Assembly (NCBI RefSeq): GCF_035083965.1
Contig: NC_089735.1
Location: 12,088,501-12,152,500, forward strand
Reading direction: 5' to 3'
From: Branchiostoma lanceolatum
Taxonomy: Eukaryota; Chordata; Leptocardii; Amphioxiformes; Branchiostomatidae
DNA length: 64,000 nucleotides
Positions 1 to 64,000 of the stretch are shown here, in pieces. The first letter of the stretch is position 1. Each line of letters opens with the position of its first letter. The notes beneath the pieces are model-generated. The model had not been told where the DNA came from. It did not search any database and saw nothing but the letters and a program-made list of their open reading frames with translations. The translations under genes were made by a program, and so were the position numbers.

Positions 1-2560
1 CTGGGAGTCAGCAGAGCCGACTGGAGAGTTCTGGCGGAAAACAGAACATCCTGGAGGGAGATGTCTGCAGCCGACATGCATCTGCCCTGATGCTTGCGGT
101 TGATTAATTGAAGCATTGCGACATCGAAATCAACTCTCTAGACTGGAGCGATCGCCGGCCAATGCTTTTTGTTGCGAAGTTATCAATTTGTTGCATGTAT
201 CATATTTGCTACATCATCTGCCTTCCACCTGACCCGGAGTAAGAAAGGCTAAGGCCATAGGGTTGTCCAATCTGAATAAACGCTATCTACTCACCATAAA
301 GTTAGACCTACTGGCCGTATATAAGCTCCTAATGTGTCCTTGGAATGCTCATCGACGTTTCTTCAAATCATGACTTGCGATAAATGTGCGGCCTTAACCC
401 ATAGAGTTTTTCAATATTGGATATTGTAAGACGTATAGCTATTGAATTTCCTTGCAACTTTTAAGATGCAACGGCTTACGAATCCCATGCATTATCTACC
501 TCAAAATCTAAATTGGAGTATGGTTTTCGATAAAGCTATCAATTTGTCGGTTGAACTATGTGAACTGTGTCATCCATCTGTATGGTATCGGTAGCGATAC
601 TTCTGATGAGTTACGTACTGCTAAGTCTACCAGACCTGCCGAAGGACATACGTTTGGAAGTGGTATGTTCTGATTACTGCACATCGGGGTGTATCTTTAA
701 GCTCATCTTGAACTGTGATAGGTTCTCTATTATGTCCAGGATTTACTTTCTTGACATTCGAAACCGAAGACTAAAAAGTACACTGCCTCATATCATCTAT
801 CCCGTTGTGTAAGTATTTGACCGATGGGGGACCACAAACAGTTTTCTCCGGCTTTCTCGGTTTTGCATTCTTTTAGCGTTTGATCCCTGTGCATTATCTG
901 ATATTCACCGTTGGCTAATCCACTTTTAAAGGCTACCTCCTTAGACGTTTTCCTGTAGGAGTCTTAGCTAGTCCCTATGACCGTGACACGTGAAAGTTCA
1001 CTATGATCGAGTTGCGTGATAATATTCAAAACTCCAGTGGCTGGGTCGGGATCAAAGCTTCTGACTTTGTGGTTGAGAAACTGGATTGCTACTGTATTAT
1101 TTAACCTCTCCCGTGACCCCCTTGAAGAAGGTTGAGGCTTTGGGGTTTATTCAATACTAAATAAGTGATATTTACTTCCCTGCTCACACATCAAACAACT
1201 CAGCGTGTCAAAGCTTTTAAGGCATCCTCAAGGTTACCAACGGCGTTTTCTTCAAATCAATTCAGGCGATAGATACGTACAGGTGGTCTACATTCATAGC
1301 CTTTTCAGTAAAGCATGTCACGAGATGAAGTGATTAGATTTCCTTGAAACTTTTGAAATATTAGGGTTTTAAAACGTGAATATAATCTACTGATGACTCC
1401 AAGTCCACCTGTCATCTAAAGAAATGCATTGATTTTTTTTTTGCCTAAAGGACGAATCTAATCAGCCTGTATAATTGTCAATTGTTCCACTTCATCTGCA
1501 CATAATCCGATTTGTAATACTCCGCTGCCACTTTCCAGTCGCAGAACACCAATAAAAGAGGATTCAGAATCTTAAAGTACGAGAAGAGAATCTCAAACGC
1601 CCAGCTTACTTTCTTTTGAAAAGACGTTGGAGTTCTCTGCTTTTGTGGAATGTGATTCGGAAACAAAAATACAAAAAGTGATAAATACGGAAACAAAGAC
1701 CTTTCAGAAAAGGGTGGGATGAAAAATCGACCCAACGAGGACCCTAGTTTCGGGTGTCTTGATGTTGAAGATCGAGGTATTTTTCAAACATTAACGGGAG
1801 TAGCAGAGCTTCGAATGGCATGGAACAGTCATCTATCATTGGAAAATACATGACTAGTCTGCAGACGTGAAGGTTAGCGTAGATCTCTAAGTTTCCTTTC
1901 TCTAAAAGTTAACTCAGTAGTTGACTTTTGGCAAACGAGTTTGTCTCTTCTCGTTACTTCACCCCAGGGATTGAAGTATTGTTTTGGTAATTTGGATTTA
2001 TGTCTATGCGTGTCAGGATTTTTTGTTGCAATTTCCAATACAGTGTAACGTTGCCATACATATACAGTGCTAAGATTTTTATTTGTGGATTTGAAGGGTA
2101 GCAAAGCAGTGTGGGTAAGGGGCTGAGGTCTGGCGTCTCTGGTTGCCTTGTTGCAATAGAAGGGTTTTTCCACAAACTAAATCATTGTGTCCTATTTACG
2201 TGAGATTAACTAAATTCAGTATCAAAAATGTGTGAGTATGATGGAAAGTTTCTTTCACCATGTCTTCTGTAGCGTTGCAAATCAAATCATGAATGCAAAA
2301 GGCATTTTTCCCTCTCCGATTTATCTTCAAGCGACAGCATCGCTTTGGGTTATTCAGATCACAGTGTATTTTTCCTGATAATCTAGACTAATTTATCTTT
2401 TGTTCCTTATGTCTGTTTTTCCTAATCGAACTATTTATCAACGGCACCTCTATATTTTGATGAATCTCATCTGCTACTGAGCAATGGCACCAGTGCACGG
2501 AAGTTTTTGATAGATAGTAGTTGATGAATGAAAAATAAAGGTGATGAATATATAAAACTG
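1..2560. other. Intergenic DNA, no gene recognised
   Basis: Every frame is broken by frequent stops. The longest open stretches (81 codons at 567-812, 99 codons on the minus strand at 1874-2173) resemble no family I know and lack exon-like composition. I see no RNA gene and no clear repeat boundary here. Confidence 0.5.
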
Positions 2561-2565
2561 TTACA

Positions 2566-2655
2566 GGTCGTTTCGCTACATTGACTGCTCGCTAAAGTAT
2601 GTTTCGCTACATGACAAGTCGTTTCGCTACATGTTAGAGGTCGTTTCGCTACATT
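2566..2655. repeat. Short imperfect tandem repeat containing GTTTCGCTACAT
   Basis: The string GTTTCGCTACAT (usually GTCGTTTCGCTACAT) occurs four times in about 90 bp, with spacers of unequal length. It looks like a degenerate minisatellite. No function is suggested by its surroundings. Confidence 0.7.
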
Positions 2656-3008
2656 TGATTGTTATTTCTATAGACAGACTAATCACAATCTGTATCTTCA
2701 GAAGTAAATAAATGAAATCATAACATCTATCTTGAATTTATTTTCTCTTGAGTCCCTAAATGTACGAACGCCGTAGGAAAATCATCGGGCCCACGGCTTC
2801 ATGCGACCGCCAAACATGTTTTCCATGGTATCAAACTAGAGGGATCAGCTTTGACTAATGTGGCCGACATCGAAGAGCTCCCGGATGCCATTAGACTAGC
2901 CAGTATTTGATAGTGTCTCATATGGTAGACGAGAGGCCTTGCTCTGAACTTGTACGTTTCCTCGATTCTACTTTTTCTTTCTTCTCTGGCCTCTTTGTGG
3001 AACCTGGC

Positions 3009-3096
3009 TAATCTCCAAGCAGATCTATAGGTTGCGTAGAGCGTATCCAACTGGCAGAAGAAGTTCTTCGTAACCTATAGATCTGCTTGGAGATTA
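3009..3096. mobile_element. 88-bp foldback MITE (TAATCTCCAAGCAGA family) with 9-bp target duplication
   Basis: The ends are inverted copies beginning TAATCTCCAAGCAGATCTA and the arms pair for over 20 bp, so the whole element folds into a hairpin. It is flanked by a perfect 9-bp direct repeat GAACCTGGC at 3000-3008 and 3097-3105, which fixes the boundaries. A 9-bp duplication is typical of Mutator-like elements. There is no coding capacity. Confidence 0.88.
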
Positions 3097-3113
3097 GAAC
3101 CTGGCGTCTCTGT

Positions 3114-3500
3114 ATCTTTTTTTATACATGTGCTTAAATTATGCTACTATCTATATAGACATGCAAAACATCATATACCATGCATGGAAAATATTTGGAA
3201 CTAAAAAGTTTTCATATACGTTCTGCAATAAGCTAAACACATTCTATTTCAAATTTCCCCCTCTATGATCACGAATGAAAGCAGCTGTTAAAAGTGGCCA
3301 CCAAATTTTCTATTTATACATGTGCATAAATTATGCTACTGTCTATATAGACATGCGAAACATCATATACCATGCATGGAAAATATTTGGAACTAAAAAG
3401 TTTTCATATACGTTCTGCAATTAGCAAAACACATTCGATTTCAAACTTCCCCCTCTATGATCACGAATGAAAGGAAATGTTTCAAGAGGCCACCATATTT
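3114..3500. repeat. Two-copy tandem duplication, period about 192 bp
   Basis: The sequence from about 3121 recurs from about 3313 with few differences, including the strings CATATACCATGCATGG and CCCCCTCTATGATCACG in the same order. It is non-coding. Confidence 0.85.
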
Positions 3501-3934
3501 CCTATTCATTGTTTTTTCTTTTCATTCCTCTCCAGCATGTCTTGATTGCATCTTGCAATACGCTTTAAATAGACTTTCATTATATAAAAACCTAACTGCC
3601 TGTCTCAGATCCTGTGCCAATTGATTTATCGTCGGTACGAATCGCTTGCGGCTGGGAATGAAAGGGAATCCTTCGCAGCCCGCTGGACTGCTATACCATT
3701 GGTGATAACATCTCTCACTCTTCCCTGACCTAGGCCTTTATAATGTCCATTCTAAGACGTCCTTTCATCTTTCCCTTCTTAAGTAGAAAACAGTAAAACG
3801 CGGTTCTTTTGCTACGCATCTTCGCAAAACAATTTATCTTCTAGACAAGAGTCTAATGTCTTGCCTCTCCCCATTAGTGTATTTCATACTGTCACAGTTA
3901 ACTTTGCAACATTTTCTCACCTTTATCTACTAGA

Positions 3935-4180
3935 AGCATACGGTAGGTCGTAAGTTCGATCCCCGGCCGGGTTATACCAAAGACTTTAAAATTGGTACAT
4001 ACTGCTTTCTCTGCTTAGCACTCGGCATTTGGGAAAAAGGATGGAAGTTAACACACTACTACCAATGGACTAGCCCCCTACTGTAGTGATTGCACAAAGT
4101 TATGTGGCCCCAGGGCTACTCAAATGGAGATGGGCACCGCCCTATGCACCATCGGTGCGGGAAGGAACTTTGACTTTTGA
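3935..4180 (+). mobile_element. tRNA-derived SINE fragment (same family as the one near 42,640)
   Basis: A B-box-like string GTTCGATCC lies near 3955. It is followed by ATACCAAAGACTT and, near the end, by CAGGGCTA, ATGGGCACCG and GGTGCGGGA. These blocks occur in the same order at 42,750-42,940, so this is a second member of one SINE family. The 71-codon open frame starting at 4086 is SINE sequence, not a gene. Confidence 0.65.
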
Positions 4181-4973
4181 TCTGCTAGACGCTAAATTCA
4201 ATCTGAAACAGGTGAGAGGTGGGTCGTTTGGTTACAACCCAAGCATCTTTGGTTTGATCCCGAAACTTTTCAAGGGTTACACCTTCTTGTATGTCCTATG
4301 AATATTACATACCGTCTTGCTCCGCATGGTTGTGTAAGTTTATATTCGCCCACGTAAAGAACGTGATATATGTTCGGAAGGGTCATCGTGAAACACGGAC
4401 CCATTTCTCAGGAAATTGAAAGGAAACATCGTCGATATTTCGTACCCCTCGAGAGACGCCCTGCATACTCAGTATGACCCCTGTTTCGGTGTAATGGGTT
4501 TTCTGAGGTTGACTATGACCATGGATTGCTATAATCCCGTTTAGATGTACACCAATTACGGTGCTTTATCACTTCAATGGTCGCCATAGGCTCTCTGACG
4601 CAGATATTCTTCATAAAAATGTCAGGTATTTTTCCAAATCTATGACTTTTCCCGCCATATTAAAGCTACATGGAATATTTCTGAGATTTTATGTACATAT
4701 CATGATTACCCCTACTTGTAAAATAGAGGTATTCTACATACGATAACCACTTGAAAGGCCTGGATATGTTTGAATGGGTTTTCGAACATGAAATTCAAAT
4801 GACTCTGACTCTCTGTGACCTACCATATCAATGTTTTGCTGCCAATTAGTAACGTTTCATAGACCTGTAGTTCATGAAAGTGTTTCTGTCATATCTGTTA
4901 ATCCAGGCGGTTAATTGACATCTTACTGGGTGCCTCTGGGATAATGCAGCATATGATAAGAGTCTACAACAAG

Positions 4974-5108
4974 TATTCTCCAGGCAGAGGTTTAGATCGG
5001 GGGGGGGGGTTGCAGTGGCCGGGATTTTTAGCACTGCCCTCCCTTCACATGAAGGCCACTACTACCCCCCCCGCCCCCCCCCCCATCGAAACCTCTGCTT
5101 GGAGAATA
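4974..5108. mobile_element. 135-bp foldback MITE (TCTCCAAGCAGA family) with 9-bp target duplication
   Basis: The left end reads TATTCTCCAGGCAGAGGTTT. The right end reads as TATTCTCCAAGCAGAGGTTT on the other strand. A perfect 9-bp direct repeat TACAACAAG flanks it at 4965-4973 and 5109-5117. The interior carries a G tract and a C tract that also pair. It has no gene. Confidence 0.88.
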
Positions 5109-5644
5109 TACAACAAGGGCAAAGGAAGGAAAGGCTTGCCTTACCTTGCTTTTTTAAAGATGCAACGGCTGGATACGTTTTTCGCTATTGTATCACTCTT
5201 AATGAGGAGAAAAATAGCATTATAAGTTTGATCTGAGTAAAACGCAACTTTTCTAAAGGCAAAGCAGTCATCCTCAAAATTTAGGTGAAGCATCTATTAC
5301 TTTTCAAGTAGCTAGAAGTCACGCAATGCGGCTTCGCTACTCTTCTAAACATACAAACAATTAGTGCTTCGTATAGGTCAGATTCTAAAATGTCTCTCAA
5401 CTGTTATCTTTTGGGAAATAAGGAATCCTCACTTCTTTGATCCATGCCGTCTCCGCTGTCTGCCTAGTACACAGATAACTAATTGTGCGTGAACCTCGGA
5501 GGATGCATAGTCTACTGCAGCTATAGTAATGACACTGTGGGACTTTATGACCTACTTCTGTCTGTAGAAGACGCGGTCCCACTTGGGTAAGCTAATGCAC
5601 TAGAAGTATGGCGGTAGTGAATATTTTCTCTGGAGCGCGGTTAC

Positions 5645-5765
5645 TGAAATGAAGAAGAATAACTTTATTGCACGACTATTGTAGCAGGTACAAAGAATGG
5701 CAACAACAGTTGACATAGAACAAGACGTGAGTATGGAATAAAACTATTCACTACAACAAAATTCA
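5645..5765 (-). mobile_element. Possible LINE 3' tail (CR1-like), minus strand
   Basis: Read on the minus strand the segment ends in TGCAATAAAGTTATTCTTCT, a string typical of CR1-like LINE 3' ends in invertebrates. A related TGTGCAATAAAGTTA lies near 40,990-41,010. No reverse transcriptase reading frame is attached, so the assignment is tentative. Confidence 0.35.
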
Positions 5766-6009
5766 AGTTTGGCTAATTATGAGTATCATTATTTTTTTCT
5801 AATAACAAAACAATATTTTATATATTTGCCTCTTTTAGCACTGTGTGAGCTGTTGCATCTAAAGATATAGGCAAAGCTATCTGTAGCATTGAGCGTCTTA
5901 AAATCAGAAGTACATGTACTTGAATTGATAAAGGTGAATAACTAGTCTGTGCAACCCAAACTCCGCTATCGAAGGCTGTAATAATGATTTTCTTGCCTTG
6001 ATAACTTCT

Positions 6010-7960
6010 TCAAATCGCACGTTTACATGCAATGAATGGAGGGATATGATGATGAACCATCACATATTGTTGATAAGACTTGCCCTGACTTATACCAACA
6101 ATTATATTTACTGGTACTGAGTCACTGTATGCGTTTCCGTACAATGTGTTAACATGTTGTTCCGGATGGGTTTCTTCTTTTTCATATCCCAAGACCATGA
6201 TGGGTTAATCCCAGCACGATGTCCAATTTCCTGAACAACCAATTTGACCTCGCGTCTTCAATCCCTTGTATTGGTGAATGAAGAACTCACACTGAAGCAA
6301 GACTTTGTTCTGAGTCGAAGTTTCCTTCTTATCCTTTCCAAACTTCACACTTAGTCCTGATTGGCAAGTATTCAATATGTAGTCTTACCTGTACTCCTTC
6401 CGATCCATATGTCTTCTTAATCGTCTTCAACCAACTCTTAAATGGCCCGAGGCCTGAACTTACGTCTTCAACAACGTCTTGTCCAGTTCTTTTATTGTTC
6501 ATTGATAAAACTTGTCCTGGTTAAGAAACGGAAGTCTGATATAAATCTGTGTGCGTTTAAGTACAAGAAATGTTTCCTTCCTTTTTTGTCCCCTAAGACC
6601 ACAATAGATAAACCCCAATTATACAGTCAGTCTCCCTTGAATTGGTGAATGGGCAGCTAACACCAAAGCAGTACTTTGTTCTGAGTCTAAGTTTCCTTCT
6701 TGTCCTTTCCAAACTTCACACTTAGTCCAGATTGGCCTTCCGATCCACATGTCTTCTTAATCATCTTCAACCAACTCTCAAAATGGCCCTAGGCCTGAAC
6801 GTACGTCTTCAACAACGTCTTGTCCCGTTTTTTATCGTTCATTGATAACACTTGCCCTGGTTAAGAAACGGAAGTCTGATACAGATCTGTGTGCGTTTAA
6901 GTACAAGAAATGTTTCCTTCCTTTTTTGTCCCCTAAGACCACAATAGATAAACCACAATTATACAGTCAGTCTCCCTTGAATTGGTGAATGGGCAGCTAA
7001 CACCAAAGCAGTACTTTGTTCTGAGTCGAAGTTTCCTTCTTGTCCTTTCCAAACTTCACACTTCGTCCAGATTGGCAAGTATCCAATATGCAGTGTTACC
7101 TGTACTCCTTCCGATCCACATGTCTTCTTAATCATCTTCAACCAACTCTCAAAATGGCCTTAGGCCTGAACGTACGTCTTCAACAACGTCTTGTCCCGTT
7201 TTTTATCGTTCATTGATAACACTTGCCCTGGTTAAGAAACGGAAGTCTGATACAGATCTGTGTGCGTTTAAGTACACCAAATGTTTTCTTTCTTTTTTGT
7301 CCCCCAAGACCCTAATGGATAAACCACAAGAAGAATGCCCGTCTCCCTTGTATTGGTGAATGGGCAGCTCACACCAAAGCAGTACTTTGTTCGTTCTGAG
7401 TCGAAGTTTCCTTCTTATCCTTTCCAAACTTCACACTTAGTCCTGATTGGCAAGTATTCAATGCGCAGTGTTACCTGTACTCCTTCCGATCCATATGTCT
7501 TTTTAATCATTTTCAACCAACTCTCAAAATGGCCCGAGGCCTGAACTTACGTCTTCAACAACGTCTTGTCCCGTTCTTTTATCGTTCCTTAGAAAGACTA
7601 GCCCTGGTTAAGAAACGGCAGTCTGATATAGATCTGTGTGCGTTTTAGTACACGAAATGTTTCCTTCCTTTTTTGTCCTCTAAGACCCTGATAGATAAAC
7701 CACAAGAAGAATGCCCGTCTCCCTTGTATTGGTGGATGGACAGTTCACACCAAAGCTGTACTTTGTTTGTTCTGAGTCGAAGTTTCCTTCTTATCCTTTC
7801 CAAACTTAACACTTAGTCCTGATTGGCAAGTATTCAATATGCAGTGTTACCTGTACTCTCTCAAAGCCATCTGTCTTTTTCAACCAACTCTTAAAATGCC
7901 CCTAGGCCTAACCTTACGTCTTTGTCCCATTCTTTTATCAGTCGTTCACTGCAAAACTCT
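6010..7960. repeat. Satellite-like tandem array, period 340-376 bp, about five and a half copies
   Basis: The string TTCTGAGTC followed by AAGTTTCCTTCTT recurs at about 6308, 6679, 7019, 7394 and 7770, giving periods of 371, 340, 375 and 376 bp. Other blocks recur in fixed order: CTCCTTCCGATCCA, AACAACGTCTTGTCC, and GTGTGCGTTT followed by GTACA. A decayed partial copy begins near 6010. The shorter 340-bp unit lacks an internal block. The 60-74 codon open frames inside it repeat with the array and are not credible genes. Confidence 0.9.
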
Positions 7961-9174
7961 CCTATTACCACGTCATTTATGGTGGACGTCTTAACACCTG
8001 CGGTCCGAAGATAAAAGGAAGATGAGCTACCTGTATTGATCGTCTAATTGACAGTAGCTTATCCCTGATGTATGCCCACACAAGAGTGTCGAAGATTAAT
8101 TACCGAACGGTCTCTAGGTATCGATCCGTAAAATGGGGTAGTCGACTTGAGTTTGCGCTATAGTATGTCAGAATACGCCCCATGGGTTTGGTACAAACGG
8201 GATACGTTATGATTTGCCCCTGTCAAGGACCTTCCTAATTGTTTTCCAGTGGTTTGCAATCACAAGCATATTCCCATGACGACCTCTTCTGTGGGATGTA
8301 AAACTCAATGAACGGATGTCAACTTCAATGTAAGGAGGCAATGGGTAGACGTGAATGAAACTAAGTGTAAATCTCTCTTTATTTACCATTACCTGAATGT
8401 GCTTCCGTTGTACAGATCTATGTTAAGATGCAATATACCGTACAAATGTAAAACTTGATACCTTAATCCCTATCATGTGAATCCGTAGTTTCCTTGATAT
8501 GTCTACCAAGTTTATTCTTCCTTAGACGCTTCATATTATTGACTTTTCTCTCGTGTTATCTGAAAATAATTTTGATATACATTCCGGGGCGCATGGAACA
8601 TTTGACAACATAATACCCAACATAGGATTTATTGGATAGCTAGTGTAATAGCTACAGGAGGGAGCATATAGAGGCGCAAGGTGGATGTCATAACTATTTC
8701 ATTACTTTTATATACTCAACTACAACCTTGGAATTTCGTTTACAACCAGCCCTCATTATAACTTTCTGTTTCCCTGGGGATGAGGTGAGAACCTTCATCG
8801 TGAATTAACATTTCTTGAGACCGTGATCTCATAGTAATGGTAATCCCCTGGTAGCCAGCTAGTTTGACCTATGTGTCTCAGCCTACGTGCGGAAACGCAT
8901 GAACAAGCTGAATATATCGAGAGGCAGTCGTCTCAAAGTCTTTCGTGCAACAAAGAAGTAAAACATGTACGTAGCCTTAGGCTGGCCGGCTATACTCATT
9001 TTCTTTCGTTTGATATACATAATACATCCTAGTGATGTTGATATGGTAATTATCGGAGCCGTTTTGTTATTACCTACGGGAAGGAGGTTAATGACCTTCG
9101 ACAGGAATCCTGTGTTTGTCTGTGTTTGTGTTTTTGTAGCAATAACTCAGAAGTTGGGCATCGTAGCAGTCTTT
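7961..9174. other. Intergenic DNA, nothing recognised
   Basis: There is no exon-like open frame, RNA gene or clear repeat in this stretch. Composition is similar to the flanking intergenic DNA. Confidence 0.4.
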
Positions 9175-9300
9175 CTTTAGTCACTGACGAAAGATAGCGG
9201 ATGCTGTCTGAAACGTCTGCCTGTTTCAAAATTTTATCCAGTTGCTTGAGTAACTATTTTTGGCGTATCTTATTACCTGGATGTCTAACCTTCATCAACG
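9175..9300 (+). mobile_element. Dispersed retroelement 3' end with hammerhead-like core (copy A)
   Basis: The segment runs from TTAGTCACTGACGA to TCTAACCTTCATCAACG. It matches 54,110-54,228 almost base for base, and its second half matches 29,526-29,601. Near its start CTGACGA is followed by AGATAGC, GGAT and GCTGTCT, then GAAACGTC. The arms AGATAGC and GCTGTCT can pair. CTGANGA, stem, GAAA and GTC are the conserved pieces of a hammerhead ribozyme, as known in Penelope-like elements. Stem I is only partly complementary, so this may be a relic. Confidence 0.6.
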
Positions 9301-9302
9301 CA

Positions 9303-10410
9303 TCGTGGCAGTAGTTTCGTGTTTTGGAGAATTATATAGCGACACCCCCATCTTGAAAGTAGTGTGATACACACCGTATAGTCTATTAAATCACCTGTCG
9401 TTTGCCTAATGGTAGCCTGTGTTATACAAGCCGGGGCCAATTAGCTGCCTTCCAACCATAGGTTAGGCTGTGGCTTGCCACACTGCCTTGGTTCCCTATT
9501 GTTATGATAAGCCGACATCGCAAACACCATAATTACTTCACAGAGGTTTGTGTCCTGTAGAATCTTGTCGGTTTTGTGAAGGCTGGATGGGGCTTGATCA
9601 TTTAATTATGGGCGTGTTGTTCATTGCATTGTAACTGTAACTGTGGGTAAATAGCTGAAACCAGTGTGGGAAATTGCATGAGACCCATAATCAATTGCAA
9701 TGCAGATGTAATGTTGTTTGTTACCCTGTCGCATAGCAGAAAATTGGTCACTGATTTACGTGCAATTACGTCCATTTTGCAATTGGAATGAATTATTTGT
9801 TACATCTAATCATAATGTTAGTAATATCATCATGATGTTTTATATCAACGGTTCTGCACAAAGCTCTGTAATAAAGATTGTGTAATATCAAAACTGCAAT
9901 AAGAGTAAGATGTGATATCTCACGCCACGCCATCAATACTACATATATCACTACGTTTTATTGTTTTACCTTCTGTATAAAACTCTATCAGGTAAAAACG
10001 TCTGTTGTTTTTGAAAACTTTTATGTAAGTGATGAAAGTGACGTGATATGGATTTTGACATTTATTGTGCTAAACCTTCCGAATCGAAACGTGGCTGTTA
10101 TCTAAAACAGCGATATAAACCTGTCTGGAAATGATAGCACACAGCGGTAATACAGCTTTAATATGGGAATTACGAGCCTAAGGTGACTTAATATACAGAG
10201 ACGAATTGTTAAGCACCATTTCCATCACAAACCAGTAAAAGATCCACCACAAAGCGCTGTAAAATAGATCCGCTTGCAAAAAAGATAACCCCCAAAACTG
10301 ATTAATGTTTTCCAAACCATATTTCGTCTAGATTAAAGAATTAGATGCAAATATAGATGAGGGATAAGCAACATTTCAAAATTACAAAAGTACAAAATTA
10401 TTAGCTAAAG
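9303..10410. other. AT-rich intergenic DNA, nothing recognised
   Basis: No coding exon or RNA gene is visible. A 75-codon open frame at 9878-10,105 is unlike any family I know and has no supporting signals. Confidence 0.4.
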
Positions 10411-10413
10411 AGT

Positions 10414-10627
10414 TACCGTGTAGTTTTTCCTTTATAATGAATCATAGTTGTAATAATTTCGAACCAAACAAAAATCAAAACCACAAACTTTCTAAATCTT
10501 TCTAATAATTTTTATAAGCTATAGGGTCAGTTTCACGTTACCGTGTGGATTTTCCTTTATAATGAATTATAGTTGAACTAAACAAAAATCAAAACCACAA
10601 ACTTTCTAAATCTTTTGAACAATTTCT
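10414..10627. repeat. Two-copy direct repeat, period about 120 bp
   Basis: TTACCGTGT, TTTTCCTTTATAATGAAT and CAAAACCACAAACTTTCT appear in the same order in 10,414-10,505 and 10,538-10,620. This is a local tandem duplication with no coding potential. Confidence 0.8.
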
Positions 10628-11083
10628 ACCTTGACTCTAAGCTTGGGACACTTTGTAGTAGATAATAAGTTTCAAGCCGGTCCGATGTATACTCCAAGGC
10701 TATGACTGCTGGGTACGGCCTCATTTAGATTTTCATTACTGTAATGTTATAAGTGTCTGCTCCCGACGGTCGCATAAAAACGTGTAAGGTTGGGGGGAGG
10801 GGGAATTGAAGGTCGTCAGCAGCAATATTGGCAAACTTTGCGAACTCATTAAGGTGAAGACTACCGTTATTACCATTGTTCATTGCTGCCGCTCAATAGA
10901 TGAAGCTGTAACCTCGCCGTGTTCTACGCCTACACCACAAGAAGTACGTAATGGTTTGAAAACAAAAATACGTGCAGAGGGTTGGACCCTTAAAATTACG
11001 TGCAGAGGTTTAGACCTTCTGGAAAATTCCACACAACTCAGAGATATTTAAAAAAAAATGGTCGTCGTGACTGATAGCCTAAC

Positions 11084-11376
11084 CTTGAGTTGCTTCCTGA
11101 CGTGGAGAGTGTTGCTGGTCGCCACTTTTAAAAAATCTTCTCCGATTGCTAAAAGACTTTCGCCTCTATCTTTTTTGTATGGGACGTTTTTCTCTGCCGG
11201 ACGGAAATGGAGAAGCCATTTGCAAGCAGTCGTCGTTCTTTGTTTTATTACAACATTTACCAGTCACACATCAGTTCTAGTTTGTCAAATTATAAGCTTA
11301 GTCTAAAATTCCATTACAGTTAACGAACTTATCTGAAGTTGAAAATAGGTCGTCTTGCTACTAATACATATCATGA
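11084..11376 (+). repeat. Dispersed repeat, copy 1 of 2 in the window
   Basis: This stretch of about 290 bp is repeated at 15,541-15,842. Shared strings include GCTAAAAGACTTTCGCCTCT, GGGACGTTTTTCTCTGCCG and CCAGTCACAC. Both copies keep an open frame of 65-82 codons starting with different codons. The frame has no recognisable domain, so I read it as an unclassified dispersed element. Confidence 0.75.
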
Positions 11377-14300
11377 TCAGAAATCCTGATCATTGTTTAG
11401 TTTGATAAGTGAGTGACACTGAAATACTATCGAGTCTTATTACTGTCCAAGGAAACTATTTTTCTGTATGATGTACTTTGATGAAAGAAGATCCAATTTT
11501 GGTCAAAAACTGTCTAAGGAAACTATTTCTCTGTATGATGTACTTTGATGAAAGGAGATCCAATTGTGGCATGGCTGATTACCATAACCTTTCTACTGCA
11601 ATTACAAGATACAGATGTAATACAGAAGTTACCATCGGTAATTTGGCATACTAATGCCTCGATTGGCAATGGGAAACCTTCATTACCCGGCTTAACGAGC
11701 AACAAAACGACATTGCCCGACAAAAGTCGTAAGTCAAGCCTAAAAAATAGATCATGCCACGTCTACTTCGCAACTTACCAAATTGGAGAAAATCACATTG
11801 GCGTCATTTTGCGATATCTTACGTGAAATTATCGTTCTTCGACAGGGCCACCTCAATTTCAGCCACAGACACTAATTTACCGAGGAAATCACAGTTTTAT
11901 GGGGCATTCCACGTTTGAATTCACGAGCAGTAAGATTACTACTTCACAAAATAATCATCGACGAGAAAGCCGCCATCGAAAGTCATTACCAGCTGACGCC
12001 CAATTTCCTTATCTGAGACGGGAAGTTGAGTCCCTCGGGCTATCCATTTACGAGGGAAAAAATAAAAGCTCATGGACGTCCTGATGACATTAAATGCATC
12101 CTTGTCTAATAATCTAATTATGAAAGTCACGTCTTGTCTCCAAGTACGGGGTAATTACTAGATAGACGTATAACAAACTAGACAATGACTTCGTTATAGA
12201 CAGCCTGCAGTCATTACTATTCCCCAAGATCTCAGCCTTGAAAATTTTACATCAATTTGTGGCACCGAATGTAGAACAACGGGATACGGGAATAATTTGG
12301 GCTATCTTCAATGGCAGGCGAATGCACTTCCTCCGTCTGCAATTTTTCTCAATTGAAAAGTGATAAAACTTTTTTTGAATGACTAGATGCTTCGTTGAAA
12401 TTTGTGTACTAGTATATACAGAGATCTGGCGGCGTGCGTTGTACATGTAACGTTATATTGAGTTGGATGATATTTGCGATGCAATTGCAAAGACTATTCC
12501 AATGCACATTTCATACCCAGTGTCCAATCCATAATGGTAGTTCTAAAAAGATCTAGTGGTGACGTCGGCAATGCCAAATGAAACTTTCATTCAGGAACAA
12601 GCTTAAGATTGAAAGCACAAATATTTATTTATCTCGATGAAAATAAGATTTTGTCATGGTGATATTGTTTTGAGTGTGTTTGCGTGTGTGTTTGCGCGCG
12701 TGTATGTCTGTGCGTCCGGATGCTTAAAGTCAGCATAAATGAAGAAACTCTAAATGGATTGTAATGATATTTGGTATGTGGGCAGGTGTTGGGAGGAAAA
12801 AGCTCAAGGTCGATTTTGGGCCCCCTGGTATGTGACACTGGAACTGCAATGGCGTATTTGTCAAAATCTTCTAAGGAGAATAACTGAAGAAAGGAGCAAC
12901 AGATTTTCATGTTATTCACTATACAGGTAGCTTAGACAGAGATGTACACAGTGAATTGCAAATTATGCAAATTGGGACCAATTTGCATATGTAATGAGGA
13001 TTATCTATATTTCCATTGTAGGCATGCTGTGACAGGTGTCAGCTGTCAGTTTCGACAGTGGGTCATAAATTCACTAGGGACCCAACAGGTTGTGGTCATA
13101 CCACAGAGGGATATAGAATCAAATTGGTAGGTAACTGGAACTCATACAACAGAAAACAACAAAGGCACAAGCAACCTATGGCACATAAAACACAACAAGC
13201 AGTTGCAACAACAAATAGCTTGGGCAAATAAAAAACACCATGTTTAAAAACAAATTCATGTAGATTTGGGGTCTTCAGACTCTTGTTATAATCAGCGTCG
13301 GGTAAATGATTACTAGTATTCCCACATCACGTCTCCTTTCTCATTCACATAGATCCTGCAGTTTTGAATATATCTACCGTGCAATGTTACAAACAACAAA
13401 TGTTTTAAAACGTTTGTCAAACTGCGATGTCCATGACCCGTTACGTTGATGTCGGCATCTCCAAAGTCGTTATATTTGGAGCCAATAAGAGACTTGGCTA
13501 TTCAATGACAACCTGAGGTTTTCTACCACCTGCTTTATCTCCAAATTTGCGCATGATGATTACAGTGATTCTTTTTGATGTTTCCATGGCGACACAATAA
13601 CAATATATAACAGCAATCCACATCCTGTCACGCCCCGAAGGCTTGGGTAACGCACCATTCCGGCTGCCCTTGGCAACAATGTCTTCTCTGCTTTGTACTT
13701 TAATGGAAGCAAATGGACAGACCTGCATGGAAACCGCGTGGGAAGAAGAAAAGAGTTCATATACAAGAAATATTAATAGATAACTGCAATGAGGAATCTT
13801 CTCTACTTTGTACTTTAACAACAGCAAACCGTGTGGGAAGAAAAAAGAACATAATATTAGTTTATTGCAAATTCATGCCCGTAGGCTCATTGCATGTTGG
13901 CAACAGTGTCGAAGTACAAATGTTGGGTAAAACAAAAGGTATACATATAATACAAGATCATACTATATTGATCTACAGTAAGTTTCTATATCTACGGTAC
14001 TAATGCGGGGTTTGATTTCTTCTCTGAAAGCTTCTCTGAAAACATAAACAAACATATCAATATCAATAGATGACTGCTTTGAGTAATCTCTTGTTATTTT
14101 CCTGGCCCTTTCATAGGGCTCTGCCGATGTACACATACCGCCAAGTACTGTGGTATTATTTCCATCTATCCAATTAGGTTGAGGTTGCTATATTCCAAAT
14201 ATCAGCATGCATTTCTTGATTTTAAAAGAAAATTCTGAATTAGAAGAGGTCTGTTTTGGTAAGCGATATTCCAACTCCGGAGTTAATTTCGGCCCGCATT

Positions 14301-14730
14301 TAGCATCAACAGAACAAACTGATTGGGCGGTATACGTAGGACGACAGTCATATAAAGTACAGCTATAAAATGAACCAAAGGAGACACTCATTACTTGAAT
14401 GATAACGCTTTAAACGCTCCCAGAGATCCACTGACATCAAACCGCGGCGTGGCCTTTAAGTTACCGGATCAAAACGGAAGACTCCCGTGCGCTCGACATG
14501 TCACTGCATTGAAGCCTCTTTGGTAATTACCATCAATAATTTACACATCTAACCCAACCCAATTTGCATTTCCTCTTCAATTGAATCCTTATACCCATTC
14601 CCTTTGATACATCAGATGAGAGGCATGGCAATCATATTCCTCTTTGATAACAATACCCTTAAGTTACCACCGTGATGTATTCTTTAGAAGTTTGGCCTTT
14701 GTAGTTATGTAGTTTGGAGAATTAGATTAA
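11377..14730. other. Intergenic DNA with minor repeats
   Basis: No gene is recognisable. The block near 12,740-12,830 (AATGGATTGTAATGAT followed by TTTGGTATGTGGG) resembles 48,500-48,580, so both are members of a dispersed repeat. A short imperfect duplication of CTTTGTACTTTAA and GTGTGGGAAGAA lies at 13,684-13,860. The open frames here (up to 109 codons at 13,498-13,827, minus) overlap that duplication and match no known family. Confidence 0.4.
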
Positions 14731-15063
14731 AGGCAACCAAAGCAATATTAGAGCCCGAAATTCGGATTTTAAAAGTCAATTTGTTCAGTAATTTCTATAC
14801 ATGATTAGTTCAAACAACACTATAACAATGTATAGCAACGTCCATCATGCAAAAATATGACATCGTTGTGATGTGATAACTCGTCGCCAGGATTTTTGTA
14901 GGCTTACGAAACTAAGGGAATCATCGTTCGACATATTTTTGCGCGGTTTTAAAATGCTCAAAGTATGAAGTTATTACGCAGATGTAGTAAATTTCACTGC
15001 CATAAAGATTTCAGAATTTTTTTTATTTCCATATTTTGGGACCTAATATTGCTTTGGTTGCCT
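14731..15063. mobile_element. 333-bp MITE with AGGCAACCAAAGCAATATTA termini (copy 1)
   Basis: The left end AGGCAACCAAAGCAATATTA is inverted at the right end (TAATATTGCTTTGGTTGCCT). A second copy of similar length lies at 49,361-49,715, and both share interior blocks such as CGTCGCCAGGATTTTTGTAG and GCTCAAAGTATGAAGTTAT. No coding frame is present and I could not define a target duplication. Confidence 0.88.
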
Positions 15064-15345
15064 TCAAGAATTGAGGCCTCGTAGGTGCCAATTTTATCAA
15101 TTCATATTTCACATTTTCTTTCTTGAAAAACATAGAAAGGAAAAGAAACAACGACATGCAATAAACGAAACAATTAGCAGGGTTACGACTCGAGGAGTGC
15201 CAAGAGTTAAGTTTTTTTTTACTGGTTGTCACGATGAAGCATCTTCTCTAAAAATCACTGTGTGATCATATTTTCATTATACCATATTTTGAAAATAACG
15301 TATTTAGCCATGACCGTATGTGTCTGTGTTGTTGCTAAGAAGAAC

Positions 15346-15995
15346 AGAAACGCTAGTTTTCGTTTGATGTTTAACGTTATATGGCAGCGTTAAAATACCA
15401 TTTTTGCACGAAATTGTCACTTGCAATGAAAACAAAGATATGTTTCTTGGACTTACATTAGGACTTTAAGCGTTCGGTTTATTGTAAGTAGTTTGAAACC
15501 AAAGTAGAGAGTATGTTAAGACGCAACACTTGCTAGCGGTACCTTGAGCTGTTTCCTGATGTGGAGACTATCTGTTGCCGGTCGCCACTTTTCAAAACTT
15601 CTCTATTGCTAAAAGACTTTCGCCTCTATGTATTTTGTACGGGACGTTTTTCTCTGCCGAACAGAAACGGAGACGACATTTGCAAGCAGTCATCGTTCTT
15701 TGTTCGATTACAACGTTTTCCAGTCACACGTCAGTTCTAGTTTTTTTTTGTCAAATTATAAACTTAGTCTAAAATTCCATTACAGCTAACAAACTTATCT
15801 GAAGTTGAAAATAGGTCGTCCTGCTACTAATGCATATCGTGATCGCTAGTTTTTGTATGATGTTTATGTCAGCATGAAAATGTCAGCATGAACATACCCA
15901 AGAAATTGTCACTTGCAATGAAAACAAAGATGTGTTTCTTGGACTTACCTTAGGGCTAAGCGTTAGGTTTTAAGTAGTCTGAAACCAAAGAGGAG
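15346..15995. repeat. Composite of dispersed repeat copy 2 between two direct repeats
   Basis: Positions 15,541-15,842 repeat 11,084-11,376. They are bracketed by two direct copies of a block of about 150 bp (about 15,346-15,510 and 15,845-15,995) that share GAAATTGTCACTTGCAATG and GTTTCTTGGACTTAC. This resembles an insertion inside a repeated unit or a short LTR-like structure. No gene is seen. Confidence 0.65.
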
Positions 15996-16980
15996 ATTAT
16001 GCTTACATGTTTTATCACAACAGCTACGAAAGATGCATGCGTACCAAGCAGACATTAATCGTTAGAAGGCGCTGCAGTGCAAGATATTGGACTGTACATG
16101 TGTGTAAGGACATCGAATGCAGTCCACACTTTTACCCTTTTCCTACTGGGTTTCCAGAGAAAAAATATACCCCCACTGCTGAAGTGCCCAGACACCTTTG
16201 AAACAAAGGGTACTGGTTTGATATTGCGTTTTTAGTTACTTCGCTTTACAACAACCGTGCGTGTGCAGCGTACGCATTCTAGAAATTCCCTTAAACCGAC
16301 AATTGTCAGTGCTAGCATACAGAAAAAGCATGTGTAACCCGACAATTGTCGGGCTCAGCAGGACTATTAAGACCGTGATAGAGCAGTGCAAAGCGCGGAA
16401 ACAACTGTAGCTAGCTGATTTTACTATTTACTGCCCGAATAGCTGATTACATAAACAAACATTTTCTCTATATTTTCGTGTTTTGTCATAGCAAGTTTTA
16501 ATAACAACAGATCAAAACCAAAATGCAATCGTTTTATCACATCTATCTCTCTATAAGATAATGCAAAACTGATTAATGTTAATATCATTAAAGAAATTCG
16601 CTAACATGAGGCCACAGCACGTATAATTACCATATATGATGTTGATAATACCCGACTGAGTACCTGACACTTTCCAGTTGTAGATTGCTAAAATACATCC
16701 ATTGGATCATTTAGTCCTAAATCTTTTTTTGGTAATAATTACACACAAAAAAGAGCATCCCTACCGACCGACCCTAATATTTTCAGGACTGAAACCGGAA
16801 ACACAACATATTTTTTCCTAGGCCTAGACCATATAAAGTATCTGTATAGCTAACCAAAAGCTGATGTTATCCATACAGTTTACATGATGTGGCCTAACAT
16901 ACTAGCACTAGAGTGATGGAAAGACCACAATACTGCACAGAATTACTAGGTGTCGCTGTTGCTTACAACCGGAACCGGTC
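15996..16980. other. Intergenic DNA upstream of the CD225 gene
   Basis: I see no exon. The palindrome-containing string CCGACAATTGTC appears twice near 16,300-16,350. The rest is AT-rich and unclassified. Confidence 0.35.
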
Positions 16981-16989
16981 GGGTTACTG

Positions 16990-17026
16990 AGACTGATGAC
17001 GTATGATGACGTTTCATCTGTAAACA
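16990..17026 (+). promoter_or_regulatory. Putative CRE-like sites next to the CD225 start codon
   Basis: Two TGACGT half sites lie within 40 bp of the start codon, about 10 bp apart, and the start codon sits in an AATGATGGCGG context that resembles a YY1-type element. These strings are short and the promoter role is inferred from position only. Confidence 0.35.
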
Positions 17027-19785
<2,759 letters not shown>

Positions 19786-19840
19786 TCAGCGGCTGATTCC
19801 GAGGCCACACTAATCTGATCAATTGGTTCTCTGGTTAGAA

Positions 19841-19846
19841 AATAAA
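19841..19846 (+). terminator. Polyadenylation signal AATAAA of the CD225 gene
   Basis: A canonical AATAAA lies 55 bp after the stop codon, followed within 50 bp by a G tract (about 19,879-19,897). Further AT-rich 3' sequence continues to 21,000, so a longer 3' UTR is also possible. Confidence 0.6.
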
Positions 19847-19899
19847 GCTGAACTGGAATATCAACATGAAAACAGAGTTGGGGGGGGGGGGGGGGGGAA

Positions 19900-21000
19900 G
19901 GCCTGTACTTTGGTTCACACAGGTTTTAGGAGTGAGTAACCTTAAGGAGGTTTCCTTGCTTTTGATAAGCCAGCCCAGCTATCTATTTTCATCTTGATGT
20001 CACTTGAGATTGTCTGATAACCATGGAATCATATTGGTGTGGCTTCCCTTTTGCTTACGTGTTTAAGCATTCTGTTGTTTTAACAGTTGACGAGGTATTA
20101 TACCCAGTAGCTATGTGCCTTTTTTGCTCGCTATCTTTTCAGTCATTTACTACACAAGGACTCTAGATATTGTATTTTCTGAATTTTCTTAAGATAAAGC
20201 TTAGACCACTGTGTGTATTGTGTGAGTTCACAATGCCTTCTTACATGAAAAATCAGGACCATTCCATTTAAAATTTCTGGACAATTGTTTCATGGTGAAA
20301 CGGTGTGGAGCTAAGGGTTTCAAATCATATATAGACCTAACTGAACATGGTACATATTAGCAGAATTGAAGAGGGGTTAAAAATGATTGACTGCCCTGTC
20401 CTAAGATTTTTTAAACATAATACTATTACTACCGGTAGCCTTTTTTAAGATTTGTGATAGGCGGTTTTACAGATTCAGAGAAGGGAAAAGAGAAGCATGC
20501 CTGTAACTAAGTTTAAGTGACTTTTAAAGGTTGTTGAGAATAAAGTAATACTCAAAGGATTTCAAAGACATGCTGTTTAAACATATGTATTGTGAAGATA
20601 CATGGCACTTGATATAATTAATGATATCATGTCTCATTGTTCTAAGCAACTACTCAGTCTCTACCATAGTATTTTTTAAGCAGAACAAAATGTATAGTTT
20701 TTACTGTTTTAACATTTTAGGTGAAATGATTGTTGATATCTTTCTGGGGGGGTTGCTAGCGGATTATGTTTGTATGGCTTAATAATACTGTCATTTCAAC
20801 TGATTCTGTTTTTATAGTGTACTAGGAGTATTTGTCTTTAAAAAAGGTCATGTTTTATAAAAATCATATAGGAACAGATATAACAAAATCTGGCACCAAT
20901 TTATACAAGGTGTATTATTATGAGGCTAAAAGTAAAACCTTTTCATGTACTCAAGATTTAGTATATAGTATACACTACCAAGTATGTACAAACTTTCTAC
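19900..21000. other. AT-rich DNA downstream of the CD225 gene
   Basis: No exon is visible. It could be an extended 3' UTR: another AATAAA (CCAAATAAAAG near 25,715) lies just beyond the foldback element that interrupts this DNA at 21,010. Confidence 0.35.
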
Positions 21001-21020
21001 AGATCATCCGAGAAGGGGCT

Positions 21021-21089
21021 GTACTAATCGCCTCCATGGAGCCAGCTCCATGGAGCTAGCTCCATGGAGGCGATTAGTACAGCCCTGCG
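21021..21089. repeat. Left terminal hairpin of the foldback element
   Basis: The arms from GCTGTACTAATCGCC inward are perfectly complementary for 24 bp to the arms ending GGCGATTAGTACAGC. The loop is itself made of CTCCATGGAGC palindromes. It would form a long stem when single-stranded. Confidence 0.9.
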
Positions 21090-21113
21090 GCAAATTTTTT
21101 TCCAACTCCATGG

Positions 21114-22235
21114 AGCCAGCTCTACGCACTATGAATGCATTTATATGGTTCATGTCACCATCAAGAAAAATACATATGCATGGTTCACGTCACCTTGAAG
21201 AAAAAAAATCTTACTAAAAAAATCAAGCTTCATAGAGCTGGCTCTAGCACAATGAATGCAGACACATGGGTCACGTCACCCTAAAGAGAATTTGCATAGT
21301 AGTACATTTTAGCTCCATAGAGCTAGCTCCATGGAGCTAAAAGTACAACCCCACGGCAGCTTTTCAGCTTCGTAGAGCTGGCTCTTTTTCCAGCTTTGTA
21401 GAGCTGGCTCTACGCACTTTGATTGCATACTCATGGTTTGCGTCACCCCCCATTTTTGTTAATACTCCACCATGGAGTATTGCCAGTGATAGCTCTGGTT
21501 AATGTTAAATAAGCTTTATAGAGCTGGCTCCACGCACAGTGAATGCAGACTCATGGTTCACGTCACCCTCAAGAAAGTTTGTATCCCTTTTAGGTCCATA
21601 GAGCTAGCTCCATGGAGCTATTGATACAACCCTTCGGCATTTTTCCAGCACCGTAGAGCTGGCTCTACGCAAAATGAATGCAGACTCATGGTTAACGTCA
21701 CACTCAAGAAAAAAAATATACTCCGCATGTATATACGTTCTGGTTAACGATAGCGGGCTTCATAGAGCTGGCTCCACGCACAATGAATGCAGACTCATGG
21801 TTTTCGTCACTCTCAAGAAAATTTGTATATATGGTTCACGTCACCTTTACAAAAATAGAAATTACTCCTCCATGGAGGGATTTTACATAACGTAACTTGG
21901 CGGCTCCACGCACAATGAATGCAATACATGGTTCACGTCACCTTTACGAAAATAGAGATTACTCCTCCAAGGTGGGCTTTACAGAACGATAAATATAACT
22001 TGGCGGCTCCTCGCACAATTAATGCAATACATGGTTCACGTCACCTTGACAAAAATCACTCCCCCATGGAGGGCTTTACCGAACGATAAATATAACTTGG
22101 CGGCTCCTCGCACAATTAATGCAATACATGGTTCACGTCACCTTGACAAAAATCACTCCCCCATGGAGGGCTTTACCGAACGATAAACATAACTTGGCGG
22201 CTCCACGCACAATGAATGCAATACATGGTTCACGT
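21114..22235. repeat. Left subterminal array of about ten degenerate units
   Basis: The core GCACAATGAATGCA followed by TCATGGTTCACGTCACC recurs about every 100-130 bp (near 21,131, 21,253, 21,539, 21,675, 21,785, 21,915, 22,018, 22,113 and 22,215). Units are more diverged than in the right array. They align to it in inverted orientation. Confidence 0.85.
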
Positions 22236-22678
22236 CTCCTTAGTCCATAATCCATATAGCCTATGAAGGAACTCCCTAGAGCTCTTCTGCGACCCGTCCT
22301 TGGAGGTCAGTGCTCGTAGAGTCCTGCTGCAGTCCCGTTAGAGACTACAGAAGACTAAGAAGGGACTACCGTGGCTGTGTCACCATTTTTATGCGGTGGT
22401 CATGGTGTTCGTAAGACCTTGGCGACCAGAACAAATACGTGTAGGAAAATGTATTCATTTGTTTATACACTGAATATTTATTTCTTTGGTTGTGCCTTGG
22501 TAGAAGGAAGGTAGATTGAGCATTCGTGTCACCGCACGTTTGGTCGACGGGAGACTAAAGTTGCTGAAATCAAAGGGACAAGAGGATAGACCTGCACGAA
22601 CATGCCTGTCGTGAACGTGCAAAAGAAAGGGTTGTGTTGTGTTGCATTGTATTCAGGGCTATTATATTGCATTGTAAC

Positions 22679-23876
22679 GGAGCCTGCAAGTGAAACCCTG
22701 CCCGCCGGGCCGGAAATACAGTCCTGTAACTAATTACAGTTGCTAACCCCCTGGTGAATGAGGATTGCCCGTTACTCTGCAAACAAGTCAAATTTATGGT
22801 TGGCGTCACGAAATCAGCTATTAGTAATCATTTCAGACTAAAGCACTAGTATATAAACCACAGATGTAGAATATCTCCACAGTAGTAGCCTCTACCAGGC
22901 TCCGTCCTATCGTTGGGAAAATACAGTAGTAGAAATCAGCCGAGGTACTCCGCTATACAGGTAGGTCCGCTATACGTAAGGTTCCATTTCGATCTAAACT
23001 AAAATTGTTGTTAATGCTGTACGTGTGCGTTGATAAACAAACATTAGGGATATATGTAGTTTGTTATAGTTTGATTGTTTAACTGACTGAAAGCAACAAC
23101 TTCACTGTCCTTTGTCATTGAATAAAAATGAACCCTGTGGTTTACCAAGGAGGTTTAAATAGAAATTAGAGCCCCCATTATAGGGCCCGGGGCGGAACGC
23201 GGCCGGCGTGAAAAAGAAACTTTCACACCATGAAACCTGTGGTCTGCTGTGAGACACGCCCACGATACTCTCTGCCAGTGAAAAATGTGTCACCCGGCTG
23301 TTGCTATGGTAACGGCCCCCGAAAGTATCTACTGGATGTAATTATGTAAACAAAATGCGGCCGTGCATACACGGGACCGCCGCGCGAGTTCATTGTTCTT
23401 ATTTGGAGGCGCGGAAGGCGGTTAGATCAGAGGCATTTGTCGGCTCCTTGCAAACACAAAAACACCCAACGAGAGCAAGAAGGTTTTAGATCTACATGTA
23501 TGAATAATAACTTATTGACGAGAGTAATATCATGCGCCTTTATCTTTTGTACGATGAAATTGGAGACAAAAATCTTAAATGTTGACATAATTGTTAACTT
23601 AAAATCTAAATCGAACAATAAAAAAGGTACCCACTAGTACCGTTAGTAGTACCACGGAACGACCCAAGCGAGCGGCGCCTTTAACCTCCTTGGTAAAATG
23701 TTGCAAACTTTATGACATAGGCAGCCGATGTAGCTCTAACATTTACCAGGACTTTTTCCAAAAGCGGATAGGAGGAAAGTGACGCCACTTTGTCGCGTCG
23801 ACTATCCAGATAACACAGGCAGATTCCTGGTAGTCTCTACCAGACTAACTACGCCAGGGTTTCACTTGCAGGCTCC
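22679..23876. repeat. Nested inverted-repeat segment inside the foldback element
   Basis: A perfect 22-bp inverted repeat beginning GGAGCCTGCAAG (22,679-22,700 and 23,855-23,876) brackets about 1.2 kb. Inside, near 22,886, is a copy of the TAGCCTCTACCAGGCT terminus also seen at 28,977. Target duplications are not obvious. It may be a separate insertion. Confidence 0.6.
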
Positions 23877-24751
23877 GTCCTAAACGGGCGAAATGTGATA
23901 TTCACTGTGGACTGACTCTACTGGCTAATTATTCCTTTTCCTGCCGAATTCTACGATTCATACGCCCGTAAGAGGGCCTGGTGGAGGCTAGATTTCTGGC
24001 ATGTGACACGGGTCGGAGTTTCCATTACAGTTTCAGAATATTGCAATTTCTGGGTGCAAGGTCTAGGGACATCATTGCATGCAAGTTTCGTTACAGTGTA
24101 GAAAAATCAAAAATAAATTGTTGTCAATGCTGTACGTGTGCGTTGACAAACAAGCATTAGGTCTATATGTAGTTTGTTATAGTTGAATTTTTAACTGACT
24201 GTAAAAGCAACAATTTCACTGTCTTAATTGAATGAAAATGAACCATGTGGTTTACCTTGGATTTACACATTAGAGCACGAATTATCTGTTATAGGTGGTC
24301 CGCTGTGAGACACGCCCACGATACTCTCTGGGAGTGAAAATGTGTCGCCTGGCTGTTGCTATGGTAATGGCCCCCGAAAGTCTCTACGGGATATAATGAT
24401 GTAAACAAAATGCAGCCTGTAGTATGTTGACAACAGGGGACCGCCGCGCGAGTTCATTGTTCTTATTTATAGGCGCATAAGGCGGTTAGATCAAAGGCAC
24501 TTGTCGGCTCCTTGCACACAAACAAACCAACAACGAACGAGAGCAAGACGGTTTTATAAATAACGCCTACTTGACGAAAGTAGTATTATGCGCCTTTAGT
24601 TTTGTACGATAAAATTGGAGACAGAAAATCTAAAACGCTGACATAATTGTTAAAACGTAAATCGAACAATAAAAAAGGTACCCACTATACTACTAGTAGT
24701 AGTACCATGGAACGACCGAAGTGAGCGGCGCCTTTGTAAAATGTTGCAAGT
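23001..24751. repeat. Two diverged direct copies of a block of about 650-700 bp
   Basis: Positions about 23,001-23,712 and 24,113-24,751 share, in the same order, ATGCTGTACGTGTGCGTTGA, GAGACACGCCCACGATACTC, GACCGCCGCGCGAGTTCATT, TTGTCGGCTCCTTGCA and GAGCGGCGCCTTT. They are direct repeats separated by about 400 bp, resembling a tandem duplication or LTR-like pair. No protease, polymerase or integrase frame lies between them. Confidence 0.8.
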
Positions 24752-24876
24752 GAACATAACATAAATATTATCTGAACTTTGCCAACTTTTTGCCGAACGT
24801 TACGTTAAAGTTTTGACCCCCGCAACATGTGTTTGCTATAATATATAGTATACAATTTTTCTAGTTGCATTGCTTT

Positions 24877-25530
24877 GATTTTGCATTGAAAGTGCGTGGA
24901 GCCGTAGGAAATACATGCGTCAACAGCTTGTAATCATTGTAAGTTCGCTAGCGTTCTCCGTAGAGATGTTTTTACATTTTTCTTAGCGGTAACGTTAACC
25001 ATGATTTTGCATTGAAAGTGTGTAGAGCCATTGGATAACACGTTAGAGCAGGCTGTAAGAATCGTTGGCCGTAGAGTGGCGTTCGCATATAGAGATTTTT
25101 ACATTTTTCCTCGGGGTGACGTTAACCCTGATTTCGCATTGAAAGTGCGTAGAGGCATTGGGATACACGTTATAGCAGCTATCGAGCATGGTGGCGGTAG
25201 AGCGGCGTTTCCGAATAGAGATTTTTACACTTTTCTTAGGGGTGACGTTAACCCTGATTTTGCATTGAAAGTGCGTAGAGGCATTGGGATACACGTTATA
25301 GCAGCTATCGAGCATGGTGGCGGTAGAGCGGCGTTTCCGAATAGAGATTTTTACACTTTTCTTAGGGGTGACGTTAACCCTGATTTTGCATTGAAAGTGC
25401 GTAGAGGCATTGGGATACACGTTATAGCAGCTATCGAGCATGGTGGCGGTAGAGCGGCGTTTCCGAATAGAGATTTTTACACTTTTCTTAGGGGTGACGT
25501 TAACCCTGATTTTGCATTGAAAGTGCATAG
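24877..25530. repeat. Right subterminal array, 126-bp unit, six copies
   Basis: GATTT(T/C)GCATTGAAAGTG starts at 24,877, 25,003, 25,130, 25,256, 25,382 and 25,508, giving periods of 126 or 127 bp. The last copies are almost identical and the first two are diverged. Because 126 is a multiple of three, long open frames of 199 and 182 codons arise on both strands (25,031-25,630 and 25,043-25,591). They are repeat artefacts, not genes. Confidence 0.93.
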
Positions 25531-26371
25531 AGCCAGCCAGCTCCATGGAGATAGAAAAACTTTGCCGCAATGCTGCACTAATCTGCTCCATGGAGCTAGC
25601 TCCATGGAGCCAGCTCCATGGAGCTATTAGTGCAGCTACTATTGGATCATCCTTATGTAATACAACTATATGTACACTTTGAAACTATTTCTGCTTTATG
25701 AAGCTTCTCTGTCCAAATAAAAGATGACTTTCATCAATAATGGTGCCTTTTATTTTGTTGTAACGTTAACGAAAGAATGACATTAAGATTTTAAAGATGA
25801 ATATCATATTCTAGTACTAGTACTACATCTTCTTAAGGTGCTTTTTCTCCATAGGGATCATACAGTCATATGAATTCCAATTCTCAGTCATGTACATATG
25901 GAAAAGCCATGTACTACGAGTATGATGTAGATATATGATTATTAGTACCATAAAGCCACACATGTACATGTATGCATACACAAACCATTCCGTTTTCTGG
26001 ACAAAAGCACACAAAAACTTATGTTTCAAATTCTCTGGTAAAGGTAGAAAACTAACTCCATTGGTGGACAGGTCCCATTGACCAATATCAAAGCAAAATT
26101 GTCATTCTGGATCTTGTATGAACTTGAACTACATGTAACATCTCTCAGCCCTTATACAGGGAGGGTCAACTGTAAGAAGGTACCGGTATGTATATTTCAA
26201 CATTAAATGACCCATGCTTTCTGACAAAACTCTAGCAAAAGAAAACTGGTCTTTCATCTTGAATCCCTCTTAAATTTAGCATGTCTGCTTGGTAACATGT
26301 TGTACAATGTCTTGTATTGCACTTGTAACAGTGGGGATCAACCTCCACTAACTGACCAGTCTAACTGGTCC

Positions 26372-26510
26372 GGACCTTTTAGCCTAGTGGTTAGCGTGTT
26401 GGATTCCCAAGCCATGCGGATCAGGTTTTTACACACTGGCGGATAGTATACATCAAAGAGGCAACCTCCTTGTTGTATACATGAAGAGACAGGTAGATAC
26501 CAATATTTCA
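26372..26510 (+). mobile_element. tRNA-like SINE head
   Basis: TAGCCTAGTGGTTAGCGTG resembles a polymerase III A box and GGATCAGG a degenerate B box about 35 bp later. It is in plus orientation downstream of GTF2H5. The tail is unclassified. Confidence 0.5.
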
Positions 26511-26529
26511 GCACACAGGTATGTGTTCC

Positions 26530-27283
26530 TTATTTCTGTTGAACGGGGAATGTTAGTTGATCGAAGAGGTTGTCGATCTTCTCTTGCAGGAGGTCCACGA
26601 TGTCAGCGGAGATGAAGAGATGAGTGTCGTCTAAATCCTGCATGACAAACTTCCTGCCCAGGGCGTTCTTCTCATCCAGGTGGAGGAGGAACTGCTTCAT
26701 GGCTGGGTCACTGGTGAAGAAAGGGAGGACTGTTTTGTTACCTCAGACAACACAACATAACTGTAAACATCCACTACATACTAGCAACTATCAAGTCATG
26801 AATATGACAAACTCCAAATCGTCAGATGATTTTACTTTCTGTTGTAATTTCCAATGCAATTAAAATGTTAATTTAATTATTTATCATCGTATAGTTTATT
26901 CCACTATTGCTACTGATAGAAATATGGGGTGATTCATCAAAGTTCAGATGTTATGATTCTTAAAAAATGACATATTTGTGTTACAATATCTAGGTACCTT
27001 ATAACGAGTAACATATCTAATATGATACTTCTGAAGAGTCTGAAATGTATAAATAGATACATAAATAAACTATTGTATGCTCTCTATTCAGGAATTCTGT
27101 AAATGTTTATTCTCTTAGAAATATCACTCACAGTGATTAACTATCATAATAATACAGGCACAAATTATGGAACTAGCATGGTTCAGAATCAGCACGCAGT
27201 CACCAGTCCACTATAATTTTTCTACAGAGAACCACTCGATATGCTCACCATTCAACCAGCACTCCTTTCAGGACATTAACCAT
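26530..27283 (-). CDS. GTF2H5: TFIIH subunit GTF2H5 (TTDA/Tfb5)
   Basis: There are two coding exons on the minus strand: 27,283-27,249 ([11 protein letters not shown] plus two bases) and 26,710-26,530, joined by a GT/AG intron. They give exactly 71 residues, the length of human GTF2H5. The second exon carries the family signatures [29 protein letters not shown] and [12 protein letters not shown], and ends QQK. The protein is the smallest core TFIIH subunit. It stabilises the complex through p52 (GTF2H4) and supports XPB in nucleotide excision repair and transcription. It lies head to head with HADH, the start codons being about 440 bp apart. The first exon is only 35 bp of coding sequence. 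Confidence 0.96.
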
Positions 27284-27726
27284 CTTGTACACCAAAGTCT
27301 ATAGATGACCTGGGTGAAGATAAAAGAGACTAAGTCTTGTTCATCAGAGGAATGGCCTAGTTTTAGCCAGTTATACCATAGGTCATCCAAAAAATTGCAT
27401 CCTTTCCACCATGTTGGCCTGTCTTTCAGAGTGATAGCTGTTCACTTCAAACAGTTTTATGCCTGCTTAAAAGGGATACTTTTGTTGAGTCGTAGAGTGA
27501 TTCATGACGTATAACTATATAGTAAAATATATAAAAAGAAACTAGATAAGTTAGTGACAATAATACAAGCTTATGTGAGAGTTATGATTATTGATAAAGA
27601 GTAATGTCAAGGCACTAAGTATATCCCCGTCGAACTACTTGAAGGGCCTTGTCGACCTTTGACCTATAGAAGTCGACTTGTCTGGTTCACGTTTTGTGGA
27701 GTTCACAAGGACACTGACGAAAAGAA
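27284..27726. promoter_or_regulatory. Shared divergent promoter region of GTF2H5 and HADH
   Basis: The 443 bp between the two start codons contain no repeat and no other gene, so the two genes probably share a bidirectional promoter. I see no TATA box that is clearly placed and no CpG-rich core. The role is inferred from spacing and orientation. Confidence 0.6.
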
Positions 27727-30700
27727 ATGTCTCTGTCGGCGCTCACTTACATAGCCAGACGAGGGATGGCCACCAAACTGACCGTGAAGAGTATGGCCAT
27801 TATCGGCAGCGGTCAGATGGGCGCAGGGATCGCACAGGTCAGTGGGAAACCGCAGGGTGACCCTCGTGTATGGAACGTGGCGCGGCGTATGCTCTGTGTA
27901 GCCCCTCCCACTTTTACTAAAAGTTAAACTTTTACAATTTTTTTTTGTTGTTGTCGTGCTGTTATTGTTGTTGTCGTGTACAACATTGTTTTGATTAGTG
28001 TTTTTATCCTAACGTTGCTAAGGTTGCATACATTTTAGGAGGGGAAGAAACCGCAATATTGTAAATTATTCGAACGTGGTCAAAAATCTAAATCAGTAAC
28101 TAACGTTGTACTTGACATTTCTCAAACTTTCACAAAACAAGATTTGCCCTTAATTCTCACGTGGCAGGTGATTTAATAGTGTTTTTGTTCTTACGTCAAT
28201 AGAAGCAGTGTCTAATGTGTGCATCTAAAGCTAATGCATTTCCTCAGTAAAACGTTTGAACCGTCAAACACGACTGTTAGTGCAGTTGCGAAATTGGGAC
28301 ACATACACAGTGACGTACTTGAAATGTAAACAAACGGCACTCTGTTGTATAGCAACTATGATTGTATAGGTGATTCTTCAGTGACTCAGCATGAAGTGAA
28401 AGTATTCTATAGATTCAAATGATTAATCATGAATCTATATAATGATGCTGATTGAACTCAGCAACTGAAAATATTAATCTATCATTTATCTTCTAATTTT
28501 AGTCTTATTCATTTTTCAAAAATCATCTTATTTATTGATTTTGAAATAAATATTTGTTCATATCACAACATAGGGCCTAAAAGGCTAAATAACAATTTAC
28601 TTCATGCTCAAACTATGCCAGCTAGAATACTGAAAGGTATCTCTGATTTAATAGTAATTATGACTATATAAGCATGCCTGTATACCATACTTGGTGACAA
28701 AGAGTTCTAAGTCTACATACAAACATGTAACTGTTACATGTTTCTCCCAGGTGGCAGCTGCGACAGGCCACAAGGTCGTTCTGTGTGACACGGCAGGAGA
28801 CATTCTGGAGAAGGCGCAGGCCGGCATACAGAAGAGCTTACAGAGGGTCGTCAAGAAGAAGTACGCAGATGACCCTGAGGTCAGTACATATATACTACAT
28901 AGTAATAGAGGCTTTTTTCTTTATCTGTTTGACATTTCTTAGAACATGTAACAGCACAGGTTAACTGTATCTTCCCTAGCCTCTACCAGGCTCCGCTGAT
29001 CGCTGGGAAAATAGTAGAAGTCGGCCAAATAGAGTGAATAGTATGCCAAGGATAGTCCGCTATACAGGGAAGTTCAATAGGCGACCAACTTCCCTGCATA
29101 GCGGACTACCCTTGGCATACAATTCACTAGTACTCTATTTGGCCGATTTCTACTATTTTCCCAGCGATCAGCAGAGCCTGGTAGAGGCTATATCTTCCCA
29201 TGTTTTCAAGGTTTTGAGCACATCAATCTAGTTTTGTGGCTCTTAGAAAAAAAGTTGGATTTATAAAGATAATGCTGAAATAGTGGCAACAGGAAAAGGG
29301 ATCCTTAAGGAAAAAAGATCCTTACTTAGTTAGAGATACCACACTACTTTCAAGATGGGGTGTCATTCTATAATTCTGCATCACCTGAAAATACTGCAGC
29401 TACAGTGCCAAAAATTGCCATATATCATGTTGACCTCAATAGAAATATAGCTACTGACATGTCAAATTTCAAACAAATCCATTGATAAAAAAAGATCTTG
29501 AGTTATATTTTAAGATATTTACTTATTCAAAATTTTATCCTGTTGCTTGAGTAACTATTTTTGGCGTATCTTATTACCTGGATGTCTAACCTTCATCAAC
29601 GTATCTTGAGTTATACTATAACTTATAGGTGTGAACACATAGACACACACATAAATAATATATTTATCAGAAACTATAATGATTGTTGTTTTTCTAATTT
29701 CTTTATCAGAAAGGCCAGGAGTTCATCACCAACACCATGGCTAACATTGAGACGACCACTGAGCCGGCCAAGGCCGTGGTGACAGCTGATCTCGTGGTGG
29801 AGGCCATCGTGGAAAACCTGGCAGTCAAACAGGATCTGTTCAGAACACTGGACAAATTTGCACCTGCGTGAGTCTCAAGTTGGAGGTTTTGTTTATTCAA
29901 AATATTCTTTTGAGTAGCAAACAAAGTACACACCTCATATTTGATCTGTAGACCATGCCAATTTAATTTGTTGCTTCTCGGAATAGTCTGTCCTGTTTTT
30001 CGAATTCCCATTTTGAGAAAAATTGAGTCACTATTCACATTCACAAATTTGAACTCCCAATTTTACTATCTGTTCAGTTGTAAAACTCAATAGCCACCAA
30101 AATAGGTTATATACCTAAAATGTGTGGTCACATTGGTCATAATATGTTATAATTTATCATTTTTTAAAACTATTTCTCAATATCAATCCATATATTACAT
30201 GGCAAAAGGTAATTTTGTTACTGAAATTATAATACTAGATCAAAGAAGGTGGTGCATTGCATAGAATGAGCCATACAAAGCCGAAACGTGAATAATTCTC
30301 TTATTCTTTAAGTTATGTAAATCCTTATCTTTACCACAGACTATTTCAAAAAATTCTATTTTTTTTTTCTGAAAAAATCTGAGAAGCAACAAATAAAATT
30401 GGTGTGGCCTTATGTATACAAACTAATCACAATGATTGATGCACTGTTTGCTTCCAAACCAGCTGCCATGGTGACTGTGACATCATAAAAAAAATTCAAT
30501 TCAATTTAGCACCTGGAGGCAGGAATCAAGAACTGGAAGTATGATTTGTACTGATTTGCAATAATTCAAAATCATTGAATTTAAAAGGATATACATTTGT
30601 ACAAATGTCTATGTACATTGAATGATGATTATTGTGATTTAATGTAATCAGGAACTTTTCTGTTTTGGTGTCATTGGTGTTACAATAGCACTTTAAAGAT

Positions 30701-33162
30701 GACTAACTTTCGTTGTCTTGTCTCCAGGAAGACTATCTTTGCCAGTAACACATCCTCCCTGCCCATCACTGCCATCGCCGACAGCACAAAGCGCCAGGAC
30801 AAATTTGCTGGTCTTCACTTCTTCAACCCTGTCCCTGTCATGAAACTAGTGGAGGTACATTATGAAGTTATCCGTTATAACAGTTACTGTATGTTCAATA
30901 TCATTACTTCACCTTAGAAGAGTATACTAGTAGTTTTTTTCAGTGCTGTTTGTTCTGTTGAATCCCTTGGTTGAATTGTTAGTTGAAGAATTAATATCAG
31001 GATGATTCAATCAATTATGAGTGGAGGCTTTAACTAAAGGAGTGAGTGAGTTTGGGCTATGTGTAACCTGTATCTTAATTGTAGCCAATAATTGTATGAC
31101 CAATATTCTATGACAACAGCCTAAAGGGGACATTCTGTATTAAGGTGAAAAATGTTGATACCACACCAAAGTGTATAATACCAACCTGCAAATTGTACAC
31201 AAAATTTAGGGTTGTCAGAAAAAATGTAGACAACAGGTATTTTTGCAAGACAGAATCATCATAATGAATCATTTTTTTTCAGAAATTTGGAATAGATAAA
31301 GTATTTGAACCCTGAATTACACCAAAAGCTGGAATTGCCAAATCTCTCATTCAACTAATTAATGAATAAACAAATAGATATATAGATAGTTTGTCTGTGC
31401 CCCCTCTGTAGGTGGTCCGAGCTCCAGGTACCAGTCAGGAAGTGTACGAGTGTCTGATGGACTTCAGCAAAGCCATTGGCAAGCACCCTGTCACTTGTAA
31501 GGTAAGAAATTATACATTTAATCATCAACCTTGAATAGCAATAACAGAAAGAGATGTTCAAACTACTGTGAAGAAATCTGTGATAATCAGTGGTTTACCT
31601 AAAGATTTGATAGTATGTTTCAAATCATTGAACACAATGCACAAGTGCAAGTACTGTATACGCATTTAATGATATGTATATTCTATGTAGTACTACATAT
31701 ATTAGACTGCAGAATAAACTGACTGTGACTTGTGATACGCTGTTTTCCCCATACACAGGACACGCCCGGCTTCCTTGTGAACAGGTTGCTGGTACCATAC
31801 ATGTTGGAGTCTGTTAGGTTATATGAGAGAGGTCAGTCATATACAAATAATGCACTTAATCAATACAAGCCTATTTAGACATTTTCTATAGGATATTCAG
31901 ATAGATTAGAGTCATGCATTTAGTAACTGTAGAGCACTGAAAAATGCTAGTATGATGTATGATGAAAGACAAATTGAAATTTATTTCATAAAATGGTAGT
32001 AGAGCCTCTATGGAACATTTCTATATTAAACAATTTCTCTCAAATTTTACAGCTTTCAGCACTCAAAAATTATATTTAGCTCATCAGGTATACATACTAG
32101 TACTTTTGAAGTGAATTAGGATGTTTTGGCGAGTGTACATTATAACACTCCACAGGAGATGGGAGTAAAGAGGACATAGACACTGCCATGAAACTTGGAG
32201 CAGGCTACCCCATGGGACCATTTGAACTCCTAGACTTTTGTGGGTTTGACACAACCAAGTTTATCATAGATGGTATGTACGTTTCTTCACTTTAAATCTG
32301 AGAATATTAAATCCCTTACTACAATCCACAGGAGATGGAAGTAAGGAGGATATTGATGTTGCCATGAAACTGGGGGCAGGCTATCCCATGGGACCATTTG
32401 AGCTGCTAGACTATGTTGGACTGGACACATGCAAGTTTATCATAGATGGTATGTATCAGGTCTGATTTTAGCATGGAGAATCATCTTTGTAACATTGGTT
32501 AAGTCTGTCACACAGTACTGTACGAAAATCAATTGGCCAAGGAGTCTGCAAGATCTAATTTATATGCCTGATGTTCCCTTGATCTTCTCGTGATTTTTAG
32601 AGATTGGTTGATGTTTGCAGATCCCCAAGCCTTGTCCAATGTTATGTGGTAGATTTTCAGGTGAAAAAGATGCTTGAGTCTCTGGCAATTCTTAACTTTG
32701 CATTTGGCGACCTATATATACTGGTGATCCACAGATATGGCTGAAGCTTGACGGGATTAGAGAGCATTAAATTAAAATTTCTTCCAACTTGACAGAATTC
32801 ATCCCTAGTGCACCTATGTCTAAGCCTACAGCCTTCTTCATAATTACTATATTACTAACCCAGTTACTCTCAACATGTGACTATCCATCACATTAGATTA
32901 GTGATGTTGAAATAACGAAAGTAGAAAGTTAATTTGCTTTCATTCCAATGTTAGTATTAGTCCATTGAAAATGTTTGAATGCAAGATTAGAGTCTGGAAG
33001 CTAGGTTTTAGGTTTAATAACTTTTATCACCTTTACCCCTCAGGTTGGCACGAGTTGGAACCAGAGAACCCTCTCTTCGAACCCAGTCAGTTGCTGAATG
33101 AACTTGTGGCAGCAGGCAAGCATGGCAAGAAAACAGGGGAGGGTTTCTACAAGTATAACTAA
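27727..33162 (+). CDS. HADH: Mitochondrial 3-hydroxyacyl-CoA dehydrogenase with duplicated exon 7
   Basis: Exons are 27,727-27,837, 28,751-28,879, 29,710-29,867, 30,728-30,854, 31,412-31,501, 31,759-31,831, 32,156-32,272 (7a) or 32,332-32,448 (7b), and 33,044-33,162. All junctions are GT/AG and in phase. With one exon 7 the protein has 307 residues (human 314). The enzyme oxidises L-3-hydroxyacyl-CoA with NAD in the mitochondrial matrix, the third step of beta-oxidation. The N-terminus is basic and lacks acids, as a targeting peptide should. GSGQMGAG (27-34) is the NAD-binding Rossmann loop. SNTSS, the catalytic-type His near 163 in [15 protein letters not shown], Glu near 175 and Asn near 213 are all present. 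Exon 7b (LLDYVGLDT) is closer to the vertebrate sequence than 7a (LLDFCGFDT). An AATAAA lies at 33,980. Confidence 0.97.
28977..29190. mobile_element. 214-bp foldback MITE (TAGCCTCTACCAGGCT family) with 9-bp target duplication
   Basis: Almost the whole element is a hairpin: the left arm from TAGCCTCTACCAGGCTC pairs with the right arm ending GCCTGGTAGAGGCTA. A perfect 9-bp direct repeat TATCTTCCC flanks it at 28,968-28,976 and 29,191-29,199. It lies in the second intron of HADH. Related ends occur near 22,886 and 53,099. Confidence 0.92.
29526..29601 (+). mobile_element. Dispersed retroelement 3' end, truncated (copy B)
   Basis: It matches the second half of the elements at 9175-9300 and 54,110-54,228, including GTTGCTTGAGTAACTATTT, TGGCGTATCTTATTACC and CTAACCTTCATCAACG. 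The hammerhead-like start is missing. It lies in the second intron of HADH. Confidence 0.8.
32156..32272 (+). other. HADH: HADH alternative exon 7a
   Basis: This is a 117-bp exon entering and leaving in phase 1, with acceptor CCACAG and donor GTATGT. It encodes [20 protein letters not shown] then [13 protein letters not shown], part of the helical C-terminal dimerisation domain. It is as intact as its neighbour 7b. Confidence 0.92.
32332..32448 (+). other. HADH: HADH alternative exon 7b
   Basis: It has the same 117-bp length, phases, acceptor (CCACAG) and donor (GTATGT) as 7a, only 59 bp downstream. It encodes [13 protein letters not shown] where 7a has [13 protein letters not shown]. About 20 of 117 bases differ, more than half of them synonymous, so both copies appear to be under protein-level constraint. 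Confidence 0.93.
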
Positions 33163-33408
33163 CTCACCACATCCCAGAACTACATACATGTACATGTAGC
33201 AACTGCCCTATTTCCACATCTACAGCATACCGGGGAATAATGTGAGAAAAGAGGACTATCAAATGTTTCTTTTACACATTCGCTTGACACAAGAAGACAT
33301 GTGTAAAGGATAACTTCTAATACATTATAGATTCATCACTTCTCCAAAACAGTACAAAATTGTCAACATGAATCTGAATTATGATTGTATAGATTTTCTC
33401 TTCACATA

Positions 33409-33922
33409 CGAGGGGCGATCAATAAGTCCTCGGCCTCACTCAGGAATAAGGTACACATTAACTCAAATTTTGGGAATAATTTTACGGTGTGAAGTCTTTT
33501 ATGAATGTCTACCAAAATTCAAATCATTGTGATCATTACTTTGCTGACGACACTCAGTAGAAGGATAAAAACATGGACAATTGAGCTGTGACCTGAGGTG
33601 TGCAGGTCAGCTTGCTCTGCTGATAGTCAGATACCCACATCATTGAAGTTGAAATAAGAAGGGAATCCTCATCAAACATTTTGACAATGTCTTCGAAGAT
33701 ATTATGAACGCGACCCACACAGCTCTGATCACAGTGCACCCTTGTTTTTCTTGTCACTTACCTACAAGTTTTCAAATGGACGTCGACTAAAAAGTATTGG
33801 CCACAATAATTTGAAGTTTGGTGGATATTGCTGAAAGATGTCATACTACATAATTATGCCCCGAAATTTGAGTTGTGCACCTTATTTCTGGGTGAGGCCG
33901 AGAACTTATTGATCACCCCTCG
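33409..33922. mobile_element. 514-bp mariner-like non-autonomous element
   Basis: The ends are inverted repeats, CGAGGGGCGATCAATAAGT at the left and CGAGGGGTGATCAATAAGT read from the right, flanked on both sides by TA (33,407-33,408 and 33,923-33,924). This is the terminus type of mariner elements. The inverted identity extends about 40 bp. The 67-codon minus-strand frame inside has no DDD catalytic motif. It lies in the HADH 3' UTR, about 60 bp before its AATAAA. Confidence 0.9.
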
Positions 33923-33979
33923 TATCCTTAGTACATGTGTGGAATGTGTAGAACTGTGCTTCCAGAGTGATGTGCTTAG

Positions 33980-33985
33980 AATAAA
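33980..33985 (+). terminator. Polyadenylation signal AATAAA of HADH
   Basis: This canonical signal lies about 820 bp after the HADH stop, just beyond the mariner-like element. No canonical AATAAA was noticed nearer the stop, so this is the likeliest 3' end. Confidence 0.5.
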
Positions 33986-34239
33986 CTAAACTTGCTGCAG
34001 ACTTACAACTGAACATTCTATTTTTGAGATGATATAAATATAATTGATTGTAGGCTGTTTGTTTTGATGCCTTGGTTGACTTCTATCAGTGAATGATTAA
34101 CAAAACATAGAAGAGTTTAGGTACAGGATGAAACGATTGTGGCCAGCAGACACATGAAGATGATTGGACAAATATGACAGATTCACAAATTTGAGGTATT
34201 TATTGTAAGTTCCTCACCAGTAGAAACAACACACCCAAG

Positions 34240-34358
34240 TTTTCTCCAAGCAGAGGTTTCGGTTAAGTGGGGTAGGAGTGTCCAAAATAAAACGGAAAAG
34301 TAGAAAGACATATAAAATACCGCGAAAATACGTCCATCTTACCTCTGCTTGGAGAGTA
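34240..34358. mobile_element. 119-bp foldback MITE (TCTCCAAGCAGA family) with 9-bp target duplication
   Basis: The ends are TTTTCTCCAAGCAGAGGT and, inverted, TACTCTCCAAGCAGAGGT. A perfect 9-bp direct repeat ACACCCAAG flanks it at 34,231-34,239 and 34,359-34,367. It is non-coding and lies between HADH and the fucosyltransferase gene. Confidence 0.9.
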
Positions 34359-34889
34359 ACACCCAAGCTCACTTGAGAAGTACATATAAAATCAACCACT
34401 AGACTAGACCAACTTTATACAGCATTGAAGGGAACATATAGAATATGAAATAGGCATTACATTGTATGTAATAATGTTTTGCTCTCCAGCTGAAGTAAAA
34501 TATTAAATCAAACAACTTATTTTTTCCAATAGCAAAAGATGTAATTTTACTAAGATTACAACTTGCAGTGTAAAACAAAAATCGTTGTGCGTGTTTTGTG
34601 TAGACTTAACATATACATGAATTTGTGAGTGCAACTAAGTTGAAACAACATTAAACAGCAGGTTGCTACTGGTAGTTCTTATGTTTAAATGTCTTTGTCA
34701 TCACTTAACTTGAAAAAATGTTCATGCAAAGTAAGTGAAATATTACATTATATTCTAACCGCAATGCAGTTAAGACAACCCATTTGCCAGTCACTGCAAT
34801 CCATTCCTCTCACAGACTGAAAGGTGGTCTTGGGTTTTTGACTTGAATCTATAGCTTCAGGGTTCAAAACACTGGTACTGACAGGCCCA

Positions 34890-35165
34890 AATGTTGTGCC
34901 TTTGGGAAAGACAGCAGCTTTACACCTATTTCCTCACTTGACTCAGGTGAAAATGAGTACCTAGCTTTGGTTAGGGACATCCTCTTGGATGGTACGTAAA
35001 GCCGGAGGTCCCGTGTAAGAGGGCAGCCACACCTCGAGCATGTTAAAGAACCCATCACACTTATTGAAAAGAGAAGGGGTCCATCCCTGTGTGAGTCAGG
35101 ATATAACCTATCAGTCTATTCTGGCACAGCTTGTACAAAACTGGTGTGTTACGCCCAAATTCGTT
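34890..35165 (+). mobile_element. SINE with conserved central core
   Basis: Blocks include TGCCTTTGGGAAAG, GGTACGTAAAGCCGGAGGTC, AGCATGTTAAAGAACCCA and GGTCCATCCCTGTGT. Parts recur at 18,000-18,175 (minus), 38,783 and 55,572. The block ending in CATGTTAAAGAACCC is typical of the conserved central domain shared by several metazoan SINE families. I cannot assign the subfamily. Confidence 0.65.
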
Positions 35166-35250
35166 TTTCCAGTTGTGCAGAACAAAATAATTCAGACTTT
35201 CTTCTATTTCCACTGCTTGACTGCAAATGGACATGTAACATGGCTGGTAC

Positions 35251-35557
35251 CCTAGCCTGAGTGTCATCCTGTTTGGGGAACCTAGAGCCTGGAACTTAAC
35301 AGGATGACACTCAGGCCACACCAATCTAATTTCTTGGTTAACAGATTTTTTGTTTTAAATTTCAACAACAACAAAATTATGAAAACAGAAGGCTGGGGTG
35401 AAAACTTGCAGGTGACCCTTTTCACTTCCTAAAATTGTGTGCACCAAAGTACAAACTTTCGTCTGAGATTCTGTTTTCCTGTTGATTTTCCAAGCTAGCA
35501 TTTTTTTTAAAATTCCGTTAAACCAAGAAATTAAAATGGTGTCAGTGACACTCAGGC
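35251..35557. mobile_element. About 305-bp inverted-repeat element with an extra hairpin at its left end
   Basis: The ends are TAGCCTGAGTGTCAT and, inverted, TAGCCTGAGTGTCAC. A second pair of arms (CACACCAATCTAATTTCTTGG and its inverse near 35,525) continues inward. The left end contains a separate 70-bp hairpin in which the terminal sequence occurs twice, as if a terminus had been duplicated. No clear target duplication was found next to the ends. Confidence 0.7.
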
Positions 35558-35715
35558 TACAACAAAATGTTGCTGGTACCCAGATTATTATCCCTAACAA
35601 TTATGCTATTACTAACCTGTTTCATTCTTTGTTTTTCCTTGTTACTACAAAAATATGTAAAACCAATAAATAAGATCATTTTAAAAAGGACTTAACTTTT
35701 AGTATACATTTGTGC

Positions 35716-38700
35716 CTATCTTTCTTCCAAAACCCACTCCAGTCTCTTACCCCCATGTTCTCTTTGCAGTTTCTCTAAATGTGATAGATATTCTTCCTGT
35801 GTCATATTTTTACCTGATAGAACATAATGATGTAAAGTTTTGGCACCAAACCCTGCTCTATCATACATCTGTAGCCACATGTCCATTTTTCCCTGGTTTT
35901 GTGGTAACTTTGGCCTTGGGCAGCCATAGTGGTCCTTCGTAGCTACATGCCTGACAACATGGAGATTCTCCATCATGTCTCTGTGAATTCTATTGCACAT
36001 AAAACATTCAAACCCCTCAATGAAGTTTATTTTGGTGTAGTCATCTATACCCCATTCTCTCGTCTTCATATGTCTGATGAGCTTCTCGTTTGTGACCTTG
36101 ACGAACTTGTAGTCCAAGTATTTTTCATACTCAGCATCGTCGTTGTTAAGGTTGGTCAAAAACTCAGCGAGCTCTTTTGGACCTGAGAAGTCGCTCGCAA
36201 GTATCGCAGACTTGTTACTTGGCAGCCAATCTTTGATGCTCGGGGATCCAAAATAGATGGGCACTGAACCGAGATGCAGTGGACGCCACAGTTTCTCTGT
36301 GATGTAGTCCTCGCAAACCGCATTCTCGAAGGCTAGAGTGAACTTGTACTGGGCCATGATTTTGTAGAAGTCTGAGTCATCCATTGTCAGTGGGTCCTCT
36401 AGCTTCTTAGGTAAGTCTTTATTATGAAGACACTGTCCGTAAGCATCCACACCTATGTATTGCATCAGCTCCTTTACATAATTGTCTCTGTCCGAAGGTG
36501 GATCACAGTCGGCATGAACGTAAACAAGAGGAGACAAAGGGAGAGAATTTTTCGTCTTCGTCGGTACGAAATATTTCTTATCAGTCAGGTCGTCGAGTTT
36601 GCCCAAGTACTGAGTTGTGAGAGGATAGTCCGAGTGTCTGCGGAACGTGGCGGTGTGGTTGAAGAGGTTCATGACTGGCTCGTGGCAGAGAAGGTAGTTG
36701 TTTTTTGGCGACTCCTCGTGGAAGAGTGCCCATTCATGGTGTGCCTTCCTGGGGAGGGGGAGGTCCTTGGGACTGAAGTCCGTTCCATAAAACACAAACA
36801 CCTGCAAGAAAAAACAATATTCAAATGAAAAATCAAAACATATCCTGTTACAAGATAACTCTTACACCTGGCCTGTCAAGCACCCAGTGCAGCCAACCAC
36901 CTCCAGTGATAAGCCACATTTAAACAGTCCTGTCCAATTTTAATGTTTTTTTAAGACCCTCTCATCAGATGAAACCACCCCAGTCACTGACTGATCTTTC
37001 TCGGTCCCTTTAGGGGTCGTTGTGTACTTAATGTGTTGTATCATCATTTGGTTGTGACAATTTCATGGGTATAGATAATAGGCAAATTTTGTTGTCTTTC
37101 ATGAGAAGACCCTGCCATGGCCTTACTTTCATTTACCAATCCCTTCTTGAAAAAGACTACAAACTGTATCAGTGTATGTTTCTGAAAACCTGACGCACTG
37201 AAATGCTTGGAGGTACCAGTATTAAGAGTGCTTGAATTAAGGTTATCAAAGCCTTGATTAATTGTATAAAGTGCCCGGCTACACTTAACCCTTAATACTG
37301 TTTTGTGTGTGGGCCACGACACCAGAAACAGCTGCCTGTGGCCCACGTGTATTGTACTGTTTGCCATCTCAATAAATCACAAATCAAATCACAACCCACC
37401 TGTGTTTTGGGGTGATCCTTGAAGTGTCTGTCCACAGTAAAGAAGCACTTTCCAAGGTCACACTGCTTCACTTTCCCTCGCTCTCCTGTCAAAGGTGTCC
37501 ACCAAAGTATGATGGGAACTTTGATGTCCATTTTGGAAACGGAAATGTTATCCCTGTCATGTTCATCAAGGTCATCTGAAACAAACGGCATGCTTTTTTT
37601 ACTCCAGTGTCCTTTTTCAGTTAACCTTCTCCCTGCTGTCTAGACGCGGCGACTGTTGGAGGGCTTCTTTTACTTGCAGTCTTACACCTACGGGCTAATG
37701 TATAAGACTGCAAGTAATAGAAGCCCTCCAACAGTCGCCGCGGCTACCTACTGCCTAACTCTGTAACCAATAGAGAATGGGGTGCCAAACTAACGGCTAA
37801 GAAATGAAAAAGAATGATCCCTACACTTTGTAAATTGACTTCCAATTGAGCTTCGTCTATGTTATTTCAAATTGACAGACACATTTGTATCTGTAATATA
37901 TATATAGCTGGTATAACTGTCGTTCTTTATAACACACCAGCTTCAAAAGCATAAAGCGCAGCAGCAGCTGGTTATATAACAATGAACGACCTTTCACACC
38001 TAACCTATGCACATCTTGCTGCAAGCATTTATTTAAAGCTTTAGGGATAGTAGACATATGGATAGAGAGTAGGCATTAATTAAAAGTTGGACATTCTAAT
38101 TTTTTCAATCTTAAGAAACACAGATGGTCTATCTGAAAGTGCTCAGAGGTTAAGGTGACAGGAGTTAAACATTTAATAGACATCATAGCTCATATCAGTT
38201 TCTTCACTGTTAAAATCAAATTTTACCACTGGAATGTCATCATTACATCGGATGTAAGTGTACTTGTTTTTGTTTGGTTGCTTTTGTGCCTAGTAGCATA
38301 TGCATTCGAGCCAGCAAGCTATTCTGGCTATGTCTGACCGTTCGGTGTAATATGACCAGCTGCTGCCGAGCCGCGTGCCTGCGATGCTGGTGTGTTACAC
38401 CTAATGGCGGTTATACCGGCTATATAGATACAGATTCAGATATCTGAAGTAAGTTCCGAAGTACAATGTATATAGGAAGAGCAGGTTTATTGTGTACATT
38501 GTTTAAGTATTATAGGTTACATATAAATACATCCCTAATGTTCTCATACCCCTTAACCATAACCCTAACAAAGGGGTGTTGGAACATAGGAATGTCCCTA
38601 TTTAAGTAATTATATACTAACCAAGAACAAGTCTTCCTCCGTAGTCCACACTTCTCTCCATCCATAGTCCATCCTCTAAGAGATCCCATTTCTCCTCCTC

Positions 38701-40161
38701 ATTGTGTAATCTTGCTAGGATCTGTTAGTAGAAAATTGGTCATACAGTCATCAATTGTAGCATTTACAGTACATACGCACATAACAGAACCCACCACACC
38801 TTTCGAAAAAGAGTAGGGGCATGCCCCGGTGTGTGCTGGTCCAAATCCTTCTGTCTGGAGTTGGTGATTCACTACAAATCATCCGGATGGAGGCCTGGTG
38901 AACCTCCATCTCGTATCAGCCATTCGGTGATTTACACCATTCACCAGGACGGGAGACCTGACGCATCCCCGTCTTGTATCAGCCAACGAAAGGGTATGTC
39001 ACCCTGCAAGGGGCGGTATAACCCCGACGGTGCATGTCGCACGTAAACACGTTGCACTTAAGCACGTCGACTACCTACCTACCTACTATAGTACATACAC
39101 AATATTCCGAACACGTTGATGAAGAATGAACATCCACGTTGAACATTATGTGATACAAAATGGATCAAGCAAACAGAGAAATTAATTGATCTAGTTTGTG
39201 GGACTTGCCCACCACCCACAGGCACAACAGTAGCACTTGTGGCCCAACAGGTACCGGTCTAATTACAAGAGCTCCCTGACTTCTTGGTATTTAGGGCCAG
39301 AACTACATCTACATCTACATATGGGTTGCCCCCAAATAACCCCTTCAGGGGCAAAGCAGGGGGGGACTGAGGAGGGATGGGGGGTTGCTGACATATATAT
39401 GTACTAGCTATAGTTAGGACTGTGCTCTTGGACTTAGGGGGTAAAATTGTGTCAGGACTAAGGGGGTTAAAGTTACATTAGGACTGCAACACAAATAGGG
39501 GGTTGAAGCTACGGGACAATTAATAGGGGGGTCGAAGCTTTAGGCCTGAGGGGGTTACCCTATAGTATTGGGGACTGTCATCCCCACCCCTCCTCAATTC
39601 TCTTTGGGAACAGCCCATGCATTTGCATCAATTCAGATTACATGACTCTTTTCTTGATTATTCACATGTATTATTATTATTTCAATATTGCATGCACAGG
39701 TACATATGTCTTGAAGTTCTTCCAAACTCTTTCTTACTTTATCAGTCACTGCTGGTGAAAGATTATAGTGAATGCTACATGTATCTGAAATTAAACGTCT
39801 GAGATTTTACCCAGTTGCTTGCTTTATCTTCAAGTAACATTACGTACATGTAAACTACGGAAATTCAGCTTTACTATATAAGCTCGTTGACTATAGCTAG
39901 TAGCGTTAAAAGAAAATGGAACTGGAAGAATTGACGTAAACATAAGAAAATGTTTACATGTTACCATAACCAAAATATGATGGTGTGAAATGTATATAAA
40001 GTGAGCCAGTGTGTCATTTTAGGAACCAGCAACGAGGTATGGGTGCCTACAGAAATGATACGCATAAAATGCGAGGCATCACTCACCTGAAAACAGATAA
40101 TGAAGAAGAATACAACAATCAAGACGAAGACAACCCGGAAGTATCGCCCCAAAGCAGCCAT
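35716..40161 (-). CDS. FUT10/FUT11-like fucosyltransferase (GT10 family)
   Basis: There are four exons on the minus strand: 40,161-40,087, 38,721-38,622, 37,575-37,400 and 36,801-35,716, in phase, giving 478 residues, the usual FUT10/FUT11 length. Residues 6-24 are one hydrophobic signal anchor after a short basic N-terminus, so it is a type II membrane protein. KVPIILWWTPLTGERGK and HEWALFHEESPKN are FUT10/FUT11 hallmarks. The GT10 donor-binding core YKFTLAFENAVCEDYITEKL through PIYFGSPS sits at about 269-304, followed by REWG and FECFMCNRIH. These enzymes use GDP-fucose in the secretory pathway. FUT10 and FUT11 were long listed as alpha-1,3-fucosyltransferases and have recently been proposed to O-fucosylate EMI domains. 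I cannot choose between the two paralogues; it may predate their split. The stop is TAG. Confidence 0.95.
37641..37746. mobile_element. 106-bp near-perfect hairpin element
   Basis: The arms from TAGACGCGGCGACTGTTGG pair with CCAACAGTCGCCGCGGCTA along almost the full length, with a loop near 37,693-37,704. The flanking 9-mers CCTGCTGTC and CCTACTGCC agree at seven of nine positions and may be an old target duplication. It lies in the second intron of the fucosyltransferase gene. Confidence 0.8.
38783..39060 (+). mobile_element. SINE-related fragment
   Basis: It starts with a block ACCCACCACACCTTTCGAAA and GGGGCATGCCCC that parallels the tails of the elements at 34,890 and 55,572. The 71-codon open frame at 38,831 lies inside it and is not credited as a gene. 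It is in the first intron of the fucosyltransferase gene. Confidence 0.45.
39061..40086. other. Intron 1 of the fucosyltransferase gene, remainder
   Basis: A short TCTACA repeat lies at about 39,306-39,320 and a run of G-rich AGGGGG phrases at 39,360-39,560. Near 39,797 a fragment (AAACGTCTGAGATTTTACCC then AGTTGCTTG) recalls the dispersed retroelement 3' end. Nothing coding is seen. Confidence 0.35.
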
Positions 40162-42595
40162 CTTGAAAAGGGATAACCCATGCCACCATGCGGTTCAAAT
40201 GTGATGTGCACTTGCAATCTCACTCCCAATTCTCAAGGGGGTAGGGGCACGGAAAAGATATCCAACATCTAGATGGTGTACGTTTTCTGCAACAAGGACG
40301 GGTACATTTGAGAATACTAAGTATTTCGATGGTGTTCAGTGCCAATCACATGTGCGTTTGTTAATTGTCTGTATTTGGGTGGTGTTCAGTACCAAGGACA
40401 GGTATGTTTGCCAACCACATGTAACGTTACGTTTGACTCTGAGCGGTCTAGCAGCGACATCCAGCGGTTTGATTACAAAGCACAGAGTCTAACTTCAATA
40501 GCAAATAGTGCCATTTGGTCAATCTGTGCATATGATCAATGTTGCATGCAACTGCTGCTGCTGAAAACGCGTTGCCAAAGACCCACGAACTGATAATGGT
40601 CTTGCAGAGGCTGGGGTGGGCGGAAGGTAGATGACTTTTACCAAGACCGCTCTGTAGCGGCCTCTAGCGATTCATATGTAAACTGCAGTGCAATATTGAC
40701 ACATTACATGGTGTTTTTAAGTCTTATCTCAGTAAGGAAGGCTGTTATTCATATCTGATAATGCCCACCTATATTTCCTATAGCTGCAAGTATAAAATTC
40801 CCTTCATTTACCGCTATTGAATGATAATATTTTCTCATTAATTACATTCCTCTATGTCTCAGTTACATAAGTCAAATGTTTGAGAGTCACATGTAAGGTG
40901 GCAGATGTATGGAATTTCCACATTGATTATCCAAATTACCTAATAATTTGCATAGCTTTCATATACGTATAACTTAATTGCAGAACAATATTAACTTTAT
41001 TGCACAAAAATAAAAATCTAAATGATCTCTTAAAAGAGGAAGGGGTCTACAGATCATGATTATTTTTTGTAGGTAGACAGCTTGAGTTATTTTCTGGGAA
41101 ACTGTCAAACAAAATCTTTCATTTTACATTACTGAACGAAAGTAAATGGAATGACAACGTTATGCTCTTTTTACTAGACCACATCAACAGATTTTTAATA
41201 GTTTGCTGCTTGTACATACATCCCATTGCAAGACATTGATAGGCTGAAACAGTGTATAGCTTATCCATATATAACCAGTAACAAACTTGCATACACATGG
41301 ACATAACAATCCTCAAAAGTATCTAAACACTTAGTCAAGATATACGTTTAGCACCGCTGCATATATCTATTCTACAAATCGCTGAGATTCATTTTTGTAT
41401 GGGCTATTAAAAAAGGCGCTTGATGTAATTTCATATCCATTTTTATCCCATACAAGACGATATAAAAGACGTGACTTTGTAACGACCACATTTCTTATCT
41501 ACCCTGTTGATTTAGAACATGATTGCGTTATGCACTATCTGCACAGTTTGCTATGTCTGGAACGACATTATAAGCTATAGCTAGGAAGTAGAGCTTTACT
41601 GTTGCAGTATACAAAATGTATGAGCCAATCATGGAACGACACAATCACAATTATCACGCGTGCAGCATTTTGACAAGATTGAAACCTTTTGTCGCGTTAC
41701 TTTACCAACATCCAACAATTCTACCAGCCATAGAGCTTCGTGTTGAAATAACTCATCACTTTTTGAGCGAATGTTCGTGGGTTTCAAATTACAGGGCATA
41801 TACATCCTACATACATACATACACATTCAAACCTACTAGTTCAATGCAAGAACACGTGATATGTCGTCAAATACATCCTAATCTAGAGAGATATTTACAG
41901 TGGTTTATCTACTGAGGTATGAGATTGCGATGCTCTGGCGACAAGTATGCAACATTGCAGCAACACGTTTTCGTCGCCTGTAGCTGTTCTATCTCAGTTA
42001 GCACAATTATGTGACTGTCATCATACCCGTTAGTTATAATCTAGTGCAGTTGTATATACTCATTTCCATACAATACATTTACATGTTTATGACACCCCAT
42101 CACATCAGTTTAGTCAGATTCGATCAATAGTAGTGAGGTTTTTCTTATAAAATTAAACAAACAACAAAAGAAAAATGATAGAATAATGTTATTTTCATAA
42201 AATGATGGACGAATATGCAAGAATTACTTTGTCACACAAGACACATTGATATACGTGAAAGACAATTTGTAGGTTCTAGCTATAGAAGTTGGGAAAAAAT
42301 CCATTACTTGTTGCAAGAGTGACTTTCTGATCAACATTTTGAAAATAGAAGACGGGGTAGTACGAAACTTGAAAACTACATCTTAGTAGGACGAATGGGT
42401 AGGCTAAGAGAAAATCGGGACATATGCCAATTATTGAACTCTCTTTCTTCTAATGCACGCTATCCCACCAGTATACGCTGCTTCAATTCATTGCTACATC
42501 TCATGACCATTTCCATATCTACATCAGGTATCTACGTACTGCCCTACAGACGTGTACAGAATAGCAGCAGCTGAAAGATATTTTTTCATATATTC
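40162..42595. other. Intergenic DNA between the fucosyltransferase and NLR genes
   Basis: This includes the fucosyltransferase promoter: the start codon lies in TCAAGATGGCTGC, a YY1-like context. Near 40,990-41,010 is a possible LINE tail on the minus strand. No other exon is supported; open frames of 61-99 codons at 41,395-41,915 match nothing I know. Confidence 0.4.
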
Positions 42596-42605
42596 CATTC
42601 GAACG

Positions 42606-43040
42606 TAATCTCCAAGCAGATCTTTCGGTGGCTATAATCCGGGGTGTCCCTGTGGTGTAGTGGTCTTCGCTTCTGTTACTTACCACATCTGGTCCAAATT
42701 ACTTGGAACCAGAAAGCCCGAGTTTGTGCCCGGGTTGGACACCTCTGGACAGGAGGTCATACCAAAGACTTCATAAAATTGTACATGCTTCTGAAACCAG
42801 TATGGAAGTTAAACATATCATTGCCGCAATCACTGCCATTGCCATTGTGATTGCACCACAGTGTGGCCCAGGGCTATGGAACGGGGATGGGCACCGGCTT
42901 ATACACCTTATGGTGTGGGAGGATTTTAACTTTTTAACTAAGACCGTATCCCACTGGCAAAGGATTTTTCGTCTCGACAAAAACTCCCTTGGCCAGTTGG
43001 ATACGGTCTTATAGCCACCGAAAGATCTGCTTGGAGATTA
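42606..43040. mobile_element. 435-bp foldback MITE (TAATCTCCAAGCAGA family) carrying a nested SINE
   Basis: The ends TAATCTCCAAGCAGATCTTT are inverted copies that continue through TTCGGTGGCTAT. The flanks CATTCGAACG (42,596-42,605) and CATTCGAATG (43,041-43,050) agree at nine of ten positions, consistent with a target duplication. The interior contains a tRNA-derived SINE. It ends about 50 bp downstream of the NLR stop codon. Confidence 0.87.
42638..42945 (+). mobile_element. tRNA-derived SINE inside the foldback element
   Basis: TGTGGTGTAGTGGTCTTCGC is an A-box-like tRNA start and GCCCGGGTTGGACACC a degenerate B box. The body shares ATACCAAAGACTT, CAGGGCTA, ATGGGCACCG and GTGTGGGAGG with the copy at 3935-4180. 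Confidence 0.65.
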
Positions 43041-43087
43041 CATTCGAATGGTCTTAAATGCTGCAATGCTTAATCAACCTTTTTTCA

Positions 43088-46000
43088 TCACGCTTTGTAC
43101 CAAACCTCGAAATGGTTCCATCCAATGGAGGCCAGTTTAGGACAGGTCTGGAACTTCAACGTGTCCAGAGCAGACGTGATGACGTCACTCTGGGCCATCA
43201 TGTCTGCGCGGCTGATCTCGTCGAACCACTCCTCAAATGCAGTCTGGAAGAGAAATATAAAATATAATAATAAATATAAAAGAGAAACGCATCTTAGGTT
43301 CGGTCTTATCAACATTTTGTACATATGTACAAACATAAATACTAAACATCTACATAATACCTCCCAAGCAGAGGTTAGGTTACGACTTGTTTTGGCAATA
43401 TATACCAAGAAAAACTCATAAAATAGAAATAAGCAGACAAATGCCTGTAAAGACGTTCAAAATAAACCAGAGCCTGATCTCTACTTAGATAGTACTATAT
43501 GCGAGAATATACGGGTACAAACTCGTTATGCATACATACATACACACATACATACATACTTACATACATACATACACACGCACACACATACATTCATACA
43601 TACACACATACATGCATACATACATACATACATACATACATACATCCATACACACATACATACATACATACATACATATACGTTGTATAAACATTCAAAC
43701 GAACTGTATATCAGTTACATTGCAATTATTCATTTGAAGTTGGTGATGGTTTCAATTTTTATGTATCTGCATGGAAACGCGTGCAAATTTGTGTTTAGTT
43801 GTCTCCTTCAAGAGGCAACAATTACCGTGTCAAACTTAAGTTCGTGGCTTTACTTTCATCTAAGAATAACAACCGCCTCACCTGCAGCATCTTAGCTCCC
43901 TTGGTGCTTGTCGGGACGTACTGGTCACTTGCAATGAGAGTCATACGCTTGACGCCAGGTTTGTGAGATGGTGATTGACAGGAGTGAGGAAACCTGGACA
44001 GCAGTCCCACCGCCTTGATGGGCCCCTTATGCAACAGTTTTCCTGCATTAGCATAGACTTGGGAGGCCGCTACTTCACTAAAGAGCACTACGAACTCCAT
44101 GGACTTTGACCGATTCAAAGCGGATATGACGTCACAAAGGTCCTGATCCGGAAATGTTGAGACGTCTAGAATCAGGTACTTGATGGCAGTCGTCCGCAGG
44201 ATCGTCGGGACAACGAGAGAGGCTGATCCGTAGCTCAACAGAAGTTTGTTAACCATGCCTCTTTGTTTGAAGATTGTTTCCAGCGAAGAAGACAGAAGGC
44301 TTGAGCAAAGTGGGTCTTTCTCTGACTCACTGATATTGAGACTCAAGGCAGCGAGAGTTTTGTGTTTTCCAACATCAACCGAAATGAGATGCAAGAAAAG
44401 GGCGGCAGAAGTATTCCCGGTGAGAGAGAGGGACGACAGAAAGGCTCCCAGCTTCAGGGTACGAAGGTCATCTTCGGAGAAACTCGGCGGTCGGTCGTGC
44501 TTCTGACGAGAGGAGCCGAACATGCTCAGCCGGACTTTCCTTAGACTGTCGCTGGACAGAATCCTCGACACCGCCATGTTGATCTCGTGGACCGGCATGG
44601 ACTTGCACCGGAGAGGGATGTCCAGGTCTATACTGGAGACGGAATGGTTTGCGTGTAGAACAGACGACATTGATTGCAGATCGCAGGCTACGGGGAAAAG
44701 TGGAAGGCTGATGTGCTGTAAGGTCTTACAGACTCCAATGGTGCGGAGTAACTGTCTGAAGCCCGGGACGTCGCTAGCGGCAGTCCACCTGTCGACTACG
44801 ATGGCCGTGACGAACGGGTCGCTGTGTTTTTGGTCCGAGTGCAACATCGTCGATATCGTTGCCAGGTAGTTAGTTGGAATGTTGTAGAATCGATTCTTCA
44901 GTTTAGTGGTCACGTCGAAGGAGCCGTCGTCGACAAAGGAGGGGAGAACAATCTCCACCAGTTCACCATGAGGGGCACACTCGTACAAACATGACAGGCA
45001 CAGGTTGTTCGCCAGCTCACTTTTGTCTCTCACTTCTGTCCATGTCTCGAAGAAGTAATGAGCACGATCCTTTAAGAGCCCTGCCAGGAATATGCACACC
45101 ATGTACATGTCAGGATTCGGAATGACCTTCGCGAATTGCTCGACGGTAAAGCCCTGTTCCGACTCGGCAAGGTAGTATGCCGTGAGATACTCTTGGATCG
45201 TCTTGTGAAGGAAGCGCCACGGACGTTGAGACAGACGCCTCGCCCAAGTGTCTTGCGCGAGGAGTCCAACGTGAATGAGGTTTGGGATGTCCTCCAACTC
45301 TGGTTCCTGAAACACCATTCGGTTTTCTTCGAGCCCCTTGAAGGCGACCTGGCCGAGAGTGACGAGGACATTACGAACATCCGCGAGCACAAGCTCGGCT
45401 TCCGAGCAGGGTTGCCCGATACGTTCGAAGTAGCGACGCACGAGACATTCTATGAGCGTTGAGTACAGCTGTGTAAGTGTGGCGGGGAGGGCTCCCTGGT
45501 TATCCTCCCAGAGTGCACACAGGAAAACCGCATTCAGCGGGTTCAAGGCTATCCCTGACAGTGGAGTATTCGAACGGATGCGCTGCAGAAGACCGTCTGC
45601 GGAGGCCCTGTCTTCCCTGTAGAGGTGATGACAAATATATATAGTTTACAAAACAGCATATTGTTCTTCTTCTTCTTGTCATCCTGACGGACGTTCAGTT
45701 CAACGTCGTCATATTGTAATGGAGTAATAGAATCATTATGGTACTAGTAATGCATATTCTTAAACAGGTATGAACCATTTCTTATTGAATGGTCATAATT
45801 GCAAGTGTGCAAGAGACAATTTAATGATAAGTGCTATTCGCAAGTTGACCAAATTTCTCTTATCTTAGCGTCGAAAGAACCAAGAACATTCTATATACCA
45901 TCCTATATAATGTCATTGAAAGAACTAAATGAAGGAAACATTGATGATAAAGTTGTAGCGTACCTGAAGTATCGTTTGATGAATTTTGACAGGCTCTCCA

Positions 46001-49000
46001 CTGTGTGTCCCTCTAAGATGTAGGCCTTGTCACAGCTCCTGAGGAGGGGGCAGTTGCTCTCTGGCCGGGTCGTGATCAACGAGAAGGCCCGGCGGAGCGG
46101 AGACTTGCTGAACGATTCCGCCATCTTTGCCTTGTGAGGAGACCTTACCTCATCCAGCCCGTCCATGATCACAAGGATCTGCTCAGGATTGGACGAGACA
46201 AAGTCCCATATGGCCTCCACTTCATCGTCTACCGCTTCGTCTGCTGCGATGATTTTCACGATCACGTCTTTCATGGAGGGAAAGCTGATCTTATTCATCT
46301 CAACTAGAAAAACCAACTTGAACTTCTTCAGTGACTGGATAGTGCCTTGCGCCCAATCGTAGGCAATTTTGTGGCACAGCATGGTTTTGCCGATGCCGGC
46401 AGGGCCCTCTACGAGAACGCAGGAAGGCCCGTCATCGAAAAGCCACTCTTCCTGGAAGCTGTAGGACTTCTCCATACAGTCGGCCGACACGCTTCGACGC
46501 TTCCCTTCCACGATAGCCAAGTTTGTATAAACCTACAAAAGACACAAATAACAGAAATATCTTATGCTGCGACTGTTGAAGTAACAAAATACTGCCTTGT
46601 CGACTGAACCTTCAACACGCCAATATGAAATATAAGGGTTACTGTCAGAATTGCATAGACATTCATTCACACAATGACAATTACTGGCGTTTGAGGAATC
46701 CGATGACGAATTAGCCAGTAATTAAGTTTCTGTAGTAACAGCAGGTATGCTACACGGGTAAGAGATCACGTGATATGATCTCCAGGTGAGGAAGGGGTAG
46801 ACAATAGGCACGAAGGTGCGGTCGGCATTCGACGCTGAGTCCGGCACCAAGCAGGCTGCTAGATCGATGAAAATCTTGAGTAAAAGTTTTAATTGAGTTG
46901 AATTTCAGTACCAGTACCTTTTGCGTTAGAAATACCAGATAACGCTGTTTGCCTAGCATACAGGCTTCGATGTATTTTCCCCAATTTCATGAATCCAGGT
47001 GGGAAACAGGTGCACTACAGAGTACCAAGTAGTTGACGGTGTTCGACACTGGGTGACGGCACCGACCAGGGCAGAAAATCGATAGAGTTTGAGGAAGTCG
47101 AGTAATGGTACAGCAAAGCTTCTCTCCGTTACCAACAATTATACCTAACTTTTTTGGAATGGCCCTTTGTATTTCAGAGAAAGAAATCCCAGAGAAAGTT
47201 GGTTGTTCTGCAGAAAGGCTTTGGTGTACGTCCCCCATTTTTTGGCCTTCGGTAAACGGAAGGTTTTTTAGGGGTTGCGTAGCTGGCAAACAACCTAGCT
47301 TATTTGATCTAATCACACAGAATGTCTTGGAGTGAAGAAGGAGTATATACTATTGGTTATTTACTGCTTCAGAGAATTGGGATCTGTAAATATGGTCATA
47401 ATGTTTTTTTTTTCTTTCAAATTTTGGCATGGCATTTGGATTAAGTCATAAACTTGACTCGCATTTGGCATGTGTTCAAATACGTTTTAGTAATTGCTGT
47501 CTTAAGGCAACAAATCATTCCTTTTCGGACTGGATTCCGAGCATTCGCCTCTGTACATTTGAGTGTCCTGCCATTAAAAACTTCTGCAGGTGCCCAAGCA
47601 CTTGCGCACATCCTAACACATGTGCCCGTGTATTACTGTGTGACGTATGAGTACGCATCGTGTGAGATGAATGTTGCTACGAGTGATACAGAAAGTTGAT
47701 TTTTCCACCTTCACTCTTCGACCGAGCGATTTAACAGAGCGCTCGACGGATTTCATAGGTAAAAACCAAATATTCTTATGCTTTGCGTGTTTTGTTTCCT
47801 TTCCAGTCATACTTTTGCCTTTTGTATGATATTTCAAATATAAACTCAAGAGTTGCACAAAACAAACTTAATACTGTATTAGCATTAGGGGGCTATAAGA
47901 CCACCAAAGCGATGTCAACACCAAGATCTAATAATAATTTATGATGATACGTTGATTAAGGTTAGATTATTTAATAAGATACCCCAACAATAGTTACTCA
48001 AGCAACTGGATAAAATGTTGGCTGTTGCTTGAGTAACTACTTTTGGCGTAAGTTATGATGATGATGACTAAATAGAGACAAACCTCATCCAGATGTAGAC
48101 GAAATGCCGGGTTCCAGGGAATGGGCTGGATCCACCCGTACTCGCACAGGTATCTCTTCTTCAGGTTTTCTCGACATTTCGCTATGGTGTCCTCGAGTAA
48201 AACAACGCCACCTGTGGAGATGAACTTTGCTCAACGCGTTATCAAAAACAACAAAAGGTCACATGTAGATTTGATCATGTCGCACATGTCGCTATGCTTA
48301 TGTGTATCTCTGAAGACACCAATATACATGTAGCTTTCTCGTCATGTCAAATAGTTTTGATAACGTGATCACAAATTAATAACATCCTAATATGTCACTT
48401 TTTACCTCCGTGAAATAGAGTTCAACGAGAGGTGTTACTGCTCTTGGTGTATCTTTTTATTTGTGCGATGCCCATGCTTTGGTCTGCAATAATGTTAAAA
48501 AATTGTGAATGGATTATGATGATGTTTGGTATTTGAGTAGGTCTTGGGAAGATAATGGTCAAAGTTGATTTTTGGATGTTTAGCATATGTTCTTATTGTA
48601 CAAGCAGAAAGAGACAGGATAACATATCAAATTACACGTTACCAAGACAGCCATCTACATCTGTCGGTGCCCTCAGGAGCATGTCAGCTAGGTGCGGATA
48701 CCCAAAATCCTCCAAGGCCGTCAGGAAGACAGGGAAGGCCCTCGGTCCCCGTGTAGCCAGGATGTCCAGAAAACGCTCAACCTGAAGTGCGAAATTATGT
48801 TACTGAAGTTTGCGCTTAGATCATATTGTATACCTGCATTGATTTTTCATGGTCTCTACCTTTGGTTACTAGTTCTCGAACAACGGTTTGTTACTAAAAG
48901 TTAACTAGCCATATTCTGTTAACTTTGTTATGATCGTGAATCCATGCACACATTATTTTTCCAAATATCAAAATGAGTTACAAGATGACGTTGTCAAGTT

Positions 49001-49306
49001 CAACATTTTCGGAACTTTTGCCTGTTAAGAAGTATTCTTGGTGCTGAAATGCCTTCTTGATACCTTATTTATATTGTATAGTTTATACATTATAATTTAT
49101 ACATTTAGAATGCCTTTTAGTTGAAGTTCTACCTTTGATGCTCGCGTGCGTTCACACTCGATGTCTTCGAAGTGTTCTGGGTCCATGACCCCCTCTTGAA
49201 TCATGTATGACCGGACATCTTGGACGCGGAGGCTCTGGACAATCTCCGTGCGATGACCACGGATAGAGGCGGCCTCCCAGGGATCCATCTTCAAGGTGAA
49301 AGGCAT
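43088..49306 (-). CDS. CARD-NACHT NLR-like innate immune receptor
   Basis: Six exons on the minus strand join in phase to 966 residues: 49,306-49,133, 48,781-48,643, 48,211-48,084, 46,532-45,964, 45,616-43,882 and 43,243-43,088. Residues about 10-100, split over exons 1 and 2, form a CARD-like helical domain (HRTEIVQSLRVQDVRSYM, then FLDILATRGPRAFPVFLTAL). A linker with WIQPIPWNPAFRLHLDE and VYTNLAI leads into the NACHT domain: Walker A GPAGIGKT near 190 and Walker B ILVIMDGLDE near 266. A winged-helix-like part (LYSTLIECLVRRYF, WRFLHKTIQEYLTAYYLA) follows. The C-terminal 450 residues are leucine-rich but only weakly LRR-like. It would be a cytosolic sensor that recruits partners through CARD contacts. 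NLR genes are expanded in lancelets. Met-7 could be an alternative start. Confidence 0.92.
43527..43680. repeat. (CATA)n microsatellite with CACA variants
   Basis: About 150 bp of CATACATA with scattered CACA interruptions lies in the last intron of the NLR gene. The open frames of tyrosine, isoleucine, histidine and threonine repeats are artefacts of it. Confidence 0.97.
46533..48083. other. NLR intron 3
   Basis: This intron separates the CARD-linker exons from the NACHT exon. Positions 47,993-48,050 hold an inverted pair of TAGTTACTCAAGCAACTGGA and GTTGCTTGAGTAACTAC followed by TTTTGGCGTA, a fragment of the dispersed retroelement 3' end. No other exon is recognised. Confidence 0.45.
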
Positions 49307-49360
49307 TGGGACGTATATATGGCGCTACATAGTAAGTATAATATGTACCCCTCCTCTTAA

Positions 49361-49715
49361 AGGCAACCAAAGCAATATTATGGCCCGAAAATCAGACTTT
49401 GAAAGTCAATTCATTTAGTCATTTCTATACCTGATTAGTTCAAATAACACTATCACAATGTATAGCGACGTCCATCATGCAACAATGCGACGTCGTTGTG
49501 ATGTGAGAACTCACTGAAAATCGTCGCCAGGATTTTTGTAGGCTCGCAAAACTAAGGGAATCATCGTACGGCACGTTTTTGTGCGGTATCAAAATGCTCA
49601 AAGTATGAAGTTATCACGCAAATTTGCTAAATAGTGTTAGTAAATGTCATTACCATTAAGATTTCAGCATTTTTTAATTTCCATATTTTGGGCCCTAATA
49701 TTGCTTTGGTTGCCT
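49361..49715. mobile_element. 355-bp MITE with AGGCAACCAAAGCAATATTA termini (copy 2)
   Basis: It shares both inverted ends and the interior with the copy at 14,731-15,063. It lies 55 bp upstream of the NLR start codon, so it probably occupies the promoter or 5' UTR of that gene. Confidence 0.88.
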
Positions 49716-50279
49716 AGCTTTAACTCTTGCTATAAGTAATAAAGTATGATACCGCTTATGTTGTTAATTAGTTCATTGTCGTCATTGAAAAAGCACAGAT
49801 TGACTTTACAGACACATAAGCTTAATATATGGGTAGAGAGAGGCTAACTTTATAGGTCGGGTGCGTTCTTACGATTAATGATGATATTATGCTGGTTTAA
49901 CGACAAGTTCAGCCTTCTTACAATGCCATATTATTTCGAGATAGAATACAGCAAAAAGCGTTGGGTTAACCGGGAACAAACATTCTGTCCTTTGTAATGT
50001 AAAACAGCAACAGACTGAAACGAGCCAGGAAAGTGTCTGGTTTAAGTCTGCCGACGTCTAATTTTACCTAACAGCAGTTTTCGATTTTATGACGTTTTGA
50101 TGTACGCAAAGCATGTGAAATGTCGAACCTACCAGATGGTACAACAGAATGATATTAACCACAAAGGTCGTTACCAGATTCTCAGAACCCGCAGTATAAA
50201 AATCGACTACCAGCTGCAGATGACTCATCCATGGCGCCAAGAATGCATCAGTAAGTTTTACTTTGAAATATGATCTTCT

Positions 50280-50474
50280 TACTCTCCAAGCAGAGGAGTG
50301 GGTCCAGCTGGTTTTTGACGTGTTTTAGGCGTTATTATCAGGCTACCTATTTTGTCTGTTCTTGTTTTATGTTGGCGACAACAATAAAAACGAGACCAAA
50401 GAGGAAGCCCGACAAAAACGCCTAAAAACACGTCAAAAACCAGCCGGACCCAATCCTGACTGCTTGGTAGAGTA
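50280..50474. mobile_element. 195-bp foldback MITE (TCTCCAAGCAGA family)
   Basis: The ends TACTCTCCAAGCAGAGGA and, inverted, TACTCTACCAAGCAGTCAGG continue into arms that pair through GGTTTTTGACGTGTTTTAGG. The flanking 9-mers TGATCTTCT (50,271-50,279) and TGGTCTTCT (50,475-50,483) differ at one base. Confidence 0.87.
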
Positions 50475-50483
50475 TGGTCTTCT

Positions 50484-53090
50484 AACCATGTGAACTTCTT
50501 TCCCCTAGACGGTGATCGCCGAGCGACAAAAATTTGATTCGTGTATATTTCATAATAGATATATGTAAAAGTATGATCTCAAAGACAGCAAAACACACAA
50601 GACGTAAAAAAAGTTTTCCCTCTATCAATAAAATTTGCTATGTGACCTGTCTAATATTTGGACACTCAGTGGTCGCTTCGCGGTCGCCGCCGGAGCCTCA
50701 ATCGTATAAAAGAGGTGTATCTTAAGAATCAGTTACAAGTCATTTGTATGCGCATGTCCATGTCCGTAAAACACGACCAAAGAATATGAACTATTGATCA
50801 TTTCTGAGCGGCGCCAGGATCGTCATCTATTATTCTCCACACTTCGTCTCTGGTCCTAAACTAGATCATGGACGTATATGTAATTCCGTGTCCCTATAAA
50901 TCACATACATTCTACGTAATACTCAACAACAAGGGATTTACTTTGAATGGATCATCAGTAATTTTTCACGATGATTTTGATCGACCGGCGCATTAGCAAA
51001 TCTCTTGATGAGAACGAATGACTTAATATGATTACGTATCACCCGAAAAGGCAAACGGTTGACGTACGGCGTTACTGTAATTGCAGTTGTTCCGATCCCT
51101 TGAAGTTCTTCAATCATCTAATTGACGTAGAATTGCTGTGGCATATATTATTGAAAAAGCCCTACAACTGCATCATAGGGATTATGAAACAAATCAAGAG
51201 GGCCGCCAAATCCTAGAGGACTATGATTTGTTGCTCATGATGCCCAAAACAATAAACGTAACTGTTCAAAGAGATAGTTGTCATCTGAAACAAACAAAGG
51301 CTTGGGTTTGCCCTTATTGAATTCAAACGACGAATGGTTGTTTTGCATTGGGAATCCGGGATGAGAGAATGGTCTCATGAGACAGGTGGAGACATTGACG
51401 ATCAAATACATATCCGATGAAGTAACGTCTGCTTTCACCTGATTGCAACCGCAGAAAGCTCGCTTAAGGGCATTTGAGAGGTCAAACAGATGATAATTTG
51501 CAAACAATGCAATCAAAGGATTTCTTTTGTTCTTAATTATAGTTTTCGTGCAATGAAAAATCTCGCTCGTTGATTTTTACATTGGGGTCGATAATGGAAC
51601 CTTGCAGTACACGTTACCTCATCAATAGCGCTTCCTCATTTTAAATTCAACATCGGGCACACCTAGCTATTTGAAATTACAACACAATAATGTATGATGT
51701 CATCGTATAGAATCCAAGAGCGACCCCCACTTGGCATACTAATCTGTATATACTCAATCTGGATACTAAAAAAGTAGGCAGAAATATCATTATATTATCA
51801 ATTTGCTCCTCGTTACCATCATTATTAGACTTTATCGACATGCATATCTATTACAAATTATATATTCTAGACTGATTTCAACATTGTTTATGGAGTTGAT
51901 TGAAAACACCATAACCAAATGTAAGTTGCATGTTTAGTATGCAGTGCAGCCATGTGATGTTTACATGTAAGATATAATGAATACGAAGCCTCACGTGAAA
52001 GAAATTTACAAGAAATGCATAATATCATTATATATCTGCAGCTCTGAGATAATGCAGGTCATCGTGTCCAGACGAATGCTGATAATTAAGGTGTATTGGC
52101 CTTAGCAAGGTCTGATGGGTCACGGACTACGAGTGACTTCAAAATAACATTTACAAATGCACATACAACCATGCAATAACAATCATTGGCGACAATGATA
52201 TTTCTACTAAAAAAAGAACAGGCGTTAAATGTAGATACTATCATAGAGCACAGAAAATAAAACATTTATTTTCCATGTGCAGCAGCTCATCGTATAGATA
52301 CTGTCTGTGTTTGCCATGGATATTGGCTGTATGTCGCTACACGGAAGTCTGGTAATATATTAACATTGGTGCAAATTTGTGCTGCTGTTATATGTATTGC
52401 CCAGCTATGTATCCCGTTGACATGGTGCCAATAACTAATGTTATAACCAAGTTTTCCCTTTCAAAACATGTCTCGCTGTCCATGCCACTTACCGTTGCCC
52501 GCTCTCTTGCAGAAAAGGCCGGCTCGGAATATCCTAGAGACCGGGGTTATCAGACCGTAACCATCGGGGGTGAAACCGGTCTGGCACCGACGACGTCTCC
52601 GCCCAAGGGTACCTGTCTATCGGGATGAAGATAACCACAACAATCCAGCTCTTGTTAGGGCGTTATTGTAGCCAAATATGGCAGATGTAAGCGGCCCTGC
52701 CGTTGGCTGCTGCAGTGCTGTTATGCCGGTACAGCTGAATGAAATCATTCCAGACCGATCGATCTCTTTTTAGGGGCTCGACCATTATTGCCGTCGGAGG
52801 GTGTCCTTAAAATCAATAACACTTGCACTGGGATAAAACGGAGGGTGCACTTTGCCTTTCAATTTATAGGTATTGCAGCAACGATGCATTTTGATAATTA
52901 ATTTCATATTTGAACATATGCACAATAAACACCGAATGACAATGGTCGGTCCCGTTCTACTCCTGAACGTGAGAGGACTCGAATATTAGCATCCCGTCGT
53001 CTGTCACAACCATCAATCATCGCCATGATGCTGAGGATTGCCGACGCCTCACATGATCATTGACGTAACTACACGCAGCGGCATTTTTAG
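50484..53090. other. Intergenic DNA upstream of the NLR gene
   Basis: No gene is supported. At 52,377-52,628 an 83-codon open frame contains an acceptor-like CTCTCTTGCAG followed by coding-like sequence (GYQTVTIGGETGLAP) and a possible donor GGGTACCTG. I recognise no domain and regard it as a weak exon candidate only. Confidence 0.35.
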
Positions 53091-53096
53091 CAGGCT

Positions 53097-53280
53097 TACA
53101 CTGGTCTCTACCAGACGATTTGGGTTGCTAGAAAAACAACACCTGGTAGTAAAACTGGCCAACCCTTCAATGGGTGCCAAAAACTCTATGGCCGCCTTCT
53201 CCCTTAAGCATGTTATCCTACCCATTTGGCCAATGTTTATGATTTTGCAGTCACCTAATGTGTTTGGTAGAGACTGGACT
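53097..53280. mobile_element. Possible foldback element with GTCTCTACCA termini
   Basis: CTGGTCTCTACCAGAC at the left is inverted as GTTTGGTAGAGACTGG at the right. The ends resemble the TAGCCTCTACCAGGCT family, but the interior does not fold fully and the target duplication is not clear. Confidence 0.5.
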
Positions 53281-53284
53281 TACA

Positions 53285-54109
53285 TTGCGTGACGTCCATG
53301 AAATAGCTTACTATAGGCAATACTTACCTCACGTTTATGAATGATAAAATATGGATTCCCACTATTATATGAAGCATGACTTTATACGAAATCTCTCAAT
53401 AGATTATGAAGAATTTGTGTAAAAATGCAAGAAATTTCAATTACAATTTTTGCTTTATTAGTCTTGAAAACTGTTTTTAGTGCGTCCTTATGCTCAATTA
53501 CTACCTTAACCTCTTGAACCATCTCTAATCGTTTTGTCTTAACCTCATAAATATAACTACAAACTTTACACATTCAATTGATGTGTATAATGTGAATTCT
53601 CGTTGATGTTGAAATATTGTAGAGTAGAATGTCGTTGATTTATAAAGAAATAATCACGAATGGAGTTTTTACAATGTCTCTGTTAGGTTTTGCAATGCTA
53701 CCATAACCAGTCTTGAATAATGGCCAAATTGCTAGTCTAAGATCAAAATAACAGTAAAAAAAAAAAATTAAAACAGACAGTTGTAAGTCCTTTCATCATT
53801 GCATTCTGGAGACCGTAGCCTCAAAAGAGGGACTTCTACATCTTTTCCTGCCACGCTAATCGTATTTTTCCTCTTTTCATCAGATAATGTTGACGAGCAG
53901 AGCCTCAAGGTCCTTACCGAGGTAATGGAAGGACCCGGTATCTTCTGGACTAACCTGATTAACTCCTTATTGATTGGGGCAGTAATTGGATGTGGATGGT
54001 CTGAGAGTGCTCATCAGTTTAACAGATATACCATACAATATTGTCTTTACTTCATTAACATATGTATTCAGAGGTTTGGTATAAAAACCTAGTTCTACCA
54101 GATCTGTCC
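53285..54109. other. Intergenic DNA, nothing firm
   Basis: The block near 53,996-54,050 (GGATGGTCTGAGAGTGCTC) is repeated in diverged form near 54,390-54,450, on either side of the retroelement fragment. No exon is recognised. Confidence 0.35.
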
Positions 54110-54228
54110 TTAGTCACTGAAGAATGATAGCGGATGCTGTCTGAAACGTCTGTTTCAAAATTTGATCCAGTTGCTTGAGTAACTATTTTTGGCGTATCTT
54201 ATTACCTGGATGTCTAACCTTCATCAAC
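54110..54228 (+). mobile_element. Dispersed retroelement 3' end with hammerhead-like core (copy C)
   Basis: It is nearly identical to 9175-9300. CTGAAGA, the arms GATAGC and GCTGTC around GGAT, then GAAACGTC, keep the hammerhead-like order. Both copies end at the same TCTAACCTTCATCAAC, as expected for a fixed 3' end. Confidence 0.6.
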
Positions 54229-54231
54229 ATA

Positions 54232-56404
54232 CCACACAATATTCAAAAATCAACCTAGCCACATTCAAACATTTGTTGACTGAACAACAAGTATTTTTGT
54301 AAGCCTTTAGAGTGGTGTTTGTACTGTACTTGCAGAGCAAGCATCTCTCATTTATTGAGAATCCAAAATGACAGAAATAATTGAAGACGGATGGTCTGAG
54401 AACGCTCGTCACTATAACAGATTACTTCACACACATGCAATTCAACACAATATTCAAAAATCAACTTAGCTATAAAAAGAATTGACCATCATAACAACAC
54501 TTTCCAAAGATTTTCTGAGCGGCACATGTACATACTAACAGAATGTTTCATTCTTGCAGGGTGCATGGTCGTATGCTACATTGTAGAGTCACATTTCTGA
54601 ACCAGCACTCGACCGAGAACTGCGGGAACAAAAAGTATGATATCAAAGACAACAAAACACACAAAGAGTAAAAAGAAATTAGTCATCAGCATATTTTTTT
54701 TTGTATTTCATTAACACTTCTATTTGCAATTCCCATAAATAGCCAGAATGGGCTAAGGTTTGGTAATGTGACCGTAGCATAAGTAACTTCCCACTGGCCT
54801 GTATGAAACAATTTCCGTGCAGTTAGAATTTTGAACTTGAAGTGAGAAAGTTTTAGCTCTTCAACAATAATATTCTATAGAACTAACCAATCCAATTCCT
54901 GCAAGGAATATAAGAAAACAAATCTCAATACAAGAAAAAATGAAACAAGAAAAATTTGCTTGCCCCATTGACAGGAACGATTTCTTGGACACAGAATAAT
55001 TTTCTTCCTGGAAGATTAATTTTCTGTGTGGAAGTAAAACAAGAAAAAATTCCTTTTCCATTTTTGGTAGTGTGTATGCATGGAGGGCTGGCAAGTCCCA
55101 GACAAATCTTGGCCACCTATTTCTCGATACTGGGTCAATGGACACTATAGTACTAAAAGTGGGTCTTCTTCTTCATTGATTTCCCCAATGGCTGAAAGAA
55201 AGTTCACCAGCCAGTGTACTTAACAATTGAGTGTCGAAAGGGCATTGCTACTGATAACACTGGGAGCAGTAAGTGTGTGAACTGTTCAACATTTTAACTT
55301 GGTTAGGAGTAACAAAGTCAGGGATTTAATCTGACCCATTTTCCTATGCAGAGCCTTGCGCTGCCCGTGGCCTATACAATATGCCTGGGAAAGGCTGTGC
55401 TAAACCGGGCTGAGGTTTCCACATTTTCCACATGTATATTATGCAGGCCATTGGTGAGGCTCTGCATAGATCTAGAATGGTCTGACGGTCTGACCTATCC
55501 AGTAACATTTTGAACACTGATTTTCCATGATGCCAGCATCCTATATGTTTGAAATGACCACACCTCATGCATGAAAAGAAACCACCACACTTATTGGTAC
55601 AAGTGGGGGTCCATCCCTGTATACATAAGAGTGGATCATACCTATCAGTCCAGTCTTACACGTCTCGTCATCCCTGTGTAAAATGGTGTGTTATGCCTTA
55701 TCTTAGTTTACCAGTTACATGTATGTTTTGGTAGGGATTGAGATCTGGCAGAATTGACAGTTCTACTGGTAGACAGAGACAGAGACTGCAAATGGGCTCT
55801 CTACTTTTAGAATCGCTGATTGTATTGAGATCCTGATTATCAGTGATCGCTCTGTTGACAGAGACTCCAATCACGATCTCTACACTCAGTTATATAAACA
55901 AACAAGTCACTTCAACTCAATACAATTATGTGCCCTTTCATTTGTTAAAAAAACTTAATACAAACAGTACATGTATGTGCACCACAATGCTGGACAGCCC
56001 TTTGAGACAACAACATAACGCGGATTCAAAAAGTTGCAGATTGGGGTCCAAGAATTGTTTATTTACATTCTTGACACAAACATCATCGAAGACAGTCTGT
56101 TACAATGTCACAGCCTTGTTGATTGTTTCAGAATCTTGATAATGTTTTGAAGCACTGTACTAAGCCATCTGTAAACCTATTCCCCAATATACATGTGTCT
56201 GCATACTATATCAACCATTTAAACAGTTACAGGGTCTCTAGTGCTGCTTCAAGAACTCAGATTTGATGATAAAATAAAGCTCAACTCTGCTAATTCTGCT
56301 CTTATTGTATAACTTAAGAAGTGAACAAAAATGACTGTGACAATGTATAGAAATCTTAAATAGACAGGGTTCTCAAGAACATAACCTACTGTACAAAGTA
56401 GGTG
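54232..56404. other. Intergenic DNA and 3' flank of POLR3D
   Basis: An imperfect hairpin lies at about 55,347-55,471 (CTATGCAGAGCC and GGCTCTGCATAG). A SINE-related block lies at 55,572-55,710 (GGGGTCCATCCCTGT, as at 35,080). No exon is supported. Confidence 0.4.
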
Positions 56405-59400
56405 CTAACTCAGCTTGAGTAAAGTGTTGAAGTCTGGAGTGCACACTAGTCTGTGTTTTACAGGGCCTAAGATGGTCATGTCACCGGTCTGGGCCTCAGT
56501 GTTATGTCTGACAGACACCAATTCCTGAAAAATCAAATACAGAAAGATATTGTTTTCTGTGCTGTGGAAAAAAATCCAAGAAAATGTATATGAAAGGAGC
56601 ACTTTATGAGGTGTTGCTCATCTTTTATGTTTAAGTGACTGTTTAAAACCAGAAATACAATGTAGTACAAGCCGCGCAAAAATGATGCAGTCGTCTTCGG
56701 TAACATTTTGGTCACTTGCGGTCCAGATTGGGGGTGGTCGCGGTCACAGAAGACAAGTGGTCGTCTTTGACACATTGTTTAATGCTTGCGTCTTTGGGGA
56801 CAGAAAATCGGGACCGACCGAAAGCGGTCGCCTTTTGGACATGGTCGTCAGACCAAGTTTGACTGTAGTAATGTCCAAGCAGACCTTCAGGTGGCCAAAT
56901 CGTAACAGCCAGCTAAGACTATGTTGCATGGCCATGTAGCCATTATGACTTTGCCATAGGAAGATCTGCTTGGAGATTATGTAGCAGCGCCTCACCTGGT
57001 GAAAAGAACAGTGGCTTCCCATGTTCACATCGAGTGCGACATGCCCTAACACTAGCCGGGTCCTGCCTGACTTCAGGACCTGAAGCTTCCCGATGTAACC
57101 TTCCGACATGTTGGGCAACACTGAGGAAAGTTCACCTCCAGCTTTGTCCTAAAAATCATAACATACATGCCCACATCACACAAACTGTTTTATCCTCAAG
57201 GCTAGGTAGAAATGAATTCATAAGTAACAAGAGCTTTTAAAAAAAGCTGGCGTTTCGGCTACGTTTATGAGTGTGAATTGTCTTTTCCCTTTACTTGAAG
57301 TAAAATCTGCCAGAGGAAGTCACTCAAAGGCTGTTCAGTCTATAAGAAAAATTGTCATTTTGGGAAATGAGTACTGTTTTAATAGAGAAAGGCAGATTGG
57401 GGAAAGCAATTTTGAAGTTACGTCACTTAACTTAAGTGCTTTTGAAAAAGCTGGTCTTGGCCTACAACTTGTACTTATTTCTAAAATGTATAATAGGCTC
57501 ATTATAAAAGCTATCAATGTAATTATGTACATGGCACGCAATAAAACATAAAATTTGAAAAAGCACCATTGAATCATCAGCACTATGGTAATTAAGTGAA
57601 ATAGAAGTTCATAACAGCTAAGGTTCTATCTAAAATGACTACCAAATGTCAAACAAATCAACAGCTACCTCATCCGTATTATTCTGGTTTCCGCATTTAC
57701 AACATTTCTTCCTTATTTTCCTGGGTAATTTTGCTAAAATTCATGAAAATTCCCATAGTTTTGTGCCCAGGGGCGCCACTTTCCACGTCCGTGTTGTCTG
57801 AATGAAGTCGATACTGAACAATGGAGCATTTGCTACTGTAACAAAGAATCGCTGTTTTGCAAACAACATCAAGAGCCTCTGTTTACATCGGGGATAGAAG
57901 TTTAGTGGCGAGTGTTTTGCAAGAATCATCTTACCGCGCATAGGAGCCGCTGCACGGTATTTTCCATTACAATGAACAGAAAAATTCGAATGCCGGGTTT
58001 GGAATCTATGAAGTCCTGTTCATAAGACAAAGGCCTTGTATATATTAAATGAATATTTAAAAATAACAAATATAAAATATTTCTTTACTTATTAATGAAA
58101 AAAAATGATATTCATAAATATGATATTGATAGATTAATATAATATCAATATTTATTTTTGATATTCAATATCTAAAAAGAAAAAAAAATCCATGCACGGA
58201 CACGAACCCGGATCTTCTGGGTCCGAAGTGCTTCGCGTCGCCAGATCGGCCAAGCTGCGGTACGTAACTAGTCACTTTGGACGTAATGCTATAACCTCAC
58301 TATATGGTATCATTTATGCCGATTTTTGGTCGTTTTCTTGACGAAATCATTTTTTTTCTTCTGCAATCTTGTGGAATAGATGTAATATGGTCATTTTTCA
58401 GGATATCAAAGTCCGAAACCACAATGCAATGATATTTCCGAACAGTTGTAGCAGTTACATGCGGTCGCCCTCCTGTGTCACATGCAAATCTAGCCTGCCT
58501 GCCTTTTCGTGCTCTCTTGCCATATAAGGCAACGGCTATACAAGGATTTGGGAACGTACTGCCATATAAGGTCTTATTGTGTGCGACACAGTGTTGAACC
58601 AAGCTTCCCTGGTTCCTGCCTGCAAGGTAAAAGCCAGGACATTGCGTTCCGGCGCGCATGCGCCGAAACGCAAAAATTGATTGTGAAATTTCTATCTCTA
58701 AACCCTCTAAGGGCACTATGAGGGCTCAAAATACTGGGTTCATTATGCACTTTTGTGCACCCAAAATTGAAGCTGTGCACCTGCTTTTGGCTGCGGGTGC
58801 ACCCTAGATATTTGTGTAGGTTATGTTCATAAAGGTACTATCGAACACTAGTATACAGTGTATTCTTGACATTTACCTGTCATAAAAATAATCAAAACTT
58901 TCTAAAATTTCAAAGTCATATGGCAATAGTCTAAGAATTTCAGAAGTAAGCTCTGAAGAGGGTCAGTAACATTTGTAATATGGTTTTGCTGATGTTCTTC
59001 TTTATTTTATGCTGTGCAACCAAAATTATTTTCAGTGCACCTAGATTTTTAGGTTACCAGTGCACTTATTCCCAAACATGAAATTGAAGCCCTGTATACA
59101 GATTCATATCCTTTCAGCCTGTAAAATTTGTAAACTAATAAATATGATGAGGAGCTTGTTCGGTTTCCATTTCATGTCAAACAGGTCAAACCTCAGGCAG
59201 AAATTACACGAGTACACTGACAACATCTTAAATGTGATTTGTAAAGATTTGTGACAACTCTGCCACACAAAAAACCTGATCCCCAGTTTACCTCTAATTT
59301 AGAGTCTAAATGGCTTCACTTTACATCTAGCAAAGTATCACATGGGAAATCATGATGAAGATCAAGGAAGTTTTTATCACATTACAAACACAAAAAGTTA

Positions 59401-62400
59401 TTGTGTGCCGAGAAGAATAATGTAAACAGAAATTTGGACTACAAAATATTCACAGATGACTGAAAAACAAGTTGAGCTGATATTATTGTGGTTAATTTCC
59501 CATGACAGAAAAAATACTGTATGCACTTTTACAGTGGTTTACAACAGAGAAATCTATCTATATTAAGTTAGGGAATAGGCAGACATGAGAAAAAAATCCT
59601 GTACATGCAAGTAATGGAATCTGTTTTCCAGAAAGCAATTTCCACAATTGGATTCGTGACCCAAGTTTAATCTTGTTATGATTTTATAATAGTCAGAGGG
59701 TCATTTTGTTACCTAAGTAGAAATTATGAAAATCTGATAAACTATAAGTCTTACATTTCAATTCACTGTTGAATGTTGAATTTCATGTTAGTTGAAAGAG
59801 GACGGATTCCTTAGTATGCGTTTTTGAATTTTAAAAAAGTCAAAAGTGACTGGACATTAGTGTTTCAATAGAGTCTTTGGGATGGCAAAAACACTAAGAA
59901 CAGTTCTTTCCAGCTCTAAATTTAGGCCAAAAGGACTACAGATTTTTTTTGCTCTAAATCTTCACCTTCCTCTCTGTTTTGTTTGACACAGAGAAGCTAG
60001 GTGCCAATTGCTTGAGAAATCTTGCAGGACTTACTAGATTCATCAAGCCTCTGGCACATAGTTTACTGTCCTACCTGGCATGCTCCCCAATGCAATGTTG
60101 AACTCGTCAACCCTGAAACGCTTATTATTTTCTACATTTTGAGGGATTCATTCTAATCTAGTGGCAAAGTCAAGGCAACATCATTCTGAAGTTTTGATTC
60201 GGTCCATCAAGGGAAATGGACTGGTTCAAATTATATGTCCTTCCTAAGTAGTCCAGGAGGAGATTCTCAGAAGAGGCCTAAAAATTGACAAACGTAGGAC
60301 ACCCTTTATATATTTAGTCCACTATCATAGAATGATAGCTTGATGTCCCTTGAACATCTTAAGGTATGTTGTTCTATGGGCAAGGTAGGACATCATGGTT
60401 CCAAGGCTCTTATGCAAATTTATGCAAATACGGCAATTATGTCATGAATTGAAAAGAAAACAGTATCTAATTCCATTCAGGGATGGAAAGACGGACGATG
60501 GAGAGAGCTTTGAATAGGACGCTACATATACCTCTTCCTTTTCTTGTTTAGTCTTCCCATCTTCCTTCTTGACTTCTCGTCTGCCGTCGTCATCTTGGGA
60601 GGGTGGGAGGATGGGGAGGGTGTCCGGTAACTGGAAGAACAGCATCTCACTGTCATTCCCAGCCTTACTGCAGAACAACTCTGCACATGTGACCTGTACA
60701 GGGAGGGGCAAAATAGTTTATCGTCATCATCTATCAACCAAACTTGGACAAAGTTAGTGCTGATTTCATGCCACATTAAGCTGTCCTTAAGCCCCCGTCA
60801 CAAATAAGAAATTCAGCTTGGCCGACGTGTTGGCGAGCTTCAAATGTGCATTTTCGGCCGAAGTACGGCCGACGTCCTGTTGATTACGCAGGTTTCGGGC
60901 AATTTTTAGAAATCAAAGTTGATCCAAAAATTGGCCTTTTACCAGGTTAGTCGATTCTGACTTCTTCCATGTCCAAAAGATGGTACCATCTCATGGGGCA
61001 TTTTTAGATTTTTGTGTTCGACGGATGTCGCTTGAGATTTTCATTGGAAAATAGGGTCGACGCTCGGGCGATTTTGAAATTCGGCAAGCTTCGGGCGATC
61101 TACAAAGTCGGCCGACGCTTGCATGAATTGTGACACCGGCTTTATTAGGTATCTCTATCCCAGTGTCTCTGGTAAAAGTATCAGTAAAATTCAGTTCTCT
61201 GCAGTGAACTTGGCCTCTCAGCTTCCACAGGAGTACTCATGAAAATATTCTTTGCTTGGCCCGGCTGTGGAAAGGCCAGATTGTGCACGTTACTGACTTT
61301 GTGGACATGGCGTATTTTGGGATGGATCTCTTGTAATCTATTCTCTATTCTTTATTTGTAATCTATGATGCACTGTCATATATATGTAAGACCTATACAC
61401 AACCAACAGTTACCAAATTTTGCAGCACTCAAACTTTAAATACAGAAAAGTCATTTAGACTTTCGAAAAAAAAACCTGTAACAGTTTTCTCACCCTTTTG
61501 CCCTGTCCCACTTCAGATTTCACCCGAGCAGCAAAATCATTTAGACTTTAAAAAAGACACCTGTAACAGTTTTCTCACCCTTTTGCCCTGTCCCACTTCG
61601 GACTTCACCCGAGCAGACTGTGCTTTGACAGGTGCAGTTGGGACACTTGGTTTAGTCAAATCCTCCATCTCAACATCATCTTCAGTCTCTGGCTTTACTA
61701 CTCACAGGGAAACAAAAGAATAATGTCATGTGGTTGAAAGTTAGGAAAAGAAGTTGATTATTGGTAAAAGTATACGAATATCACTTTTGTGTAGATTACA
61801 TTTTTTGGGCTGGCAACTGAATAGTTATTACTACTACCATCAGGGAAAGACTTGAAACTTACAAATATGATCAAAGTGTACATTAGTTGCAAAAAGCCCC
61901 TGAATCACATGATATTTCTTTCAAAACTGCAAAAGTGAAAAACTGTTCAACAGATAGACAGAAAGGATAGAAGGCTATGTGATTAAAAAAAAAAAATATC
62001 ACATGCAAAACCAAAACATTATCGGTTTTGACAGAAATTCACAGGAAACCCCAAAACAGAAACAAAGAAACACCAAACTTTCTTCATATTTTAACCATCC
62101 AATGCAAAGAATAGAATAACACTTATACAAATGTATTAGATGTAATGACAAACCTTTGGTGTCAGTTTTGACATCTGTCTCCATCTCTTCCTCTTCCTTG
62201 TGCTTTACCAGAGAGCCAGTTGTTACTAGAGGCACCTGCACCGGCAGTAGACTTTTCTCTGTCTCCCTATAGCCAATGTCACTGACAAACTGGGACAACG
62301 AGAGGGAATGAAAAATATGATATAAAAGACAACAACATACACTAAACATTTTTGAAAATCATCACATGATATGATCATGATGTGAGCGTAATTTGTGTAT

Positions 62401-63937
62401 ATTTATTTTTTTGTTCCTGCAAACAGCCGCAGTTTTACTTTTAGAAATTTGACCCTAGCATTAGACTAGTGATAGCACATGCTGTATGAACTTGACACAT
62501 GACACATAAGTTCACAATACTAATGATTGAGACTTAAGTGCTAATAATTTTGTCCCCTAGCTTACGTCATCTCTTTGAAGAGCCTTGAGGATTTTCTTGG
62601 TGTCTTCCTTGTTTTCTGGGATGTCTGTTCTACTCCCAGCCTTGAATACTGGGGCAGGCATATCAGAGGAGCCATAGGACCCACCTCCACCACCACCTCC
62701 TAGGAACAAGAAATATAAACAACTGATTAAACAATAGGTGATACAGTAGGTGATATGTGCTTGATTCCATCTACCACAGAGTTACAGTTTGATAGATACT
62801 TATAAATGTTCATGTATACATTCATGAATGCCCGTTTATTCTGAAGAATAAAAGCCATAATTGACGTAAACATCACAGGTAAAAACTACTGCAAGCCACA
62901 CAGCTAGGATAGAAATGTTCAGTTCAAAGTAACACAATATCTTGCAAATGTAATGTTAATGTTCAACTACATCAATGTATTGTAAATGTAATACAGAGTA
63001 TGTTTAAGTATAGTATGTCTGGTAGTGTAGATGTTCAGTGTTCTACACAGTTTATCTAGCTGTAGTAGTATCAACATGGGCGGATTACATCTTGTACTTA
63101 GAGTCAGTCGCATTCGGGACTGCATTCTTCTTACTGCAACACTTTCACATGGCAAGGAGTAACAGAGTTCATTATACCCAGATAAAATCGGTTTTCAAAA
63201 CATTGGTGAGAAAAGTGACTTTACAGTGTACTTTCAGGCTGTTCCATACAGTACTGTAAATGCATTTAAATTTTATTTTGCGCTGGGGCGAAAATGGAGT
63301 GTTCGCGGTGGTCTTAAGTTTGCAGCAGCGCTATATAGTCACATCTGCTACGGTATCAGAAAAAAAATCCGCGAACATAAAACCATCGCTAAAATTTCTG
63401 CACTTACAGTACCATCGTCACTATCTACATGTAGATTGTTGTGTACAGAACATGCACTTACCTCTGCGGACCTGTCTCCCAGCTGGACCCTCCTCAAAGA
63501 TGGAGTGTGTTCTGATGACATCTCCACCCCTCCCCCTTCCTCTCCCCCTCCCCCCACGACCTCTCCCCCTCTCCTCTCCCCTTTTCGAAGACTTGCCCTT
63601 CTGTTCACTTTGCTTGCTTGTAGATGATTCCCTAAAAAAAGGTGTATCAAAATAATAATGTGCTTGACATTAGAATGATTTTTAAAAACTGGCAATAACT
63701 CAGTCGAATCTGTTATTCTGTACGTAGATTAGTAGTATTATAATTTAACTATGTACCTCTTATTTTAAGACAATAAAACAAAAAAAGAGTGCATACATGT
63801 GTCAGCTTGACTGACAGCACTATCCTCTTTACATAGCAATGGTACAGTACTAATACATATCTAATAAGTATCTATGCATGGACTCACCCATTTTTATTCC
63901 TCTCTTTTCGAACTGGAATGTTGGGGGTAAAAGTTTT
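56405..63937 (-). CDS. POLR3D: RNA polymerase III subunit RPC4 (POLR3D), 5' end outside the window
   Basis: Eight exons on the minus strand are in phase: 63,937-63,888, 63,631-63,462, 62,699-62,566, 62,289-62,154, 61,700-61,579, 60,693-60,532, 57,148-56,996 and 56,524-56,405. They give 348 residues. About 50 N-terminal residues are missing, since human RPC4 (398 residues) has a similar stretch before KTFTPNI. Visible in order are KTFTPNI, a basic RG-rich tract (ERGRGRGGRGRGRG) leading to VIRTHSIFEEGPAG, acidic linkers, MLFFQLPDTLPILPP, and the C-terminal dimerisation region GYIGKLQVLKSGRTRLVLG to HRLVCTPDFNTLL. RPC4 pairs with RPC5 (POLR3E) in the TFIIF-like subcomplex of Pol III, acting in initiation, termination and reinitiation at tRNA and 5S genes. 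The fifth coding exon's donor region is duplicated in the following intron. Confidence 0.96.
56869..56979. mobile_element. 111-bp MITE (TCTCCAAGCAGA family) in the last POLR3D intron
   Basis: The left end is TAATGTCCAAGCAGACCTTC and the right end, inverted, is TAATCTCCAAGCAGATCTTC. Flanking TGTAG strings may be the remains of a target duplication. It ends 16 bp from the donor of the penultimate coding exon. Confidence 0.75.
57242..60531. other. POLR3D intron between its exons at 60,532-60,693 and 56,996-57,148
   Basis: This is the largest intron seen. It contains an AT-rich block with repeated GATATT/AATATC motifs (58,030-58,180), the tRNA-like sequence, an unrecognised 138-codon minus-strand open frame (58,300-58,716), and a region with several TGCACC/GGTGCA phrases (58,740-59,060). 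I see no further exon. Confidence 0.45.
58188..58265 (-). mobile_element. tRNA-like sequence, probably SINE head or tRNA pseudogene
   Basis: On the minus strand TTGGCCGATCTGG resembles an A box, CTTC and GAAG bracket a seven-base loop as in an anticodon arm, and GGGTTCGTGTCC resembles a B box. The T stem is mismatched and the loop base before the anticodon is not T, so a working tRNA is unlikely. It lies in a POLR3D intron beside AT-rich DNA (58,030-58,180). Confidence 0.45.
60790..61141. mobile_element. 352-bp Harbinger-like MITE with TTA target duplication
   Basis: The ends AGCCCCCGTCACAA and, inverted, AGCCGGTGTCACAA are flanked by TTA on both sides (60,787-60,789 and 61,142-61,144). A 3-bp TWA duplication is typical of PIF/Harbinger. 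The interior has several GTCGGCC/GGCCGAC phrases. It lies in a POLR3D intron and has no gene. Confidence 0.72.
61447..61616 (-). repeat. Tandem duplication of an exon end with its splice donor in POLR3D
   Basis: Two copies of about 84 bp lie at 61,533-61,616 and 61,447-61,531. The first contains the last 38 bp of the coding exon and its donor GTGAGA; the second repeats both inside the intron. Use of the second donor (GT at 61,493-61,492) would add 85 bp and meet a TGA, so the upstream donor must be the productive one. Confidence 0.85.
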
Positions 63938-64000
63938 CTGTAAACAGAGATGGCACATTTTATTTGATGCACATCAGATATAAGTCCGTAAACAACAGAC

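Follow-up and report, generated by a model that had tools for sequence, protein, structure and literature searches.

The lancelet gene for mitochondrial L-3-hydroxyacyl-CoA dehydrogenase (HADH) carries two adjacent copies of its seventh coding exon, here designated 7A and 7B. We consider it likely that the pair is an old tandem exon duplication, that both copies have been kept by selection and that they are spliced in a mutually exclusive manner, yielding two enzymes of 307 residues each. This reading was drawn from a window of 64,000 nt, the whole stretch of DNA analysed here, and the alternative use of 7A and 7B is what we infer from its sequence.

HADH lies at 27727–33162 on the forward strand of the window as a complete and intact gene, from which each isoform would be assembled with eight coding exons. 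The 7A and 7B isoforms each carry PF02737 (212 bits) and PF00725 (108–113 bits), that is, the N-terminal NAD domain and C-terminal 3HCDH domain by which an HADH is recognised, and each matches human HADH (3rqs/1f0y) at about 460 bits from residue 13 or 14 to residue 306. Lancelet S142, H163, E175 and N213 align by hand count with human S137, H158, E170 and N208; the catalytic roles of S137 and H158 are named for the human enzyme, and those of the Glu and Asn come from a bacterial homologue. With both Pfam domains, the catalytic residues and a near end-to-end match to the human protein in place, the gene is the one that the initial annotation had named. At its 3′ end exon 6 contributes one base of a Gly codon (phase 1), and the introns measure, in order, 913, 830, 860, 557, 257, 324, 59 and 595 nt, so the one between the two copies is more than fourfold shorter than the next shortest.

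Table 1. Coding exons of the lancelet HADH gene and the intron separating the duplicated exons (window coordinates)
Feature	Position	Strand	Basis and remarks
HADH coding exon 1	27727..27837	+	ATG to donor; GT donor, frame, tblastn
HADH exon 2	28751..28879	+	Gene model, tblastn
HADH exon 3	29710..29867	+	Gene model, tblastn
HADH exon 4	30728..30854	+	Gene model, tblastn
HADH exon 5	31412..31501	+	Gene model, tblastn
HADH exon 6, upstream partner common to both copies	31759..31831	+	Gene model, tblastn
Exon 7A, 117 bp	32156..32272	+	Direct-repeat search, gene model, blastn/tblastn
Intron between 7A and 7B, 59 nt, GT-AG	32273..32331	+	Length no multiple of 3; stops in 7A frame
Exon 7B, 117 bp	32332..32448	+	Direct-repeat search, gene model, PF00725 score, blastn/tblastn
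HADH exon 8, downstream partner common to both copies, with stop codon	33044..33162	+	Gene model, tblastn

Several other features were recorded in and around the gene. Intron 2 holds a near-perfect long hairpin at 28977–29190 (outer 59-nt arms 97% and inner 42-nt arms 93% complementary), foldback or MITE-like in character; its end, CCTCTACCAGGCTCCG, has a similar counterpart near 22890. About 240 nt past the HADH stop begins a pair of inverted repeats (33406–33925; 52 nt, 90% complementary, 416 nt apart), probably a transposon-like element in or near the 3′ UTR. Upstream of HADH, at 24969–25532, a 126-bp unit is repeated in tandem about 4.5 times with 93% matches, and further arrays lie at 21893–22241 (97 bp) and 6396–7858 (340–371 bp). 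Next to HADH on the reverse strand, a 381-codon open frame (35716–36861) matches fucosyltransferase of glycosyltransferase family 10. Also on that strand, a NACHT domain at 45903–46532 and a second open frame at 43822–45645 with a sub-threshold NOD2_WH match probably belong to one NLR-like gene (43822–46532). On the forward strand, two open frames within 19045–19785 correspond to the first and second half of a CD225 domain and are probably consecutive exons, and a proline-rich frame without a Pfam match at 17697–17951 may belong to the same gene. The fucosyltransferase, CD225 and NACHT matches are in keeping with animal DNA. At gathering scores, Rfam gave no match in the window.

The exon pair stands alone in its surroundings. 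A direct-repeat search of 30000–35000 returned one family, two 140-nt copies (32140–32279 and 32316–32455) 84% identical at a spacing of 176, and this is the sole direct-repeat family of at least 40 nt in 26500–35000. When both 117-bp exons were compared with the whole window by blastn, they found one another at 82.9% identity along the full 117 bp (E 1e-30); the remaining hits were two chance ones of 15 and 17 nt, with E 0.81. Two exons of equal length in one phase, 59 nt apart, are therefore present exactly where they had first been placed. The description of their differences was equally accurate, with about 20 base changes, over half of them synonymous, and five residue changes claimed: we counted 20 differing nucleotides, distributed 4/4/12 over codon positions 1/2/3, of which 12 are synonymous and 8 nonsynonymous. 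From A to B the residue changes are T239V, F257Y, C258V, F260L and T263C in the numbering of the 307-aa product, and four of the five sit in the motif LLD(F/Y)(C/V)G(F/L)DT(T/C)KF, a clustering within 7 codons that is modestly unusual (P 0.036). The splice strings had been described as the same in both copies, which is true of the donors (identical over ATG/GTATGTA), but the acceptors are identical only in the last 7 intron bases; they share TCCACAG/GAGATGG and match only partially further upstream. Homologous neighbouring exons that agree in length and phase and have intact GT-AG boundaries are what a mutually exclusive pair would present. All four splice combinations are in frame, giving 307 aa with 7A, 307 aa with 7B, 346 aa with both (the 39 additional residues that had been foreseen) and 268 aa with neither, and if the 59-nt intron were retained behind 7A, a stop codon would follow within a few codons.

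The 59-nt intron itself bears on how the pair arose. It resembles the head of intron 7 joined to the tail of intron 6, with 35 of 59 positions matching at the best split, a level reached by 0.24% of 5000 shuffles in which only GTATGT and CAG were held fixed and wider splice signals were shuffled. In the five best splits, intron 7 supplies about 37–41 nt from its head and intron 6 the remaining 18–22 nt from its tail. The resulting 59% identity is an upper figure, since the split was picked as best and the wider splice signals contribute to it; a similar value, 54%, holds for the synonymous sites left unchanged between the exon copies. These matches support a single tandem duplication of 176 bp, in which one piece comprising exon 7 and some flanking intron would have given rise to two homologous exons. 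G232 and I267 are common to both copies where human HADH has A and V, a weak hint that the duplication may be later than the split from vertebrates.

Between the copies, dS is 0.70 and dN 0.094, a ratio of 0.13 (Nei-Gojobori; 26.3 and 90.7 sites), the dS estimate resting on about 26 synonymous sites. When 20 changes were placed at random, an average of 13.5 residues changed and 34% of cases included a stop, and five or fewer residue changes occurred in 0 of 20000 trials. We also simulated divergence conditioned on 11–13 synonymous differences, with 1000 accepted runs. With 7A free and 7B held at a ratio of 0.05, the median was 27 nonsynonymous differences, and the 8 observed, or fewer, arose with P 0.004; with both copies constrained at 0.13 the median was 7 and the same probability 0.61; with 7A half-relaxed at a ratio of 0.5 it was 0.11. 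Only 7A was simulated as free, and the comparison is pairwise. Within those terms, the simulations agree with the low ratio in favouring constraint on both copies, as the initial annotation had proposed, and it is unlikely that 7A has been unconstrained since the duplication; selection would have kept both exon 7 copies.

Comparison with relatives does not mark either copy as the damaged one. We counted residues at the variable positions in the best 80 of 560 confirmed prokaryotic relatives, gaps being included in the 80. Position 239 has T in 30 and V in 0; position 257 has F in 69, L in 8 and Y in 0; position 258 has I in 73, V in 6 and C in 0; position 260 has L in 76 and F in 0; and position 263 has C in 66 and T in 1. 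Human HADH has T, Y, V, L and T at these five positions. C258 and F260 of 7A are thus absent from human and from these 80 relatives, and so is V239 of 7B, while at 257 and 263 one copy has the common prokaryotic residue and the other the human one. Against PF00725 the 7B isoform scores higher than the 7A isoform (113.2 against 107.6 bits), and over the 39 residues 7B is identical to human at 35 and 7A at 34. Neither copy stands out as degenerate, given that 7B also has a residue unseen elsewhere and that the human identities are so close.

If the exons are used alternatively, the mRNA would take 6-7A-8 or 6-7B-8. An intron of 59 nt could not easily hold U1 snRNP and a branch-point complex together, so that 7A would rarely be joined to 7B, and this short intron probably enforces the predicted mutual exclusion. 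From its length, a branch point no closer than 10 nt to the acceptor would lie within 49 nt of the donor, and branch points 14–30 nt from the acceptor would be 29–45 nt from the donor. For human mutually exclusive clusters, a distance of less than 50 nt from donor to branch point has served as the steric criterion, and 57 of them (9%; 629 appear in the figure) fall within it (PMC5740500), which makes steric exclusion a minority mechanism in human. Branch points predicted from intron length fall below this threshold, which comes from vertebrates and may not be the lancelet's; on that vertebrate-derived scale, the earlier proposal that the gap is short enough for steric exclusion holds. An AG 30 nt from exon 7B suggests that the branch point would likely lie between that AG and the acceptor, roughly 30–45 nt from the donor. 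The 59-nt intron has no clear branch-point consensus at the usual distance, strict yTnAy occurring at 14 and 43 nt from the acceptor, and we found no figure for minimal lancelet intron size among the matches listed in the open-licence literature. The reading frame does not force exclusion, because including or skipping both exons keeps the frame, the exon length of 117 bp being divisible by three. The 7A acceptor has a pyrimidine fraction of 0.62, the poorest of the eight, the others ranging from 0.75 to 0.81; the notion that both exon 7 acceptors are the weakest was dropped, as 7B equals exons 2 and 6 at 0.75. The donors of 7A and 7B score alike and mid-range against consensus donor frequencies.

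Other accounts of the pair have to be weighed against this evidence. One copy, probably 7B, might be the only one used, with 7A redundant, seldom spliced and slowly decaying. We regard this as unlikely. The two residues of 7A that neither human nor the 80 prokaryotic relatives share, its lower domain score, its pyrimidine-poor acceptor and the tolerable fit of a half-relaxed 7A all lean that way, but a 7A free since the duplication has P of about 0.004, the exon is free of stops and frame shifts and its splice sites are intact, and 7B is similarly placed, with its own unseen V239 and a human identity of 35 against 34 of 39. Lancelet genomes are highly polymorphic, and two alleles of one exon could in principle have been placed in tandem by the assembly. 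An exon divergence of 17% at a dS of 0.70, an intron context particular to each copy and a 59-nt intron that resembles both flanks, the pattern expected of a real tandem duplication, make such an artefact extremely improbable.

The remaining accounts accept two working exons and differ in how they would be spliced. Inclusion of both, constitutively or as a regulated form, would give a 346-residue enzyme in which a segment of 39 residues is repeated. The frame permits it and there is a precedent in the vertebrate COE/EBF genes, where a helix exon was tandemly duplicated as in HADH, but both copies are in the protein, the duplicated exon having become mandatory (PMC2394523). That inclusion was proposed to need a new donor site, whereas the HADH boundaries are unchanged; with 59 nt between the copies, and a 39-residue repeat inside the 97-position 3HCDH domain that should disturb the fold, we find double inclusion quite improbable. 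Exclusion could also operate through competing RNA pairing or regulators acting on weak sites rather than through intron length. A weak complementarity between intron 6 and the 59-nt intron (10/11, 32105–32115 with 32286–32296) and small hairpins over the exon 7 acceptors (z −1.9 for 7A and −0.9 for 7B, against 0.2 to 1.2 for the other six) point in that direction. The intron duplexes were no better than shuffles, 43%, 90% and 24% of which matched or surpassed their energies, in a search for competing pairings that had low power with one sequence; most shuffles of the 59-nt intron also fold better than the intron itself, and folding of the region gave z −0.8. We judge this route very improbable, and retain mutually exclusive splicing, probably imposed by the short intron, as the preferred reading.

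What the two isoforms would do differently depends on where the variable residues lie. The initial annotation had put them in the C-terminal dimerisation domain; all five are indeed in that domain, but none coincides with a dimer contact in the list given for a bacterial homologue, the Faecalibacterium HBD. Phe230 and Ile231 of this enzyme sit in a hydrophobic core packed beside the active site, Phe230 touches the substrate-binding Asn139, closure shrinks the cavity, and the substrate-contacting residues are said by the authors to await mutagenesis (PMC11476959). The spacing His136-Asn139-Asn186-Phe230 (3, 47, 44) equals that of lancelet 163-166-213-257, by which Phe230, Ile231 and Leu227 correspond to lancelet 257, 258 and 254, where the commonest residues among the best 80 of 560 prokaryotic relatives are F, I and L. 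By this alignment, the exchange of F257/C258 for Y257/V258 maps to a predicted change in the core beside the active site, with F260/L260 nearby. The list of dimer contacts is internally inconsistent in its numbering by one (Ile187 and Arg187 are both given), and two offsets were tried. At +28 the listed Pro190, Met213 and Leu215 become lancelet P218, M241 and L243, and the list spans 211–231 plus 241 and 243; at +27 it spans 210–230 plus 240 and 242, and variable position 239 adjoins 240. As the five variable positions fall outside the listed contacts under both offsets, the dimer-interface reading was set aside. Since two of the variable residues map to the core and none to the listed dimer contacts, there is more reason to propose a change in how the cavity closes or which substrate is preferred than a change in dimer stability. 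With less certainty, the isoforms may differ in how they hold the acyl end of the substrate as the two domains close, a difference proposed because four of the five changes are in the motif beside the active site. A tentative extension, which we put forward as a possibility rather than an expectation, is that a splice switch retunes the HADH active-site cavity, so that one lancelet gene would supply different tissues or stages with two enzymes that differ in their acyl-chain preference or in catalytic closure.

Metabolic enzymes altered by the swap of one homologous exon include KHK-A/KHK-C, PKM1/2 and ACSL with its gate-domain exons; these differ from the HADH pair in being other enzymes under other regulation, and none is HADH. 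The nearest in logic among metabolic enzymes appears to be OGDH, whose exons 4a and 4b are mutually exclusive, with 4b branch points shown experimentally to lie 25–41 nt from the 4a donor (PMC7969005). OGDH shares with HADH a mitochondrial metabolic role, an ancient exon duplication and a branch point less than about 50 nt from the donor; it differs in its longer intron, distant branch points, long pyrimidine tract and tested splicing, whereas in HADH the whole intron is 59 nt and the splicing is deduced. Within lancelets, preGNAI, preGNAQ and preGNAS have local exon duplications and mutually exclusive exons in B. floridae and B. belcheri (PMC5896119). Like HADH, these G-alpha genes duplicated an exon or exon pair locally and their alternative exons differ in a functional region, but they encode signalling proteins and were compared in two species, whereas ours is a metabolic enzyme in one sequence. 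Among the matches listed in the open-licence literature, judged by title and the opening of the abstract, we found no report of an HADH exon pair or of lancelet HADH, and gene databases may already carry both as predicted isoforms; a cattle paper that matched 'mutually exclusive exons' and HADH was rejected, since the matching text concerns HADHB. The initial remark that no such vertebrate HADH is described has no bearing here, since lancelets lie outside the vertebrates.

Mutually exclusive use of duplicated exons is a known phenomenon, to which the HADH pair would add a further instance. Should both isoforms be produced, an exon swap would modify the active-site region of a beta-oxidation spiral enzyme in the lineage that is sister to the other chordates, and a metabolic enzyme would be added in a lineage whose local exon duplications are known from signalling genes. 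The pair would then also serve as a small, clean system in which to examine steric exclusion by so short an intron and the way in which a duplicated exon diverges.
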